From Comamonadaceae bacterium (GTDB taxonomy: Bacteria > Pseudomonadota > Gammaproteobacteria > Burkholderiales > Burkholderiaceae_C): a DNA stretch of 64,000 nucleotides. The stretch is from the NCBI GenBank assembly GCA_027485235.1, contig JAIXRJ010000046.1:496001-560000 (forward strand). The letters run 5' to 3'. Shown piece by piece: positions 1 to 64,000 of the stretch (its first letter is position 1; each line of letters begins with the position of its first letter). Both the position numbers and the translations under genes were made by a program. The notes beneath the pieces are model-generated. The model ran no database searches, was not told where the DNA came from, and saw only the letters and a list, made by a program, of their open reading frames with translations.

Positions 1-1
1 A

Positions 2-256
2 GCGCAAACGGACTGGTTTCAGGCCTGTGGCCGTGGCAAGGTCCACAGTTGGACGGTCTGTCACCACGCCTTTCATCCGTCCTTCGTTGCAGATCTGCCT
101 TACACCTTGGTCACCGTTGACCTTGAAGAAGGCGTGCGGGCGCTGGGCCGATGGCGCGGCACAAACCTCGCCATCGACGATGCTGTCGTCGCCCAATTCG
201 AACAGCGCAGCGAAGGGCCTGAGCTGTTCTTCACTGCCGCACCAAGCACCGAGTGA
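2..256 (+). CDS. DUF35 OB-fold domain protein (3' part)
   Basis: The window opens inside this gene; 84 codons are visible before a TGA. The residues (ACGRGKVHSWTVCHHAFHP, then a LVTVDLEEGVRALGRW-type strand) match the OB-fold half of DUF35 proteins. In that family an N-terminal zinc ribbon precedes the OB fold, and the protein usually partners a thiolase or ketoacyl-CoA enzyme in acyl-CoA metabolism. The zinc-ribbon part would lie upstream of the window. The stop overlaps the next start (TGATG), so it is translationally coupled to the phosphotransferase gene. The family call is by recognition; the partner thiolase is inferred and not visible. Confidence 0.75.
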   Translation, partial: AQTDWFQACGRGKVHSWTVCHHAFHPSFVADLPYTLVTVDLEEGVRALGRWRGTNLAIDDAVVAQFEQRSEGPELFFTAAPSTE

Positions 257-1365
257 TGAAAGCAACAGCCATGTCGCGCACGCAAGCTGATGTTCACGCT
301 GTTGACATCGATGACCCGGTGGCGCAAGTCGCCGACGGCATGCGCAGCCTGATCGCAGCAGCCATCCCCTCGGCACGCGAGATTGTGCTGAAAGATCTGG
401 TGCGAAGCGCAGGCGGTCTTTCACGCGAAAACTGGTCTTTTGACGTCACCTGGACCGACGACTCAGGAGTTCACACATTCCCTCTGATGCTCATGCGCGA
501 TGCTGCTGGCACGCTGCTGAACACTGAGCGCCAGCGCGAGTTTTCCGTACTCAAGGCGCTGGCCAACACCGATGTGCCTGCACCCCAGGTGTTCTGGATC
601 GACAAGCCTGGTCGCTGGCTGGGCTCACCTTCCATCGTGATGACACGCATGCCCGGGCAATGCGACTACATGGTCCTCAACAATTCGAGTCCGCTAGACG
701 TGCGCCTGGCATTGGCGCGAGCCTTTACCGGCCTGATGGCCAAGCTGCACGCTGTTGACTGGCAAAAGCATGGTCTCGCCAGCAGCCTGGGACTGCCTGA
801 AGGCAAGCCCTCGCTGCACGAGCTGGCTCACTGGGAGGCTGAGTACCAAAAGGCGCAACTCGAGCCACACCCCGAACTCGATTACATTCTGGCTTGGCTT
901 AAGCGCCGAGCCCCAAAGGCCGAAGCCATTGTGCTGGTGCATGGTGACTTCAAGCCGGGCAACGCGCTGGTGGAGGGCAAGCGCATCACTGCCAAGTTGG
1001 ATTGGGAGACCGTTCACTTGGGCGATCCGCTGGAAGACCTTGGCTGGGTGACCAACCCGGTGCGCAAGCGCGAGCACCAGATCCCAGGCCACTGGGAGCG
1101 GCAAGAAATCGTTGCGGCCTACCGCGATCTGACCGGTCGAACTGTGCGCGAGGCCGACCTGCTGTGGTGGAACGTGTTCTCTTGTTGGAAGTTGTCGGTC
1201 ATTCAGTTAACGGCTGTGGCCGAGTTTGTGGCAGGCCGCTACAACCGAGTGTTCCAAACCCCGACTTGGTTGTACCGGCCAATGTTCCAAATGATGGCGA
1301 CTGCAGAAAGCGCGCACAGCGCAGTCAGCATTGATGGCGCAGTGAGCGCAGGGAGTCAGTCATGA
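256..1365 (+). CDS. Phosphotransferase family protein (ACAD10/APH-like)
   Basis: A 369-aa kinase-fold protein of the aminoglycoside phosphotransferase / choline kinase clan. The Brenner-type catalytic motif HGDFKPGNALVEG and the metal-binding stretch KLDWETVHLGDPLEDLGW are both present. Family members of this type resemble the kinase part of human ACAD10, which phosphorylates 4-hydroxy fatty acyl-CoA in 4-hydroxy-acid catabolism. That role is an inference here. ATG 256 overlaps the previous stop; GTG 253 and ATG 271 are alternatives. It ends in an ATGA overlap with the next gene. A paralogue of the same family lies at 54539-55624. Confidence 0.85.
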   Translation: MKATAMSRTQADVHAVDIDDPVAQVADGMRSLIAAAIPSAREIVLKDLVRSAGGLSRENWSFDVTWTDDSGVHTFPLMLMRDAAGTLLNTERQREFSVLKALANTDVPAPQVFWIDKPGRWLGSPSIVMTRMPGQCDYMVLNNSSPLDVRLALARAFTGLMAKLHAVDWQKHGLASSLGLPEGKPSLHELAHWEAEYQKAQLEPHPELDYILAWLKRRAPKAEAIVLVHGDFKPGNALVEGKRITAKLDWETVHLGDPLEDLGWVTNPVRKREHQIPGHWERQEIVAAYRDLTGRTVREADLLWWNVFSCWKLSVIQLTAVAEFVAGRYNRVFQTPTWLYRPMFQMMATAESAHSAVSIDGAVSAGSQS

Positions 1366-1823
1366 GGCCGAGCATAGAAGAGCAATTGCAGGGCACCTGC
1401 CGAGTCCTTGAAACCGTCGTCGCACCATGCGTCAGCGACCCGATGGCCCGCACCATGCTGGATGGGCTCATCGCCAACCTGCGCATGCTCACTGTTGCCT
1501 TGCCCGCTGTGCCGGCCTTCCTGCGCCAAGACAACGCCAACACTGTGCAACTGCTGTTGGCGCTGGCCGGTTCGCTGCCTGTCGAACTCACAGCCCGGTT
1601 GGCCGACACCTTGAACAAGCCTGAGCCGGACCCTGCCGATGTGGCGGCCCTCGACGAACGCAACCAGAGTCTGCGCGAGCTTCTTGCACAGGCCGTTTGC
1701 GCCGAGCGCCTCACAGATGACCAACACCGCACCATCGTGAAGCACATGAGCGAGCGCGCGTCGCGCGTACCCATGCGTTACGTGGCAACAACGCCCAGCC
1801 CGCCCCCTACCGCGAAAACCTGA
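1362..1823 (+). CDS. Small helical protein of unknown function
   Basis: A 153-aa protein I do not recognise. It begins at an ATG overlapping the phosphotransferase stop (ATGA) and ends 3 bp before the next gene, so it is firmly inside the operon. The predicted chain is Ala/Leu-rich and mostly helical, without a signal peptide or membrane span, and ends in a Pro/Thr-rich tail (TTPSPPPTAKT). In sequence feel it resembles the short helical proteins annotated next to ACAD10-like phosphotransferases, possibly a chaperone or accessory subunit. No catalytic motif is seen. Confidence 0.75.
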   Translation: MRPSIEEQLQGTCRVLETVVAPCVSDPMARTMLDGLIANLRMLTVALPAVPAFLRQDNANTVQLLLALAGSLPVELTARLADTLNKPEPDPADVAALDERNQSLRELLAQAVCAERLTDDQHRTIVKHMSERASRVPMRYVATTPSPPPTAKT

Positions 1824-1826
1824 ACC

Positions 1827-2972
1827 ATGCTCACTCCTCTTGACGACACACTCAGCCACCAGCTGCCAACCACTTTCGACCATGTTTGGACCAGTGATCC
1901 GCGCTGGTTCGACCGCTACTGGTTCGCGATTTATTCGCAAGATGGCAGCGTCGCCATACAAATCACCATGGGTGCCTACCGCAACATGAATGTGCTGGAC
2001 GGCGGGGCTGTGATGGTGGTCGACAACAAACAGTACAACGTGCGGGTCTCCCGCTCCCTGGGCAGCAGCGTCGAGACCGCCTGTGGTCCGCTGCGGGTGC
2101 GTCCCATTGAACCGCTCAAATCGTTCGAGATCAGCATTGCCCCCGGCGAGCACGCGCTGCACGGTGAACTGCGGTGGGAATGCGTCGAGCCTGCGCACGA
2201 GGAACACCCGCACTACACGCGTCTTCAATCGCGCACCGTGGAGGACTACCGACGCTTCGACCAGATCGGCGTGGCCAGCGGCTGGCTGGAGGCAGGCGGC
2301 CGCCGCATCGAGATCGACCGCTGGTGGGCCTGCCGTGACCATTCCTGGGGTGTGCGCCGCGGCATGGGGGTGCCAGAGCCCGTCACGGGGCCCAAGGTGA
2401 CGCTGGCCGAGAAAGGGCACGTGATGTCCTTCCTGTTTTTCTCGACTGACACCATGAGCGGTTCACTGCTGTTTTCCGGCCGCGGCGACGACACACCTTA
2501 CACCACCGGCGTCGTCACGGACCGCCGCACACAAGAGCGGTACCACGCCTCAAAGATCGAGCTCAGCGTCGATCTGCATGAAGGGACGCGGCGCTTCAGT
2601 CAGGCCAGCGTCGACGTTACCCTGGAGGATGGCCGTCGCTTGCACATCGCCGTCCAGGCGCGTGGCTCGTCGATCGCCATGCAGGGTCTGGGCTACAGCG
2701 GCGGCTACAACGACGGAAAAGGTCTGGGCGCTTGGCGTGCGGAGAACCATTTGGAGACGGACGTCTGGGATGTCTCGCATCCGTCAAAAGTCATCTACCC
2801 CGATGGCACCCAGAAGGAACACTGGCACCGGATTCAGCCGGTAGGACTTAGTGCCAATCTCAACGGTGAGTCCAGTACAGGGATGGGCAGCATGACACTC
2901 ACCATCGCCGGCAAGCTACCGCAACACCTGCAACTGCAGTCGCAACAAGCTGGCGTGAACAAGCAGGCATGA
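1827..2972 (+). CDS. Lipocalin-like protein (AttH/CrtC-like, DUF7064 type)
   Basis: A 381-aa beta-rich soluble protein without a signal peptide. It carries a conserved WWACRDHSWGVRRGMG block (residues about 167-181) and a later HWHRIQPVGL stretch near the C-terminus. These features resemble the double-lipocalin fold of AttH / hydroxyneurosporene-synthase (CrtC)-like proteins, recently split into DUF7064/DUF7065. Members are common beside acyl-CoA genes, but no reaction is established. It lies 3 bp after the 153-aa gene, and its stop overlaps the next start (ATGA). A ligand-binding or hydratase-like role on a hydrophobic substrate is an inference. Confidence 0.65.
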   Translation: MLTPLDDTLSHQLPTTFDHVWTSDPRWFDRYWFAIYSQDGSVAIQITMGAYRNMNVLDGGAVMVVDNKQYNVRVSRSLGSSVETACGPLRVRPIEPLKSFEISIAPGEHALHGELRWECVEPAHEEHPHYTRLQSRTVEDYRRFDQIGVASGWLEAGGRRIEIDRWWACRDHSWGVRRGMGVPEPVTGPKVTLAEKGHVMSFLFFSTDTMSGSLLFSGRGDDTPYTTGVVTDRRTQERYHASKIELSVDLHEGTRRFSQASVDVTLEDGRRLHIAVQARGSSIAMQGLGYSGGYNDGKGLGAWRAENHLETDVWDVSHPSKVIYPDGTQKEHWHRIQPVGLSANLNGESSTGMGSMTLTIAGKLPQHLQLQSQQAGVNKQA

Positions 2973-4189
2973 CCGACATGACCTCCTCCGTGCTCGCTGA
3001 TTGCCTTCGTCCCGGTGATTGCGTCGTCATCGGTCAGGCCTGCGGCGAACCCGTCGGCCTGGTCTCGGACCTTTTCGCACAGGCGACGCGGCTCGGCCAT
3101 ATTGACGCGTTCTGCGGTTACTCGCTCAACCCGACCTGGGAGGGTCCTCTGCCGGACGCCCTGCGCGTGACGACCTATTGCGGTCTGGGCACGATGGGCA
3201 AGCTGCTCGCGCGCCAAGCTGCCAGGCTCATCCCTTCGTCACTCTCACAATTGTCTGCCCAACTGCGCTCGCGCAAGCTTGCAGCCGACGTTGTGCTGCT
3301 GCAGGTGGCGCCGGCCGATGCCGAGGGCTACCACAGCCTGGGCTGCGCCGTGGACTACACCTGGGATGCTGTCCAGATGGCGCGCCAGGTGGTGGTCGAG
3401 GTGAACCTCAACATGCCGGTGACGCGCGGTGCCCCCCGCTTACATCGCAGCCAGGTACTTGTGGCACGGCAGGGCGATGCACCCCTGCTCGAATCGCTGG
3501 TCGAGGAACCCAACGCCTTGCAGCGGCAATTGGCCCGCAACGTGGCCAGTCTGGTGCCGGACGGTGCCACGCTGCAGTTGGGCATTGGCAGCCTCGCCGC
3601 GGCGATCGCTGGCGAACTTCAGACGCGGCGTAGGCTGAAAGTGCGTTCGGGCATGGTGGGAGACTGGTTCCTGGGCTTGGTCGCCAGCGGCGCAATTGAC
3701 ACCACGGTGCCAGACGCCTGCATGGGGTCGTTGGCTGTGGGAAGTCAGCGCCTTTACCAGACACTGTTGCCCAAGGGGCCCCTCGGGTTCGCGCAGCCGG
3801 CCCAACTCGCCGTGCCGGTGGCGGGATCGCCGTTCATGGCCATCAACTCAGCGATCGAAGTGGATCTTGCTGGGCAGGTGAACGCCGAGTGGCTGGGTGA
3901 GCGCTACGTCGGCACCGTTGGCGGCCAGACCGACTACTTTCGTGCAGCACGAGCCTCAGCGGGCGGACTTGCGATTTTGGCGCTGACATCCAGCACAGCG
4001 CGCGGTAAGAGCCGGATTGTCCCGCACTGCAACCGCGTCACCTCGACTTATTGCGACGTTGATGTGATTGTGACGGAGCATGGCGTGGCAGACATCCGTG
4101 CCACCACTCTTCAGGAACGTTGCGAGCTGATTGCCGCCATTGCGTCGCCCGACCATCGAGACCCGCTCTTGCAGTCAGGACGATCCTGA
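2969..4189 (+). CDS. Acetyl-CoA hydrolase / CoA-transferase family protein
   Basis: A 406-aa member of the acetyl-CoA hydrolase / 4-hydroxybutyrate CoA-transferase family. Family marks are LQLGIGSLAAAIA (residues 202-214), NSAIEVDLAGQVNAEW (293-308), GTVGGQTDYFRAA (315-327) and VTEHGVADIRATT (368-380). The family normally moves CoA between acids through a glutamyl-CoA intermediate. Here the segment that carries the catalytic Glu (HTEM or HSEM in characterised enzymes) reads RSGM, with Gly at residue 228, so the chemistry may differ. It is the last gene of the plus-strand operon, starting in an ATGA overlap. The substrate cannot be told. Confidence 0.8.
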   Translation: MTDMTSSVLADCLRPGDCVVIGQACGEPVGLVSDLFAQATRLGHIDAFCGYSLNPTWEGPLPDALRVTTYCGLGTMGKLLARQAARLIPSSLSQLSAQLRSRKLAADVVLLQVAPADAEGYHSLGCAVDYTWDAVQMARQVVVEVNLNMPVTRGAPRLHRSQVLVARQGDAPLLESLVEEPNALQRQLARNVASLVPDGATLQLGIGSLAAAIAGELQTRRRLKVRSGMVGDWFLGLVASGAIDTTVPDACMGSLAVGSQRLYQTLLPKGPLGFAQPAQLAVPVAGSPFMAINSAIEVDLAGQVNAEWLGERYVGTVGGQTDYFRAARASAGGLAILALTSSTARGKSRIVPHCNRVTSTYCDVDVIVTEHGVADIRATTLQERCELIAAIASPDHRDPLLQSGRS

Positions 4190-4333
4190 GTCTGGCCTGT
4201 CTATCAGGGTCTAACAAATTGGCGGGGTGTCATGCTCCTCAACACAAACTGCCTAAGTTTTTGAAGGACAAGCAGATCGAACGAAATTGAAGAAGATGCC
4301 AAAGAGGCTGCGCGCTCTAAGCGCGCGTACGAC

Positions 4334-5098
4334 TCACTGGCCGCGCCACTGGGGCGGCCGGCGCTGTGCAAACGCTGCAGCACCCTCGCGGGCGTCTTGG
4401 CTGGCCAGCACGGGGGCGGTGATGGGCTCTTGGCGCTCAAACATCTGGTCTATCGGCCAGTCTCGCTGCTCCACGATGACACGCTTGCTCGCGGCCACCG
4501 ACATGGGCGCATTGACCATGATGCGCCGCGCCAGTTGACGCGCTTCATGGAGCGCCTCTCCGGGTTCCACCACCGCATTGAACAGGCCGTAAGCGGCCAG
4601 CCGCTCGGCGCTGTAAAAGTCGCCGGTCAATGCCATCTCCATGGCGATGCGCTGGGGCAACAGGCGGGGCAGCCGCATCAGGCCGCCGGCAGCGGCAGCC
4701 AGGCCGCGCTTGGCTTCAGGCAGGCCAAACTGTGCATTGCGCGCCACCACCGCCAAGTCGCAGCACAGCATGGACTCAAAGCCCCCGGCCAGGCAGTAGC
4801 CCTCCACGGCGGCAATCAAAGGTTTGACAGGCGGCGTACGCGCCAAGCCCAAAATGCCGCGACCTTCCACACGCGTGACCTCACCACGCAAAAAAGCCTT
4901 GAGGTCCATGCCCGCACAAAAGTGACCGCCTGCCCCGGTCAGAATGCCGACGCGCAGGGCAGGGTTACGGTCCATCTCGTCAATCGCCGCGCACACCGCG
5001 TACGAGACAGCGCGGTTCACCGCGTTGCGCTGCTCAGGGCGGTTGATGGTGACGATCACCAAGCCATCGTCGTGTTCGACCAGCACTTCATCGGTCAT
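4334..5098 (-). CDS. Enoyl-CoA hydratase/isomerase (crotonase family)
   Basis: A 254-aa crotonase. The first oxyanion-hole strand HFCAGMDLKAF and the second block LAGGFESMLCCD are present. Both positions that are catalytic Glu in enoyl-CoA hydratase look conserved (the Glu of GGFES and the Glu of FGLPEAKRG), which favours true hydratase chemistry. It is the last gene of a minus-strand run after the flavin oxidoreductase (12-bp gap), in a set with an acyl-CoA synthetase and a Bug binding protein. The likely role is beta-oxidation of an imported organic acid. The exact substrate is unknown. Confidence 0.88.
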   Translation of the reverse strand: MTDEVLVEHDDGLVIVTINRPEQRNAVNRAVSYAVCAAIDEMDRNPALRVGILTGAGGHFCAGMDLKAFLRGEVTRVEGRGILGLARTPPVKPLIAAVEGYCLAGGFESMLCCDLAVVARNAQFGLPEAKRGLAAAAGGLMRLPRLLPQRIAMEMALTGDFYSAERLAAYGLFNAVVEPGEALHEARQLARRIMVNAPMSVAASKRVIVEQRDWPIDQMFERQEPITAPVLASQDAREGAAAFAQRRPPQWRGQ

Positions 5099-5110
5099 GG
5101 GCTGCTCTTT

Positions 5111-6241
5111 TCAATCGTGGGAATCGTTGAGCCGTTGCAGGCGCTCGACAGCTTCCAGGTATTCGGTCTGCATTCGGTACATCAACTCACGCACGCTGGT
5201 TTCTTCATTGATCATGCCCACCACCTGTCCGGCTGGCGCGGAGTAAAGGTCTTTGCGCTGGGCCCGTACCACGCGTGCGTGGGCTTCGTTGTAAAGAATG
5301 CCCTGCAAAGGTGTGGGCAGGTAAGAGGGCGCGCCTGGCTGCTCCCAAGCCTCAGACAGTTGACTTTTGATCATCCGCACAGTTTTGCCTGTGCGGGCCT
5401 TGCGTCTGACGGCATCGTCCGCGCGGGCTTCAAAGAGCACCCCTTTTTCAAATGGGTTGAGCTCGCTCTCACGCGTGCCCAGCCACACCGTGCCGCACCA
5501 CACACCTTGTGCACCCAGCGCCAGAGCGGCTGCAATTTGGCTGCCACGGGCGATGCCGCCGGCGGCCAGCACGGCCACGCCCTCGCCACAGGCCTCGACC
5601 ACCTGGGGCACCAACACCATGGTGGCAATCTCGCCAGTGTGACCGCCCGCCTCGGTGCCTTGGGCCACGATCACATCGACGCCTGCTGCGATGTGGCGCA
5701 CCGCGTGCTCGGCTTTGCCACACAGGGCGCCAATCAAGATGCCGCGATCACGCAACTCGGCCACCACGTCAGGCGGCGGAGAGCCTAAGGCGCTGACCAC
5801 AAAATTCACCTGCGGATGGGTCAGTGCGACCGCCAGCAGCCGCCTGGCACCGTCGGGGGTCATGTTGCCACGCCCATCGACAATTTCTTGTTCGATCCTT
5901 TCTTTCTCACCAGCGGGCAAGGCTGGCACGCCCGCCTGAGACAGCAGGTTTTCCATGAATTCCTTGTGGACCTGTGGAATCAGCGCGCGCAAGTCTTCGG
6001 TGCTGTCTTCTGAAGCCTGGTCGTAGCGCGTGGGGATGATCACATCTACGCCATACGGCCGGCCCTCGACATGTTGGTCGATCCAGCGCAGTTCGGCCTC
6101 GAGCTGCTGGGGTGAAAAGGTGGACGCGCCCAATACCCCGAATCCGCCAGCGCGGGTGACGGCGACCACCACGTCGCGGCAGTGAGAAAAAGCAAAAATC
6201 GGCAGCTCGCAGCCCAGCCGTTGGCACAAAGGGGTTTTCAT
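5111..6241 (-). CDS. NAD(P)H-dependent flavin oxidoreductase / nitronate monooxygenase family
   Basis: A 376-aa TIM-barrel flavoprotein of the 2-nitropropane dioxygenase / nitronate monooxygenase family. The FMN site AGGIARGSQIAAALALGAQG and the catalytic-type QGTEAGGHTGEI segment are clear. The start is placed at the ATG beginning MKTPLCQRLG; an in-frame upstream extension of 23 codons would run into the neighbouring gene and lacks conservation. Many family members next to acyl-CoA genes act as enoyl-type or quinone reductases rather than on nitronates, so the substrate is open. It lies 13 bp downstream of the acyl-CoA synthetase. Confidence 0.85.
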   Translation of the reverse strand: MKTPLCQRLGCELPIFAFSHCRDVVVAVTRAGGFGVLGASTFSPQQLEAELRWIDQHVEGRPYGVDVIIPTRYDQASEDSTEDLRALIPQVHKEFMENLLSQAGVPALPAGEKERIEQEIVDGRGNMTPDGARRLLAVALTHPQVNFVVSALGSPPPDVVAELRDRGILIGALCGKAEHAVRHIAAGVDVIVAQGTEAGGHTGEIATMVLVPQVVEACGEGVAVLAAGGIARGSQIAAALALGAQGVWCGTVWLGTRESELNPFEKGVLFEARADDAVRRKARTGKTVRMIKSQLSEAWEQPGAPSYLPTPLQGILYNEAHARVVRAQRKDLYSAPAGQVVGMINEETSVRELMYRMQTEYLEAVERLQRLNDSHD

Positions 6242-6254
6242 GGGACTTTCAGGT

Positions 6255-8468
6255 TCAAAATAAATGGTCAGCAGGCGCGTTGTGTTCGGGCGGGTTGACG
6301 GCTGGCCCATCGGGTCGCCAAACCATCAGAGCGTCAAGCGCTTCCACCTGATCGCCGCGCACCCACAGCGGATTGATGTCGAGTTCAAGCAGATCCGGCC
6401 CCAGTCCAGTAATGGCCTCACTGATGCGCGCAATCACCGTCGCCAGCACGTTCAGATCGGCGGCAGGCAAGCCGCGGTGGCCTTGCAGCAGTGGCAGCCC
6501 CCGCAAGCTTTTCAGCATTCGGAGTGCTTCCTTGGCGCTGACGGGCAGGGGTCGCAAAGCCACGTCCTGCAGCACCTCAACCCAGACGCCGCCCAAGCCG
6601 ACGGCCATCACAGGCCCCCACAGTGAATCGCGACTGAATCCGACCAGCAGCTCGGTGCCCGGCGCCCGCATGGGGGCCACCAGCACCCCATTGAGCTTGG
6701 CCTCAGGCGCATGCAGTCGGGCTGCGTTGGTGATTTGTGCAAAGGCTTCTCTGACGGCACGTTCACCGAGCAGGTTCAAAATCACCCCGCCCATGTCGCT
6801 TTTGTGGGCAATATCGGCGCTGGCCACCTTGAGCGCCACTGGTCCGTTCCAGGTCTGCGCGCACTGCACCGCCTGTTCGGCCGTCGTGGCCATGCGGCCG
6901 GGGACCACTGGTACGCCCCAAGAGGCCAGCGCGTCCAGTGCCTCGCGCTCAGAGCGTGGTCGCCCGGTTGGCTTGTACTTTTTAAAAGTAGGCGGCGGCA
7001 TGGAGGCAGGCAACGGCTCGGCTGAGTCATTGGATTCTTCTAAATAACGCTGTGACCATCGCGCCGCACCGGCCAAGCCGGCCAGCGCTCGGTCCATCCC
7101 GCAAGCCAGGTAATTGGCGCCTATTGCGGCAATCGTCTGGCGTGCCATGTCGTTCACCACTGCCGGCGTGTAGCTGACCAAGAAACCCGGCACACCAGCC
7201 TCACGCAGCCCTCGCACAAGGTGCAGGTGCAATGCGGTCAATCGTTCACTGGCCTGTTGGGGCTCGCTGGGAATGTCGTACCAGGGGCACACAAGTGCAG
7301 CACAACCGACCACGCTCGCCATGGCCCGCACTGCGCCCTCGCATTGTTCGGGGGTGACGGTACCGGTAAGATCGAGCGGGTTTTGGGCCGTGGCCACAGA
7401 CGGAATGGTGCACACCATCGCTGCTGATGCGGCGTCATTGAGTGGTGGCAGTACCAAGCCATGGCGGTGTGCGGTGTCGGCTGCAATCTCGCCCACCCCC
7501 CCCGAATTGGTCACGATGCCCACCCCCCTGCCGCGCAACACGCCGCAGCGGCCTGCGATGTCGGCGGTGGCCAGCAACTCCTCCATGGCGTAGGTGCGCA
7601 GGATTCCAAACTGCTGGCAAATGCCGTCAAACACCCTGTCATCCCCGACCAAGGCACCTGTATGCGCCAAGGCAGATTGGGCGGTCACCTCACTGGAGCC
7701 GACCTTCAACACCACCAAGGGTTTGCCAGCCCGCAAGGCCCGCGCGGCCACCCGTAAAAAGCGCTCCGGCTCCCGCACTGTCTCGGCGAAAACTGCAATA
7801 GAACGTGCTTGCGGCTCTTCAATCAAACAGTCGATAAAGCTCGTGATGTCCAGGTCTGCCTCGTTACCGGTTGAGATGACATGGCTCAGCCCCACGTCCT
7901 GCTGATGCGCCAATTGAGCAAGAAAATGCGCAGTGGCGCCGCTTTGTGACACGATCCCCACGCCATGTGTTCGCGAAGGCGCCTGAACGGGCGTGGTCCA
8001 GGCGATGGCGTTTTGCGTGAAGTTGATGAAGCCCAGGCAGTTGGGGCCCAGCAGCCGAATGCCGCGCCGCTTGGCCAAACCCAAAATAGCGTCTTGTTCG
8101 TCACGGCCTCTGGGGCCAAGCTCGGCATAGCCCGCGCTCAAGATGACGGCAGAGCGCCCACCAGCGTCAGCCAAGTCAGCCAGCGCCTGAGGCACGGCTT
8201 CACGGGGCACCATGATGAGCCCCAAGTCCAGTTGCTCACCCACGGCTGCGCAGTGGGTGGCGCAAACGCGGCCATGCGCTATCGCACCGCGCGGGTTGAC
8301 CAGATGGAGGCTGCCCGCATAAGCGTGGCGAACCAAGTTGTCGTGCACGCTGGTCGACCAGCGGGATTTGTCAGAGGCACCTATGAGGACCACGCATTGC
8401 GGTGCCAACAAGGCCCGGGCGGCATCGGCCAACTGGCTGTCGTGAAAGACATCCACGGGCCTTGACAT
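6255..8468 (-). CDS. Acyl-CoA synthetase, NDP-forming (acetate-CoA ligase family)
   Basis: A 737-aa fused NDP-forming acyl-CoA synthetase. It has a CoA-binding Rossmann domain (VLIGASDKSRWS near the N-terminus), a succinyl-CoA-ligase-like middle region with the phospho-His motif SALAHTGALVGDD (His near residue 269), and a C-terminal ATP-grasp domain (GPVALKVASADIAHKSDMGG; LLELDINPLWV). It would form acyl-CoA from a carboxylic acid with NTP hydrolysis to NDP and Pi. ATG 8468 follows the Bug gene stop by 1 bp; ATG 8486 is an alternative. It sits between a periplasmic acid-binding protein and beta-oxidation enzymes, which suggests activation of the imported acid. Confidence 0.87.
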   Translation of the reverse strand: MSRPVDVFHDSQLADAARALLAPQCVVLIGASDKSRWSTSVHDNLVRHAYAGSLHLVNPRGAIAHGRVCATHCAAVGEQLDLGLIMVPREAVPQALADLADAGGRSAVILSAGYAELGPRGRDEQDAILGLAKRRGIRLLGPNCLGFINFTQNAIAWTTPVQAPSRTHGVGIVSQSGATAHFLAQLAHQQDVGLSHVISTGNEADLDITSFIDCLIEEPQARSIAVFAETVREPERFLRVAARALRAGKPLVVLKVGSSEVTAQSALAHTGALVGDDRVFDGICQQFGILRTYAMEELLATADIAGRCGVLRGRGVGIVTNSGGVGEIAADTAHRHGLVLPPLNDAASAAMVCTIPSVATAQNPLDLTGTVTPEQCEGAVRAMASVVGCAALVCPWYDIPSEPQQASERLTALHLHLVRGLREAGVPGFLVSYTPAVVNDMARQTIAAIGANYLACGMDRALAGLAGAARWSQRYLEESNDSAEPLPASMPPPTFKKYKPTGRPRSEREALDALASWGVPVVPGRMATTAEQAVQCAQTWNGPVALKVASADIAHKSDMGGVILNLLGERAVREAFAQITNAARLHAPEAKLNGVLVAPMRAPGTELLVGFSRDSLWGPVMAVGLGGVWVEVLQDVALRPLPVSAKEALRMLKSLRGLPLLQGHRGLPAADLNVLATVIARISEAITGLGPDLLELDINPLWVRGDQVEALDALMVWRPDGPAVNPPEHNAPADHLF

Positions 8469-8469
8469 C

Positions 8470-9462
8470 TCAGAGTGCGATGCCAAGTTTTTTGACCACC
8501 GCAGACCAGCGGTTGACCTCGGCAGTCACGTACTGGCGCGCCAACTCAGGGCTTGACTTGGGAAAGGCTTGAATGCCGAGTTGGTCCAGCCGTTGCTGGA
8601 CCGATGGTTTTTGCATGGCACGCAATGTGGACCTCGCCAAAAAATCCACCACGTCGGCCGGAGTGCCTTGGGGAGCGGCCAACAAGTTTGAGGTTCCAGC
8701 AATCAGGTCGTAACCAGCTTCTCGCGCGGTAGGAATGTCGGGTGAAATTTTCTCTCGCGCCTCGGCCATGCTGCTGATGATGCGCAATTTGCCGCTCTTA
8801 TGGTGGGGCAGCAAGGTGCCTGATGTTTCCACGATAAATTGCACATTGCCCGCGATGGTGTCAGTGATCGCGCCAGCACTGCCGGCGTAGGGCACGTCCA
8901 GCACCTGCAGGCCGGCGCGGTCCTTGAACAGCTCGGCTGCCAAGTGCACCGTGGTCCCCAAACCGGCATGCCCATAAGACAGTTTGCCCGCATTGGCTTT
9001 ACAGTGGGCCACCAACCCTTGCAAGTCGGTCACGGGCAGGGCCGGGTTGACCGCAATGACAAAGGGCGCATTGGTGAGCAGTGCCACCCACTGAAAGTCA
9101 TCAATCGGGTTGTACGGCGGCTTGGCCCGAGAGATGGGTGCCGACACCGCGGTAGAGCCAGTGGCCAACATGAGGTGGCTGCCGTCTTTGGGGGCTCGCA
9201 GAAAATTCACCGCCACCGTCAGACCGCCCGCGCCAGGGCGGTTCTCCACCACCACGGGTCGACTGAGCTCCTCGCGCAGGGCGTCGGCCAAGATGCGTGC
9301 AAACAAGTCTCCGGAGCCGCCCGGAGGAAAGCCTACAAACAGCCTGGCCACCCCTTCGCTGGCGGGCATTTGCGCCGTGGCGCTCAGGCTGCTCATGCAC
9401 AGGCCGGCTGCGGCGCTGAGGATGTGGCGGCGTTGCAAAAAACCGGCGGTACCTTGGCTCAT
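8470..9462 (-). CDS. Bug-family periplasmic binding protein (tripartite tricarboxylate transporter type)
   Basis: A 330-aa extracytoplasmic solute receptor of the Bug/TctC family. An N-terminal secretion signal carries a twin-arginine-like RRHILSAAAG start and an Ala-rich end near ATAQ. Family marks are VGFPPGGSGDLFARI, VVENRPGAGG and the DVPYAGSAGA ligand loop. Such receptors bind carboxylates in the periplasm. No TctA/TctB membrane genes are present nearby, as is common for orphan Bug genes in Burkholderiales. It is the first gene of the minus-strand unit and probably defines its imported substrate. Confidence 0.9.
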   Translation of the reverse strand: MSQGTAGFLQRRHILSAAAGLCMSSLSATAQMPASEGVARLFVGFPPGGSGDLFARILADALREELSRPVVVENRPGAGGLTVAVNFLRAPKDGSHLMLATGSTAVSAPISRAKPPYNPIDDFQWVALLTNAPFVIAVNPALPVTDLQGLVAHCKANAGKLSYGHAGLGTTVHLAAELFKDRAGLQVLDVPYAGSAGAITDTIAGNVQFIVETSGTLLPHHKSGKLRIISSMAEAREKISPDIPTAREAGYDLIAGTSNLLAAPQGTPADVVDFLARSTLRAMQKPSVQQRLDQLGIQAFPKSSPELARQYVTAEVNRWSAVVKKLGIAL

Positions 9463-9639
9463 AGAAAGTCTTTCTGTTGGCTATAAAAAAGTGGACGGTT
9501 TCAAAATCTCAGCCGATGCGGAAAAAAAATGTAGCAATGACCAGACCCAGCATTAAGGCGGTGTTTTCCCTCTGCCTGTCTTTTGCAGGCTTTGATCGGT
9601 TGCTGTTCAGGCTACCCCGAGGATTTGTATTATGCTACC

Positions 9640-9671
9640 ATTTTCGAAATTGAAGATTAAATTTCGAAAAT
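9640..9671. promoter_or_regulatory. Perfect 11-bp inverted repeat in divergent promoter region (putative operator)
   Basis: ATTTTCGAAAT at 9640-9650 and ATTTCGAAAAT at 9661-9671 are exact reverse complements separated by 10 bp, giving a centre spacing of 21 bp (two helical turns). Each half is itself nearly palindromic around TTCGAA. The element is in the 299-bp AT-rich gap between the leftward Bug gene and the rightward luciferase-like gene. A possible weak -10 (TATTAT, 9628-9633) for the rightward gene lies just upstream, so a bound regulator would block it. The regulator is not identified. Confidence 0.6.
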
Positions 9672-9761
9672 AGGAATTTTAAGATCGATTTACTTGGCCT
9701 ACTCGCACAAACCGATGGTGAAGGCGCCACCGCCTGACCACCACCTTAGGAGACACATCGC

Positions 9762-10838
9762 ATGAATCTCGGCTTCTTCACCATGCCCATGCACCCCATC
9801 GGCAAGGATTGGCAGCAATCTTTGCGTGAGGACAGGGAGGCATTCATCTTGGCCGACGAGTTGGGCTTCGTCGAGGGTTACTGTGGCGAGCATTCCACCG
9901 ACCCCGAAGAAAACATCACCTCCAGCGCGATTTTCATGGCCACGCTGGCCCATGCCACGCACCGCATCAAGTTGGGCACGGGCACGCTCAACATGCCCAA
10001 CCACCACCCGGCGGCGGTGGCCAGCGAAATTGCCATGCTCGACCACCTCTTGGGCGGGCGATTCATCTTGGGTATCAGCCCGGGCGCTCTGCCGTCAGAT
10101 TCCGAGGTCTTTGGCAACATGCACATGGCCAGGCCGGCCATGTTTTTGGAGGCCATCAACCAGGTCTTGCAAATTTGGGCGAGCGAGCCGCCCTACAACA
10201 TACAGGGCCAGTTCTGGAACATCAGCTCTGCGCGAACGCACATTCCTGAAACAGGCATGGGCACCATCCCCAAGCCGCTTCAGCGCCCGCACCCGCCCAT
10301 TGTGGTGACGGCGGTGGCCCCCTTCTCTCAGGGCATTGCCGAGGCCGCTGCTCGCGGGTGGGAGCCGATTTCCGCCAACTTTTTGCTGCCCAAGTGGGTG
10401 CGCACGCACTGGACTAAGTACGTCGAAGGCTGCGAGCGCAGTGGCCGCATGGCCGATGCGGCAAACTGGCGCGTGGCCAAAACGGTGTTTGTGGCCAAAG
10501 ACGACACCACCGCCAAGGCCTACGCGATGGACCCTGCAGGCCCTTACCACTACTACTACAACACCTTGTTCAAAAAGCTCAAACGGCGTGGCGCCCTGGG
10601 GGTGTTCAAGTCAGACCCTCAAATGCCGGACGACCAGGTCACGCTCGAAGGCGTCATGGAACAATTGGTCATCCATGGTTCACCAGACCGGGTGGTCGAT
10701 AAGCTCCATGAATTCCGAGAAGTCACAGGCGATTTCGGCACCCTGCTTTATGCGGGTGTGGACTGGAAAGATCCGGCGCTGGCCCGTCAGTCCATGACAC
10801 TGATGGCCGAAAAGGTGGCTCCCCTCGTGGGCCGCTGA
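9762..10838 (+). CDS. LLM-class (luciferase-like) flavin-dependent oxidoreductase
   Basis: A 358-aa bacterial-luciferase-fold monooxygenase. The N-terminal barrel strand MNLGFFTMPMHP, the GYCGEHSTDPEENITS loop, the THRIKLGTGTLNMPNHHP strand and the LLGGRFILGISPGALPSD segment are typical of F420- or FMNH2-using LLM enzymes. A good ribosome binding site (TAGGAG) precedes the ATG. Members often insert oxygen into cyclic ketones, nitriloacetates or terpenoid intermediates. The divergent Bug/acyl-CoA genes suggest it acts early in the same catabolic route. It needs a flavin reductase, and none is adjacent. Confidence 0.87.
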   Translation: MNLGFFTMPMHPIGKDWQQSLREDREAFILADELGFVEGYCGEHSTDPEENITSSAIFMATLAHATHRIKLGTGTLNMPNHHPAAVASEIAMLDHLLGGRFILGISPGALPSDSEVFGNMHMARPAMFLEAINQVLQIWASEPPYNIQGQFWNISSARTHIPETGMGTIPKPLQRPHPPIVVTAVAPFSQGIAEAAARGWEPISANFLLPKWVRTHWTKYVEGCERSGRMADAANWRVAKTVFVAKDDTTAKAYAMDPAGPYHYYYNTLFKKLKRRGALGVFKSDPQMPDDQVTLEGVMEQLVIHGSPDRVVDKLHEFREVTGDFGTLLYAGVDWKDPALARQSMTLMAEKVAPLVGR

Positions 10839-10931
10839 GCTGGCGCAGCACCTCTACACAAGATCGAGCTGCGCACCCAGCAGACCATTGCCGAGCTCGG
10901 CGGTGCTAGAGGATTGAGAGATAGCCCTTTT

Positions 10932-11687
10932 TCATTGTGCGTCGATACTGCCACGAGCATGCACTGGAAATTGCAAAACCAAGAGTTCTGCACCTTCACT
11001 TCCAGCTTGCATCAGGAAGTCTTCTTCATGCGAGCCGAAGGCGACAGTCATGGTGTGTGCCTCGGCGTCGTTGAGTTTGACTGAACCGCTTGTCACAATG
11101 TAATAACGCCCACCGTAAGGACTTTGCGTCGGCATTTGTTGACGGCTGCCCGGCGGCAGACGAACAAAGTGTGCCGCCAAGCCATCCGCGCGGGGGCCAA
11201 TTAAATTTTCGACGCTGGGTGCCATGAGTGCAGGCAAGTCACTGGTGCCAACCGAACCAGCCGGTACGCCATACGTTTGTTCGCGTTTTTGTCGGACGCC
11301 CGATCTGAGTCGTTCCAGTGATCCAGGCTTGTGAATGTACCAAGCCCCCGTGTCGCCCGACATGCGCAAGGTCAGGTACGAGACGCCTTCTGGCCCTGCG
11401 CTGATAGGGCCATACGCCGTTTCTGGCGCCGAGTAATGGACGTTGAGCCGATTAACACCATGTTTTCCGATCGACCCGCTGCCGGCCATGATGACCTGAA
11501 ATTGGTGCTCTAAGTGGAAGTGCGTCGGAGTCACCCAGAAAGGATCTTGCTCAACTAAAAAAGCCTGTGCGCCCGGATGTCTTTGCGTATGGGTGCCGAT
11601 GATGTCGGTGATTTGTCCTTCAAAAGTGTCTTTTTTAAGGACTTTTCTTCCGAGTTGTGCGGTTTCCCAGTTTTGAATTTTGAGCAT
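10932..11687 (-). CDS. Cupin-like protein of unknown function
   Basis: A 251-aa protein with a cupin-like segment near residues 60-75 (THFHLEHQFQVIMAGSG) and a second beta-rich half (GGRYYIVTSGSVKLNDAEAHTM), which suggests a bicupin. The start is ATG 11687, preceded by a GGGAGG ribosome binding site; a longer in-frame version lacks one. Conserved His and Glu side chains (HFHLEHQ) could bind a metal. No specific enzyme is recognised. It lies downstream of tRNA-Ser on the same strand, facing the luciferase-like gene. Confidence 0.7.
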   Translation of the reverse strand: MLKIQNWETAQLGRKVLKKDTFEGQITDIIGTHTQRHPGAQAFLVEQDPFWVTPTHFHLEHQFQVIMAGSGSIGKHGVNRLNVHYSAPETAYGPISAGPEGVSYLTLRMSGDTGAWYIHKPGSLERLRSGVRQKREQTYGVPAGSVGTSDLPALMAPSVENLIGPRADGLAAHFVRLPPGSRQQMPTQSPYGGRYYIVTSGSVKLNDAEAHTMTVAFGSHEEDFLMQAGSEGAELLVLQFPVHARGSIDAQ

Positions 11688-11775
11688 CTGGAGCCTCCCA
11701 AAGGGTCGTGAACTTGAAAGGCTAGCCCTGCTTGGGGGCGGGGATACCCGTTGGTTCAATTTGAGGTCTTTGTAC

Positions 11776-11868
11776 TGGCGGAAACGGAGGGATTCGAACC
11801 CTCGATGAGGCTCTACACCCCATACTCCCTTAGCAGGGGAGCACCTTCGGCCACTCGGTCACGTTTCC
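11776..11868 (-). tRNA. tRNA-Ser (anticodon GCU)
   Basis: On the minus strand a 93-nt cloverleaf with the long variable arm of class II tRNAs. The acceptor stem GGAAACG pairs with CGTTTCC, the discriminator is G and CCA is encoded. The anticodon stem-loop CCCCTGCTAAGGGG shows GCT in the loop, reading AGC/AGU serine codons. The T arm contains GGTTCGAATCC. It starts 18 bp after the lysC stop, so it may be processed from a lysC transcript. Confidence 0.97.
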
Positions 11869-11886
11869 AGTGGGTCAAATTATAAC

Positions 11887-13149
11887 TTAGGCTTGGTCCA
11901 GATCGAAGGCTTTGTGCAATGCACGCACGGCCAGTTCCATGTATTTCTCGTCGATCACAACCGAGGTCTTGATTTCGGAAGTGGAGATCATCTGGATGTT
12001 GATGCCCTCTTCACTCAAGCTGCGGAACATCTTGCTGGCCACACCCACATGGCTGCGCATGCCGATGCCGACAATCGACACTTTGCAGATCTTGGCGTCG
12101 CCCAACACTTCGGCCGCGCCCAATGCGGGCAGCACTTTGTCTTTGAGCAAATCGATGGTCTTGGCGTAGTCGTTGCGGTGCACAGTGAAGCTGAAGTCGG
12201 TCTTGCCGTCTTTGCTCAGGTTCTGGATGATCACGTCCACTTCGATGTTGGCATCGGCCACTGCGCCCAAAATTTGGTAGGCGATACCGGGCTTGTCGGG
12301 CACGCCCAACACGGAGATTTTGGCTTCGTCGCGGTTGAAAGCGATGCCGGAAACGACGGCTTGTTCCATTTGTTCGTCTTCCTCAAAAGTGATCAGGGTG
12401 CCAGAAGCGGCTTCTTCGTGGATGTCAATGTCCCAGGGCGTGAAGCTCGAGAGCACGCGCATGGGCACTTTGTATTTGCCGGCAAATTCCACCGAGCGGA
12501 TTTGCAAGACCTTGGAGCCCAATGAGGCCATCTCGAGCATTTCTTCAAAGCTCACGGTGTGAAGGCGACGGGCCTCGGGCACCACGCGGGGGTCGGTGGT
12601 GTAGACGCCGTCCACGTCGGTGTAGATCAGGCATTCGGCGGCTTTCAGGGCGGCAGCCACGGCCACGGCCGAGGTGTCCGAGCCGCCACGGCCCAAGGTG
12701 GTGATGTTGCCTTGCTCGTCCACGCCCTGAAAGCCGGTGATGATCACGACTTTGCCGGCGTTCAAGTCACCACGCACACGCACATCGTCGATCGATTCGA
12801 TGCGCGCTTTGGTGAAGGCGTTGTTGGTTCTGATGGGCACTTGCCAGCCGGCGTAGCTGACCGAAGGCTGGCCTTCGGCTTGCAAGGCAATGGCCAGCAG
12901 GGCCGATGACGCTTGTTCGCCGGTGGAGGCCAGCATGTCGAGTTCGCGGCTGTAAGAAGCGTCGGGTTTGGCAGGAGCCAACTCTTTGGCCAATCCAAGC
13001 AAACGGTTGGTTTCGCCGCTCATGGCGCTGGGCACGACCACGATCTGGTGGCCGGCACGCGTCCATTTGGCCACGCGCTTGGCGACATTGCGGATGCGCT
13101 CGGTCGAGCCCATCGAGGTGCCGCCGTATTTGTGAACGATCAAAGCCAT
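11887..13149 (-). CDS. lysC: Aspartate kinase
   Basis: A 420-aa aspartate kinase, which makes 4-phospho-L-aspartate from aspartate and ATP at the entry to Lys, Thr and Met synthesis. It has the N-terminal [19 protein letters not shown] substrate/ATP motif, the [16 protein letters not shown] stretch, and two C-terminal ACT regulatory domains ([34 protein letters not shown]). Length and domain order fit the feedback-regulated class of Pseudomonas and Burkholderia. Order tilS, lysC, tRNA-Ser on one strand is conserved in Burkholderiales. Confidence 0.97.
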
Positions 13150-13287
13150 GTGTAGATCTGATGAGAGGAAAATGGCGCTGAAACAACTTTCAGCAAAGCC
13201 TTGGATTCTAACAATGCCGAAATGCCACGGTGAAGGCGAGCAGGCTGCCGATGTTGAGGCCTAGCAGGCTTGCTGCTGGGAGGCCTT

Positions 13288-13314
13288 TGTAGGAGCCGAA
13301 CTGCGTTCGGTGAT
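13288..13314 (+). repeat. REP-like palindromic element, single copy
   Basis: TGTAGGAG followed by a perfect 6-bp hairpin (CCGAAC tgc GTTCGG) and TGAT, in the 236-bp gap between tilS and lysC. The TGTAGGAGC...GAT frame matches the elements at 32262-32332 and 40363-40438 in this window and resembles Pseudomonas REP sequences. It is reported as a dispersed repeat because head and tail are conserved while the stem varies. Confidence 0.6.
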
Positions 13315-13385
13315 TGCCCGTGGACCGCAAACACCCCATCGCGCAGCACAGTTGTGGTCCTAATGCGGACCAATTTGATCGCACA

Positions 13386-14330
13386 TTACAGGCCAGACCA
13401 AATCAGAGCAGGTCCTGCTCGCTGAACAAACCCCTGCCCCACCTTGATGTGAAGGCGGTGCCCTCGTGTGGTGCAGGCGGCCAACTGGCCCAACAGCTCA
13501 TTGAGTTGCGCCGTTGAGGGCGTGGCGCCATGCTGCAAGCGCAGCCAGTGCCGCAAAACCAAGGCTTGCCGAGCGCGGCTCAGGGTTTGCAATGCGCGAA
13601 TTTGCGGCGGATTACCCACCTGCGCGAGGTCCTGCGCGGCCACCTCGTCGAGCACCTCTTGCGCCTGGGCTGCGTGGCTTGCACTGCGGGCAAAAGTGTC
13701 CCTGAAAGCCGGAAAAGCATCGGCCAACACGGGCAGCAGGCGGGCGCGGATGCGGTTGCGGGTGAATTGCTGGTCGATGTTGCTCGGGTCTTCCGCCCAA
13801 GATTGACCGCGCTCGCGCAACCAGTCCCGCAAAGCCGCACCGGGCACCGTCAAAAAGGGGCGATGCCAAGTCAGTCCCGATCGCCGCCACTGCGAAGGCA
13901 TGCAGGCCAGCCCAGGCAAGCCCGCACCCCGCGACAGAGCAATGAGCAAGGTTTCCACCTGATCGTCGGCATGCTGGGCCACGGCCACATCGTGCACGTC
14001 AAGCCAGTCGGTTTGCACCGCCTCGGCCAAAGCGGCATAACGGACCTGGCGGGCCGCGTCTTCGGGGCTTTGACCGGGCGCGTGGAAGGCCTGCACACGG
14101 CGCACCAGCAAGGGCACACCCAACGCTTCACACAAGCCCCGACAAGCCGCTTCAAAGCCATCTGCGTCTACTTGCAAGCCGTGGTGGATGTGCACCGCCC
14201 TCACCTGTCCGGGCCACCGCTGGGCGCAAGCCACCAGCAAAGCGGTGGAGTCGGCGCCGCCACTGAAGGCCACTGCAAAAGGAAGGCCCGGGCTGAAATC
14301 AGCCAGGGCCTGGTCGAGGGTTTGAGACAT
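13386..14330 (-). CDS. tilS: tRNA(Ile)-lysidine synthetase
   Basis: A 314-aa N-type ATP pyrophosphatase with the PP-loop AFSGGADSTALLVACA (residues 21-36) and a VAVAQHADDQVETLLIALSRG motif, diagnostic of TilS. It converts C34 of the tRNA-Ile CAU anticodon to lysidine so that AUA is read as Ile. It is shorter than the E. coli protein (about 430 aa) but near the usual length in this order, with a reduced C-terminal domain. It lies 31 bp downstream of accA on the same strand. Confidence 0.95.
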   Translation of the reverse strand: MSQTLDQALADFSPGLPFAVAFSGGADSTALLVACAQRWPGQVRAVHIHHGLQVDADGFEAACRGLCEALGVPLLVRRVQAFHAPGQSPEDAARQVRYAALAEAVQTDWLDVHDVAVAQHADDQVETLLIALSRGAGLPGLACMPSQWRRSGLTWHRPFLTVPGAALRDWLRERGQSWAEDPSNIDQQFTRNRIRARLLPVLADAFPAFRDTFARSASHAAQAQEVLDEVAAQDLAQVGNPPQIRALQTLSRARQALVLRHWLRLQHGATPSTAQLNELLGQLAACTTRGHRLHIKVGQGFVQRAGPALIWSGL

Positions 14331-14361
14331 GTGCGAAAGCCAGACGGCTCGCCCGGAAGGT

Positions 14362-15336
14362 TTACTTGCCCACTTTGGTGTCGGTGAAACGCCCGTAGCT
14401 GTTCAGGCGCTCATAACGGCGGTCTTGCAACTCTTTGGGTTTGAGGTCGGCCAATTGTCGCCAAGCGTCACCCAAGGCACGCTTGAGCAGGGTGATCATT
14501 TGTTCAGGATCACGGTGTGCACCACCCACAGGTTCGCTGACGATCTTGTCGATCACATTCAAAGCCTTCAGGCGGTGAGCGGTGATGCCCAAGGCTTCAG
14601 CAGCGATTTCGGCTTTCTCGCCGGTTTTCCACAAAATGGAAGCGCAACCCTCGGGGCTGATGACCGAATACACCGAGTACTGGAGCATCAGCACCTGATC
14701 GGCCACCGAGATGGCCAAGGCACCGCCAGAGCCTCCCTCACCAATGATGGTGGTGATGATGGGCACTTCGAGTTGGGCCATTTCAAAAATATTGCGACCA
14801 ATGGCTTCGGACTGGCCACGCTCTTCGGCGTCAATCCCAGGATAAGCGCCGGGCGTGTCAACAAAGGTGAACACGGGCAGTTTGAATTTTTCGGCCGTTT
14901 TCATCAGGCGCAGCGCCTTGCGGTAGCCCTCAGGCTTGCTCATGCCAAAGTTGCGCAGGGTGCGCTCTTTGGTGTCGCGCCCTTTTTGTTGGCCCAGCAC
15001 CATGCAGGCCTGGCCATTGAAGCGGGCCAAGCCGCCCACGATGGACAGGTCGTCTGCGAAGTGCCGGTCACCGTGCATTTCAACGAAGTCGGTGAAGATG
15101 CCGTGGATGTAGTCCAGCGTGTAAGGGCGCTCAGGATGGCGCGAGATTTTGGTGACTTGCCAAGGGGTCAGATCGCTGTAGATGTCTTTGGTCAGTTGCT
15201 GGCTTTTTTTGCTCAACTGATCAATTTCCAAGGTGATGTCCACTGCGGATTCGCTTTGCACATAGCGCAGCTCTTCAATCTTGGCTTCGAGTTCGGCAAC
15301 GGGTTGCTCAAAGTCGAGAAATGTTTTTTTGGCCAA
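14362..15336 (-). CDS. accA: Acetyl-CoA carboxylase carboxyltransferase subunit alpha
   Basis: A 324-aa AccA, which with AccD transfers the carboxyl group from biotin to acetyl-CoA to make malonyl-CoA. Motifs include the N-terminal [19 protein letters not shown] coiled helix, [30 protein letters not shown] and [18 protein letters not shown]. Length is standard. It lies between the glycosylase gene and tilS on the same strand. Confidence 0.97.
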
Positions 15337-15380
15337 GTTTTGCTCCTCTGTTCATCAGCGGGCGGACAGTTGTCCAGCCC

Positions 15381-16040
15381 TCAATACGCCACCGGAACCG
15401 GGTCCAGCGAGCGCCAAATATACCAAGTTGCCACCGTGCAATACGGGCTCCAGGCTTGGGCCACCTCACGGGCATCGTTGCGGCTGACCGGCTCGCCCGA
15501 GAAATAGTTGCGGCTGATGCCATTGATCAAACCCACATCGTCAAGGGGCAGCACATTGGGCCGCAAGAGGTGAAAGATCAAAAACATCTCGGCTGTCCAG
15601 CGGCCAATGCCGCGAATGGCCACCAATTGTTCAATGATGGCCTCGTCGTCCATGGCTTGCCAGTCCTTGACGTGCACTGTTCCGTTGCTGAAGTGCAGGG
15701 CCAGATCGACCAAATACTCCACCTTGCGCAAGGACAAACCCGCGGCACGCATGTCGTCCACCTTGAGCTTGAGCACCCCAGAGGGGGTGGGCTTTTTGAT
15801 CAATGCTGAAAATTTGTCCCACACCGATTGAGCGGCTTTGACCGAGATTTGCTGGCCCACGATGGAGCGGGCCAAAGTGACGAAGGCATCGCCGCGCGTC
15901 TCCAGGCTGGCGTCGCCAAATTGGGGAATCAGCTTTTTCATGACCCGGTCTTTTTTGGCCAGGTGAGAGCAGGCCTGCGCCCAGTATTCGGGCGTGATGG
16001 GCACCACGTCCTTGGGCAAATCATTGGACTCCTTGCTCAC
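15381..16040 (-). CDS. DNA-3-methyladenine glycosylase II family (AlkA-like)
   Basis: A 219-aa HhH-GPD base-excision glycosylase. The helix-hairpin-helix [18 protein letters not shown] is followed by [11 protein letters not shown], where an Asp sits at the catalytic position. [19 protein letters not shown] is the typical N-terminal helix. It removes alkylated bases such as 3-methyladenine. The GTG start at 16040 overlaps the cysS stop (GTGA) and has a GGGAGG ribosome binding site 7 bp upstream; a TTG five codons earlier lies over that site and is rejected. It is translationally coupled to cysS. Confidence 0.9.
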
Positions 16041-17422
16041 TGAGCCGCCTCCCAAGTGGTGCCGGTGGCCGAGTCCTTGAGCACGATGCCTTGCGCCAAA
16101 AGGTGGTTGCGGATGCGATCGGCCTCGGCAAAGTTCTTGGCTTTTTTGGCGTCAGCGCGGGCTTGAATTTGGATTTGAATGGCCGTTTCGTCCAAACCCG
16201 CCCCTGACTGCAAGTAAGTGGTGGGATCGGTTTGCAACAAACCGAGCAAGCCGCCCAGCGCCTTGAGCAAGCCTGCACGCTCGCCTGACGGGTGGCGGTT
16301 GATTTCGCTGGCCAGCTCGAACAAGACCGCCACCGCATCGGGTGTGCCAAAGTCTTCGTCCATGGCCGCTTTGAAGCGGGCGGCCATCGGGTCGACCCAA
16401 TCGATGGTCACATCGGCGGGCGGCACGGCTTGAAGCGCGGTGTACAGACGCTTCAAAGCGCCCTTGGCATCGTTCAAATGCACATCGCTGTAGTTCAGCG
16501 GGCTGCGGTAATGGCTGCGCACCACAAAGAAACGCACGGTCTCGGCGTCAAATTCCTTGAGCACATCACGGATCGTGAAAAAATTACCTAGGCTCTTGGA
16601 CATTTTTTCGTTGTCCACATTGATGAAGCCGTTGTGCATCCAGGTGCGGGCAAACGGCTGGCCGTTGGCACCTTCGCTCTGGGCGATTTCGTTTTCGTGG
16701 TGGGGAAACTGCAAGTCGGCACCACCGCCGTGGATGTCAAAGGTCTGACCCAGGAACTCGCAGGCCATGGCCGAGCACTCGATGTGCCAGCCGGGGCGGC
16801 CCGAGCCAAAAGCGCTGTCCCATTTGCAGTCGGCGGGCTCGGTGGGTTTGGCGCTTTTCCACAGCACAAAGTCCAGCGGGTCATGCTTGCCGCCTGCTTC
16901 GGTGTTCACGGCCACACGCTCACCGGCGTTCAGCTCGTCCAGCGATTTGCCGGACAACTTGCCGTAGCCCACAAACTTGCGCACCGAATAGTTCACATCG
17001 CCGTTGCCTGCACGGTAGGCCAGACCTTTTTGCTCCAGCGTGCCGATCATCGACAGCATGTGCGGCACGTAGTCGGTGGCACGGGGTTCATGCTGCGGGC
17101 GCTCAATGCCCAAGGCATCGGCATCCTGGTGCAGCGCATCGATCATGCGGTCGGTCAGGTGGCGGATGGTCTCGCCGTTGTCCAGGGCCCGTTGGATGAT
17201 CTTGTCATCGATGTCGGTGATGTTGCGCACATAGGTCACCTTCAGGCCGCTGGCCCGGAGCCAGCGTTGCACCACATCGAACGCGATCATCGAGCGGGCA
17301 TGGCCCAGATGGCACAGGTCGTACACCGTCATGCCACACACGTACATGCGCACATGGCCTGGCTCGAAGGGCGTGAACTCGGACACCGCACGGGTGAGTG
17401 TGTTGTAAATACGCAGACTCAT
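16037..17422 (-). CDS. cysS: Cysteinyl-tRNA synthetase
   Basis: A 461-aa class I aminoacyl-tRNA synthetase. It has the zinc-ligand start [10 protein letters not shown], the HIGH signature as CHLGHARS (about residues 37-44), the zinc/Cys site [12 protein letters not shown], the [15 protein letters not shown] motif and KMSKSLGN. The start MSLRIYNTL is chosen; a 21-residue upstream extension is not typical. It is the first gene of the string with the glycosylase, accA, tilS and lysC, divergent from the TPR gene. Confidence 0.97.
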
Positions 17423-17652
17423 GACAAATCGGAGAACAGTCAGAAAACAAAAAAACGCCCTAGAGCACCCATGGCGCGGAGCCAAATCCGGGCAGAAAAT
17501 CAGGACCCAAGGCGTCTGTCAACCACATGGACAGCAGGTCGAGATGACGAGGCCGAAAAAAACAAGGCCTCCGCTACAATCCGATTCAGTATAGCCTTGG
17601 TGGGTCCTCCATGTGGGCCAACGCATCCCCCACAACCGACATTCATTGCTGC

Positions 17653-18162
17653 ATGCGCTTTCTCATTTCGTTCGCTTTGTCTTGCGCCCTGATGGCCCTC
17701 AGTGCCGCTGCGCGGGCAGACCTTTACAACGATGTGAACCGCATGATCCAAAACGGACAACTGGAAAAAGCCCAACGACAGGTTGACCAGCGGCTGCAAA
17801 CCGCCCCCACCGATCCCCAAATGCGCATGCTGCTCAGCCGCATCCAGGACGCACAAGGCCAGCCCCAGGCCGCCATGGACACCTTGCAAGCCCTGACACA
17901 ATCGTTCCCCGAACTGGCCGAGCCACACAACAACTTGGCGGCCCTTTTGGTCCGAGACAATCGCCATGCCGATGCCTTGGTCTCGCTGCAAGCGGCCATC
18001 AAGGCGCGGCCTGACTACGCCATCGCCCTGGAAAACATGGGCGATGTCTATGCCGCACTGGCCAGTGCTTCCTACGGCAAAGCGCTTCAAGTCACACCGA
18101 ATCAACGCCGCATCCAAGACAAGCAAATGAGCATTGAGCAGATGCTCAAAGCTGCGCCCTGA
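17653..18162 (+). CDS. Secreted tetratricopeptide-repeat protein
   Basis: A 169-aa exported protein. It has a signal peptide (MRFLISFALSCALMALS, cut near AARA-DLY) followed by TPR-like helical repeats (NGQLEKAQRQVDQRLQTAPTDP; NRHADALVSLQAAIKARPDYA). It is probably periplasmic and mediates protein contacts. The ATG starting MRFLISF is chosen because the signal peptide begins there; no strong ribosome binding site is seen. It precedes two cyclophilin genes, a neighbourhood common in Comamonadaceae, so it may help outer-membrane protein folding. That last point is inference. Confidence 0.85.
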   Translation: MRFLISFALSCALMALSAAARADLYNDVNRMIQNGQLEKAQRQVDQRLQTAPTDPQMRMLLSRIQDAQGQPQAAMDTLQALTQSFPELAEPHNNLAALLVRDNRHADALVSLQAAIKARPDYAIALENMGDVYAALASASYGKALQVTPNQRRIQDKQMSIEQMLKAAP

Positions 18163-18182
18163 GTCACCAAGATGGCCAAACC

Positions 18183-18872
18183 ATGAAAACATCACGCTTT
18201 TTTGTCGCATGCGTTTTGGGCGCATCTTTGTTCACAGGGCTGCTCTTGCCTCTGAGCGGACAGGCCCAAGGCCATGGCACCAGCAAAGTGCGCATCAGCA
18301 CCTCCATGGGCGACATCGAAGCGGAACTTTACGCGGACAAGGCGCCGCGCACCGTGGCCAATTTTTTGCAATACGTCAAGGACAAGCACTACGATGGGAC
18401 GGTCTTTCACCGGGTCATTTCCAGCTTCATGGTGCAAGGCGGTGGCTTTGATGCCCGGTATCAGCAAAAGCCCACCCGGGCGCCGATAGAACACGAAGGC
18501 CGCAAGGCCCTGGCCGCTGGCCTGAAAAACACCACGGGCACTTTGGCCATGGCCCGCACTGGTGACCCGAACTCGGCGTCTTCGCAGTTCTTCATCAACG
18601 TGGTGGACAACGCTTTTCTGGACCCCATCCCCATCCCCGATGGCGATCCGGTGGCCAAGTTTGAATACCAGGGCCGCGTCTATGAAAACGTCGCCCGTTC
18701 ACAATTGGTCACCGCCCCCCAACTGTTTGGCTACACCGTTTTTGGGAAAGTCACGTCCGGCATGGACGTGGTCCAAAAAATCAGGAACACCCCCACTGGC
18801 GCGGGTGGTCCTTTTCCTTCCGACGTTCCCAAAACGCCGGTCCTCATTCAATCCGTCACTTTGTTGAAATAA
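18183..18872 (+). CDS. Periplasmic peptidyl-prolyl cis-trans isomerase (cyclophilin)
   Basis: A 229-aa cyclophilin with a signal peptide (MKTSRFFVACVLGASLFTGLL, cut near GQAQ). The core motifs are [16 protein letters not shown] (catalytic Arg in FHRV), [18 protein letters not shown] and FGKVTSGMDVVQKI. An insert (DPIPIPDGDPVAKFEYQGR) before the last strands fits the longer periplasmic type. It catalyses proline isomerisation during folding in the periplasm. It lies 3 bp before the cytoplasmic paralogue, presumably one operon. Confidence 0.93.
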   Translation: MKTSRFFVACVLGASLFTGLLLPLSGQAQGHGTSKVRISTSMGDIEAELYADKAPRTVANFLQYVKDKHYDGTVFHRVISSFMVQGGGFDARYQQKPTRAPIEHEGRKALAAGLKNTTGTLAMARTGDPNSASSQFFINVVDNAFLDPIPIPDGDPVAKFEYQGRVYENVARSQLVTAPQLFGYTVFGKVTSGMDVVQKIRNTPTGAGGPFPSDVPKTPVLIQSVTLLK

Positions 18873-18875
18873 ACC

Positions 18876-19382
18876 ATGAGCAAGCCCCAAGTAGAACTGC
18901 ACATCACCGGCTACGGCGTCATCACACTCGAGCTCGACGCTGAAAAAGCCCCCAAGTCCACCGCCAACTTTTTGGCTTATGTGAACAAGGGCCACTACAA
19001 CAACACGATTTTTCACCGTGTGATTCCCGGCTTCATGGTCCAGGGCGGCGGCTTTGAGCCCGGCATGAACCAAAAGCCCACCGACGCCACCATCGAAAAC
19101 GAGGCCAACAACGGCCTGAAAAACATGGAATACACCGTGGCCATGGCCCGCACCTCGGCCCCTCACTCCGCATCGTCACAGTTTTTCATCAACGTGGCGG
19201 ACAACGGCTTTTTGAACCACACCGCGCCCTCAATGCAAGGCTGGGGTTATGCCGTGTTCGGCAAAGTGGTCAAGGGCACCGAAGTGGTGGACCAGATCAA
19301 GGGCGTGAAAACCGGCAACAAAGGGGGCCACGGAGACGTTCCCCAAACAGACGTGGTCATCGAAAAGGCTGTGGCCCTCTGA
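18876..19382 (+). CDS. ppiB: Cytoplasmic peptidyl-prolyl cis-trans isomerase B
   Basis: A 168-aa cyclophilin without signal peptide. It has [38 protein letters not shown] and [14 protein letters not shown], the classic active-site blocks of PpiB. Length equals the E. coli enzyme. It is the cytoplasmic member of a tandem pair with the preceding periplasmic cyclophilin, and is followed 15 bp later by lpxH, as in many Proteobacteria. Confidence 0.95.
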
Positions 19383-19397
19383 GGCCAACGCCCTGCC

Positions 19398-20192
19398 ATG
19401 CCCGCGCTGCCTCAGTCCCCGCCCATCGGACAACTGCAAGCAGCCGCGTCATGGCAAACCGTAGACCTGATGTCGGACCTGCACCTGCAACTGTCCGAAC
19501 AGGCCACTTTTGAGGCTTGGCGCCATCACATGGCCACCACACCCGCCCAAGCTGTGCTGATTTTGGGTGATCTGTTTGAGGTCTGGGTGGGCGACGATGC
19601 CGTGGCCCTTGACCCTTTTTTGCAGCAATGCGCAGACGTCTTGCGCCAGACTGCGCAACGCTGCCATGTGGCCTTCATGCCCGGCAACAGGGACTTCCTG
19701 TTGGGCACTGATTTTTTGACCAGCTGCGGTGTTCAAGCACTCGTCGACCCGACCGTTTTGAACTGGGGCCAGCAACGCATTTTGCTCAGCCACGGTGACG
19801 CCCTGTGCTTGGACGACAGGGACTACCAACTCTTTCGCCAACGGGTGCGATCGACCCCGTGGCAAAAAGAATTCTTGTCCAAACCTTTGAACGAGAGACT
19901 CGCCTTGGCCCGCGCGATGCGTGCGCAAAGCGAAGCGCAACAGCAGACCGGCAGGCCTTATGCCGATGCCGACAGCGCGCTCAGCCTGCAGTGGCTGCGA
20001 GCGGCCCAGGCCGATCGGCTGGTCCACGGCCATACCCACCGCCCAGCGGATCACCCTCTGGGATCGGCCACACGGCAGGTGCTCAGCGATTGGTCGCTGG
20101 ACCATGCGCCTGTGCGGGCCGAAGTGCTGCGTCTGCATGCCGATGGCTTTTCGGAGCGCGTGGCTGTCAAGCCTGTGGCATCGGCCCCCTGA
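19398..20192 (+). CDS. lpxH: UDP-2,3-diacylglucosamine diphosphatase
   Basis: A 264-aa calcineurin-like metallophosphatase of lipid A synthesis that releases UMP to give lipid X. Metal-site motifs run in order: DLMSDLHL, GDLFEVWVGDD, PGNRDF, SHGDALCLDD and HGHTHRP. It follows ppiB by 15 bp. The reaction is at the inner face of the cytoplasmic membrane. Later lipid A and Kdo genes of the window (lpxK, kdsB) are at 45-47 kb. Confidence 0.95.
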   Translation: MPALPQSPPIGQLQAAASWQTVDLMSDLHLQLSEQATFEAWRHHMATTPAQAVLILGDLFEVWVGDDAVALDPFLQQCADVLRQTAQRCHVAFMPGNRDFLLGTDFLTSCGVQALVDPTVLNWGQQRILLSHGDALCLDDRDYQLFRQRVRSTPWQKEFLSKPLNERLALARAMRAQSEAQQQTGRPYADADSALSLQWLRAAQADRLVHGHTHRPADHPLGSATRQVLSDWSLDHAPVRAEVLRLHADGFSERVAVKPVASAP

Positions 20193-20273
20193 ATTGCCCA
20201 TGTCACCCTGACACTCCGATGACCGATGACACCCGGACGTGATCCGGGGTCCGTGACGGCTCTGTCGTTCCGC

Positions 20274-23036
20274 TCAGCGGCGTAACAAGTTCTTGAGCAC
20301 GTTTTGCAAACGACGGGCGGTGTTGGCCTCGTGGGGGCCGGACAAGACTTGCGCCACATCCTGCGCCCAGGTTTCAGCGGGACCCGGCTGGTTGCGCTGG
20401 GTGAGCAGCTGCAATTGCAATGCGCGGCGCTCGCTGAGGTGCTCGGCCGGAGTAGGCACTTCGGCAGCCATTTCCAGGCGCAGCAAAGCGGTAGCCGCAG
20501 GCGCCTTGGCTTCGTGACCGACGGCTTGCGTCCAGGCCTGCCGGGCCAATGCGTTGACGGCTTTGCCCAACTCTTGTGCACTGGGCAGCGCATCGGCTTG
20601 GCGGTCTTGCCAGGCAGACATCAAACGGGTCAGGGTCTCGCCATGGGCTTGAGCAGCCAGTTTGCGCAGCGACATCTCGGCGCGCTCCATGGCCTCGCGT
20701 TGCGCGCGGAAGGCGGTATCGCCCAAGCGCGGTGCGCGATCCCCACGGTCTGCAAAATCACCCCGAGGGAAGCGGTCGCCTCGCTCGCCAAAGCCGGGTC
20801 CTCTATCGCCAGTGCGGCCCGGGCGATCGCCTGCGCGATCACCAGGGCGAGCGTTGCGATCGCCAGGACGGCCATCGCGCCGGCCATCGCGGCCTGCCGG
20901 CACTTCGGTTTTCTTTTGGCCAGGTCGGTCATCGCCCCGCACAGCCACCACCGGCTTGGCGGGCTTGGGGGGCACAGGCGCTGCAGGGCTTGTCTCTGGC
21001 TCTGGTGATGTTTCGCCTTCGACAGCTTCCTGAGTAGCTTGAGGCTGGGCGTTTTGTGCCGACGCGTCAGCTGACGCGGCGGCTGCCGCATCGGGACTGA
21101 CAGCATCCGGGACAGCCACCGCGGCTGCGGCGTTCGCTGAAGGCGCTTGAACGCTTGCCAGTTCAGCCGCTTCTTGGGCCTGTCCACGCAAAGCGGCATC
21201 GAGCGCGGCCATGGCAGAACGGATCTTGGCGGCGTCGCCGCTGGCATTGGCCGCGTCCAGTGCTTTGGAGGCGTCGATCACCACCCGGTCGCGGGCACTC
21301 AGATGGGTTTCAAATTGCTGCCGTTCTGAGCCCTTGCGCTGGAAGGCCTCGTCCAAGGGCGCACGGAAAATTTCCCACAGTTTTTGTTCGGTTTTGCGGT
21401 CCAGCGGTACGGCCTGGGCTTCGGCTTGCCAGCGCAGCTGCAAGGCCTTCACGGCATCCACACGCAACGGCGCTGAGGACATGTCCTTGGCTTCGGCGAT
21501 CATGGCTTGGCGTCGCTCGATGCTCGCTTTTTGTGCCGCATCGACACGCGCGGCCGCAGCCTTGATGAGCGCTTTCCATTGCAACTGCATTTCGGTGAAG
21601 GATTTTTCACTCAAATGACCCGCATTGCGCCAGCGTTCGCCAAACTGATGGAGTGCACGCAAATGGTTGCGCCAGTCGCTGTTGTTGGCATTTTCAACCG
21701 TCCAGGCCTTCACTTCTTCCATCAAGGCCATGCGTTGGGCACGGTGCGCAGCCGATTCCTGCTTGATCTGGTCCAGCCAGGCTTGCACGTTTTTGTAGGC
21801 CTCGTTGCAAGCGGCATCAAAACGCTTCCACAGGCCGTGATTGGGCAATCCACCCTGGTCGGTTTGCTTCCAGCCCTCACGCAATTGGCGCAGGTTTTCC
21901 TGCATTTTTCGCCCGCCCATGGCGGGCGCTTTGTCGGCACCCAACAAGGCTTCGGCCTTGGACACCAATTCCAGGCGAAGTTGGTCAGCACGCCAGCGCT
22001 GCCAGCCCTCCATCTCGCCGGCGGCGGTCAGGGCTTCGTGCACGCGGGCGTCCAGCGCCGTGTCCAGATTTTTGCCGTGCGTTTTGAGCACAGCGCGCAA
22101 AGCGGCAGCAGCCTCTGCGCTGGCTTTACCGTGGCCTTCTGTGACCTCTTTTTCAACCGCCTCCAGCACCTCAGAGACGGCCGCCGTGGCCTGTTCACGC
22201 AGGGCTTGGCGTTGTGCGGGATCCATTTTGGGTTTGGCCGGTTTGGGTGCTTCGGCAGGCGCAGCCATGGAGGCCGCTGCTTCGCCACGCAGGCGTCGAA
22301 TTTCATCGGCCCACACGGGCACAGTGGGCAAGGCTGCGGCTGTGTCGGCTTGAGCCAAAGTTGCCACTGACAAGGCGGCAAGGAAACTGTCCCACACCGC
22401 TTGCATCTGGGTTCGCGCAGAGTCCAGTTGTGCGGGGTATTTCTGATCGACGCTGAGCCAAACGGCATTTTTCGTGAGCGACTCGGCTTGGGCTTGCCAC
22501 TGGGCCACATCCGATTGCAAGCCGGTTTGACCCACAAGCGCTTCCGACAAGGGTTTGGTCGACAGCACTTCAATGCGCTGCGCCAACAAAACGGCAGCTT
22601 CTCGCTGAACCATCACTTGGTGCTGCAAGTCTTCAAGACCCTTGACCACCTCGGCCAAGCGCACTTTGAAACTTGCCAAGGGCTCCCGGGACAAAGGCGC
22701 TCCTGCCTTGGCCGCATCACGCAGCCAAGCCAAAGCGTCAGCGATGTTCAAGCGTGGGGCTTGCAGCATCTGCTCGGCCTTTTGCGCCCACTCGCTGGCC
22801 AGTGCGTCCTGGCCATGGGCACGTTTGATCTCGTCCAGCTTTTCCTTGAGGACCTTGGCCGCGCCCTTGTCACGCGATGACATCTCGCGAAAAACCTCAT
22901 GCATCTGGGCTTCTGAGGGCTCGGTCAGCAGCCACTCACGCAAACGGGCACTGCGCTCGCCCGATGTGGCGGCATTGAAAGCCCCCCCGGTCAATTGGTC
23001 AAGGGCGGCGAGGTCAAGGGGCTTAGAAGAAGTCAC
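20274..23036 (-). CDS. Large DUF349 repeat protein with Arg/Gly/Asp-rich linker
   Basis: A 920-aa predominantly helical protein with several DUF349 units (for example WRNHLRALHQFGERWRNAGH; LQLRWQAEAQAVPLDRKTEQ). No enzymatic motif is known in the family. Between about residues 660 and 790 lies a disordered stretch, first Ala/Pro/Glu-rich, then RPGDR/RGDR-rich, followed by another helical region. Such tails often bind RNA or membranes. There is no signal peptide. GTG 23036 is taken as start with TTG 23042 as an alternative; neither has a clear ribosome binding site. It is convergent with lpxH. Confidence 0.85.
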   Translation of the reverse strand: MTSSKPLDLAALDQLTGGAFNAATSGERSARLREWLLTEPSEAQMHEVFREMSSRDKGAAKVLKEKLDEIKRAHGQDALASEWAQKAEQMLQAPRLNIADALAWLRDAAKAGAPLSREPLASFKVRLAEVVKGLEDLQHQVMVQREAAVLLAQRIEVLSTKPLSEALVGQTGLQSDVAQWQAQAESLTKNAVWLSVDQKYPAQLDSARTQMQAVWDSFLAALSVATLAQADTAAALPTVPVWADEIRRLRGEAAASMAAPAEAPKPAKPKMDPAQRQALREQATAAVSEVLEAVEKEVTEGHGKASAEAAAALRAVLKTHGKNLDTALDARVHEALTAAGEMEGWQRWRADQLRLELVSKAEALLGADKAPAMGGRKMQENLRQLREGWKQTDQGGLPNHGLWKRFDAACNEAYKNVQAWLDQIKQESAAHRAQRMALMEEVKAWTVENANNSDWRNHLRALHQFGERWRNAGHLSEKSFTEMQLQWKALIKAAAARVDAAQKASIERRQAMIAEAKDMSSAPLRVDAVKALQLRWQAEAQAVPLDRKTEQKLWEIFRAPLDEAFQRKGSERQQFETHLSARDRVVIDASKALDAANASGDAAKIRSAMAALDAALRGQAQEAAELASVQAPSANAAAAVAVPDAVSPDAAAAASADASAQNAQPQATQEAVEGETSPEPETSPAAPVPPKPAKPVVAVRGDDRPGQKKTEVPAGRDGRRDGRPGDRNARPGDRAGDRPGRTGDRGPGFGERGDRFPRGDFADRGDRAPRLGDTAFRAQREAMERAEMSLRKLAAQAHGETLTRLMSAWQDRQADALPSAQELGKAVNALARQAWTQAVGHEAKAPAATALLRLEMAAEVPTPAEHLSERRALQLQLLTQRNQPGPAETWAQDVAQVLSGPHEANTARRLQNVLKNLLRR

Positions 23037-23042
23037 GGTCAA

Positions 23043-23412
23043 AACGCTTTAAAACACGGTCCATGCCAAACACGGCATCCAGATCAACCCAAGCCATGAA
23101 CCTGGTGGGCTGAACAACAAACGTCTATTTTCGCCGGTAATTCGTCGAGCCAGGGCCCGCGATGACAGTTCGGTCCGAATCTCACCTGAACAAGCGGAGA
23201 AAGACCGTTTTTAATATTACCAAAAAGATGAATTAATCCAATCAATATCCTTGACGGGTTATGAAAGATTCCTAGAATCCGAAAGCATCTTGGACATTTT
23301 GTTCTTGGACACGGTGCACCACCCAAGACCGCCTCGCCTGCGCGGGCCCGATTCGGCCTGTAGCAATGGCGACTGCCGCCCGATTCCCCCGCTGGATTTG
23401 TCACCCTTGGCC
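23043..23412. other. Divergent intergenic region, 370 bp
   Basis: Between the DUF349 gene and the lytic transglycosylase. It includes an AT-rich patch (23208-23250, TTTTTAATATTACC...) and a promoter-like pair at 23251-23278. The first half has no recognisable element. The frame upstream of ATG 23413 is open but the residues look non-native (Pro/Arg-rich), so it is treated as untranslated. Confidence 0.5.
23251..23278 (+). promoter_or_regulatory. Sigma-70-type promoter for the lytic transglycosylase gene
   Basis: TTGACG at 23251-23256 and TAGAAT at 23273-23278, separated by 16 bp, each one base off consensus, with AT-rich DNA just upstream. It would give a 5' leader of about 130 nt before ATG 23413. 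Confidence 0.55.
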
Positions 23413-24129
23413 ATGACCGCCCCCATCAAAATCGCACACCTTTGGAAGGTTCTTCGGACCCTGAGCAGGGACGTGCGCGATGGCTTTATGGAAATCAGCC
23501 GGCACAGCTTGGCCCTGATCGGGCTCGTGGTCGTGGCCATCTTGTTGACCTTCATGGCTCGCCCCGGTTTGCAAATGAACGTCAACGACAGACTCATGAG
23601 TTGGCTTGAAATGCGCCAAGCCGGAAGCTTGGAGTCTCCCTCTCCCAACGACGCGAATTACCGCGCGACAGCCACATCCCTCAAAGGCCTGAGCAAAGAA
23701 CAGTTGGCTGTGACTTACTGGCTCAGTCGCCGATACCGGGTATCGCCGGAGCCTTTGGCAGCCTTGGTCACAGAAGCGTGGTCGGTGGGTGAGCGCAGCC
23801 AAATACCACCCTCCCTGATCTTGGCCATCATGGCGATCGAGTCCAAGTTCAACCCCTTCACCGCAGGGACACAAGGGGCCATGGGCTTGATGCAAATCGA
23901 CCCCACTGCCCATGTGGCTGCCCTGGCCCCTTTTGGCGGCCGCTTGGCCGTATTTGACCCGCTGACCAACCTGCGTGTCGGTACGCGGCACCTTCAAGAC
24001 CTGATCTTGCAAAGTGAAACCATGCATGAAGCCTTGCGCCAATACGCCACGAGCTCGGGCCAAAGTGAAGAAGGTCTTTATGTCGAACGGGTTCTTAACG
24101 AACAAAAACTCCTTGAAAAGCTGATTTAA
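23413..24129 (+). CDS. Membrane-anchored lytic transglycosylase (SLT domain)
   Basis: A 238-aa protein with one N-terminal membrane span (SLALIGLVVVAILLTFMA, near residues 36-53) and a C-terminal lysozyme-like SLT domain: IPPSLILAIMAIESKFNPF with the catalytic Glu in AIES, then GAMGLMQIDP and NLRVGTRHLQDLI. It would cleave peptidoglycan glycan strands with 1,6-anhydro product formation, from the periplasmic side of the inner membrane. ATG 23413 is chosen because the upstream frame is poor. It precedes glyA with a 308-bp gap. Confidence 0.88.
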   Translation: MTAPIKIAHLWKVLRTLSRDVRDGFMEISRHSLALIGLVVVAILLTFMARPGLQMNVNDRLMSWLEMRQAGSLESPSPNDANYRATATSLKGLSKEQLAVTYWLSRRYRVSPEPLAALVTEAWSVGERSQIPPSLILAIMAIESKFNPFTAGTQGAMGLMQIDPTAHVAALAPFGGRLAVFDPLTNLRVGTRHLQDLILQSETMHEALRQYATSSGQSEEGLYVERVLNEQKLLEKLI

Positions 24130-24437
24130 AAAAGTTCTGCGCGCTTGCGCGAACCCCCAAACGTACTGACGAGGCGTCAGCGGGGGCGCCCTCGGCTACA
24201 CTTCACAGGTGCGCGACTGGCGATAAGGGAACTGTCTTTTCAATGGAGAGATTCAGCAAACCCTGACGTGGACCGCGGTGGTTCTGACCAAGAGAATCAC
24301 CCCAAACCACTGGGAAGCGCACAACCCCAAGGGGAGCGTGAAGCCACCCTCGGGGTTTTCAGCCGTTCGCCTGGGCAGCCCTTGACACAACAATGCTGTT
24401 GTTGGAGCCAAGGTTCCATCTCTTTTGAAGGACTGCC
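24130..24437 (+). promoter_or_regulatory. glyA upstream region with candidate structured leader
   Basis: A 308-bp non-coding gap. It holds a strong stem (24323-24333 with 24347-24357: AACCCCaAGGG/CCCTcGGGGTT, one mismatch) followed by TTTTC, a second small hairpin (ACAACA/TGTTGT, 24387-24402) and a TTGACA at 24382-24387. At 24136-24156 a GC hairpin sits next to an A-run. The arrangement suggests a transcribed leader with possible attenuation, but I cannot assign a known riboswitch class; the conserved glycine-riboswitch core is absent. Confidence 0.35.
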
Positions 24438-25682
<1,245 letters not shown>

Positions 25683-25692
25683 GCCCCGAGCC

Positions 25693-26139
25693 ATGAAATG
25701 CCCCTTCTGCGCTCACCTCGAAACCCAAGTGGTGGAAACCCGGCTGGCCGAAGAAGGGGGCTTCATCAGGCGTCGTCGCCAATGCGGTGCCTGTGAAAAA
25801 CGTTTCACCACTTACGAAAAGCCTGAAGTGAGCTTTCCGGCCATCGTCAAAAAAGACGGTCGGCGCATCGAATACCAGCGCGACAAACTGCGCGCCAGCC
25901 TGAACCTGGCCCTGCGCAAACGTCCCGTCAGCATCGAGCAGGTGGACGGCGCGATCGAGCGCATCGAAGAAAACCTGCTCAACCAGCCCCACCGGGAAGT
26001 CGCCTCCAACCGTTTGGGTGAATTGGTCATGCGCGAGCTGAAGAAACTCGACAAGGTGGCCTACGTGCGCTTTGCCAGCGTTTACCGCAGCTTTGAAGAC
26101 ATCGACGAGTTCAAGACCTTGGTCGACGAGGTGCGCTGA
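25693..26139 (+). CDS. nrdR: Transcriptional repressor NrdR
   Basis: A 148-aa repressor of ribonucleotide reductase genes. The N-terminal zinc ribbon has the CPFC pair at residues 3-6 and the CGAC pair after RRRRQ. The ATP-cone follows ([19 protein letters not shown] ... [17 protein letters not shown]). It senses ATP/dATP and binds NrdR boxes. It lies 10 bp after glyA. The order glyA-nrdR-ribD is conserved, but here the pilin genes intervene before ribD. Confidence 0.97.
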
Positions 26140-26150
26140 GCACGAAGTCC

Positions 26151-26693
26151 TCAGTTGCAGCCCTCTTCGGCTTTTTCAAGCCTGGGCTTGCCCAAAGCAT
26201 TGATGACCAGGCGCCACGCCTCGCTTGTGCCCAGTTGACACAGGCTCAGGGTGCCCGCCTGAAAGGCGCCTGAGATCGTTTGACTGCGGCCCTCCAAGCC
26301 ATATGACACGTAGCGGCTGACGAAACTGTTGCCTTCGAGTGCCAAACCTGCAGGCAAGGCCTCGTGCTTTTGGAGCAGCTTTTCTTGAGGGTCCAGCTGT
26401 GCATTGGCATTGGCATCCACAAAAACCAGCCAGCCCTGCGACCAAGGGCCGGCTGCAGCGCAGCGGTCGTTGGGGGTTTTAGCGCACACCGTGACCCTGC
26501 TCTGTCGGCGCAGGGCCTCCACTCTGGCGAGCATCAAGCTGTTGAAAAGGTCTTCCGCCTGGGCTCGCATGCGGTGCTGCTGCCGCATGCGCCCCATCGA
26601 TGGGGCTGCCAGACCGGCCAGCACCGCCAAAAGCGTCATGGCCACCAAAGCCTCCAACAAGGTGAAACCCGCGGTCTTTGTCCGAAATTTCAT
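26151..26693 (-). CDS. FimT/GspH-family minor pseudopilin
   Basis: A 180-aa type IV prepilin-like protein. It has a class III leader ending in Gly (MKFRTKTAG), then FTLLEALVAMTLLAVLAGLA with Glu at mature position 5, and a GspH/FimT-like C-terminal domain (LFNSLMLARVEALRRQSRV; WSQGWLVFVDANANAQLDP). FimT proteins initiate pilus assembly and some bind DNA during uptake. ATG 26693 has a GGGAG site 8 bp upstream; a longer start is less likely. It is divergent from the other pilin genes, with an 88-bp shared promoter region. Confidence 0.88.
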   Translation of the reverse strand: MKFRTKTAGFTLLEALVAMTLLAVLAGLAAPSMGRMRQQHRMRAQAEDLFNSLMLARVEALRRQSRVTVCAKTPNDRCAAAGPWSQGWLVFVDANANAQLDPQEKLLQKHEALPAGLALEGNSFVSRYVSYGLEGRSQTISGAFQAGTLSLCQLGTSEAWRLVINALGKPRLEKAEEGCN

Positions 26694-26781
26694 CGCCGCC
26701 GCTCCCTTGTTCAATTCTTGCCTTTACAAAGAATACCCAAGTATTCAAAATAATCAAACCAAGAATTCGCAGAGAGACAAG

Positions 26782-27246
26782 ATGAATACCCCAGCGCGGC
26801 ACCGACCCCCATGCGCATCGTCCCGGCACACAGCAGGTTGGACCTTGGGCGAGATGATGGTTGCATTGGCGTTGATGAGCATCCTTGCGGCTTTGGCGAT
26901 TCCCAGCTTCAACAGCCAGCAACGCCAAGCGCGCCGGGCTGACGCGCGCCAGGCCTTGCTGCAAGTGCAGCTCGAACAAGCCCGCTGGCGAGGGCAGCAC
27001 TTGCAGCATGCCGAGCAACTCAGCAGCCTGGGTTGGCCCAGCGAGCGGTCTGCGCTGGGCCACTACCACATCACGATCGACGCAGCCAGCAGCGAGGGCT
27101 ACACCCTGACGGCAACCGCGTTGGGCCATCAAGCGCAGGACACGGACTGCAACCCGATGCGCTTGCAATTGTTGGACAGTGCGCTGGTGGTCTTTTCCAG
27201 CGGTGCTGACCTCCAAGCCGATGCGGCCAAATGCTGGCGACCATGA
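26782..27246 (+). CDS. Minor type IV pilin, PilE-like
   Basis: A 154-aa prepilin. A long leader of about 22 residues ends at AG, followed by WTLGEMMVALALMSILAALA with Glu at mature position 5. The globular part ends with two Cys (TDCNPM; AKCWRP) framing a disulfide-type D region. An upstream-extended frame exists, but ATG 26782 has an AGAGAG ribosome binding site and gives the proper leader. It is first in a plus-strand run of four genes joined by overlaps, so it is likely part of the pilus tip/initiation complex. Confidence 0.85.
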   Translation: MNTPARHRPPCASSRHTAGWTLGEMMVALALMSILAALAIPSFNSQQRQARRADARQALLQVQLEQARWRGQHLQHAEQLSSLGWPSERSALGHYHITIDAASSEGYTLTATALGHQAQDTDCNPMRLQLLDSALVVFSSGADLQADAAKCWRP

Positions 27247-27860
27247 GCCAGAGAAGCCAAAACGGTGAAACCCTGGTGGGCTTGATGGTGGGCTTGGGTT
27301 TGGGCCTGCTGGTGCTGGCGGCCGGCTCGCAAATGCTGGCCCACCAATTGCGTGGGCACCGGTGGCTGCTGCAAGACAGCCACGTTCACCACGATTTACG
27401 AGCGGCCCTGAGCGCCATCGGCCGCGATCTGCGCCAAGCCCAAGCCACAGAGGACGCCTGGAAACTGCGGGTCAGCGACCATTGCCAAGATGTATTTTGC
27501 GATGGAGAAGAGGACTTCAAGGTGAGTGCGGACCGAATCCATTTCAGCTTCGACCGCAACCGCAATGGCCGGCAAGACAACAACGAATGCTTGGGCTTTC
27601 GTCTGACCAAGGGCGAGATCAAGGCGCGAACAGCCTGCGAACCGGAAGTCTGGACTGCGATCACCGATGTCGGCAGTCTGAACATCACACAACTCCAATG
27701 GCAGGTGGAGTGTGCCGCACAGGGCCGAATGTGGCAACGCTGGGTCACCGTGCGCCTGACCGCGGAATGGCCCGGCGACACCACACGGCAATGGCAAGGC
27801 ACGCAGACCGTGGCTCTGCGCAATGCCGTGCCAGCCACACAAGCTCCGGCCTATTGCTGA
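27243..27860 (+). CDS. Minor pilin, PilW-like, without Glu5
   Basis: A 205-aa prepilin-like protein starting at an ATG that overlaps the previous stop (ATGA). Its leader ends MSQRSQNG, followed by ETLVGLMVGLGLGLLVLAAG. The usual Glu at mature position 5 is replaced by Gly, and a Glu instead sits at position 1. Four Cys in the globular part may form disulfides. By position and size it corresponds to PilW. Lack of Glu5 is normally a trait of the tip-most pilin (GspK/PilX type), so its place in the complex is worth checking. Confidence 0.8.
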   Translation: MSQRSQNGETLVGLMVGLGLGLLVLAAGSQMLAHQLRGHRWLLQDSHVHHDLRAALSAIGRDLRQAQATEDAWKLRVSDHCQDVFCDGEEDFKVSADRIHFSFDRNRNGRQDNNECLGFRLTKGEIKARTACEPEVWTAITDVGSLNITQLQWQVECAAQGRMWQRWVTVRLTAEWPGDTTRQWQGTQTVALRNAVPATQAPAYC

Positions 27861-27864
27861 CCGC

Positions 27865-28875
27865 GTGTCCCACCAACACCATCCCCAACAGCAAGGCGCC
27901 ATCACATTGATGGTGGTGAGCAGTCTTGTTCTGGTGGCAGCCTTGGCGGGTTTTTACAGCGTACAAAGTGTCTTCATCGATCGGCTGGCTGGCCAAGCCG
28001 ACCTCCAGGCCACACAAGCCCGACTGACTGCAGAAGCGGCGCTGGCTTGGGCCCAAGCCGAAATTCAACGCGGCGCGCAAACCACCACGGCCGCCGATTT
28101 TTGGAACAGCATGCCCTCAACGCCCTGCCCGTCCCACCGGCAAGGTTTGCAGTGGCAATGTGTGCGCATGCAAGTGCCCGCACTGCCCGGTCAAGAAGTC
28201 GCCAGCGCCGAGGTGGTGGTCGTGCGAGATGTGTTGGGTTCACCCCATGTGGCCGAACTGCATGCCCGCAGCGTTCTGTCAGACCAGAACGGCCGGGCCG
28301 AGGTCAGGCAAAACCTGTTCATGCCCACCTGGTTGCCGGTGCCCGCCCTCGCCAGCACCGCCCCCGTGGTTTTGGTTACCAGCAACTCAAAGCCTTGTGC
28401 CCAAACGCCTTGGCAACAGTTGCTGGGCAGCGTGGGGCCTGAGCACCTGCGGTCTTGGTCACAAGCCCAAGAGCGGCAAGGACTGCACGCCACCAGCCAA
28501 CCGCCGCGTTCGGTCTACTGGGTCGACAGCGCTGCGCCATGGGCCCAAAGCGTGGGCACATCGCATGCACCTGTGCTGGTGGTGTTTTCTGCTGCCGCCT
28601 GCACGCCCCGCTGCCCCAGCATGGTCAGCGGCGTTCAGATCCATGGCACGGTGGTGCTCGATACCCAATGCCAGGACGACAAAGCCCGCGCTTGGCAGGC
28701 AGGCCGTATCGATGGCCAACTCCTGATCAACTCGGCTTGGCCAGAGGCGTCCAACGCCGACGCCGTGACGGCTCAGCCCTACGCCCGCAAAGCCTATCAG
28801 CTGCCTTGGCCGCAAGGCATGGATGCCAGCCAGGTGCAAATCGTCAACGGCAGCTGGCGCGAAGGCACGCCATGA
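27865..28875 (+). CDS. Minor pilin, PilX-like
   Basis: A 336-aa protein with a short leader ending in QQQG, then AITLMVVSSLVLVAALAGFYSVQSVF. Mature position 5 is not Glu, as in PilX/GspK proteins that cap the pilus. The soluble domain is large, with paired Cys (AAACTPRC) and no recognisable enzyme motif. GTG 27865 is chosen, 4 bp after the previous stop; an ATG 14 codons earlier would overlap pilW and spoil the leader. The ribosome binding site is poor, consistent with translational coupling. Confidence 0.8.
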   Translation: MSHQHHPQQQGAITLMVVSSLVLVAALAGFYSVQSVFIDRLAGQADLQATQARLTAEAALAWAQAEIQRGAQTTTAADFWNSMPSTPCPSHRQGLQWQCVRMQVPALPGQEVASAEVVVVRDVLGSPHVAELHARSVLSDQNGRAEVRQNLFMPTWLPVPALASTAPVVLVTSNSKPCAQTPWQQLLGSVGPEHLRSWSQAQERQGLHATSQPPRSVYWVDSAAPWAQSVGTSHAPVLVVFSAAACTPRCPSMVSGVQIHGTVVLDTQCQDDKARAWQAGRIDGQLLINSAWPEASNADAVTAQPYARKAYQLPWPQGMDASQVQIVNGSWREGTP

Positions 28876-29285
28876 CGCCGCGCACGCCGCCACAAAAAGG
28901 TTTGGCCCTGATCGAGGCCTTGGTCGCATCGGCGGTCTTAGGCATCGGCATGATGGGTGCAGTTCAAATGGGTTTGCAGGGCTTGCAAACCGCGACAGAC
29001 ACGCGCCAACGCGCCACGGCCCACGGTTTGGCGCTGGATGCCATGGATTGCCACCTGTCTCGGCGTCCAGTTTGTCCGATGAATGACAACACCACCGCTC
29101 AAGGCATCACCTTCACGCGGCAAGTGGAATTGGCGCCCCGAGTCGGTTTGGGCCTGGTGGACATCACCGTCACCGTGCATTGGCAAAGCGCTGCGCGGGC
29201 AGGCACAGCCGGCAAGTCCAAGCCCGTGGTGCTGCGCAGCAGCCGTTCCAGCGTGCCGCTTTGGGTTGGCGTATCCTTGCCCTGA
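28872..29285 (+). CDS. Minor pilin, PilV-like
   Basis: A 137-aa prepilin beginning at an ATG overlapping the previous stop (ATGA). The leader ends QKG and is followed by LALIEALVASAVLGIGMMGA with Glu at mature position 5, typical of PilV/GspI. The globular part is small and holds two Cys (CHLSRRPVC). It closes the pilin operon; ribD starts 22 bp later. No PilY1 adhesin gene is present here. Confidence 0.83.
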   Translation: MTPRTPPQKGLALIEALVASAVLGIGMMGAVQMGLQGLQTATDTRQRATAHGLALDAMDCHLSRRPVCPMNDNTTAQGITFTRQVELAPRVGLGLVDITVTVHWQSAARAGTAGKSKPVVLRSSRSSVPLWVGVSLP

Positions 29286-29306
29286 CTCTTTTTTCATTTT
29301 CTGACC

Positions 29307-30467
29307 GTGACCTCTTCCGCCCTTTTGAATTCCTGTGCAGCCCAGCCTCCCATGCAGGCAGCGCTCGAACTCGCTCGCCAGGCTCTGTGGCTGACCTCAC
29401 CCAACCCGCGTGTGGGCTGCGTCATCACCGCGCCCGACGGCACCCTGCTGGGCCAAGGCCAGACACAACGCGCTGGTGGCCCGCACGCCGAGGTGATGGC
29501 TCTGCGCGATGCCACTGAACGCGGCCAAAGCGTGAGGGGTGCCACCGCCTGGGTCACGCTGGAGCCCTGTGCCCACCTGGGCCGCACGGGGCCGTGTTGC
29601 GATGCGCTCGCCTCGGCCGGCATTGGCCGTGTGGTCGCCGCCCTCACCGACCCCAACCCCCAAGTGGCGGGCCAAGGCCTGGCGCGCTTGGCCGCAGCAG
29701 GCGTGCAGACCACCTTGCTGGACCCCAACGCTCACGAAGCGATTCAAGCCCATGAACTGAACATCGGTTTTTTCAGCCGCATGGAACGCGGCCTGCCTTG
29801 GGTGCGCATGAAGATGGCCACCTCGCTCGACGGCCAAACCGCCTTGCAAAACGGCCAGAGCCAGTGGATCACTGGCCCCGAAGCGCGCGCTGACGGCCAC
29901 GCCTGGCGCGCGCGCGCCTGCGCCATCCTGACGGGCATTGGCACCGTCCTCGAAGACGACCCTCAGCTGAACGTGCGGGGCTTGGCCGCCCCCCGCCAGC
30001 CGCACTTGGTGGTGGTCGACAGTCGCCTGGAGATGCCGCTCAAGGCAAAACTGCTGGACACTCAAGGCACAGGCGAGCAAGCCCGTCAGATCTGGATCTA
30101 CACCGCCGCGGACCCGACCGAGTCGGAACAGGCGAACAAACGTGCGGCACTCAACACACTTGGCGCCCAAGTGATCGACATGCCAGGCCCTGGCGGCAAG
30201 GTCGATCTGGCGGCCATGCTGCGTGACTTGGCGAGGCGTGAGATCAACGAATTGCATGTGGAAGCCGGGCACAAGCTCAACGGGTCCTTCATCCGGGATG
30301 GCTTGGTGGACGAATACCTCATCTACATGGCCCCACTGCTGCTGGGCTCGGGACAAGGCATGGCCAATCTGCCCACGCTCTCGGTGCTCAGCGACGCTGT
30401 CAAGCTGGCCTTTCATACGGCAGACCGCATCGGCCCGGATCTGCGTTTGCTGCTGCGGCATGCCTGA
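29307..30467 (+). CDS. ribD: Bifunctional riboflavin deaminase/reductase
   Basis: A 386-aa two-domain enzyme of riboflavin synthesis. The N-terminal cytidine-deaminase-like domain has the zinc motifs HAEVMAL and EPCAHLGRTGPC. The C-terminal DHFR-like reductase has VRMKMATSLDGQTAL and HVEAGHKLNGSFIRDGLVDE. It deaminates the diaminohydroxy pyrimidinone phosphate and reduces the ribosyl group. The GTG start at 29307 has no clear ribosome binding site; ATG 29352 is an alternative. It lies just downstream of the pilin genes. Confidence 0.95.
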   Translation: MTSSALLNSCAAQPPMQAALELARQALWLTSPNPRVGCVITAPDGTLLGQGQTQRAGGPHAEVMALRDATERGQSVRGATAWVTLEPCAHLGRTGPCCDALASAGIGRVVAALTDPNPQVAGQGLARLAAAGVQTTLLDPNAHEAIQAHELNIGFFSRMERGLPWVRMKMATSLDGQTALQNGQSQWITGPEARADGHAWRARACAILTGIGTVLEDDPQLNVRGLAAPRQPHLVVVDSRLEMPLKAKLLDTQGTGEQARQIWIYTAADPTESEQANKRAALNTLGAQVIDMPGPGGKVDLAAMLRDLARREINELHVEAGHKLNGSFIRDGLVDEYLIYMAPLLLGSGQGMANLPTLSVLSDAVKLAFHTADRIGPDLRLLLRHA

Positions 30468-30611
30468 GAACTTCAGGCGGCTTTGCAGCGGCAGGCTGCA
30501 CCTTGGGATGGAACCGGGCTCATTGTCCCAACCGTGTGCAAGACTCTCCGGCGACAAATCGTGCGATGCCGTCGAAGCCACAATAGCGGCACTTTTGCCG
30601 GAGACATTGAC

Positions 30612-32156
30612 TTGAACCTCGCCCACTTGCTGCAACGCCAAGCCCGCATGGCCCCCGAAAGCTCAGCCATTTTCAGCGGCACCCAATGTGTGGCCACCCA
30701 TGCGCTGTGGGCGCGGCGCTGTCAGCACTTAGCGGCGCAGTTTCAGGCTGCTGGCCTGCAGCCCGGCGACCGTGTGGCGCTGTTCATGCGCAACCATGTG
30801 CGCTACTTGGAAGTGGTGTTTGCCGCCTGGTGGGCAGGCTTGGCTGTCGTGCCCATCAACGCCAAACTGCATGTGCGCGAAGCCCAGTGGATCATGGACA
30901 ACGCGCAGGCGCGCTGGGCCTTTGTCACCGCCGACATCACCAGCGAGACGGGCGACAAGCTCACCGGCTTGGAGCGCGTGATCGATGTGGACAGTGCCGA
31001 GGCCCATGCGCTGTGGCAGCTGCCCACTTCGCCGACCGGTAGGCCGATCACCGAGCGCGCGGCCGATGATCTGGCCTGGCTCTTCTACACCAGCGGCACC
31101 ACCGGCAGGCCCAAGGGCGTCATGATCACCCACCGCAACTTGCTCACCATGGGCCTGGCTTATTTCTGCGATGTGGATGCGATCACCGCGCAAGACACCA
31201 TCGCCTACGCCGCCCCCATGTCGCACGGTGCAGGCATCTACGCCATCCCGCATCTGATGGCAGGCGCTCGGCACATGGTGCCGCCTTCGGGCGGATTTGA
31301 CCCGGCCGAGTTGTTTGGCTTGGGCCAGCAAGTCGGGCCGCTGTCCATGTTTGCAGCGCCCACCATCGTCAAGCGACTGGTGGACCATGCGCACGCTGCG
31401 GGATTGTCTGCACAAGCTTGCGCCCGAGCCTTCAAAACCGTGGTCTATGGCGGCGCGCCCATGTACGCAGCCGACATCCAGCGGGCGCTGCGCGTGATGG
31501 GCCCGCGCTTTGTGCAGATTTACGGACAAGGCGAAAGCCCCATGGTGGGCACCGCTCTGTCGCGCCAACATTTGCAAGACACCCAGCACCCTCGCCATCT
31601 GGAGCGACTGGCTTCGATTGGCGTGGCGCAAACCCCGGTGAACATCCGCGTGACCGATGAACAAGGTCGCGACTTACCGCTGGGCAAAATTGGCGAAGTG
31701 CTCATCCAAGGTGACAGCGTGATGGCCGGTTACTGGCGCAACCCTGAGGCCACGGCCAAGGCCATCCAGAAAGGTTGGCTCTTCACCGGTGACCTGGGCT
31801 TTCTGGATGCCGACGGCTTTTTGACCCTGAAAGACCGCAGCAAGGACATGATCATCAGCGGCGGCTCCAACATTTACCCCCGCGAGATCGAAGAAGTCCT
31901 GCTGCACGCCCCGGGCGTGGCCGAAGTGGCCGTGGTGGGCGCACCCGATGCCGAATGGGGCGAGGTGGTGGTGGCCTTTGTGGTGCCGCAAGACGGGCAC
32001 ACCCTCGACACGGCGGCACTCGATGCGCTGTGCTTGCAAGAAATCGCCCGTTTCAAGCGACCCAAACGCTACGAGGTGGTGGGCAGTCTGCCCAAAAACA
32101 ACTACGGCAAAGTGCTCAAAACCGCGCTGCGCCAACAGCTGGCCTCCAACAGCTGA
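30612..32156 (+). CDS. AMP-forming acyl-CoA synthetase
   Basis: A 514-aa ANL-superfamily ligase. Motifs in order are LFYTSGTTGRPKGVMITHRN (P-loop-like A3), YGGAPMYAADIQRAL, GQGESPM, FTGDLGFLDADGFL, SKDMIISGGSNIYPREIEEV (hinge) and a C-terminal KNNYGKVLKTALR with the catalytic lysine. It activates a carboxylic acid as acyl-AMP and then acyl-CoA. The TTG at 30612 (after GGAGA, 7 bp) gives the usual N-terminus LNLAHLLQRQA; the open frame upstream looks non-native. Substrate unknown; stands alone after ribD. Confidence 0.87.
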   Translation: MNLAHLLQRQARMAPESSAIFSGTQCVATHALWARRCQHLAAQFQAAGLQPGDRVALFMRNHVRYLEVVFAAWWAGLAVVPINAKLHVREAQWIMDNAQARWAFVTADITSETGDKLTGLERVIDVDSAEAHALWQLPTSPTGRPITERAADDLAWLFYTSGTTGRPKGVMITHRNLLTMGLAYFCDVDAITAQDTIAYAAPMSHGAGIYAIPHLMAGARHMVPPSGGFDPAELFGLGQQVGPLSMFAAPTIVKRLVDHAHAAGLSAQACARAFKTVVYGGAPMYAADIQRALRVMGPRFVQIYGQGESPMVGTALSRQHLQDTQHPRHLERLASIGVAQTPVNIRVTDEQGRDLPLGKIGEVLIQGDSVMAGYWRNPEATAKAIQKGWLFTGDLGFLDADGFLTLKDRSKDMIISGGSNIYPREIEEVLLHAPGVAEVAVVGAPDAEWGEVVVAFVVPQDGHTLDTAALDALCLQEIARFKRPKRYEVVGSLPKNNYGKVLKTALRQQLASNS

Positions 32157-32484
32157 CCTGTGGCTCTGCCCTCTTGAAGTTTTGAACTGAGGGCGCAAGG
32201 GGCATCTTGGTTAGCAAGCCGCTTCCCGCTTCCCGCTCGCGCGCGTGTGCGGTTTGTGAATATCGCGCACGGGGTGCAGCGCCTACAAACCCCATGCCAA
32301 GACCTGTTCAGGAGCCGCGCCCTGCGCGCGAAGGCTGGGCAAACGCGACCTGAAACCATGAAGCGACCGGATCCACGAGATCAGTTTCTCCAGCCGCCGA
32401 TCGAGGCCACAGCCCCCGAAGCACCCAAACTTCTCTTCTGGCCACTCTTCGGTCCAACTTACCCGCCTGTTGGGCGCCGACCGC
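32157..32484. other. Convergent intergenic region, 328 bp, with REP-like pair
   Basis: The gap between the acyl-CoA synthetase and rpiA, which converge. It contains the inverted pair of REP-like elements described at 32262-32332 and a tandem GCTTCCC at 32221-32234. The rest shows nothing recognisable. Confidence 0.5.
32262..32332. repeat. REP-like inverted pair
   Basis: Two 26-bp copies of the window's REP-like element in opposite orientation, tails outward. 32262-32287 (minus) begins ATCGCGCACGGGG and ends GCCTACA. 32307-32332 (plus) reads TTCAGGAGCC, GCGCCCTGCGCGCGAA. Each forms a small GC hairpin (GCAC/GTGC and CGCGC/GCGCG). The pair resembles the BIME arrangement of REP sequences and parallels 40363-40438. 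Confidence 0.65.
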
Positions 32485-33156
32485 TCAGAAATTCAAGGTC
32501 TTCACGCCTGCAGAGGTCCCCAACAAACACACTTGCGCTTTTTGCAGCGCAAACACCCCCACCGTGACCACACCAGGCCACTGACTGACTTGCGTCTCGA
32601 AAGCCACCGGGTCGGTGATTTTGAGGCCCTTCACGTCAACAATGTGCTGGCCGTTGTCGGTCACCAAAGGCTGGCCATCTTGAAGGCGCACCACGGCACT
32701 GCCGCCCATGGCCTCAAACTGGCGCATCACGCGGGCCGTGGCCATGGGGATGACTTCAACCGGCAATGGAAAGGCCCCCAAAGCATCGACCAGCTTGCTC
32801 TCGTCGGCAATGCAAACAAACTGCTTGGACTGGGCGGCCACGATTTTTTCACGGGTCAGGGCTGCACCGCCACCCTTGACCATGTGGCCTTGGTGGTCGA
32901 TTTCGTCGGCGCCATCGATGTACACCGACAAGCGCTCGACCTCGTTGCTGTCGAACACCGGGATGCCCAAGGCTTTCAGGCGCAGGGTGGAGGCGTCGGA
33001 GCTGGACACCGCGCCCTTGATCTGGTCTTTCATCGTGGCCAAGGCGTCAATGAATTTGTTGACGGTGGAGCCGGTGCCTACGCCAACGATCTCGCCGGGA
33101 ACAAGGTATTTCAGGGCGGCTTGGCCCACCAGGGCTTTGAGTTCGTCTTGGGTCAT
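32485..33156 (-). CDS. rpiA: Ribose-5-phosphate isomerase A
   Basis: A 223-aa enzyme interconverting ribose 5-phosphate and ribulose 5-phosphate in the pentose phosphate pathway. It has [24 protein letters not shown] and [16 protein letters not shown], the last holding the catalytic Glu and Lys region. ATG 33156 (MTQDELK) is the family start; a 22-codon extension is rejected. It is divergent from pyrD. Confidence 0.97.
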
Positions 33157-33247
33157 GGGGTCGGGTGTGGCTAATAAATGAAGTGCGCCGAGGTTTGAGA
33201 CAATCGGGTGAATTGTTGTCAACGCCTTTGATGGCCGGAATTATCCA

Positions 33248-34291
33248 ATGTCCCTGATCCCTTATGCCTTCGCCCGACCCTTTTTGTTCAAGATGGACCC
33301 CGAGGCGGCCCACGACCTGACCATCGAAGGCCTGGCCCGTACCCAAAACACCCCGCTCGACTGCGCTTACCGCCAACCCTTTGTGGCGCAACCCATCACG
33401 CTGGCGGGTCTGCATTTCCCCAACCGCGTCGGCCTGGCCGCAGGCCTGGACAAAAACGCCCGATGCATCGACGGTCTGGGCGCCATGGGTTTTGGTTTTG
33501 TCGAAGTCGGCACCGTCACGCCTAAGGCGCAAGCCGGCAACCCCAAACCCCGGATGTTCCGCCTGCCCGAAGCCAACGCGCTGATCAACCGCCTGGGTTT
33601 TAACAACGACGGGCTGGACGCCTTCATCGCCAACGTCAAGCGCGCCAAGTTCCGCCAGCAAGGTCGCCTGCTGGGCCTGAACATCGGCAAGAACGCCGCC
33701 ACGCCCATGGAGAACGCCACCGACGACTATTTGATCGCCCTGGCCGGTGTGTACCCACATGCCGACTACGTGACGGTGAACATCTCGAGCCCCAACACCA
33801 AGAACCTGCGCGCCCTGCAAAGTGACGAAGCGCTCGACGGCCTGCTGGGCGCCCTGGTGGCGCGGCGCGCAGAACTGGCTGCAGAGCATGGCCGCCGCGT
33901 GCCCATGTTCCTGAAAATCGCACCCGATCTGGACGAAACCCAAGTGGGCGTGATCGCCGCCACGCTGCAAAAACACGGCATGGACGGCGTCATCGCCACC
34001 AACACCACCTTGGCCCGCGATGCCGTGAGCGGCCTGCCCCATGCCGAAGAAATGGGTGGCCTTTCAGGTTCGCCCGTGCTCGAAGGCAGCAACCGCGTGA
34101 TCCGCAGCCTGCGCGCGGCCTTGGGCAAAGACTTCCCCATCATTGGCGTGGGGGGCATCCTGAGCGGGCACGACGCGATCTCGAAAATCGAGGCCGGGGC
34201 CGACGCGGTGCAGATTTATACCGGACTCATCTACAAGGGACCCGCTTTGGTGACCGAAGTGGCGAGTGCTTTACAACAGATGAAACGTTGA
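33248..34291 (+). CDS. pyrD: Dihydroorotate dehydrogenase (quinone), class 2
   Basis: A 347-aa FMN enzyme that oxidises dihydroorotate to orotate with quinone, at the inner membrane. The N-terminal helical segment ([19 protein letters not shown]) is the membrane-associated part of class 2 enzymes. [27 protein letters not shown] (catalytic Ser) and [20 protein letters not shown] (FMN phosphate site) are conserved. It is a single gene, divergent from rpiA and convergent with brnA. Confidence 0.97.
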
Positions 34292-34315
34292 TCACAACGC
34301 TTCCTGCTTCAGTCT

Positions 34316-34606
34316 TCACGACTGCGCTGGGTGTTCAGCCAGATAGCACCTCAAAGCCTGGTTGATGCGCGTTTGCCAGCCCTGCCCTTGGGCGCGAAAG
34401 GCCTCCAAGATGTCCTTGTCCAGGCGGATGGCCACCTGCTCCTTGACGCCACTGCCCGCAGGCCTGCCGCGTTTGCGGGCAAGTGCCAAACCGTGCGCCA
34501 ACTCAACTGGCGTCGCAGGGCGTTCGTCCTCGTCTAGGCCGTCCCAGACATAAGGGGCTTCGCGATCTTTGGCCTTCAAAGCCGTGATCACGTCTTGACG
34601 GCTCAT
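34316..34606 (-). CDS. brnA: BrnA-family antitoxin
   Basis: A 96-aa ribbon-helix-helix antitoxin. The C-terminal part (VKEQVAIRLDKDILEAFRA, then GQGWQTRINQALRCYL) is the BrnA signature. The N-terminal part would neutralise the toxin. ATG 34606 (MSRQDV) is 34 bp after the brnT stop. BrnA dimers bind and repress their own promoter, so autoregulation at 34900-34930 is expected. Toxin-first order is normal for this family. Confidence 0.85.
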   Translation of the reverse strand: MSRQDVITALKAKDREAPYVWDGLDEDERPATPVELAHGLALARKRGRPAGSGVKEQVAIRLDKDILEAFRAQGQGWQTRINQALRCYLAEHPAQS

Positions 34607-34640
34607 CGCATTCGTTTTCGATCCAGACAAGATAAGCCTC

Positions 34641-34895
34641 TCATTCTTCGCGGCTGGCACGGCGGAAACTGATGACCCGGATCGATGCATCGTGCGCCGT
34701 GTGCACCACCGTCAAAACAGCCAAAAATCCCATGGCATACGAGATGGACAAAGTTCTCGACTCGGTGCCGCGAACCACTTGGATGTCCAGCCCACAGCGT
34801 GAATCGAGGACAACACCTGCCAAGGGAACGTCCAGACTGTGCTTGCACAGGTTGATTTGCCTTTTGGTTTCATCCCAACTCAGCTTGGCATCCAT
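34641..34895 (-). CDS. brnT: BrnT-family ribonuclease toxin
   Basis: An 84-aa RelE-fold RNase toxin. LSWDETKRQINLCKHSLDV at the N-terminus and RVISFRRASREE at the C-terminus match BrnT, where the end carries catalytic Arg residues. It cuts RNA and halts growth when free. ATG 34895 (MDAKLSW) is the family start. The pair sits between pyrD and a thioesterase gene and could be a recent acquisition, but no mobility gene is near. Confidence 0.85.
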   Translation of the reverse strand: MDAKLSWDETKRQINLCKHSLDVPLAGVVLDSRCGLDIQVVRGTESRTLSISYAMGFLAVLTVVHTAHDASIRVISFRRASREE

Positions 34896-34899
34896 TGAA

Positions 34900-34930
34900 T
34901 TAATGCAGATGCGTTTAATGCGAATGTCAA
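34900..34930 (-). promoter_or_regulatory. Putative brnTA promoter/operator
   Basis: On the minus strand TTGACA (34930-34925) is a perfect -35. Two direct GCATTAA repeats (plus-strand TTAATGC at 34900-34906 and 34915-34921) lie across the expected -10 and may be the BrnA operator. The -10 itself is weak, so strength depends on exact spacing. Confidence 0.4.
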
Positions 34931-34965
34931 GGCTTTTGAAGCCTGCGGTGAACCGCCCCTCGCGC

Positions 34966-35793
34966 TCAGTCCTTGTAATACACCAACTGGTGTGTGCTCG
35001 CAAGCAACTGCCCTTCGGGGCTCCACAGCTCGCCAGTCTGGTCAAAGTAGCCGTGGCGGTAATTCAGCGCCTTGGCCACACCCAGCACATGGCGTGTGCC
35101 GACTTGCACCAGCAAGGCGCTGTCGGCGTGAAAGTACGTGGTCAATGACACCGTGCCGATCATGGACCGGCGGCGACGGCGGACGTAAATGCGCGGAAAA
35201 AAGCTGTCACTCAAGGCGGCCAAAGAAGCGAAGTCCAGCACCCGCTCGGGCTCGTCGCGCACCCACAGGGTCGAACGGGAATGGGCTTGTTCTTGCTCAT
35301 CGAAGGCAGCAGGAAAAGCGCCTTCGACAAAACGCATGTCGTAGCGTTGCGGCCAGGCGGGCATGCCTTTGACAGGCATGCGCGTCAAGGCGTCAGGCGC
35401 AGGCACATCGGCAGGCATCTCCGCCTCGACATCCGACCAGGTCTCGCGGCGCACGGCAAACACCGCCGTGGCGGTGGCCACCACGCCTTCAGCTTGGTGC
35501 GCTTCGATGATCCAATGCTGGGTGGATCGGTTGGTGCGCACGGGCCGCGCTACAAAACGGATCTCGCCATCGGCCACCGGGGCCGCAAAATTGACCGTCA
35601 GGGCCACGGGATCACCCAATCGGTCCGGGTGCAACAGGGCCGACTGCAGCAACTGCGCCGCCGTGGTGCCACCAAAGGGCCCGACCATGTTGGCGTAGGC
35701 CGGGTGGGTCGCGCCCGTGAATGCGTGGGGTGTGTCCTGAGGTGCTGAGGCGTGCAGGTCAATGGCTTCGTCAAAAGGATGCATGCGGGCCAT
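34966..35793 (-). CDS. Acyl-CoA thioesterase-like protein (double hotdog)
   Basis: A 275-aa protein resembling TesB-like double-hotdog thioesterases. The N-terminal segment THPAYANMVGPFGGTTAAQLL is the typical first helix region, and SLTTYFHADSALLVQVG is near the C-terminal active strand. It would hydrolyse acyl-CoA to acid and CoA in the cytoplasm. ATG 35793 is chosen; ATG 35784 is possible, and a long upstream extension looks like noise. It lies 89 bp downstream of the AraC gene on the same strand and may be controlled by it. Confidence 0.8.
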   Translation of the reverse strand: MARMHPFDEAIDLHASAPQDTPHAFTGATHPAYANMVGPFGGTTAAQLLQSALLHPDRLGDPVALTVNFAAPVADGEIRFVARPVRTNRSTQHWIIEAHQAEGVVATATAVFAVRRETWSDVEAEMPADVPAPDALTRMPVKGMPAWPQRYDMRFVEGAFPAAFDEQEQAHSRSTLWVRDEPERVLDFASLAALSDSFFPRIYVRRRRRSMIGTVSLTTYFHADSALLVQVGTRHVLGVAKALNYRHGYFDQTGELWSPEGQLLASTHQLVYYKD

Positions 35794-35882
35794 GATAGGT
35801 GCGCCCTGACACCCTGCGCTGTCCCACAAGCGATAAAGCCCGCTGAGGACCTTCGACGTGCGCTGAGCCCAAAGTGCCAAGC

Positions 35883-36842
35883 CTATCGACCTGTGGCGAA
35901 TTCCTTTCGGTACTGGGCCGGTGTCAATCCCACACGCTTTCGAAAGTCTCGGGTGAAATGCGCTTGGTCGGCGTAGCCGCTGAAGAAGCCAACTTCTGAA
36001 AGACTCGCTGGGCTTGTCAACAGGCGCCAAGCCGCCATGCGTCTTCTGGCCTCACCCAGCAGCTGGCTGTAACTCAGTCCCGCCTCAGAAAGGCGGCGTT
36101 GCAATGAACGGGGCGAGCTTGCCAGTCGGTGTGCCACCCCTGACAAGGTGGGTGTCGACATCAAATCTTTGACGCAGGCATTGCCCACTTGTTTGGCCAC
36201 GAGGGGCCAATCACCCGCATCAAACAAATTGGAGGGGGTTGAATCTGCCCAACTTTCCGGTTTTTTCTGAACAGCTGACCACCTGAAAACCCACGCTGAT
36301 TTTGGGTCAAGCCATACCGGTTCAGCCGCATCTTGCTCAAGAAGTTGGGGGTACACAGGTATTGCCCCTCTGTGCACCGTCACGTCCACAGCGCCCATGG
36401 CTTCGAGCAAACCAGCCAGAACGCCCACCACGACCAAACTTTCAGCCAAGTCAGGTTCCATGCCAGCGCATTTGGACCGATGCGCCACACTCAGGTGGTT
36501 TTCACTGCCCTCTAAGACTTCCACCCTGTGCAAAGAGTGAATGTACTTTTCCAACCTTTGCCAGCGTTGCAAAAGCTCAATCGGCGTGGACGCAGAGGTC
36601 ATGGCACGGTGCGTCGGCTCGTCCGAAAAATGGTGGACCCCACGCCCGAGCCGTACCAAGCATGTCACGCCTCCTTCACGGATGGCGTGCGCCAAAAGTG
36701 CGCGCTTGACATCCAGGGCGACGGTTGCCTCCCCAGGTGTTTCGGGGACATCCTTGTTGTGAATCCGGTGGGATCGCATGCCCAGCTCAGACAAGCCGCG
36801 CTCGAGTACACGCACCATGGCCAAACTGGCGAATTCGCTCAT
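35883..36842 (-). CDS. AraC-family transcriptional regulator
   Basis: A 319-aa regulator. The C-terminal AraC helix-turn-helix domain is clear (LASSPRSLQRRLSEAGLSYSQ, then SLSEVGFFSGYADQAHFTRDF and RKRVGLTPAQYRKEF). The N-terminal half resembles the arabinose-binding-like domain of OruR/ArgR-type regulators, so it likely binds a small ligand. ATG 36842 overlaps the preceding stop (ATGA), so it is co-translated with the secreted protein upstream. Its targets are probably this unit or the thioesterase. Confidence 0.9.
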   Translation of the reverse strand: MSEFASLAMVRVLERGLSELGMRSHRIHNKDVPETPGEATVALDVKRALLAHAIREGGVTCLVRLGRGVHHFSDEPTHRAMTSASTPIELLQRWQRLEKYIHSLHRVEVLEGSENHLSVAHRSKCAGMEPDLAESLVVVGVLAGLLEAMGAVDVTVHRGAIPVYPQLLEQDAAEPVWLDPKSAWVFRWSAVQKKPESWADSTPSNLFDAGDWPLVAKQVGNACVKDLMSTPTLSGVAHRLASSPRSLQRRLSEAGLSYSQLLGEARRRMAAWRLLTSPASLSEVGFFSGYADQAHFTRDFRKRVGLTPAQYRKEFATGR

Positions 36843-37570
36843 GGTGCCTGGCTTGCGCCGCGAAATCGGTCCTTGCTCCAGACCCAAGCCTCGCGGGAAA
36901 CGGTCACCACACCAACGCCCTTCAAATAGCTGGGGCTGCCAGCGGGGTCTTTGGTGGCTTCAAACTGCCCGGTCTGTCCAAGGAGCCGCGCACCGTCGGC
37001 GCTAAAGGTCAATTGGGTGGGGCTCAAAAAAAACCGCATGCCAAAGCTGCCGGGCAACAACTCCACGATCCGGGCACCGCTTTCAGCATCTGGCAGTCTC
37101 ACGAACTTGACTGGCGCTACTTTCTTGGCTTTCAGGATCGGCACCACGCACGCCACGGCGGGCGCACCCACCTTCAAGTCGTTCCAATGGGCGCGAACGA
37201 ATTCAGCGGTCAACTCGGGCAAACACAAGGGCGACTTCAGGGCCTCTGTCCACAGCAGTTTTCCTTGAGGATCTTTGGCAGTCAAAATGCCCTTTTCAAT
37301 GCTGACGGCTCCCAGCTGTGCAGGGTGCCCGGCAGTCACCTCTATCACAAAACCGTCACGCGTGGCCCTGACTTGGCTTTGGTACAACAAAGATGCGCCC
37401 CGTTCAAACCGTCGAACGATGCGCCCTTCCGTCAAGACCTGATCCGTCATGACGACCTTTTCTCCGTTGGCGTCAATCGACGTGCTGCTGACCCCAGAGG
37501 AAGGGGCGGCCAAGCTGGAGACCGTGAGCATTGAAAACAAGGCGAATAAAAAAGAGGGAATGCGCATCAT
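36839..37570 (-). CDS. Secreted protein of unknown function
   Basis: A 243-aa exported protein with a signal peptide (MMRIPSFLFALFSMLTVSSLA, cut near LAAP). The mature part is beta-rich with no lipobox, no cofactor motif and two Cys (SPLCLPEL; AVACVVP). I do not recognise a family. The start overlaps the stop of the VTT-like gene (TGATG), and a second ATG follows directly (37567); AAGGAAG lies just upstream of both. The end overlaps the AraC start. Its tight coupling to a regulator and a membrane protein suggests a shared envelope role. Confidence 0.75.
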   Translation of the reverse strand: MMRIPSFLFALFSMLTVSSLAAPSSGVSSTSIDANGEKVVMTDQVLTEGRIVRRFERGASLLYQSQVRATRDGFVIEVTAGHPAQLGAVSIEKGILTAKDPQGKLLWTEALKSPLCLPELTAEFVRAHWNDLKVGAPAVACVVPILKAKKVAPVKFVRLPDAESGARIVELLPGSFGMRFFLSPTQLTFSADGARLLGQTGQFEATKDPAGSPSYLKGVGVVTVSREAWVWSKDRFRGASQAP

Positions 37571-38220
37571 CAGCTTCCTTGTGCAGGTGCCATCCTTTGG
37601 TTCAAGCACCATGCTCGCCAACGGATTCGGCGGCAATAGGCCACGAAACGGCTCGCGCGGCGCTGCAACCACCTCACCCAGAATGGCCCTGCACCCCGCC
37701 ATCGTCCAACCCTGGAGGGCAAGTGATGGATCAAAAACAGCAGCACAGCGTAAAGCATCAGTTTGCCGATGAACACCATCGCGCCGATCGACTCAGCCGA
37801 TACGCCGCTCAAGGCGAACAGCGCGATGGAGGAACGCGGAGAGTCTGGAAAAACCGAGAAAAACACCATGCTGACCGGCCCCCAGTCCCGCAGCGTGGCC
37901 AAGACTTGCGGCCCTTGTGACCCCATCAGCTTTTGGCTCAGCGAATCGGCAGACGCCGTCAGCGTCCCCATGCCCAAGGCCAATAAAAAGGCACTCAATG
38001 CAGAAGCCAGTGCAAACACCAGCACAATGCGTTTGCCTTTTTGCGGCTGAAGAATGCACAAGGCCAGCACAAACATTTCTGCAGGCAACATGGGCAAGAA
38101 GCCATCCAACACCGAAAAAAGCGCCAAAAAAAGAATGGTTCTGGGCTCTGTGCCATGGCGCAAAAGCGCGGTTTCGACCCCTTGGAACAAGCGCTGAAGG
38201 ATGGAAGGCGAAGTGGGCAT
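37570..38220 (-). CDS. Small VTT/DedA-like membrane protein
   Basis: A 216-aa protein with about four hydrophobic spans (TILFLALFSVLDGFLPMLPAE; IVLVFALASALSAFLLALG; SMVFFSVFPDSPRSSIALFA; AMVFIGKLMLYAVLLFLI). The FPDSPRSS loop recalls the re-entrant loops of DedA/VTT proteins that move lipids across the bilayer, but the match is loose. The C-terminal tail is Arg-rich. It starts 7 bp after the SDR stop and ends in TGATG coupling with the secreted protein. Function is inferred only as envelope related. Confidence 0.65.
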   Translation of the reverse strand: MPTSPSILQRLFQGVETALLRHGTEPRTILFLALFSVLDGFLPMLPAEMFVLALCILQPQKGKRIVLVFALASALSAFLLALGMGTLTASADSLSQKLMGSQGPQVLATLRDWGPVSMVFFSVFPDSPRSSIALFALSGVSAESIGAMVFIGKLMLYAVLLFLIHHLPSRVGRWRGAGPFWVRWLQRRASRFVAYCRRIRWRAWCLNQRMAPAQGS

Positions 38221-38226
38221 AAAGGC

Positions 38227-38964
38227 CTAGCGCTTGATCATGATGGCCTCAGCCAAAGCAGGACTGATGCGGCTGATCACCCGCAGCAAGGCGGACGCCC
38301 CCACGTAAATCTCCGACTTGCCAGACTCAATGCCCCGCAGGATCTGACTTGCCGCAGCCTGGGGACTGATCTTGCCGCGTCCCCGCCCACGGGTCATGTC
38401 GGTGTCCACCAGCGGAGGCAAAGCTTCTGTGACGCCAATCGGCCATTTGGCATGGCGCAACTGGGCGCGGAGAGATTTGGCGAAGGAACGCAAACCTGCT
38501 TTGTTGGCGCAGTAAACCGGGCTGCTGCGCTTGGGGGCCAGCGCCAGACCCGAGGTGACAAAAACCACCCGGGCATTCGCCTGGGCACGCATGAGCGGCA
38601 GCATGCCCCGGGTCAACTCGACGGGGCCGACAAAATTGATGGCAGTCTCCAGTTCGGTACCGAAATGCAAGGTGTCACTCTCTTGGGTGAAGTCATGCAA
38701 TTGCTGAACACCCGCGTTGTGAATCAGCAGGTTGACCCCCTGGCCCTGCAAACGCGCCACCATTTCGGCCCGTTGGTTTTCATCTGACTGGTCCAAGACC
38801 CTCCAATTGACTTTGGGGCAAGCTTGGCGGGCTTGGTCCACGCTGGCGCGGCTTCGCCCAGTGGCCGTGACTGCAGCACCCTTTTCTACCAAGAGATCCA
38901 CCAGGGCACGGCCAATACCGCGTGTCCCCCCCGTCACCAAGGCGTGTGTCTGATGCCAATTCAT
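38227..38964 (-). CDS. Short-chain dehydrogenase/reductase
   Basis: A 245-aa SDR. The cofactor motif TGGTRGIG is at residues 11-18, the NAG strand is IHNAGVQQL, and the catalytic residues are Ser138, Tyr151 and Lys155 (YCANK). The DMTRGRGRGK region after the active site is unusually basic. It is the first gene of the minus-strand unit with the VTT-like, secreted and AraC genes. It resembles DltE-like oxidoreductases, but the substrate is unknown. Confidence 0.87.
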   Translation of the reverse strand: MNWHQTHALVTGGTRGIGRALVDLLVEKGAAVTATGRSRASVDQARQACPKVNWRVLDQSDENQRAEMVARLQGQGVNLLIHNAGVQQLHDFTQESDTLHFGTELETAINFVGPVELTRGMLPLMRAQANARVVFVTSGLALAPKRSSPVYCANKAGLRSFAKSLRAQLRHAKWPIGVTEALPPLVDTDMTRGRGRGKISPQAAASQILRGIESGKSEIYVGASALLRVISRISPALAEAIMIKR

Positions 38965-39198
38965 ATGTGGATTTCCCGGATGTCAGGCTTGCCTGGATAA
39001 ACAACGGTGTTCATGGACTGGTGTCACTGCAACGCAGCGCGTGTGTGTCCATTTTCGGGGAAAAGGTCTTCTTGTATTGAACAATGGCGCCAAAAAAGCC
39101 TGGGTCGGAGAAAGTTTTCGCATGGCCTTGCGTTCAGCGAGGATCCCCAAGGAACCGACCGCAGGGAGCCCATCAAGCCATGAGGGGGGCCATCGGCG

Positions 39199-40308
39199 TC
39201 AACCCAGCCTGGCACAAACCTCGTCCGCCATCGCCAGCGAACTCGTCAAGCCCGGCGACTCGATGCCCAACAGGTTCACCAGACCCGGCACGCCATGTTC
39301 GGCCGGCCCCTGAAGCATGAAGTCGGCTGCTGCTTCGTGCGGGGCGTTGATCTTGGGGCGCATGCCCGCATAACCCGCCTGCAAAGCGCCATCGGCCAAT
39401 CCCGGCCAATACTTGCGCACCTCGGCATAAAAGGCATCGCCCCGACGCGGATCGACCTGCAGGTCATTGGGGTCTTCGACCCACTGCACGTCTGGGCCGA
39501 ACTTGGCTTGCCCACCCAGATCGAGCGTGAGGTGCACGCCCAAACCGGCTTTTTCGGGCACGGGGTAAATCAGTCGCGAAAACGGGGCCTTGCCTGCCAG
39601 CGTGAAGTAGTTGCCCTTGGCGTAATGGGCTTGGGGTAACCCGCTTTTGTCCAGCCCGTCCATGCGCTCGGCCAGCGCCACGGCGCTCAGCCCAGCAGCA
39701 TTGACCAACACTTTGCACGCCAGCTCGGTGCCGTCTTGCGTGGTCACCCGAATTGGGTGCGTGGCGGTGCCCTGCCGCACGCCGATGTGCTGCACGGGCG
39801 AGACCAGCGCCAGCAAACCGCCTGCGTTTTCCATGTCGCCTTGCAAGGCGAGCATGTAACTGTGGCTATCAATCACCCCGGTGCTGGGCGAGAGCAACGC
39901 CGCTTCGCAAGCCAGCGCGGGCTCCAGCGCCTGGGCCTGCGCCGCCGTGAGTTTTTGCAAATCGTGCACGCCGTTGGCGGCGGCCTTGGCCATGATGCCG
40001 TCCAGCGCCAGCACTTGCTCAGGCGTTGTGGCCACGATCAGCTTGCCCAGCCGCTGGTGGGCCACGCCGCGCTCGGCGCAATAGGCGTAGAGCATTTGTT
40101 TGCCTTGCACACACAGCCGCGCCTTGAACGAGCCAGCAGGGTAATAAATGCCCGCGTGGATGACCTCGCTGTTGCGCGAACTGGTGCCCGTCCCGATGGC
40201 GTTTTCCGATTCGAGCACCAGCACCTCGCGGCCCGAAAGCGCGAGCGCCCGCCCCACAGCCAGCCCAACCACGCCGGCCCCGATCACAACTGCATCAACT
40301 TGTTCCAT
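39199..40308 (-). CDS. FAD-dependent oxidoreductase, L-2-hydroxyglutarate oxidase-like
   Basis: A 369-aa DAO-fold flavoprotein. The FAD motif [14 protein letters not shown] is near residues 10-23. [27 protein letters not shown] is written here only as its key parts: [15 protein letters not shown] and KARLC are diagnostic of the LhgO-like group. [15 protein letters not shown] and [17 protein letters not shown] support this. It would oxidise L-2-hydroxyglutarate or a related 2-hydroxy acid, passing electrons to the respiratory chain. ATG 40308 is chosen; ATG 40317 is in frame. Single gene, divergent from an SDR. Confidence 0.87.
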
Positions 40309-40638
40309 GGCCAGCATTGTGGCTCAGACTTGCCTGACTTAAGACCTGGAGTGGAAGCGTTTTGTAGGAGTTGCGCCCTGCGCGCGATTTGAATGTTTGC
40401 GTTTTGCAAGGCATCGCGCACGGGGTGCTGCTCCCACACCAACGCTCGTTTCGCGCACGGTTTACTGCCCCCACAGCAAGACACCCACTTGGCATTTTGG
40501 TGAGACGTCAAAAGGCCGGATCAATCAAAACAAAGGGCCACCACCAGAAACACCCCCCCACCCAGCTGACACCCGCAAGACAGACACGGGGACCGCGCAC
40601 AGGCAGACTGCCAGACATTCCAACAAGGAGACCGTTTC
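40309..40638. other. Divergent intergenic region, 330 bp, with REP-like pair
   Basis: Holds promoters of the LhgO-like gene and the SDR gene plus the REP-like inverted pair at 40363-40438. A run of C (CCCCCCCACCC, near 40552-40563) precedes the SDR ribosome binding site AAGGAG (40624-40629). No protein gene is seen. Confidence 0.5.
40363..40438. repeat. REP-like inverted pair
   Basis: Copy 1, 40363-40388 (plus): TGTAGGAGTTGCGCC then CTGCGCGCGAT. Copy 2, 40413-40438 (minus): ATCGCGCACGGGGTGCTG then CTCCCACA. The copies face each other, heads outward, 24 bp apart. Same head (TGTAGGAG) and tail (GCGCGAT) as the sites at 13288 and 32262-32332. It is unusual in lying in a divergent promoter region. 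Confidence 0.7.
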
Positions 40639-41400
40639 ATGTCGCTGTTCAATCTCAAAGGCAAAGTCGCCGTGGTCACCGGCTCCAGCCGTGGCATCGG
40701 CCGGTCGATTGCGCACCAGTTGGCCGCACAAGGCGCCCAAGTGGTGGTGTCCAGCCGCAAGCAAGACGCCTGCGAAGTGGTGGTCAAAGAGATCCAAGCC
40801 GCCGGCGGCGAAGCCATGGCGATTGCGGCCAGCATCTCCAGCAAAGAGCAGCTGCAAAACCTCATCGCGCAAACCCGTCAGACCTGGGGGGTGATCGACA
40901 TTTTGGTGTGCAATGCGGCCACCAACCCATATTACGGTCCGGCCACGGGCATGAGTGACGAGGTGTTCGACAAGGTCATGCGCAACAACGTGCTGTCGAA
41001 CGCCTGGTTGTGCAACCTGGTCTACCCCGACATGAAGGCCCAAAAAGACGGGGCCATCGTGATCGTGTCGTCGATTGGCGGGCTGCACGGCTCTTCGGTC
41101 ATTGGGGCTTACAACCTGTCCAAAGCGGCCGACATGCAACTGGCGCGCAACCTGGCGGTGGAATGGGGCCCGGACAACATCCGCGTCAACTGCATTGCCC
41201 CAGGCTTGATCAAGACCGACTTTGCCAAGGCGCTGCACGAAGACCCGGTGCTCAGCGCCAAGTACAACAACGAGACGCCGCTGCGCCGCATGGGCGAGCC
41301 CGATGACATTGGTGGAATCGCAGTGTTTTTGGCCAGCCCGGCAGCCCAATACGTGACGGGTCAGACCGTGGTGGCCGATGGTGGGATGATGATTCGCTGA
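40639..41400 (+). CDS. SDR family oxidoreductase
   Basis: A 253-aa classical SDR with TGSSRGIG (residues 14-21), NNVLSNAW, and the active site Ser144/145, Tyr158 and Lys162 (YNLSK). The C-terminal AAQYVTGQTVVADGGMM is typical. It resembles DHRS4-like carbonyl reductases and 3-ketoacyl reductases near acyl-CoA genes. A good AAGGAG ribosome binding site precedes the ATG. It is a single gene ending at a strong shared terminator. Confidence 0.92.
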   Translation: MSLFNLKGKVAVVTGSSRGIGRSIAHQLAAQGAQVVVSSRKQDACEVVVKEIQAAGGEAMAIAASISSKEQLQNLIAQTRQTWGVIDILVCNAATNPYYGPATGMSDEVFDKVMRNNVLSNAWLCNLVYPDMKAQKDGAIVIVSSIGGLHGSSVIGAYNLSKAADMQLARNLAVEWGPDNIRVNCIAPGLIKTDFAKALHEDPVLSAKYNNETPLRRMGEPDDIGGIAVFLASPAAQYVTGQTVVADGGMMIR

Positions 41401-41451
41401 CGCTCGCTCTTTGAAACACCGCAGCGAATCGTCCCACAGGCGTCAAAAAGC

Positions 41452-41476
41452 AAAAGGCCCGCACAGCGGGCTTTTT
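41452..41476. terminator. Bidirectional Rho-independent terminator
   Basis: AAAAGGCCCGC aca GCGGGCTTTTT: an 11-bp stem with one G-U pair and runs of A and T on either side. It serves the rightward SDR gene and the leftward sodB, which converge here from opposite sides. Confidence 0.85.
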
Positions 41477-41495
41477 GACTTGGAGAAAACCTCGA

Positions 41496-42077
41496 TCAGC
41501 CGAAGTTCTTCTCGGCGAACGACCAGTTCACCAAGTTGCTGAGGAAAGTCTCCACGAACTTGGGGCGCATGTTGCGGTAATCGATGTAATAAGCGTGCTC
41601 CCACACGTCCACAGTCAACAAGGCGGTGTCGCCCGTGGTCAGCGGGGTGCCGGCGGCGCCCATGTTGACGATGTCGACCGAACCGTCGGCTTTTTTGACC
41701 AGCCATGTCCAGCCGGAGCCGAAGTTGCCCACGGCGCTCTTGACGAAGGCTTCTTTGAAAGCGGCGTAGCTGCCGAACTTGGCGTTGATGGCTGTGGCCA
41801 ACGCGCCTGCAGGCTCGCCGCCGCCGTTGGGCTTCATGCAGTTCCAGAAGAAGGTGTGGTTCCAAATCTGGGCCGAGTTGTTGTAGACGCCGCCGCTGGA
41901 CTTCTTGATGATCTCTTCGAGGGACATGCTCTCGAATTCAGTGCCTTTTTGCAGGTTGTTCAGGTTCACCACATAAGCATTGTGGTGCTTGCCGTGGTGA
42001 AACTCCAAGGTTTCCTGGCTGTAATGAGGGGCCAAAGCGTCGATCGCGTAAGGCAGTGCGGGCAAGGTGTGTTCCAT
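41496..42077 (-). CDS. sodB: Superoxide dismutase, Fe/Mn family
   Basis: A 193-aa superoxide dismutase. The metal ligands are His27 (EFHHGKHH), His74 (WNHTFFW), Asp157 and His161 (DVWEHAYY). [11 protein letters not shown] and the Gln-containing [12 protein letters not shown] segment, where an active-site Gln precedes the ligand His, favour iron. It removes superoxide in the cytoplasm. An AGGA-type ribosome binding site lies before the ATG. It is downstream of xseA with a 121-bp gap and has its own promoter region. Confidence 0.96.
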
Positions 42078-42198
42078 GAGGGGTCCTTTGGTTGTTGCAG
42101 GTTAAAAAAATAGTCAATGCATTTTAGGGGAGCGCGAGGCCCCTTACCGTATTCAGGGTCACTGCCGCGTTTGCGGTGCGTCCGAACGCGCTGCCTTC

Positions 42199-43554
42199 CT
42201 AAGGTTTCACGACCAAAGGCACCACGCCATCAGACAAAGTGGCCTGAACGCTTTGCCCGGGTTGAAACTGGCCTGCATGGGTCAGCGCCTGACCCTGGTG
42301 GTCACTGAGCCAGGCATACCCGCGCTCAAGCACCCGGTGCGGGTCCACCGACGACAAACGCAGAGCGGCCCGCTCCAGACGCTGGGCGCGTTGCGGCACC
42401 TGCTGAGCCCGGTTGAACCCCAAACGATCGCTCAAGCGCGCCAATGGGTGGCCCTGCGCCATGAATTGACTGCGCACCCCTGTCTGCAAACGACTGCCCA
42501 GACGGTCCAGCCACTGGCTGTGCTGACCCAACAATGCTTGGGGACGGCTCAAGCGGTTCGCGATGGCATTCAGGCGTTGGCTCTGTCGCTCTTGCTGACG
42601 GACCAAACCCACACCCAAACGGGCTGCCACAGCGTCCAGGCGTTGCGCTTGGCGGTCTTGCTGTCGCAGCAAACCCCGCCCCAAGCGTTGCTCAAGGACC
42701 GACAGTGCTTCAAGGCCCACACCCCGGTCGGTCGCGGCCATCTCCGCCGCCGCCGTAGGCGTTGGGGCACGCACATCGGCCACAAAATCGGCGATGGTGA
42801 AATCGGTCTCATGGCCCACGCCGCAAATCAGCGGCACCGGACTTTGGGCGATCACCCTGGCCAGGTTTTCGTCGTTGAAGGACCACAGGTCCTCCATCGA
42901 GCCACCACCGCGCACCAACAAGATCACGTCCACGGGCGGACACAGCGGGTTGTCCTCGGCGGTGAGGGTGTAGATGCTTTGCAAAGCCTGCACCAGCGTG
43001 GCCGCAGCGCCAGCGCCCTGCACCAAGGCTGGGGCCATGAGCACCGGGATGTGCGGCACGCGCCGCTGCAAGGCGGTCACCACGTCGTGCCAAGCGGCTG
43101 CGCCCAAAGATGTGACCACCCCAATGGCGCGGGGCTGGGCGGGCAAAGCGCGTTTGTGAGCGGGGTCAAACAAGCCCTCGGCTTCGAGCTGGGCCTTGAG
43201 GCGCAAAAACTGCTCAAACAGCGCGCCTTGCCCGGCCCGTTCCATGGATTCGACGATCAACTGCAAGTCGCCCCGGGCCTCGTACACCCCCAAACGGCCC
43301 CGCACCTCGACCAGTTCACCGTCGCGTGGAGCAAAGTCCATCAAACTGGCGGCACGCCGGAACATGGCGCAACGGATCTGGCCCGCTTCGTCCTTGATCG
43401 AGAAATAGCAATGCCCGCTGGCCGCGCGTGAAAAGCCAGTCAACTCGCCACGCACCGTGACCGGATTGAACCGGGCCTCCAAACTGTCAGCCACAGCTCG
43501 GCACAAGGCGGACACGGTCCATGCACGGGGTTTTAAATCGTCAAAATTAGCCAT
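42199..43554 (-). CDS. xseA: Exodeoxyribonuclease VII large subunit
   Basis: A 451-aa XseA. The N-terminal OB fold (VTVRGELTGFSRAASGHCYFS) is followed by the catalytic region (IGVVTSLGAAAWHDVV; VDVILLVRGGGSMEDLWSFND; ICGVGHETDFTIADFVAD) and a coiled-coil zone rich in QQDRQAQRLDAV repeats that binds XseB. It degrades single-stranded DNA. ATG 43554 (MANFDDLK) is chosen because upstream sequence is unlike the family. XseB is not in the window. Confidence 0.95.
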   Translation of the reverse strand: MANFDDLKPRAWTVSALCRAVADSLEARFNPVTVRGELTGFSRAASGHCYFSIKDEAGQIRCAMFRRAASLMDFAPRDGELVEVRGRLGVYEARGDLQLIVESMERAGQGALFEQFLRLKAQLEAEGLFDPAHKRALPAQPRAIGVVTSLGAAAWHDVVTALQRRVPHIPVLMAPALVQGAGAAATLVQALQSIYTLTAEDNPLCPPVDVILLVRGGGSMEDLWSFNDENLARVIAQSPVPLICGVGHETDFTIADFVADVRAPTPTAAAEMAATDRGVGLEALSVLEQRLGRGLLRQQDRQAQRLDAVAARLGVGLVRQQERQSQRLNAIANRLSRPQALLGQHSQWLDRLGSRLQTGVRSQFMAQGHPLARLSDRLGFNRAQQVPQRAQRLERAALRLSSVDPHRVLERGYAWLSDHQGQALTHAGQFQPGQSVQATLSDGVVPLVVKP

Positions 43555-43910
43555 CAGTGTTGATTTCAGTTCCATTTTCAGTGCATTGTGCCCACCAAAA
43601 CAGGCCAGCACCTGAGGAAGTACTCCACAAGTGCGGCGCAAGGTGGCCCGGGCATCGGCTGGTGTTGCATGAATCACGCAAAAAATGCAAGCTGTTGATT
43701 TTATTGAATTATTTTTCGTCCATCCGAAAAAACCCGAAGATTTTGAAAGAAACCCAAGTATTCAATTGGTTCCATCAAGCGAGTTCTTCACAAAGTTATC
43801 CACAGAAAAACAACGCGGCCAGGACGCTTCATGTCCATCCAAAATGTGAACTTGTCGTTCGTCCATAATCTCAAACGATTGAGACCGTTATTCTTCAGGA
43901 AGGAATCGTT
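43555..43910. other. Divergent intergenic region xseA-exbB, 356 bp
   Basis: AT-rich in its middle (43690-43770). It holds a consensus DnaA box at 43796-43804 and an inverted AAACGATT/AATCGTTT pair (43873-43880 and 43904-43911) straddling the exbB ribosome binding site AGGAAGGA. Promoters for both genes are expected here; no convincing -35/-10 pair was fixed. Confidence 0.45.
43796..43804 (+). promoter_or_regulatory. Single DnaA box (TTATCCACA)
   Basis: An exact match to the consensus TTATCCACA, upstream of exbB. Only one copy is seen, so it is not an origin. It may be a DnaA regulatory or titration site, or chance. Confidence 0.4.
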
Positions 43911-44528
43911 TTGTTGTCCATCATTCAAGCCGCAGGTTGGCCCATTTGGCCTTTGATTGTGTGCTCCATCCTGGCCCTGGCGCTGATCATGGAACGTTTG
44001 TTTCAGTTGCGAACCCACAAAATCATGCCGCCCAAGATCATGGAGCAAGCCATGGACGCCGCCCGCCGCGGCTTTGCCAGTGAAGACAGCCTGGTCAAAC
44101 TTGAAAACAATGGCCTGTTGGGGCCTGTCCTGGCCAGCGGTCTGCGTTGCCTGCAAAAAAATCCGCAAGCCAGTGACGATGAAGTCAAGTCCAGCATGGA
44201 AATGTCGGGGCGCATCGCGGCACACCATTTGGAGCGTTTTTTGCCAGCGTTGGCCACCATCGCCTCTGTCGCGCCCTTGCTGGGCTTGCTGGGCACCGTG
44301 GTGGGCATGATTGAAATTTTTGCGGCGACCAATGCCTCTGGCAGCCAACCTGCCCAATTGGCCCACGGCATCTCGATTGCGCTGTACAACACGGCATTCG
44401 GTCTGATCGTGGCCATACCGGCCTTGATGTTCTGGCGCTATTTTCGTGGCGTCGCTGACCGTCACCTGCTGGCACTGGAAGTGTCGGCCGAACGCTTTGC
44501 ACGCCACCTGGCCAAGATCCGCAGCTGA
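43911..44528 (+). CDS. exbB: MotA/TolQ/ExbB proton channel protein
   Basis: A 205-aa inner-membrane proton channel subunit with three spans: AGWPIWPLIVCSILALALIME near the N-terminus, ALATIASVAPLLGLLGTVVGM and TAFGLIVAIPALMFW. The GLLGTVVGMIEIF region is the family signature. With ExbD it uses proton flow to energise TonB. No ATG is available; TTG 43911 follows AGGAAGGA by about 7 bp. First gene of the exbB-exbD-lpxK-Trm112-kdsB-adk string. Confidence 0.92.
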   Translation: MLSIIQAAGWPIWPLIVCSILALALIMERLFQLRTHKIMPPKIMEQAMDAARRGFASEDSLVKLENNGLLGPVLASGLRCLQKNPQASDDEVKSSMEMSGRIAAHHLERFLPALATIASVAPLLGLLGTVVGMIEIFAATNASGSQPAQLAHGISIALYNTAFGLIVAIPALMFWRYFRGVADRHLLALEVSAERFARHLAKIRS

Positions 44529-44539
44529 ACGAGTCGCCT

Positions 44540-44962
44540 GTGAATTTCAAAAAAAACCGGTCTACGCCGGAACCCGAAATCAACCTGATTGCCTTCATCG
44601 ACGTGCTGTTGGTGGTGGTGATCTTTTTGATGCTGACCACCAGTTGGTCTCGGCTGACCGAAATCAATCTGACTTTGCCGACAGCCGATGCCGAAAAGCA
44701 AACCGAACGCCCAAAACAAATTATTTTGAGTGTGAGCGCTCAAGGCCAATATGCGATCAACAAATCCCCTGTCGGCGGCAACTCGGTGGGTGCACTGACA
44801 GCCGTTTTGACGCCCCTGGCTTCGAAAGAAGTCAGCTTGGTGATCAACGCCGATGCCCAGGCCAGCCACCAATCGGTGGTCAACGCCATGGAAGCTGCAC
44901 GTCGCAGTGGCCTGTCACAGATCACCTTTGCGACCCAATCCACCGAGTCCCCTGGCTCCTGA
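44540..44962 (+). CDS. exbD: ExbD/TolR biopolymer transport protein
   Basis: A 140-aa single-span protein. EINLIAFIDVLLVVVIFLML holds the conserved Asp of the proton path in its transmembrane helix, and the C-terminal periplasmic domain ends with SHQSVVNAMEAARRSGLSQI. It forms the stator with ExbB. The GTG start is 11 bp after the exbB stop. It is followed by lpxK after 6 bp, the usual order in Burkholderiales. Confidence 0.93.
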   Translation: MNFKKNRSTPEPEINLIAFIDVLLVVVIFLMLTTSWSRLTEINLTLPTADAEKQTERPKQIILSVSAQGQYAINKSPVGGNSVGALTAVLTPLASKEVSLVINADAQASHQSVVNAMEAARRSGLSQITFATQSTESPGS

Positions 44963-44968
44963 ACCTGC

Positions 44969-45970
44969 ATGCAACTGTTCACATGGCTGCACCAGCGCCT
45001 GCCCGAGGTCTGGACGAAACGTGGCGCGGTGGCGATGGCTCTGCGACCCCTGGCCAGCATTTATGGTGCCCTGATGGCTGTGCGGCGCCTGAGCTACCGT
45101 TGGAAGATATCCCCCACACATCGGCTGCCGGCGCTGGTGGTGGTGGTGGGCAATGTGGTGGCGGGGGGCGCTGGCAAGACGCCCATGACCATGGCCTTGG
45201 TGAAACACCTGATGGCCCAAGGTCTTCGGGTGGGCGTGGTCTCTCGCGGTCACGGTCGAAAGACACGGGATGTCCGAGCTGTGCACGCCGACAGCCACCC
45301 CAACGATGTCGGCGACGAGCCCTTGTTGATCCTGCGCAGCACGGGCGTCCCCGTTTGGGTGGGGGCTTTGCGAGCGCAAGCCGGGGAACAGTTGCTCAAG
45401 GCACATCCTCAGGTCCAGATCATCGTTTGCGACGACGGTCTGCAACACCTGGCCTTGGCGCGCGACATCGAAATTTGCGTCATGGACGACCGTGGTCAAG
45501 GCAACGGCTGGCTGTTGCCTGCAGGCCCCCTGCGCGAGGCCTGGCCCCGACCGGTGGACCTTTTGGTTCATACCGGTCGCTCGGCTGTGGCGGGCGGTTT
45601 TCAGGCACCTCGCCAACTGGCCGAGCACGCTCTCACGCAAAAGGGTTTACAGATCCCACTGCTCAGTTTGCAAAACCAAATCCTTGACGCAGTGGCCGGT
45701 CTGGCCAGACCCCAAGCTTTTTTCGAGATGCTTCGGCGGGCGGGCTTGCAACTTGGCACAACGCTGGCCCTGCCCGACCACCACGATTACAAGGACTGGC
45801 AAGCCATGGGCACAGGTCGGGTTCTGGTTTGCACCGAAAAAGATGCAGCCAAGCTGTGGGTCCATGAACCCGAGGCACTGGCCGTGCCTTTGGAGTTAAG
45901 ACCCGAACCTGCTTTCTGGACAGCTTTGGATGGGTTGGTGCAAAAACACCTGTCCGCCCGAAGGCAGTGA
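44969..45970 (+). CDS. lpxK: Tetraacyldisaccharide 4'-kinase
   Basis: A 333-aa kinase that phosphorylates the 4' position of the lipid A disaccharide. The Walker A motif [12 protein letters not shown] is at residues 61-72, with Ala where Thr is common. [18 protein letters not shown] and [17 protein letters not shown] follow. The N-terminal hydrophobic helix anchors it to the membrane. It lies 6 bp after exbD and 32 bp before the Trm112 gene. Confidence 0.95.
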
Positions 45971-46002
45971 ACGCACCCTCGAGGGGCCGTTATCATCTGC
46001 AC

Positions 46003-46209
46003 ATGGACATCAAAATGCTTGAACTGCTGGTCTGCCCAGTCACCAAGGGCCCTCTGAACTTTGACCGCGAACGCCAGGAGCTGCTGTCTCGCAGCGCCCG
46101 CTTGGCCTACCCCGTGCGCCAGGGCATCCCGATCATGCTGGAAAACGAAGCCCGCACCTTGAGCGATGATGAAATCGCTCGGCTGGCCGCTGAACGTCCC
46201 CCTCTTTGA
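46003..46209 (+). CDS. Trm112 family protein (YcaR-like)
   Basis: A 68-aa protein ([18 protein letters not shown] start) with [17 protein letters not shown] near the C-terminus, matching the UPF0434/Trm112 family found between lpxK and kdsB in many Gram-negatives. The first Cys-Pro pair is present but the classic four-Cys zinc site is not. ATG 46003 is chosen; an in-frame ATG at 45967 has no support. It may stabilise a methyltransferase, but no bacterial role is established. Confidence 0.92.
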
Positions 46210-46218
46210 GTTGGCACG

Positions 46219-46998
46219 ATGACCCAAACGCCCATGCCCTCGGGTTTCACCGTGGTGATTCCGGCACGCATGGCCTCGAGTCGCCTGCCCAACAAACCAC
46301 TGGCCGACATCGCTGGCCTGCCCATGGTGGTGCGCGTGGCCCAACGCGCCCTGCTGTCCCATGCCGGCCAAGTGGTGGTGGCCGCCGATGACCAACGCAT
46401 CGTGCAGGCTTGCCAAGAACACGGCATCCACGCCTTGTTGACCCGGCAGGACCATGTCAGTGGCAGCGACCGCCTGGCCGAGGCCTGCCAATTGCTGGGC
46501 CTGGCCGACGAGGCGCTGGTGGTGAACGTTCAAGGTGACGAGCCATTGATCCACCCAAGCCTCATCAACGACGTGGCCGACTTGCTGGCGCAACGCCCAC
46601 ACGCCAGCATGAGCACGGCCGCACACGCGATCGTCGAATTGGAAGAGTTCACCAACCCCAATGTGGTCAAGGTCGTGCTCGATGCACGGCAAATGGCCCT
46701 GTACTTCAGCCGTGCCCCTGTTCCTTGGTGGCGTGATGGCCAGTCTGGCGACAGCTTCAAGGGCTTGCCCAGCCCGGCACCTCTGCGGCACGTCGGCATT
46801 TACGGCTACAGGGCTGGATTTTTGCGCCAGTTCCCCCAGTTGCCACCGTCGCCCCTGGAAGCGATGGAGTCATTGGAGCAACTGCGGGCTCTGTGGCACG
46901 GCCACCCGATCGCGGTGCACATCACCCAAGAAGCGCCCGGACCAGGCGTCGACACACCCGAAGATCTGGCACGCGTTCGAGCCCTTGTGGCGGTGTAA
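46219..46998 (+). CDS. kdsB: 3-deoxy-manno-octulosonate cytidylyltransferase
   Basis: A 259-aa nucleotidyltransferase that makes CMP-Kdo for lipopolysaccharide. It has [37 protein letters not shown] and [17 protein letters not shown], all KdsB marks. It starts 9 bp after the Trm112 stop. Follows lpxK in the LPS gene string. Confidence 0.96.
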
Positions 46999-47074
46999 GC
47001 CAGCTTGGAGTATCGCGTGATATTCTCAAGAACAAAGGTCGGGTCCACCTGACCGCCATAACTCCAAGACATAA

Positions 47075-47740
<666 letters not shown>

Positions 47741-47761
47741 GTTTTGGGTTTCCGCCGTTCA

Positions 47762-47788
47762 AAAAAGCCCGGTTCTTCCGGGCTTTTT
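47762..47788. terminator. Bidirectional Rho-independent terminator after adk
   Basis: AAAAAGCCCGG ttctt CCGGGCTTTTT: a perfect 11-bp stem with T-run. It also faces the convergent asparaginase gene, and its A-run gives a T-run on the minus strand. Confidence 0.92.
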
Positions 47789-47807
47789 CAATGACGCCCA
47801 CCCCACT

Positions 47808-48788
47808 TCAGACTCCGGACTCGACCAGCAACTCCAACATCAAACTGATGCGGGCTTTTAAAGGACTCAAACCCTCCATATCGGGCCAAAGACGGCTCTT
47901 GCCCACCATTTGCCCCTCTTGGCAACGCGTGCTGAGCCGCACCCGAACACCTGCTTGTTCGGCCTCTTTCAAAGCCGCCTCCACCGCGTGGTGCACCGTG
48001 CCATTGCCGGAGCCTGCCACCACCAGGCCCGATACACCCGCTTGCACCAAAGCATCCACCACGCGGCGACCAGCACCTGCGTGGCTGAAGACCACTTCAA
48101 CCACTGGCCACAGACGGGCATCGGATGACATGACTTGCTTGGCCAGCGCGGGCATCTGCAAGGCACTGCGGTCATAGACGGTTGACCACTGCACCTGCCC
48201 GCTCTGCATCCACCCCAAGGGCCCTGCATCGCCGGAGCTGAAAGCATCCAGCCGGTACGGGTGAACCTTTTGTACAAAGCGGGCGCTGTGGATCACGCCC
48301 GCGCAGACCACGCAAACACCTGTGGCCAAAGGCTGGGCACTGACAAGCAAAGCATCGCGCAAGTTCTGCGGGCCATCGGCCTCGCTCGAACTGGCTGGTC
48401 GCATGGCGCACACCATCACCAATGGCTTGCAAGGCTGCAACACCGATTGCAAAAACCAGGCGGTTTCTTCGAGGGTGTCGGTCCCATGGGTGATCACCAA
48501 GGCGCCAACATCCTCTTGCGCCAGCCAATGCGCGCAACGGTGTGTCAAGCGTTGCCAAGTGGCGTGGTCCATGTCCTTGCTGTCCAATTGGGCCACTTGC
48601 TCCACCACCAGCTGACGGCCCCCCAAGACGGCATCCAAACCCGGCACGGCCGCCGTCAGTTGATCCACACCCAGCTGCGCTGCGGTGTAAACCACCTGCT
48701 CAAAGGCGTTGGCGGCGGTGCCTGCGATGGTGCCGCCTGTCCCCAAAACCACCACTTTCTGAGTTTTTTTCACAGAAACCACTTGCAC
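47808..48788 (-). CDS. L-asparaginase (type I/II family)
   Basis: A 326-aa asparaginase. The first catalytic Thr motif VVLGTGGTIAGTA (residues about 13-25) and the second, LVITHGTDTLEETAWFL, are present, as are CAMRPASSSEADGPQNLRDA and VAGSGNGT. It hydrolyses asparagine to aspartate and ammonia. It has no convincing signal peptide, so is likely cytoplasmic. Start is uncertain among three GTG codons (48788, 48782, 48773); AAGG lies 8 bp before 48782. Divergent from lexA. Confidence 0.9.
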   Translation of the reverse strand: MQVVSVKKTQKVVVLGTGGTIAGTAANAFEQVVYTAAQLGVDQLTAAVPGLDAVLGGRQLVVEQVAQLDSKDMDHATWQRLTHRCAHWLAQEDVGALVITHGTDTLEETAWFLQSVLQPCKPLVMVCAMRPASSSEADGPQNLRDALLVSAQPLATGVCVVCAGVIHSARFVQKVHPYRLDAFSSGDAGPLGWMQSGQVQWSTVYDRSALQMPALAKQVMSSDARLWPVVEVVFSHAGAGRRVVDALVQAGVSGLVVAGSGNGTVHHAVEAALKEAEQAGVRVRLSTRCQEGQMVGKSRLWPDMEGLSPLKARISLMLELLVESGV

Positions 48789-48799
48789 AGCCTTAAAAA

Positions 48800-48834
48800 C
48801 TGGTTAAAAATACAGTCACTGGATGAAAAAACAG
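48800..48834. promoter_or_regulatory. Two tandem LexA-type boxes
   Basis: CTGG-N8-ACAG occurs twice: 48800-48815 (spacer TTAAAAAT) and 48819-48834 (spacer ATGAAAAA), centres 19 bp apart. Each differs from the CTGT-N8-ACAG consensus at one base. They lie upstream of lexA, as in E. coli where two boxes give autoregulation. The divergent asparaginase start is 12 bp from the first box and could be affected too. Confidence 0.8.
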
Positions 48835-48862
48835 TTTCATCTGACTTCTCACGGAAGACGAC

Positions 48863-49534
48863 ATGACTGACAGTCCCAAACTCACCGCACGGCAGCAGGA
48901 AATCCTGGAACTCATCCAGAACACCATCGCCAACACCGGCGCGCCACCCACGCGTGCAGAAATCGCCAGCGTGCTGGGCTTCAAGTCGGCCAACGCTGCT
49001 GAAGAGCACCTCAAAGCGCTGGCCCGCAAAGGCGCCATCGAATTGGTCAGCGGCACCTCGCGCGGCATTCGCCTCAAAGGCAGTTCACGCAGCAGCCTGC
49101 GGGCACCGTCCGATCTGTTCAGCCTCACCCTGCCTGGCTTGGGCCAATTGAGTTTGCCTTTGGTCGGCCGTGTCGCGGCGGGCTCGCCCATTCTCGCCCA
49201 AGAGCATGTGGACCGGACCTACCAGGTCGAGAGCACCTTGTTCAGCGAGCAACCCGACTACCTGCTGCGGGTGCGCGGCATGTCCATGCGCGATGCAGGC
49301 ATCATGGATGGTGACCTGTTGGCGGTCAAATCCACCAAAGACGTGCGCAACGGACAGATCGTGGTGGCCCGTCTGGGCGATGAAGTCACGGTCAAGCGCT
49401 TGCGCAAAACAGCGCAAGGCATTGAGTTGCTGCCCGAAAACCCGGACTACAAAACCATCTTGGTCAACCCCGAAGAGCCTTTCGACATCGAAGGCTTGGC
49501 CGTGGGTTTGATTCGCAACACCTTGCTGATGTAA
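48863..49534 (+). CDS. lexA: LexA repressor
   Basis: A 223-aa SOS repressor. The N-terminal winged helix has [21 protein letters not shown]. The self-cleavage bond is Ala106-Gly107 (VAAGSPI), and the catalytic dyad is Ser141 (RGMSMRDAG) and Lys178 (EVTVKRL). Under DNA damage RecA stimulates cleavage. The two boxes at 48800-48834 indicate autoregulation. A GGAAG site lies upstream of the ATG. Confidence 0.98.
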
Positions 49535-49554
49535 GGCCACCCTTTTTGACATGC

Positions 49555-49617
49555 CCATTGCATCAGGTGGCGGGCGCTGAAGGTTCAAACCAACAGCCCT
49601 GATGCAATCGGTTTTTT
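49555..49617 (+). terminator. Long-loop terminator after lexA
   Basis: ATTGCATCAGG (49557-49567) pairs perfectly with CCTGATGCAAT (49598-49608). A CC/GG pair extends it past one mismatch, then TTTTTT follows (49612-49617). The 30-nt loop is long for an intrinsic terminator, but position and T-run fit. Confidence 0.65.
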
Positions 49618-49664
49618 CAGCAATCCTGCCTGTGTCCAACCTCCATGCTTTTGAAAGGTTTCAC

Positions 49665-49988
49665 ATGGGAATCGCTCTGCTTGCTCTTTCAAGTCTGATC
49701 CAAGGACTGACCTCGTTCAACCGTTCAGTCACCGCCCCTCGCTCAAGGCCATCCGGCCGTATCCACCCGGTTTGGACTGGCCGGCACCTTCCATGCTCAC
49801 CGAAGGCGGCAACAACCATGACCATGCAAGGCCACTTGACGGCTCCAACGCTGAGGGTTGTGCGCGTTGCGGAGAATGGCCCACGTCCGGGTTGTGCAGG
49901 ACGCATGGTGATTTCAGGTCGAATGGCCGACGTCTGTGCTGAGCTGGACCGCTTGGTCGCACTGGAATCCGCGCTGTCAGTTCATTGA
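49665..49988 (+). CDS. Small conserved-looking protein downstream of lexA
   Basis: A 107-aa frame whose last 40 residues (LRVVRVAENGPRPGCAGRM, then VISGRMADVCAELDRLVALE) look like a conserved core I associate with short proteins near lexA in Comamonadaceae. The N-terminal part is uncertain: ATG 49665 has an AAAGG site, while ATG 49818 would give just the core (56 aa). An ATG at 49602 lies inside the terminator stem and is rejected. No function is known. Confidence 0.5.
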   Translation: MGIALLALSSLIQGLTSFNRSVTAPRSRPSGRIHPVWTGRHLPCSPKAATTMTMQGHLTAPTLRVVRVAENGPRPGCAGRMVISGRMADVCAELDRLVALESALSVH

Positions 49989-50121
49989 TCTCTTGTTTTC
50001 AAGACCACGCTCCGACTGAAATTCAGTCAAGGACAAGGCAGGGGCGGCCTCGGCTTGAGAACAGAACAGTTTGCAAGCAGGCGCCATCCTCCAGCGCCTC
50101 TCACCAAGGCACAATGGAGGC

Positions 50122-51129
50122 ATGAACATTGTGATCCTCGACGACTATCAGGATGCTGTCCGCAAATTGGACTGCGCAGCCAAACTCGAACAATTCCCCG
50201 CCAAGGTCTACACCAACACGGTCAAGGGCTTGGGCCAACTCTCGGTTCGGCTCAAGGATGCCGATGTGATCGTGCTCAACCGCGAACGCACCGAAATCAA
50301 CCGGGCTTTGATTGAGAAATTGCCCAAACTCAAATTGATTGCCCAAACAGGCAAGGTTGGCGGCCACATCGATGTTGCTGCTTGTACCGAGCGTGGCGTG
50401 GCCGTGGCCGAAGGCGTGGGTTCCCCCGTTGCGCCAGCCGAATTGACCTGGGCCTTGATCCTGGCAGCCTCGCGCCGCTTGCCGCAATACATCAGCAACC
50501 TCAAACACGGGGCATGGCAACAGTCGGGGCTCAAATCCAGCGCCATGCCACCCAATTTTGGTTTGGGCATCGTGCTCAGAGGTAAAACCCTGGGCATTTG
50601 GGGCTACGGCAAGATCGGTCAAATGGTGGCCGGCTATGGCAAAGCCTTTGGCATGAACATCCTGGTTTGGGGCAGTGAAGAATCTCGTGTACGCGCAGCC
50701 CAGGACGGCTTTGAAGCCGCCACAAGCCGTGAAGCGTTCTTTGAAGCTTCAGACGTGTTGACCATTCACTTGCGACTGAACGAGAGCACCAAGGGCATCG
50801 TGACGTCAGAGGACTTGAGCCGCATGAAACCCACCGCTTTGTTTGTGAACACTTCACGGGCAGAACTTTTGGAGTCCAATGCGCTCATCGGTGGGTTGAA
50901 CCGGGGTCGTCCCGGCCTTGCGGCCATCGATGTTTTCGAGTCTGAGCCCATTTTGCAAGGCTCGGCCTTGATGCGTTTGGAAAACTGCATTTGCACGCCC
51001 CACATAGGTTATGTTGAAAAGGACAGCTACGAGTTGTATTTTGGCGCGGCCTTTGACAATGTGGTGAATTTCATCAAGGGCACACCCACCAACATCGTCA
51101 ACCCCGGCGCCTTGCAAGTCCGGCGCTGA
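50122..51129 (+). CDS. D-2-hydroxyacid dehydrogenase family protein
   Basis: A 335-aa NAD-dependent 2-hydroxyacid dehydrogenase of the phosphoglycerate dehydrogenase type. The Rossmann motif IWGYGKIGQMVAGYG and the catalytic Arg (FVNTSRAELL), Glu (DVFESEP) and His (TPHIGYVEKD) are present. It oxidises or reduces a D-2-hydroxy acid or 2-oxo acid. ATG 50122 follows TGGAGG closely. The upstream in-frame extension is rejected. The gene stands before the 3-hydroxyacyl-CoA dehydrogenase, separated by 151 bp. Confidence 0.9.
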   Translation: MNIVILDDYQDAVRKLDCAAKLEQFPAKVYTNTVKGLGQLSVRLKDADVIVLNRERTEINRALIEKLPKLKLIAQTGKVGGHIDVAACTERGVAVAEGVGSPVAPAELTWALILAASRRLPQYISNLKHGAWQQSGLKSSAMPPNFGLGIVLRGKTLGIWGYGKIGQMVAGYGKAFGMNILVWGSEESRVRAAQDGFEAATSREAFFEASDVLTIHLRLNESTKGIVTSEDLSRMKPTALFVNTSRAELLESNALIGGLNRGRPGLAAIDVFESEPILQGSALMRLENCICTPHIGYVEKDSYELYFGAAFDNVVNFIKGTPTNIVNPGALQVRR

Positions 51130-51280
51130 GGTGGTGATCGGTACGGTCGTCTTGATGACCGCCGGAATCCTGACCGATACCGAGTGGTCCTTGTCCGTGT
51201 GAAACCTGAGCGCGGCGATAATGTTGATTGACTCGCCGCTGACAGGATCAGCTGCACCACTTGACTCTGAAATGTTTTGA

Positions 51281-52801
51281 ATGACCCTCGCTTTCTCCAA
51301 AATCGCCGTCATCGGCGCCGGCGCCATGGGCCGGGGCATCGCCCAAATCGCCGTGCAAGCAGGCAGCCAAGTTTGGCTGTATGACACCCAGCCCGAAGCC
51401 ATTCAAAAAGCCCGCGATGCGGTATTCCAGCAATGGGACAAGTTGCAGGACAAAGGCCGCCTGAACGCTGAAGCCGTCGCAGCTCACAAAAGTCGCCTGC
51501 TGGGCGCCAGCAGCCTGCAAGACCTGGCCGATTGCGAGTTGGTGGTCGAAGCCATCGTCGAAAAGCTCGACATCAAGAAAAGCCTGTTCACCGATTTGGA
51601 AAAAGTGCTTTCACCCAGCGTTGTGCTGGTGACCAACACTTCCTCGCTCTCGGTCACGGCCATTGCCGCCGCCTTGCAACGGCCAGCCCAGTTTGCCGGC
51701 TACCACTTCTTCAACCCCGTGCCGCTGATGAAGGTGGTCGAGGTGATTGCGGGTCTCAAAACAGATCCCGCGGTGTGCCAACGCCTGACCGAGTTTGCAC
51801 GCCAAATGGGCCACACACCCGTTCAAGCACAAGACACGCCGGGTTTCATCGTCAACCATGCGGGTCGCGGTTATGGTACCGAGGCGCTGCGCATTGTGAG
51901 CGAAGGCATTGCCGATTTCGCCACCATCGACCGCATCCTGCGCGATCAGGTGGGCTTCAAACTCGGTCCCTTCGAGCTGTTTGACCTGACGGCCCTGGAT
52001 GTATCGCACCACGTCATCGAAGCGATCTACCACCAGTATTACGAAGAGCCACGCTACCGCCCCAACGTCATCACCGCCCAGCGCTTGGCGGGGGGTGTGG
52101 TTGGTAAAAAAGTGGGCGAAGGCTTTTACAAATATGTGGATGGCGCAGCGCAAGTGCCCGCCGAGCCACCGGTGCCTGTGGTGGACAGCATCCCGCCCGT
52201 GTGGGTCTCGCCTCGCGCAGCCCGCCGCATGGCACTGTTGCAACTGCTCAAAGACCTGGGCGCCAAGATCGAAACCGGTGCATCGCCCTCTCCCGATGCG
52301 CTGACGCTCGTCGCTCCACTGGGCTTTGACATTACCACCGTGGCCGTGGTCGAACGCCTGGACCCGGCCCGCACCGTGGGCATCGACATGCTGTTTGAGG
52401 ACGCTGCCACCCAGCGCCGCGTGCTGGCCACCAACCCGGCCACGCGCATCGACATGCGCGATGCGGCCCATGCCTTGTTTGCCAGAGACGGCAAAGCCGT
52501 CTCGGTCATCCGCGACAGCGGGGGTTTTGTCACGCAACGCGTGGTGGCCTCCATCGTCAACATCGCGTCCGACATGTGCCAGCAACGCATCTGCAGCCCA
52601 CAAGATCTGGAAATCGCCGTCACCTTGGGCCTGGCCTACCCCATGGGCCCCTTGGCCATGGGCAACCGCTTGGGTCCCGACAGCATCCTGGAAGTGCTGT
52701 TCAACTTGCAAACGGTTTATGGTGACCCCCGTTATCGCCCCAGTCCTTGGTTACGCCGCCGCGGTGCGATCGGCCTGTCCTTGATGCACACGGAAGAATA
52801 A
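51281..52801 (+). CDS. 3-hydroxyacyl-CoA dehydrogenase (PaaH-like)
   Basis: A 506-aa NAD-dependent dehydrogenase. The N-terminal Rossmann domain begins IAVIGAGAMGRGIAQIAVQAG (key Gly at 12, 14 and 17), and FAGYHFFNPVPLMKVVEVI carries the catalytic His. Two C-terminal helical domains (DTPGFIVNHAGRGYGTEAL; DSGGFVTQRVVASIVNIASD) give the long form seen in PaaH/PaaC for phenylacetate catabolism. A general beta-oxidation role is also possible. It is followed by 41-bp repeats and a crotonase. Confidence 0.92.
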   Translation: MTLAFSKIAVIGAGAMGRGIAQIAVQAGSQVWLYDTQPEAIQKARDAVFQQWDKLQDKGRLNAEAVAAHKSRLLGASSLQDLADCELVVEAIVEKLDIKKSLFTDLEKVLSPSVVLVTNTSSLSVTAIAAALQRPAQFAGYHFFNPVPLMKVVEVIAGLKTDPAVCQRLTEFARQMGHTPVQAQDTPGFIVNHAGRGYGTEALRIVSEGIADFATIDRILRDQVGFKLGPFELFDLTALDVSHHVIEAIYHQYYEEPRYRPNVITAQRLAGGVVGKKVGEGFYKYVDGAAQVPAEPPVPVVDSIPPVWVSPRAARRMALLQLLKDLGAKIETGASPSPDALTLVAPLGFDITTVAVVERLDPARTVGIDMLFEDAATQRRVLATNPATRIDMRDAAHALFARDGKAVSVIRDSGGFVTQRVVASIVNIASDMCQQRICSPQDLEIAVTLGLAYPMGPLAMGNRLGPDSILEVLFNLQTVYGDPRYRPSPWLRRRGAIGLSLMHTEE

Positions 52802-52923
52802 TGACTTTGCGGAACAGGTCTTTAGCTCTGTCCCCATCTGAATGACTTTGCGGGACAGATCTTCAGCTCTGTCCCCATCTGAATGACTTTGCGGGACAGA
52901 TCTTCAGCTCTGTCCCCAACTGA
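52801..52923 (+). repeat. Threefold 41-bp tandem repeat with internal hairpin
   Basis: Three units (52801-52841, 52842-52882, 52883-52923) of the form ATGACTTTGCGGGACAGATC then TTCAGCTCTGTCCCCATCTGA. Units 2 and 3 are nearly identical; unit 1 has three changes. Each contains a hairpin GGGACAGA tcttcagc TCTGTCCC. They lie between the dehydrogenase stop and the crotonase start, and would be transcribed as three stem-loops. Confidence 0.9.
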
Positions 52924-52932
52924 TTGACAAAT

Positions 52933-53712
52933 ATGACCGCCCAACTGCTCAGCACCAGCGAAGCCCGGACCCTGGTCCTGACCCTCAGCAACCCGGAGTT
53001 TCGCAACGCCCTCGGCCCCGAGATGTATGCCGCAGGCGTGGAAGCGCTGAGCGTGGCCGAATCGAACCCTGATGTGCGCAGTGTGGTGATCACCGGGGCC
53101 AACGGTATCTTCAGCGCAGGCGGCAATTTGCAGCGTTTGCAAAACAATCGGCAACTGCCGCCCGAACATCAGGCGCAAAGCATCGAAGGCCTGCACAACT
53201 GGATCGAAGCCATCCGCACCTTCCCCAAGCCTGTGATCGCAGCCGTGGAAGGCCCCGCGGCAGGTGCCGGTTTCTCACTGGCACTGGCTTGCGACATGAT
53301 CGTGGCTGCGCGCAACAGCGTGTTCGTGATGGCCTACAGCTCGATTGCTTTATCGCCCGACGGGGGCGGAAGCTGGAGCCTGTCGCGTGCAGTGCCTCGC
53401 CAACTGGCCACAGAATTGCTCCTGTGCGGTGAGCGCATCGGCGCAGAGCGCCTGCAACAGTTGGGCGTGGTCAACCGCTTGGCCGAAGCAGGTCAGGCCA
53501 AGCTCAAAGCACTGGAACTCGCCGAACAAATCAATGCACGCGCGCCCAATGCCTTGAGCAGCATCAAGGAACTGCTGAGCGATGCGGACAGCAACACCCT
53601 CCACGCCCATCTGGCCCAAGAGCGAGACCACTTCGTCAAGAACCTGCACCACAGCAATGCAGGCATTGGCATCGCTGCGTTTTTAAACAAGCAAACACCG
53701 CAATACGACTAA
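52933..53712 (+). CDS. Enoyl-CoA hydratase family (oxepin-CoA hydrolase, alternative type, or PaaG-like)
   Basis: A 259-aa crotonase with TGANGIFSAGGNLQRLQNN and VEGPAAGAGFSLALACD oxyanion segments. The position of the first catalytic Glu is Ala or Phe (AGAGFSLALACD), and SSIALSPDGGGSW replaces the second Glu with Asp, so it is probably an isomerase or hydrolase rather than a hydratase. The sequence recalls the alternative oxepin-CoA hydrolase of phenylacetate degradation. ATG 52933 is 10 bp after the last 41-bp repeat. Together with the preceding dehydrogenase it suggests acyl-CoA ring or chain degradation. Confidence 0.85.
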   Translation: MTAQLLSTSEARTLVLTLSNPEFRNALGPEMYAAGVEALSVAESNPDVRSVVITGANGIFSAGGNLQRLQNNRQLPPEHQAQSIEGLHNWIEAIRTFPKPVIAAVEGPAAGAGFSLALACDMIVAARNSVFVMAYSSIALSPDGGGSWSLSRAVPRQLATELLLCGERIGAERLQQLGVVNRLAEAGQAKLKALELAEQINARAPNALSSIKELLSDADSNTLHAHLAQERDHFVKNLHHSNAGIGIAAFLNKQTPQYD

Positions 53713-53769
53713 GACGTCTGGTCCCCCAGGCGACAAAAACCCCCTCACCAGTCACTGAAAAGACAGCCC

Positions 53770-54489
53770 ATGGACGAACCCATTCTGACAATGGAAGAAA
53801 GAGAAGCGATCAACAACGGTCGCTGGTTTTCGACCCTTTCACCATCACTTCGGCACGACATACTTCGATGCGCTTACGTCAAACGATTCAAGGACGGCGA
53901 CATGCTCGCTGCGCGGGGAGACCCCCCCGAGCAGTGGATCGCCTGCGCCAAGGGTGCGGTGCGTGTGAGCTCGACTTCGGTGTCGGGCAAGCAAATCACC
54001 TTGACCTATGTGGAGCCAGGCATATGGTTCGGCGATGTGTCGATCTTCGACGGAGACCGGCGCACGCACGACTGCTACGCGCATGGCGAGACCACCACCT
54101 TGAACGTGGCCAAGGCCGACTTCAAAAAAATTCTGTCGCAGCACGTGGAGTTTTCCGAAGCCATGCTGCGATTGCAGTCACGTCGCATTCGCCAACTCTA
54201 CGGCTTGGTGGAAGACCTCAACACTTTGCCCCTGCGTGCGCGCTTGGCCAAGCAACTCAACCACTTGGTGCGCAGTTACGGCACGCCCAGCTTGTCAGAT
54301 GCGAAAGCCATTCGCATCAGTTTGCAACTGGCGCAAGAGGAACTGGCGCAGCTGTTGGGTGCTTCGCGTCAGCGCGTCAACCAGGAGCTCAAGCAAATGG
54401 AACGCGAGCACATCATCCGCATCGAGCCGGGTGGCCTGGTGGTGCTGGACCGCGAAGGCTTGCTGGCCATCGTGAACGCGGATCACTGA
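53770..54489 (+). CDS. Crp/Fnr-family transcriptional regulator
   Basis: A 239-aa regulator with an N-terminal cyclic-nucleotide-binding-like domain (residues about 20-125: FSTLSPSLRHDILRCAY; GEVSIF is here GDVSIFDGDRRTHDC) and a C-terminal helix-turn-helix (SLQLAQEELAQLLGASRQRV, residues 184-203). There is no FNR-type N-terminal Cys cluster, so it is not an iron-sulfur oxygen sensor. The ligand is unknown. It stands between the crotonase and a phosphotransferase/acyl-CoA dehydrogenase pair and may control them. Confidence 0.92.
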   Translation: MDEPILTMEEREAINNGRWFSTLSPSLRHDILRCAYVKRFKDGDMLAARGDPPEQWIACAKGAVRVSSTSVSGKQITLTYVEPGIWFGDVSIFDGDRRTHDCYAHGETTTLNVAKADFKKILSQHVEFSEAMLRLQSRRIRQLYGLVEDLNTLPLRARLAKQLNHLVRSYGTPSLSDAKAIRISLQLAQEELAQLLGASRQRVNQELKQMEREHIIRIEPGGLVVLDREGLLAIVNADH

Positions 54490-54538
54490 ACCGCCCATCT
54501 TTTTTATCACCGCTGAAAGCGGCGGAAACGGTTGCCCC

Positions 54539-55624
54539 ATGAGTGCTTTTGATCATTTCGTGGGAACCCGGCCTGTCACGGGATCCCACGCCTTCGACAT
54601 CCCAGCTTTGGAGGCCTGGCTGGCTGCCAAGCTGCCCGGCTTTGCAGGCCCCTTGAGCGTGGAAATGTTCAAGGGCGGCCAATCCAACCCCACCTACAAA
54701 CTCATCTCGCCATCGCGTCAATACGTGATGCGGGCCAAGCCCGGCCCCGTGGCCAAACTGCTGCCCTCGGCGCACGCCATCGAACGCGAGTTTGCCGTGA
54801 TGCAAGGCCTGTACGGCACCGATGTGCCCGTGGCCCAAATGCATGTGCTGTGTGACGACGAGTCCATCATCGGTCGCGCCTTTTATGTGATGGAGTTTGT
54901 GCAAGGCCGTGTGCTGTGGGACCAATCCCTGCCCGGTTTCTTGGCCACTGAGCGCGGTGCCATCTACGATGAAATGAACCGCGTGCTGGCGGCGCTGCAC
55001 AAAGTCGACTTTGCCAAGCAAGGCCTGGTCAGCTATGGCAAACCCGGCAACTACATCGAGCGCCAAATCGGCCGCTGGAGCAAGCAATACGCAGCGTCCA
55101 TCACCCAGCCCATCCCCGAGATGGACCAATTGATCGCGTGGCTGCCGAACAACATTCCGGACAGCGCCAAAGACGAATCTCTGGTAGGCATCGTGCACGG
55201 CGACTACCGCCTGGACAACCTGATGTTCCACCCTTCGGAACCACGGGTATTGGCCGTCCTCGACTGGGAACTCTCCACATTGGGCCATCCCCTGGCCGAC
55301 TTCAGCTACCACTGCATGGCCTGGCACATCAAGCCCGGCACCTTCCGCGGCATTGGTGGGCTGGACTTGGCGGATTTGGGCATTCCTTCAGAAACCGATT
55401 ACATCCGTCGCTATTGCGAACGCACCGGCTTCACCACCCCTGAGGCACTGGCCAAGGATTGGAACTTCTACCTGGCCTACAACATGTTCAGGATCGCGGC
55501 CATTCTGCAAGGCATTGCCAAGCGCGTGGAAGACGGCACAGCTTCCAGCGATCAAGCCAAAACCTCTGGCGCAGGCGCGCGCCCCATGGCCGAACTGGCC
55601 TGGGAATTCGCCTGCAAAGCCTGA
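54539..55624 (+). CDS. Phosphotransferase family protein (ACAD10/11-like)
   Basis: A 361-aa kinase-fold protein with [18 protein letters not shown] (catalytic loop) and [21 protein letters not shown] (metal site). [15 protein letters not shown] and [21 protein letters not shown] are the ATP-binding N-lobe. This is the bacterial counterpart of the kinase part of ACAD10/ACAD11. It precedes an acyl-CoA dehydrogenase by 46 bp, reproducing as two genes the kinase-plus-dehydrogenase fusion of the animal proteins. That supports a role in 4-hydroxy fatty acid catabolism (inference). Confidence 0.9.
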
Positions 55625-55670
55625 CCCTTCGTTTTTCTTCACAACCCCCCTCACTTCAAGGAGACAGACC

Positions 55671-56930
<1,260 letters not shown>

Positions 56931-56951
56931 AACGCTCAGCGCTTGTCACCC

Positions 56952-56987
56952 ACGGCCTGCTGCACGAATTGGCAGCAGGCCGTTTTT
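56952..56987 (+). terminator. Rho-independent terminator after acyl-CoA dehydrogenase
   Basis: CGGCCTGCTGC pairs with GCAGCAGGCCG (11 bp, perfect) around an 8-nt loop, followed by TTTTT. Strong terminator separating the acyl-CoA block from the GST gene. Confidence 0.93.
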
Positions 56988-57028
56988 CATGATGCGTGCA
57001 ACGATGAATCCAACGGAAAGAAGCCCCC

Positions 57029-57721
57029 ATGATCGATTTGTACACCTGGCCCACACCCAACGGCCACAAAATTCACATCATGCTCGAGGAGTGCGGCCTG
57101 CCTTACAAGGTTCACGCCGTCAACATCGGCACGGGTGACCAATTCAAGCCCAAATTCCTCAAAATCAGCCCCAACAACAAAATTCCAGCCTTGGTGGACT
57201 CGGATGGCCCGGATGGCCAAGCGATCGCCTTGTTTGAGTCGGGCGCCATCTTGTTGTATTTGGCGAGCAAAACCGGCAAATTTTTACCGCAAACTGACCG
57301 CGCCAAGTTCGATGTCCTGCAGTGGCTGATGTTCCAAATGGGCGGCGTTGGCCCCATGCTGGGTCAAGCCCACCATTTTCGAATTTACGCGCCTGAGAAG
57401 ATCGAGTACGGCATCCATCGCTACACCAACGAAGCCAAGCGTTTGTATGGCGTCATGAACAAACAGCTGCAAAATCACGACTGGATCGCCGGCGACGCGT
57501 ACAGCGTGGCCGACATGGCCATATTCCCTTGGCTGCGCAGCTGGCAAAACCAGGGCATCGACTGGGCGGACTACCCTTTGCTGAAAGCCTGGTTTGACCG
57601 CATCGCTGCCCGTCCTGCCGTGCAAAAAGCCGTTTTGGTTCTGGCCGATGCCCGCAAGCCCCTGCTGGACGACAAAGCCACCAAGGCCTTGTTCGGTGCA
57701 TCGCAATACAAAAAACGCTGA
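57029..57721 (+). CDS. Glutathione S-transferase family protein (YfcG-like)
   Basis: A 230-aa GST. The N-terminal thioredoxin-like fold begins IDLYTWPTPNGHKIHIMLEE with NNKIPALVDSDGPDG and ALFESGAILLYLASKTG. The C-terminal helical half has WQNQGIDWADYPLLKAWFDRI. The TPNGHK motif is that of the nu-class YfcG/YghU group, which have glutathione-disulfide reductase activity rather than classical conjugation. Single gene before two tRNA genes. Confidence 0.93.
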   Translation: MIDLYTWPTPNGHKIHIMLEECGLPYKVHAVNIGTGDQFKPKFLKISPNNKIPALVDSDGPDGQAIALFESGAILLYLASKTGKFLPQTDRAKFDVLQWLMFQMGGVGPMLGQAHHFRIYAPEKIEYGIHRYTNEAKRLYGVMNKQLQNHDWIAGDAYSVADMAIFPWLRSWQNQGIDWADYPLLKAWFDRIAARPAVQKAVLVLADARKPLLDDKATKALFGASQYKKR

Positions 57722-57777
57722 ATGTTTTTTGCCCTCTCACTCAGAAAAGGTCATTTGCTGGTTAAAATAGTGGCAGT

Positions 57778-57854
57778 CGGAGCGTAGCGCAGCCTGGTAG
57801 CGCATCTGCTTTGGGAGCAGAGGGTCGCGAGTTCGAATCCCGCCGCTCCGACCA
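57778..57854 (+). tRNA. tRNA-Pro (anticodon UGG)
   Basis: A 77-nt cloverleaf. The acceptor CGGAGCG pairs with CGCTCCG, with encoded ACCA at the end. The anticodon arm TCTGC TTTGGGA GCAGA carries TGG. The T arm is GGGTTCGAATCCC-like (GAGTTCGAATCCC). It reads CCN proline codons. Confidence 0.97.
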
Positions 57855-57886
57855 TCTTTCAAGACCCACGTGGGCACTGAACATCT

Positions 57887-57908
57887 AAGGCCCTTTCGGG
57901 CCTTTTTT
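57887..57908 (+). terminator. Terminator between tRNA-Pro and tRNA-Arg
   Basis: AAGGCCC tttc GGGCCTTTTTT forms a 7-bp stem with tetraloop and T-run, 32 bp after tRNA-Pro. It implies separate transcription of the two tRNAs. Confidence 0.8.
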
Positions 57909-57918
57909 GTTTTTACAA

Positions 57919-57995
57919 CTGTCCGTAGCTCAGTTGGATAGAGCAACAGCCTTCTAAGCTGTGGGTCACAGGTTCGATTCCTGTCGGACAGGCCA
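57919..57995 (+). tRNA. tRNA-Arg (anticodon UCU)
   Basis: A 77-nt cloverleaf. The acceptor CTGTCCG pairs with CGGACAG, the discriminator is G and CCA is encoded. The anticodon arm ACAGC CTTCTAA GCTGT carries TCT, reading AGA/AGG arginine codons. The T arm contains GGTTCGATTCC. Confidence 0.97.
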
Positions 57996-58193
57996 AATTC
58001 CTTCGGGCGCCACCAGCGAAACAGCGCTTTTTCCCGCACCTGCCACGCCGGTACTCGGGAATTCACCAAGGCTTGCTGGTGTCCCTTTCGCAACATAATC
58101 CAGCCAGTTCTTTGTTTTCCTCCGCTATGCTTGAACAGCGTGCACCGGGTGAGTGCCCGCAAACCCCTTCAAAAGAATGACCTGGAGACCTTC

Positions 58194-59387
58194 ATGAGCC
58201 CATTGACATCCCGCCGCCAACTCCTCAGCCAAGGCGCTGCCCTGGTGGGCGCGACCTCCAGCGGCTTGCTGCTGCCCCAAAGCGCTCAGGCCCAGACCGG
58301 AAAAATCCGGGTCGGCCTGATGTTGCCTTACACAGGGACTTTTGCCCAAATGGGCTTCACCATCGAAAACGGCGTGCGCATGGCCATCAACGAGCAAGGC
58401 GGCAAACTGGGGGGCCGTGAAATCGAATGGTTCAAGGTGGATGACGAGTCCGAGCCGTCCAAAGCCATCGAGAACGCCAACAAATTGGTGCAACGCGACA
58501 AGGTCGACGTACTGATCGGCACCATCCACTCGGGCGTGCAAATGGGCATCCACAAAGTCGCTCGCGACAGCGGCGTGATCAACCTGATCCCCAACGCAGG
58601 TGTACACATCGCCACCCGCTCCCAGTGCGCCCCCAACGTGTTCCGCACCAGCTTTTCCAACAGCCAGCCCACCTTGGCACTGGGCGAAGTCATGGTCAAG
58701 CGCGGTCACAAAAAGGCGGTCTGGATCAGTTGGAAATACGCTGCAGGCGACGAAGCCTTTGAGGGTTTCAAAGAGAGTTACACCAAAGCGGGCGGCACCA
58801 TCGTCAAAGAGTTGGGCTTGCCTTTCCCCAACGTCGAGTTCCAAGCGCTGTTGACCGAAATAGCGGCCATCAAACCCGACGCCGTGGCTTGTTTTTTTGC
58901 CGGCGGTGGCGCGGCCAAGTTCTTACGCGACTACGCCGCTGCAGGCCTCAAGGGCAAGATTCCACTGTACGGTTCGGGCTTTTTAACCGAAGGCGTGCTG
59001 GACGCAGCGGGCCCAGCCGCCGATGGCGTGCTGTCGACACTTCACTACGGTGACGGCATCGAAACGAAGCGCAACAACGAGTTCCGACTGAACTTCGCCA
59101 AGACTTTCAAGATGCAACCCGATGTGTACGCCGTGCAAGGCTACGACACCGGCTTGCTGTTGGTGCAAGGCGCCAACGCGGTCAAGGGCGATTTCAGCAA
59201 AAAAGCCGAGATGATCAAAGCCATGGAAGTGGCCGTGATCGACAGCCCGCGTGGCAAGTGGACCATGAGCAAGTCGCACAACCCGGTGCAAGACATCTAC
59301 CTGCGCGAAGTCTCCAACAAAGAGAACAAAGTCATTGGCATCGCCGCCAAGGCCTTGGCCGATTCCGGCGCGGGCTGCCGCATGTGA
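58194..59387 (+). CDS. ABC transporter substrate-binding protein (branched-chain amino acid/aromatic acid type)
   Basis: A 397-aa periplasmic receptor of the LivK-like Peripla_BP_6 family. The signal has a twin-arginine-like start (TSRRQLLSQGAALVG) and an Ala cleavage zone near SAQAQ. IRVGLMLPYTGTFAQMG and GGREIEWFKVDDESEP are the first-lobe marks. Receptors of this type in Burkholderiales often bind benzoate-like or other aromatic acids. ATG 58194 follows a GGAGA site. Its permease genes probably are the livH/livM at 63-64 kb, separated by the dioxygenase genes. Confidence 0.9.
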   Translation: MSPLTSRRQLLSQGAALVGATSSGLLLPQSAQAQTGKIRVGLMLPYTGTFAQMGFTIENGVRMAINEQGGKLGGREIEWFKVDDESEPSKAIENANKLVQRDKVDVLIGTIHSGVQMGIHKVARDSGVINLIPNAGVHIATRSQCAPNVFRTSFSNSQPTLALGEVMVKRGHKKAVWISWKYAAGDEAFEGFKESYTKAGGTIVKELGLPFPNVEFQALLTEIAAIKPDAVACFFAGGGAAKFLRDYAAAGLKGKIPLYGSGFLTEGVLDAAGPAADGVLSTLHYGDGIETKRNNEFRLNFAKTFKMQPDVYAVQGYDTGLLLVQGANAVKGDFSKKAEMIKAMEVAVIDSPRGKWTMSKSHNPVQDIYLREVSNKENKVIGIAAKALADSGAGCRM

Positions 59388-59451
59388 GGCCACCCGCGCC
59401 CACGGGGATCTCCCTGCGCGCTTGCTGGATTTAAACCCCGCAAAAGCCAAG

Positions 59452-59502
59452 CCATTTGACGGGCTCTGCCTCTCAGGCGGAACAGCCGTCAAATGGGTTT
59501 TT
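59452..59502. terminator. Bidirectional terminator between substrate-binding protein and LysR genes
   Basis: CCATTTGACGG (59452-59462) pairs perfectly with CCGTCAAATGG (59486-59496), followed by GTTTTT. The second arm lies inside the end of the convergent LysR gene. Confidence 0.75.
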
Positions 59503-60424
59503 CTTCGTCCGGCGTCTGGCCATCGCCAAACAGCACCCAAATGAACTGCCGCAACCACTGGTGACCCGGATCACGGTGCAAGCGGCTGTGCCAGAACTGG
59601 TGGATCGCACTCTCGTCCACGGCCACCGGTAGTTCTCGTTTGACGAGGGCGAACGGCCCCAAGGTCCGGTCAGCAAACCGTTCAGGCACTGTGGCAATCA
59701 AATCGGAATGGCTCAGCACGTCGCCCAGTGCCACGTAATGCTGAACCGTCAGGCGAAAGTGCCGGTGCAATTTTTGCTGCGCCAAAGCCACATCGACCCG
59801 ACCGTGACCCGTGCCTGTGGCGACCACGCGCACGTGTTCGGCGGCGGTGAATGCAGCCAAATTCAGCTTGTTTTTGCCCGCCAGCGGGTGACCCTTGCGC
59901 ATCAAACAAATGTATTTCTGCCGAAACAAAGCGCGTTGAAAAAACCCTGCCTGCAATTGCGGGAGCAAGCCCATGGCCAGATCGATGCGGCCAGTGGCCA
60001 TGTCCTCTTTGAGCGATGCTTGGGTCACACTGACCACTTGCAAGGTCACGCCCGGGGCTGAGCGTGTCAAGGCATCCAACAACACAGGTAAAAAATACAG
60101 TTCACCCACATCGGTCATGGCGATGGTGAAACTGCGCTTGCTCTTTTCAGGATCAAAGGCTGCACGCACATTCAAGGCTTGCTGCAATCCATCCAAGGCC
60201 ATCGCCACGGGTTCAGCCAATTGCAAGGCATAGGGCGTGGGCGCCATGCCCCCTTGCGTGCGCAAAAAAAGATCATCGCCCAAAGTGGCGCGCAAACGCC
60301 CCAAAGCGCTGCTGACGGCAGGCTGGCTCATGCCCAACAATTGAGCCACCGCCGAAACCCGTTTTTTCAACAGCAAATGGTGCAAGACCACCAGCAAGTT
60401 CAGGTCCAGTTTGGAAATGTCCAT
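59489..60424 (-). CDS. LysR-family regulator, divergent from ring hydroxylase genes
   Basis: A 311-aa LTTR. The helix-turn-helix is near residues 22-50 (AVAQLLGMSQPAVSSALGRL). The effector domain opens FTIAMTDVGELYFLPVLLDAL and resembles the NahR/NagR/LinR group for aromatic acids. The 111-bp AT-rich gap to the dioxygenase gene is the expected operator region. It presumably activates the 60.5-62.6 kb genes on binding the substrate. Confidence 0.9.
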   Translation of the reverse strand: MDISKLDLNLLVVLHHLLLKKRVSAVAQLLGMSQPAVSSALGRLRATLGDDLFLRTQGGMAPTPYALQLAEPVAMALDGLQQALNVRAAFDPEKSKRSFTIAMTDVGELYFLPVLLDALTRSAPGVTLQVVSVTQASLKEDMATGRIDLAMGLLPQLQAGFFQRALFRQKYICLMRKGHPLAGKNKLNLAAFTAAEHVRVVATGTGHGRVDVALAQQKLHRHFRLTVQHYVALGDVLSHSDLIATVPERFADRTLGPFALVKRELPVAVDESAIHQFWHSRLHRDPGHQWLRQFIWVLFGDGQTPDEEKPI

Positions 60425-60503
60425 CTGGCAATTTCCTTTGTTATTCGCATTTCAAATATTGACTATACAAATAATCCGGTTTACTAATTTTTTTATTTTA
60501 CGC

Positions 60504-60517
60504 ATGATCTGGATCAA
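60504..60517 (+). promoter_or_regulatory. FNR/ANR-like palindrome ahead of nagG-like gene
   Basis: ATGAT-CTGG-ATCAA matches TTGAT-N4-ATCAA with one mismatch, ending 18 bp before the start codon. At that distance it would lie in the leader or overlap the transcription start, so a bound regulator would repress. It could also be chance. Confidence 0.35.
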
Positions 60518-60535
60518 GTTTGATCAGGAGTCGAC

Positions 60536-61801
60536 ATGCAAGAACACCCCATCCACTGGGAAATGCAAGGCACGAGCCGCGTCCCCTTTGCCCTCTATGC
60601 CAACCAAGACATCCACAAAAAAGAGCTGGAACGCTTTTTTTACAAAGCCCACTGGAACTATGTCGGGCTGGCGGCCGAGATTCCCAAGCCGGGTGACTTC
60701 AAACGCAGCGCGATTGGCGAACGCTCGGTCATCATGACGCGCGGCTTGGATGGCCAAATTCACGTGGTTGAGAACGTCTGCGCGCACCGTGGTATGGCTT
60801 TTTGCCGCGAGCGCCATGGCAACAAAAAAGAGCTGGTCTGCCCCTATCACCAATGGAGCTACGCGCTGGACGGCCAATTGCAAGGCGTCCCTTTCCGGCG
60901 AGGCGTGCGTCAGGATGGCAAAGTCAATGGCGGCATGCCCGCAGACTTTGACCCCAAGGACCACAGCCTGACTTCACTCAAAGTAGCCACCCGAGGCGGC
61001 GTGGTGTTTGCCTCGTTTGACCACCAAGTGGAGTCGCTCGAAGCCTTTCTTGGCCCCACCATCCTCCCCTACTTTGACCGCCTGTTCAGCGGTCGAGAGT
61101 TGAAAATCCTGGGCTACAACCGACAGCGCATCCCGGGCAACTGGAAACTGATGCAGGAAAACATCAAAGACCCCTACCACCCTGGTCTGCTGCACACCTG
61201 GTTTGTCACCTTCGGCCTTTGGCGCGCGGACAACAAGTCAGAGCTGCGCACGGACGCGCACCAAAGGCACGGGGCCATGGTTTCCACACGCGGTACCGCC
61301 GGCCAGACCAGCGGAGACACCTCCCAGGTCACCCAAGTGAGCACTTTCAAAGAAAACATGCAGCTCAACGACCCCAGCTTTTTGGACATCGTGCCCGAGG
61401 CTTGGTGGCAACTGGGCGAGCAAATGCCCACGGCAGTGATGATGACGCTGTTCCCCAGTGTGATTTTTCAGCAACAGGTCAACAGCGTGTCCACTCGCCA
61501 CATCCAGCCCGATGGCCATGGTGCGTTCGACTTTGTCTGGACGCACTTTGGCTTCGCAGACGACACGCCCGAGATGACCGAGCGCCGTTTGCGGCAGGCC
61601 AACCTGTTTGGGCCTGCAGGCTTTGTCTCCGCTGACGACGGCGAGGTGATCGAGTTGTCACAACAAGCTTTCGAGACCAAACCCGAGCACCGCATGCTGG
61701 TGGAGATGGGCGGCCGCGATGTGGGCGGGGCGGACCACATGGTGACCGAAGCCCTGATCCGTGGCATGTACCAATACTGGCGCAAAGTGATGGAGGACTG
61801 A
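60536..61801 (+). CDS. nagG: Ring-hydroxylating oxygenase large subunit, salicylate 5-hydroxylase type
   Basis: A 421-aa Rieske non-heme iron oxygenase alpha subunit. The Rieske ligands are Cys82 and His84 ([10 protein letters not shown]) and Cys102 and His105 (VCPYHQWSY). The mononuclear iron site has Asp212, His215 and His220 ([12 protein letters not shown]). Long stretches ([53 protein letters not shown]) closely recall NagG of Ralstonia U2, which turns salicylate into gentisate with NagH. Substrate in this organism is inferred. An AGGAG site precedes the ATG. Confidence 0.88.
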
Positions 61802-61803
61802 CG

Positions 61804-62289
61804 ATGGCCAAAACCCTGATGGACCTGCAAACTTGGTTCGACATTCAACAGCTTTACGCCGATTACGCCGACGCCGTGGACAGCGGTGACTGGGACCGGT
61901 GGCCCGAATTTTTCACTGAGGCTTGCGTTTACAAATTGCAGCCGCGTGAAAATTTTGAGCGGGGCTTTCCGCTGTGCACACTGTCTTTCACCAGCAAGGG
62001 CATGCTCAAAGACCGTGTTTATGGGATCCAAGAGACACTCTTTCATGACCCCTACTACCAGCGGCATGTGGTGGGTACGCCGGTGCTGCGCAAGGTCGAA
62101 GAAGGCCGTATTCACACCGAAGCCAACTACGCGGTGTTTCGCACCAAGTTCGATAAAGAAAGCACCGTGTTCAATGTGGGCCGCTACATCGACACCATCG
62201 TGCAGACGCCTGAGGGGCTCAAGTTCGCCGAGCGCCTGTGCGTGTTCGACAGCGAGATGATCCCCAACTCCATCATTTACCCCATCTGA
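61804..62289 (+). CDS. nagH: Ring-hydroxylating oxygenase small subunit, NagH-like
   Basis: A 161-aa beta subunit (SnoaL/NTF2-like fold). [20 protein letters not shown] and [20 protein letters not shown] are typical. It starts 2 bp after the alpha subunit stop, so they form one complex. The beta subunit shapes the hexamer and has no catalytic metal. Order alpha-beta-ferredoxin equals nagG-nagH-nagAb. Confidence 0.88.
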
Positions 62290-62300
62290 CCGTGAGCCCA

Positions 62301-62615
62301 ATGACATCGTGGATTGACGTGGCCGCCGAGGCCGATTTGTTTGAAGGTGCTGGCATCGCCGTGACCCCCGAAGGCCAGGACATTGCCCTCTTCAAACTCG
62401 AAGAGGGCGTGTACGCCATCAACAACCTGTGCACCCACGGCAACGCCAAACTGTGTGATGGCTTTGTGGAAGGCCACAACGTGGAATGTCCATTCCACCA
62501 AGCCCTGTTTGACCTGCGGGATGGCTCTGTCAGCTGCGGTCCCGCCACCGAGCCGGTGAAATCCTGGCCCGTCAAGCTTGAAAACGGCCGGGTCTATCTG
62601 GAACTGCGCCTGTGA
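62301..62615 (+). CDS. Rieske-type [2Fe-2S] ferredoxin (NagAb-like)
   Basis: A 104-aa Rieske ferredoxin with Cys44-X-His46 (NLCTHGNAKLCDG) and Cys63-X2-His66 (VECPFHQALFDLRDG). It passes electrons to the NagGH-like oxygenase. ATG 62301 is chosen; GTG 62292 is in frame. It lies 12 bp after nagH. The matching ferredoxin reductase (NagAa) is not in the window. Confidence 0.92.
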   Translation: MTSWIDVAAEADLFEGAGIAVTPEGQDIALFKLEEGVYAINNLCTHGNAKLCDGFVEGHNVECPFHQALFDLRDGSVSCGPATEPVKSWPVKLENGRVYLELRL

Positions 62616-63044
62616 ACTCACACAAATGCAAGGCTTGGCCTTCAGCTTGGGCTGTCCCTTGGCCGGCCACTTGAGTGGGCCCGGTGAGGTTGGAGGGTCA
62701 ACACAGCCCCTGATGGGTCATCCCTGGGAAGACCCGAGGGTCGGTTTGCAGCGCTGTTCTTTGGCAACACCAACAGTGCGCAATGGATCCTGGGACTGGT
62801 TCGGGATGACATAAATACAAAGGCATGCCGACATCAGCCATCTACAGCCCAGACCAAGCTATGCAAGCCACATCAGCCAACACTGGCCGCCATCCGGAGA
62901 CCCCACAAGGACGACTCGGCAAAGGCCAAGCGCAAGCTGCCGTTAAACTGACCTGCCCTTTGCTGACTGCCCTTTTCCCCTGCCGTTTGGCCTCGTGCCC
63001 TTGGGACTTGGCTTTTTCGTTTGAACCGGATTGGTGACCCACCG
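62616..63044 (+). other. Intergenic region before livH, 429 bp
   Basis: No convincing gene. A CCGGCCAC/GTGGGCCCGG hairpin-like segment lies near 62661-62685 without a T-run. A possible -10 (TAAATA, near 62813) is weak. The livH start has no clear ribosome binding site. Nothing else stands out. Confidence 0.45.
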
Positions 63045-63908
63045 ATGGACTTTGTTAATTTCTTGATCCAGTTGCTCAACAGTGTCCAGTACGGGCTTCT
63101 GCTGTTCATGCTGGCTGCTGGCCTGACGCTGATCTTCGGCATCATGGGCGTGGTCAACTTGGCCCATGGCAGCTTCTACATGCTGGGCGCTTTTCTGGCC
63201 TGGTCCCTCACGAGCATGCTGGGCAGCTTCACGCTGGCCATCATCTTGGGCACGGTGCTGTCGGTGGTGTTTGGCCTGTTGCTCGAAAAACTGCTGTTCA
63301 AACATTTCTACCACCGCGACCACCTGGACCAGGTGCTGCTCACCTTTGGTCTGATTTATGTCTTTGAAGAAATGCGCTCCATGATCTGGGGTGACGATGT
63401 GCACGGGGTGCAAATTCCCGAAGCCCTGTCGGCGTCGGTTGCGCTGACCGACACGCTGTCTTATCCGGTGTACCGCCTGTTCATGTCGGGCGTCTGCCTG
63501 TTGCTGGCGCTGGGCCTGTACCTCTTGATCTCCCAAACTCGCCTGGGCATGAAGATCCGCGCTGGTGCCTTCAACCACGAAATGACCGAAGCGCTGGGTG
63601 TGAACATCGGCCGGATCCACGCCGTGGTCTTCGCGCTGGGCGTGGGCCTGGCGTCCATTGCCGGCATGATCGCTGCGCCCATTTCCAGCGTGTACCCGAA
63701 CATGGGCTCGCAGGTTCTGATCATGTGCTTTGTGGTGGTGGTCATTGGCGGCATCGGCTCGGTGCGTGGCGCCTTGATTGCGGCCTTGTTGGTGGGCTTG
63801 GTGGACACCTTTGGGAAAGTCCTGCTGCCCCAGGTTTCAAGCATGCTGGTGTATGTGCTCATGGCCGCGGTGCTTTTGTACAAGCCCGAAGGCCTTTTCA
63901 AACAGTGA
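63045..63908 (+). CDS. livH: Branched-chain amino acid-type ABC transporter permease (LivH)
   Basis: A 287-aa inner-membrane permease with about eight spans. LLLFMLAAGLTLIFGIMGVVNLAHGSFYMLGA is described by its key parts: GLTLIFGIMGVVNLAHG is the LivH signature. GVNIGRIHAVVFALGVGLASI holds the loop that contacts the ATPase. It is followed 7 bp later by the livM start, so it is an operon with livM and probably livGF beyond the window. It likely serves an aromatic or branched acid. Confidence 0.92.
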   Translation: MDFVNFLIQLLNSVQYGLLLFMLAAGLTLIFGIMGVVNLAHGSFYMLGAFLAWSLTSMLGSFTLAIILGTVLSVVFGLLLEKLLFKHFYHRDHLDQVLLTFGLIYVFEEMRSMIWGDDVHGVQIPEALSASVALTDTLSYPVYRLFMSGVCLLLALGLYLLISQTRLGMKIRAGAFNHEMTEALGVNIGRIHAVVFALGVGLASIAGMIAAPISSVYPNMGSQVLIMCFVVVVIGGIGSVRGALIAALLVGLVDTFGKVLLPQVSSMLVYVLMAAVLLYKPEGLFKQ

Positions 63909-63915
63909 GATCGCC

Positions 63916-64000
63916 ATGAGCGCACCCCAAACCCATCTGGAAATCCTGCCGCGCAGCGTGCAACTGCTGCTTGTGCTGGGCCTTGTGGCCTTGATCGCCT
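63916..64000 (+). CDS. livM: Branched-chain amino acid-type ABC transporter permease LivM (5' part)
   Basis: The start of a second permease, cut by the window end after 28 codons. MSAPQTHLEILPRSVQLLL then VLGLVALIA is a short cytoplasmic tail and the first hydrophobic span. The call rests on its place 7 bp after livH. Confidence 0.75.
   Translation, partial: MSAPQTHLEILPRSVQLLLVLGLVALIA

Follow-up and report, generated by a model that had tools for sequence, protein, structure and literature searches.

Gene Content of the Locus

The window, i.e., the whole 64,000-nucleotide stretch of DNA that was analyzed, opens with five coupled open reading frames on the forward strand that form the distal end of a row of 12 co-directional genes starting ~8.6 kb upstream of the window; an IclR gene is divergent to this row. 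All five lie where the first-pass annotation had placed them, joined as it described by ATGA overlaps or 3-bp gaps, and the domain matches agree with its assignment of an ACAD10-like kinase, a lipocalin-like fold, and a CoA-transferase-like protein. The genes encode (i) the 3′ part of an OB/DUF35 protein (2–256) with a ChsH2-type zinc ribbon and OB fold (PF01796; OB_ChsH2_C, 2e-13), whose full gene of 144 codons starts upstream of the window and yields a zf-ChsH2 plus OB_ChsH2_C protein, (ii) an APH/ACAD10-11-like kinase (253–1365; PF01636, 3e-31), which starts at GTG253 or ATG256 and overlaps the stop of the OB gene, (iii) an all-helical protein of 153 residues (1362–1823) that shares an ATGA overlap with the kinase gene, (iv) a lipocalin-like protein of the Rv3169 family (1827–2972) that follows after a 3-bp gap, and (v) a family I CoA-transferase (2969–4189; PF13336 AcetylCoA_hyd_C, 2e-34) whose gene overlaps the preceding one by ATGA.

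A convergent row on the reverse strand follows, comprising an enoyl-CoA hydratase (4334–5098; PF00378, 1e-49; NF006100 above cut-off), a nitronate monooxygenase-type FMN protein (5111–6310; PF03060, 5e-45), an ADP-forming acyl-CoA ligase (6255–8486; PF13549, 2e-63; PF13607, 3e-41), and a TctC solute-binding protein (8470–9462; PF03401, 4e-57). TctC proteins would also be compatible with small acids, which weakens the case for a terpenoid substrate. Beyond this row, a luciferase-like monooxygenase on the forward strand (9762–10838) has 3,6-diketocamphane 1,6-monooxygenase as its nearest solved relative (4uwm, 5e-30), a type of enzyme that performs terpenoid Baeyer–Villiger oxidation.

Conservation of the Gene Order

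The window was compared with 17 related loci (18 in total) that were retrieved by similarity to the lipocalin-like protein (71–98% identity), so the gene-order result applies to the subfamily of that protein. Rare co-occurrence of the 153-residue and lipocalin-like genes had been named as the observation that would speak against their grouping; instead, both are adjacent to and co-directional with the kinase gene in 17 of the 18 loci. The contig of the 18th (L011) begins within the 153-residue gene, so that its kinase cannot be judged. The 153-residue gene itself lies between the kinase and lyase genes throughout (18/18, partial in L011). Of 17 loci, 14 show a 4-bp overlap between it and the kinase gene, and the others (L007, L009, and L018) have gaps of 19–49 bp.

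The outer genes vary more. The CoA-transferase gene comes next after the lyase gene in 15/18 loci and is absent in L012 and L014, while the contig of L019 stops within the lyase gene; a thiolase gene occupies the place of the CoA-transferase in two loci, and the OB gene occurs together with a thiolase gene in ten. Relatives of the enoyl-CoA hydratase and of the FMN protein are found in six and four loci, respectively. The luciferase-like monooxygenase has homologues in L004, L016, and L019 (4/18 with the window) and an FMO-like enzyme appears in seven loci; with contigs being cut, no monooxygenase is common to all 18. The diketocamphane-monooxygenase relative, the FMO-like enzyme, and the CoA ligases would fit a terpenoid or alicyclic acid substrate.

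Among 27 loci of the wider Rv3169 family, an APH kinase lies within 5 kb of the family gene in 20 and is missing in seven, against a chance expectation of ~0.5 in 27 at the density of the source genome (5 APH genes in 3.19 Mb). Four of these more distant loci also encode a small kinase-linked protein, and the kinase–small protein–lyase order recurs in L077 and L078 with diverged small proteins. The plasmid locus L094 carries an HCMR dehydrogenase alongside the Rv3169-family gene, which counts against the dehydration cassette proposed below. The coupling of the genes exceeds chance. The five genes, which had been proposed as a unit, are indeed coupled, but they close a longer row, and the kinase, the 153-residue gene, and the lyase, rather than all five, form its conserved core.

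The Kinase and the 153-Residue Protein

Sequence and alignments reveal an APH domain with intact HGD and DWE motifs, on which basis the kinase is proposed to act on an alcohol, namely a hydroxyacid or hydroxyacyl-CoA. Its relatives in the PDB are 9o56, 3dxp, Rv3168 (3ats), ACAD11 (8v3v), and 9fsg. Because 9o56, 3dxp, and ACAD11 are closer to it than 9fsg, the substrate class is not deducible from homology. The 17 cassette kinases form one clade with a support of 100/100.

The 153-residue protein represents a new helical family, with no match in Pfam or NCBIfam. Its AF2 model consists of five helices (pLDDT 86), and a fold search against the PDB returns nothing at E ≤ 0.001. It occurs in one of 200 family genomes, the source genome itself, and in two of 369 class genomes, the second being a weak partial match. 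The small protein of L078 has weak matches in 11 of 249 phylum genomes, the best of which (G388) is the kinase-linked L077 gene. Neither protein has a match in plasmids.

A comparable arrangement exists for DUF6285, a name not met in the literature searched. Its gene adjoins an APH kinase in 14/14 loci and shares one frame with it in two, and an HCMR acyl-CoA dehydrogenase is found in the same stretch in nine. Direct assignment of the 153-residue protein to LvaB/DUF6285 (PF19802) was rejected: it has no Pfam match and the profile comparison lies within noise, with 3 of 150 column shuffles scoring as high. A profile chain that runs via the small proteins encoded at L077, L078, L095, and L096 beats all shuffles, but hhalign assigns its steps probabilities of just 26% and 66%, and 2 of 150 shuffles equal the chain through L077 and L078 alone; the shuffle test used 9 of the 13 DUF6285 rows.

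Position and helical model agree with what would be expected of an LvaB-like kinase partner in the broader sense, and the profile chain is weak. Given the LvaB/DUF6285-like position beside the kinase and this weak profile link, the 153-residue protein is, by analogy, probably a partner subunit of the kinase. It could alternatively be an independent enzyme or carrier, as its highly conserved polar residues, its lack of a PDB fold match, and the weakness of the link to DUF6285-like proteins might suggest. The ATGA overlap with the kinase gene, the all-helical model, and the position of DUF6285-like proteins, which share a frame with the kinase in two of 14 loci, make this unlikely, if still the most serious of the alternatives.

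The CoA-Transferase, the OB/Thiolase Pair, and the Acyl-CoA Dehydrogenase

By homology, the last gene of the row encodes a relative of 4-hydroxybutyrate CoA-transferases, which are its nearest relatives (9vag, 9e-53). It belongs to family I and retains the Glu of SAIEVDL (AINSAIEVDL aligned to 9vag), which we take to be the catalytic residue. The OB/DUF35 protein probably pairs with the product of an upstream thiolase-fold gene of the Ltp2/Sal type (Ltp2 6ok1, 2e-67), to which it is the adjacent ChsH2-type partner (PF01796 plus PF12172). As to retro-aldol versus thiolytic activity, the thiolase-fold protein has GGAS instead of Cys in what is presumably the usual nucleophile stretch, but a His at the position of the 6ok1 Tyr.

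The acyl-CoA dehydrogenase of the row reads LIQAIR at the HCMR position (aligned by eye), and this motif rules it out as an LvaC-type enzyme. This bears on a 4-hydroxyacid route of the LvaABC/ACAD10-11 kind, in which the kinase would form a 4-phosphoacyl-CoA, a flavin acyl-CoA dehydrogenase would eliminate the phosphate, and the lipocalin-like protein would be accessory. The homology of the kinase to ACAD11 and the affinities of the CoA-transferase favor such a route, as does the occurrence of HCMR in three of the five best acyl-CoA dehydrogenase matches scanned in the source genome, one of them within the window. No HCMR dehydrogenase, however, is present in the retrieved stretches of the 18 loci, and the window holds a separate pair of ACAD10/11-type kinase and HCMR dehydrogenase (54539–56930) that lacks a 153-residue gene and whose kinase falls elsewhere in the tree than the cassette kinases. 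The 4-hydroxyacid route is therefore improbable for the conserved core.

The Lipocalin-Like Protein, a Proposed Lyase

On sequence, the lipocalin-like protein is a member of the Rv3169 family (NF053593, 269 bits against a curated cut-off of 150 bits, 5e-80) and a homologue of 25-phosphosteroid lyase (25-PSL); its Pfam DUF7065 match falls below the cut-off of that family. At E ≤ 1, a sequence search of the PDB finds 25-PSL and nothing else (9fzn, 4e-29; profile, 2e-35). The 25-PSL structure entries were released in January 2026. In Foldseek, 25-PSL chains make up the first five matches (2e-19 to 2e-18), followed by lipocalin-fold pericyclases, kievitone hydratase, and AttH (5e-8 to 2e-6). Identity to 25-PSL is ~22%, the sequence alignment spans residues 2–185 only, and the model, of medium quality (mean pLDDT 70), superposes on 25-PSL with an rmsd of ~8 Å and a TM-score of 0.65–0.68.

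In the RDRSWGVR stretch, 9fzn has D where 9g4c has N, and the counterpart of this Asp in the lipocalin-like protein is D171. Because the variant entry 9g4c has N there, D171 is probably the catalytic Asp. It is identical in the 14 subfamily members aligned (14 of 18 loci) and kept in 96% of the 27 wider family members, and residues H11, Q12, D24, R30, Y51, D58, R76, R170, W174, and R177 are kept in 85–100% of the latter and present in 25-PSL too. The lipocalin-like protein thus has the Asp of the RDxSWGVR motif together with the Arg set of 25-PSL (R170, R177, R76, and R30), and it is proposed to be a phosphate-eliminating lyase. Of the two members earlier said to have no known reaction, only the 153-residue protein still answers to that description. 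For the sterol system, the accessible text of the 2021 (PMC8449060) and 2024 papers gives the lyase gene as unknown or the lyase as putative, and a wider literature search on the lyase brought nothing further.

The same homology could point to degradation of sterol or bile-acid side chains by a plain pair of 25-hydroxysteroid kinase and 25-PSL acting with an Ltp2/Sal-type aldolase and DUF35, a reading also in line with the thiolase-fold protein, its ChsH2-type OB partner, and the origin of one of the 18 loci, a Sterolibacteriaceae MAG. Against this, the steroid-ring enzyme IpdE2, a single marker, has no above-cut-off match in the source genome, no steroid-ring genes were recognized (mostly by eye) among the recurrent neighbors, and the monooxygenase close by belongs to the diketocamphane type. 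A steroid is accordingly a doubtful substrate, and side-chain degradation of this kind is quite improbable here. That the protein is instead a CrtC/AttH/Diels-Alderase-like hydratase or pericyclase with an unrelated kinase target, as its fold, which kievitone hydratase, AttH, and Diels-Alderases also have, would allow, is very improbable because those Foldseek matches fall some ten orders of magnitude short of the ones to 25-PSL, a kinase lies near the lyase in 20/27 loci, and D171 and the Arg set are shared with 25-PSL.

A Proposed ATP-Dependent Dehydration Cassette

Ordinary β-oxidation cannot proceed past a tertiary alcohol. The homology of the lyase to 25-PSL, combined with a kinase whose motifs are intact, implies that the conserved core most likely dehydrates a hindered alcohol via phosphorylation and phosphate elimination, and we regard it as rather probable that the kinase, the 153-residue protein, and the lipocalin-like protein form an ATP-dependent dehydration cassette that feeds β-oxidation. 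In this sequence of reactions, the CoA-transferase would charge the (hydroxy)acid, and the kinase with its putative partner subunit would phosphorylate a non-oxidizable, probably tertiary, hydroxyl of the acid or CoA ester. The lyase would then eliminate phosphate to leave an alkene that may enter β-oxidation through the acyl-CoA dehydrogenase of the row, an enoyl-CoA hydratase, and the thiolase-fold/DUF35 pair. The analysis itself establishes the order of the genes, their homologies, the kept motifs, and the fold class to which the lyase belongs; from these, the reaction, the part played by the 153-residue protein, and the substrate are deduced.

A single function of the coupled genes, as first proposed, is likely, and the suggestion of a hydroxylated or terpenoid acid as substrate was a sensible guess. 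A more specific candidate, offered tentatively as the least certain step, is a tertiary-alcohol acid formed when a Baeyer–Villiger reaction opens the ring of a ketone, terpenoid or alicyclic, that bears a gem-dimethyl group. If true, an ATP-driven conversion of tertiary alcohols to alkenes would explain how bacteria deal with branched and with ring-opened natural products, suggest a function for the Rv3169 family (present in actinobacteria too), provide a tool for enzymatic dehydration, and give the small helper proteins beside such kinases a testable role.

Comparison with Known Systems

The pathway had been called undescribed, which is only partly the case: phosphorylation by a kinase followed by phosphate elimination is known for sterols, via 25-hydroxysteroid kinase and a C–O lyase (PMC8449060, PMC7411048), and for 4-hydroxy acids, where another kind of enzyme performs the elimination (PMC12440821, PMC11342911), according to the portions of these papers available.

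The steroid aldolases Ltp2–ChsH2(DUF35) and Sal–Shy likewise combine a thiolase-fold protein with an adjacent ChsH2-type OB protein, but no MaoC hydratase is among the annotated genes of the row. In Mycobacterium tuberculosis, Rv3168–Rv3169 similarly places an APH-type kinase (3ats) beside an Rv3169-family protein, in a two-gene operon under a TetR regulator for which the available part of the report mentions no 153-residue gene (PMC5340868). The 25-hydroxysteroid kinase/25-PSL system of Sterolibacterium denitrificans shares the kinase, the lipocalin-like lyase, and the Asp and Arg residues of the latter. There, the 2021 paper (PMC8449060), as far as its text was accessible, reports no candidate for the lyase in the vicinity of the kinase gene, whereas the cassette has linked kinase and lyase genes, a 153-residue protein, CoA enzymes and terpenoid-type monooxygenases around it, and a lyase of only ~22% identity.

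LvaA–LvaB–LvaC of levulinate metabolism and mammalian ACAD10/ACAD11 also remove a hydroxyl at the expense of ATP via a phosphorylated intermediate, and the kinase there has a small partner, LvaB, which was pulled down with LvaA according to the accessible part of the report (PMC6692424). LvaB is at best distantly similar to the 153-residue protein, and elimination falls to an HCMR flavin acyl-CoA dehydrogenase in those systems but, as proposed, to a lipocalin-like lyase here. It is conceivable, though we hold it at somewhat less than an even chance, that the cassette is a three-component ATP-dependent dehydratase (kinase, helical subunit, and lipocalin-type lyase) for tertiary-alcohol terpenoid acids, and that a kinase with a small partner constitutes a general hydroxyl-activating unit coupled either to a flavin enzyme, as in LvaC and ACAD10/11, or to a lyase.

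Gene organization and conservation

The conserved core of the cassette is kinase–153-aa protein–lyase, as judged by presence counts across 18 loci, comprising the window and 17 related loci found by scanning genome contigs once with the lipocalin-like protein as the query. The latter are mostly Burkholderiales MAGs, several of which are named after a lake or pond and two of which are labelled alphaproteobacteria. The 153-aa and lipocalin-like (lyase) genes occur in all 18 (the former is cut in L011, the latter in L019) and the kinase occurs in 17, the L011 contig beginning within the 153-aa gene. Kinase and 153-aa genes overlap by 4 bp (−4 bp) in 14 of 17 loci. A CoA-transferase follows the lyase in 15/18; a thiolase stands in its place in L012 and L014, and L019 ends within the lyase gene. 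Thiolase and OB genes are present in 10/18. The lyase of L007 is broken into two ORFs and both the 153-aa and lyase genes of L020 have internal gaps, which may be assembly errors. In L005 (6700–8421), L006, and L007, the OB and kinase genes are separated by a gene for one more enzyme, which by eye resembles acetolactate synthase. The MAG records L005 and L014 are named Akkermansia and Bordetella, names that may reflect binning or labelling errors; their kinases are very close to those of the lake MAGs L006 and L012.

In the source genome, the first-pass annotation had described five ORFs joined by overlaps or short gaps, and their coordinates and overlaps are correct: OB/DUF35 (2–256, 3′ part), kinase (253–1365), 153-aa protein (1362–1823), lipocalin-like protein (1827–2972), and CoA-transferase (2969–4189). 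The OB gene straddles the window start, position 1 of which is L002:12001 (L002 being the stretch of the same genome running into the window), and the row reaches upstream to include 12 co-directional genes in all. These are an AMP-forming CoA ligase (L002:3364–4995), a cyclase-family protein (L002:4992–5891), a CaiB-type CoA-transferase, an acyl-CoA dehydrogenase, and a TctC protein (in that order), an FMO-like monooxygenase (L002:9351–10664), a thiolase-fold protein (ending at L002:11818), and the OB gene (L002:11822–12256), followed by the kinase, 153-aa, lipocalin-like, and CoA-transferase genes. We infer that the row is a single transcript. An IclR regulator gene (L002:2436–3173, minus strand) is divergent upstream, and convergent genes downstream encode an enoyl-CoA hydratase, an NMO-type protein, an ADP-forming CoA ligase, and a TctC protein. 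Beyond them lies a luciferase-like monooxygenase (9762–10838) whose closest solved relative is 3,6-diketocamphane 1,6-monooxygenase (5e-30). The protein encoded at 10932–11759 (minus strand) has no Pfam or NCBIfam match and is cupin-like by eye; relatives lie near the cassette in L004, L009, L012, and L014.

The 153-aa gene is rare in the genomes sampled. Among 200 family genomes, it was found only in the source genome, with the two other sampled genomes of the genus negative; among 369 class genomes, it was found in the source genome and as one weak partial match. A fragment with an HTH_21 domain, which is typical of IS3-type transposases, lies at L002:3–311, ~3 kb upstream of the row, and together with the patchy distribution hints at mobility.

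The OB protein consists of a ChsH2-type zinc ribbon and OB domain, and with the upstream thiolase-fold protein (best match 4u4e, 4e-74; second 6ok1, 2e-67) resembles the Ltp2/ChsH2-DUF35 pair. In Sal-Shy and Ltp2, the aldolase is bound by the DUF35 domain (PMC11321319). The last gene of the row encodes a family I CoA-transferase closest to 4-hydroxybutyrate CoA-transferases.

The lyase homologue

The lipocalin-like protein belongs to the Rv3169 family by NCBIfam (5e-80), and a PDB sequence search at E≤1 returned only 25-phosphosteroid lyase (25-PSL) entries (9fzn/9g2i, 9g4c), with E-values of 4e-29 for the single sequence and 2e-35 for the profile. Its AF2 model (mean pLDDT 70, poor over the first 29 residues and in some loops) also places 25-PSL on top in Foldseek (2e-19 to 2e-18; TM 0.65–0.68, rmsd ~8 Å, 22–23% identity); lipocalin-like pericyclases, kievitone hydratase, and AttH rank next (5e-8 to 2e-6). 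The two distinct 25-PSL PDB sequences have a single difference in the aligned part, D to N in R-D/N-RSWGVR. The Asp of RDRSWGVR is probably catalytic, because the title of the N-bearing entry describes the enzyme bound to phosphate and the alkene product. This residue (D171 in the window protein) is invariant in 14/14 aligned subfamily sequences and retained by 96% of a wider set of 27 family members. Also retained, in 85–100% of these 27 and in 25-PSL, are H11, Q12, D24, R30, Y51, D58, R76, E126, R132, R136, R143, R170, W174, and R177.

The kinase and its probable small partner

The window kinase has an APH fold in which both the HGD and the DWE motif are intact; its solved relatives are 9o56, 3dxp, 3ats (which we take to be Rv3168), ACAD11 (8v3v), and 9fsg, which we guess from a neighbouring PDB entry number to be the 25-hydroxysteroid kinase. 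An APH kinase lies ≤5 kb from the Rv3169-family gene in 20/27 wider-family loci, where ~0.5 of 27 would be expected by chance at the source genome's density (5 APH genes/3.19 Mb), although other genomes may be denser. The sample comprises 19 phylum-genome loci (398 genomes searched, 21 with a match, the source genome and one sub-threshold genome excluded) and 8 plasmid loci that we chose from 25 records. In a tree of 54 rows with several long branches, the 17 cassette kinases form a single clade (100/100), joined by that of plasmid pROB02 (98/90); 14 of 16 kinases of DUF6285 loci form a separate clade, and the window's separate ACAD10/11-type kinase also falls outside the cassette clade.

The 153-aa protein has no match in Pfam or NCBIfam; its model is confident (five helices, pLDDT 86) and matches no PDB fold at E≤0.001. 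Putative small kinase partners occur in 4/27 wider-family loci: a 160- or 151-aa protein lies between kinase and lyase in L077 and L078, in the gene order of the cassette, and on pRB98 and pROB02 one of 177 or 173 aa comes after the kinase. Compared with these four over columns 2–55, the 153-aa profile outscores each of 150 column-shuffled controls (hhalign probability 26%). The four proteins in turn beat all 150 shuffles against 9 DUF6285 proteins (66%). When the four are reduced to L077 and L078, 2/150 shuffles score as high, and the 153-aa profile compared directly with DUF6285 is within noise (3/150 as high). DUF6285, found in 14/200 phylum genomes, adjoins an APH kinase in 14/14 of those loci and shares one open frame with it at two (G244, L092 6866–8326, also L033; G284, L093 8060–9421); an acyl-CoA dehydrogenase with HCMR lies in the fetched stretch of 9/14. 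LvaB is presumably a DUF6285 protein. P. putida LvaB, 12 kDa in size, is recovered with LvaA in pull-downs (PMC6692424), and HCMR is the phosphate-eliminating signature of LvaC/ACAD10-11 (PMC12440821). We assign the 153-aa protein as a kinase partner with moderate confidence.

The probable eliminating enzyme

The lipocalin-like lyase would be the natural eliminating enzyme of the cassette because the row's own acyl-CoA dehydrogenase carries LIQAIR (aligned by eye) where ACAD10/11-type enzymes carry HCMR. At 54539–56930 the window holds another, unlinked APH kinase gene, and next to it downstream a gene for an acyl-CoA dehydrogenase bearing HHCMR: an ACAD10/11-type pair as two genes, which gives the genome two different putative hydroxyl-removal systems. 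A strict either-or between HCMR dehydrogenase and lyase is countered by plasmid locus L094, where an HCMR dehydrogenase occurs alongside an Rv3169-family gene. On the Rhodococcus plasmids pUSK13_1 (L094), pRB98 (L095), and pROB02 (L096), Rv3169-family genes are accompanied by genes for kinases and CoA enzymes, and P450s are found at the latter two loci.

Substrate

A sterol substrate is less likely, since the steroid marker IpdE2 is below cut-off in the genome, a single-marker test. By established chemistry, Baeyer–Villiger opening of a ketone beside a quaternary carbon, followed by lactone hydrolysis, gives a tertiary-alcohol acid; breakdown of such an acid would here require the cassette. 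A diketocamphane-monooxygenase relative near the cassette (the window, L004, L016, L019), flavin reductases (L009, L016, L019), an FMO-like enzyme (7/18 loci; on the opposite strand at 54% identity in L013 and L017), and a cyclase-family protein (12/18) fit such a substrate, none being universal among these cut contigs.

Comparison with known systems

The cassette chemistry is already known in kind; as far as literature and family-library searches show, the new elements are the clustering of the three genes, the family of the 153-aa protein, and a setting that probably does not involve sterols. In S. denitrificans, a kinase phosphorylates the hydroxyl at the tertiary carbon C25, and a separate C–O lyase is credited with eliminating phosphate to give an alkene (PMC8449060, PMC7411048, PMC11061730). 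Whereas the 2021 paper reported that the surroundings of the kinase gene held no candidate for the lyase (PMC8449060), the window links a homologue of the solved lyase with an APH kinase and a third conserved protein.
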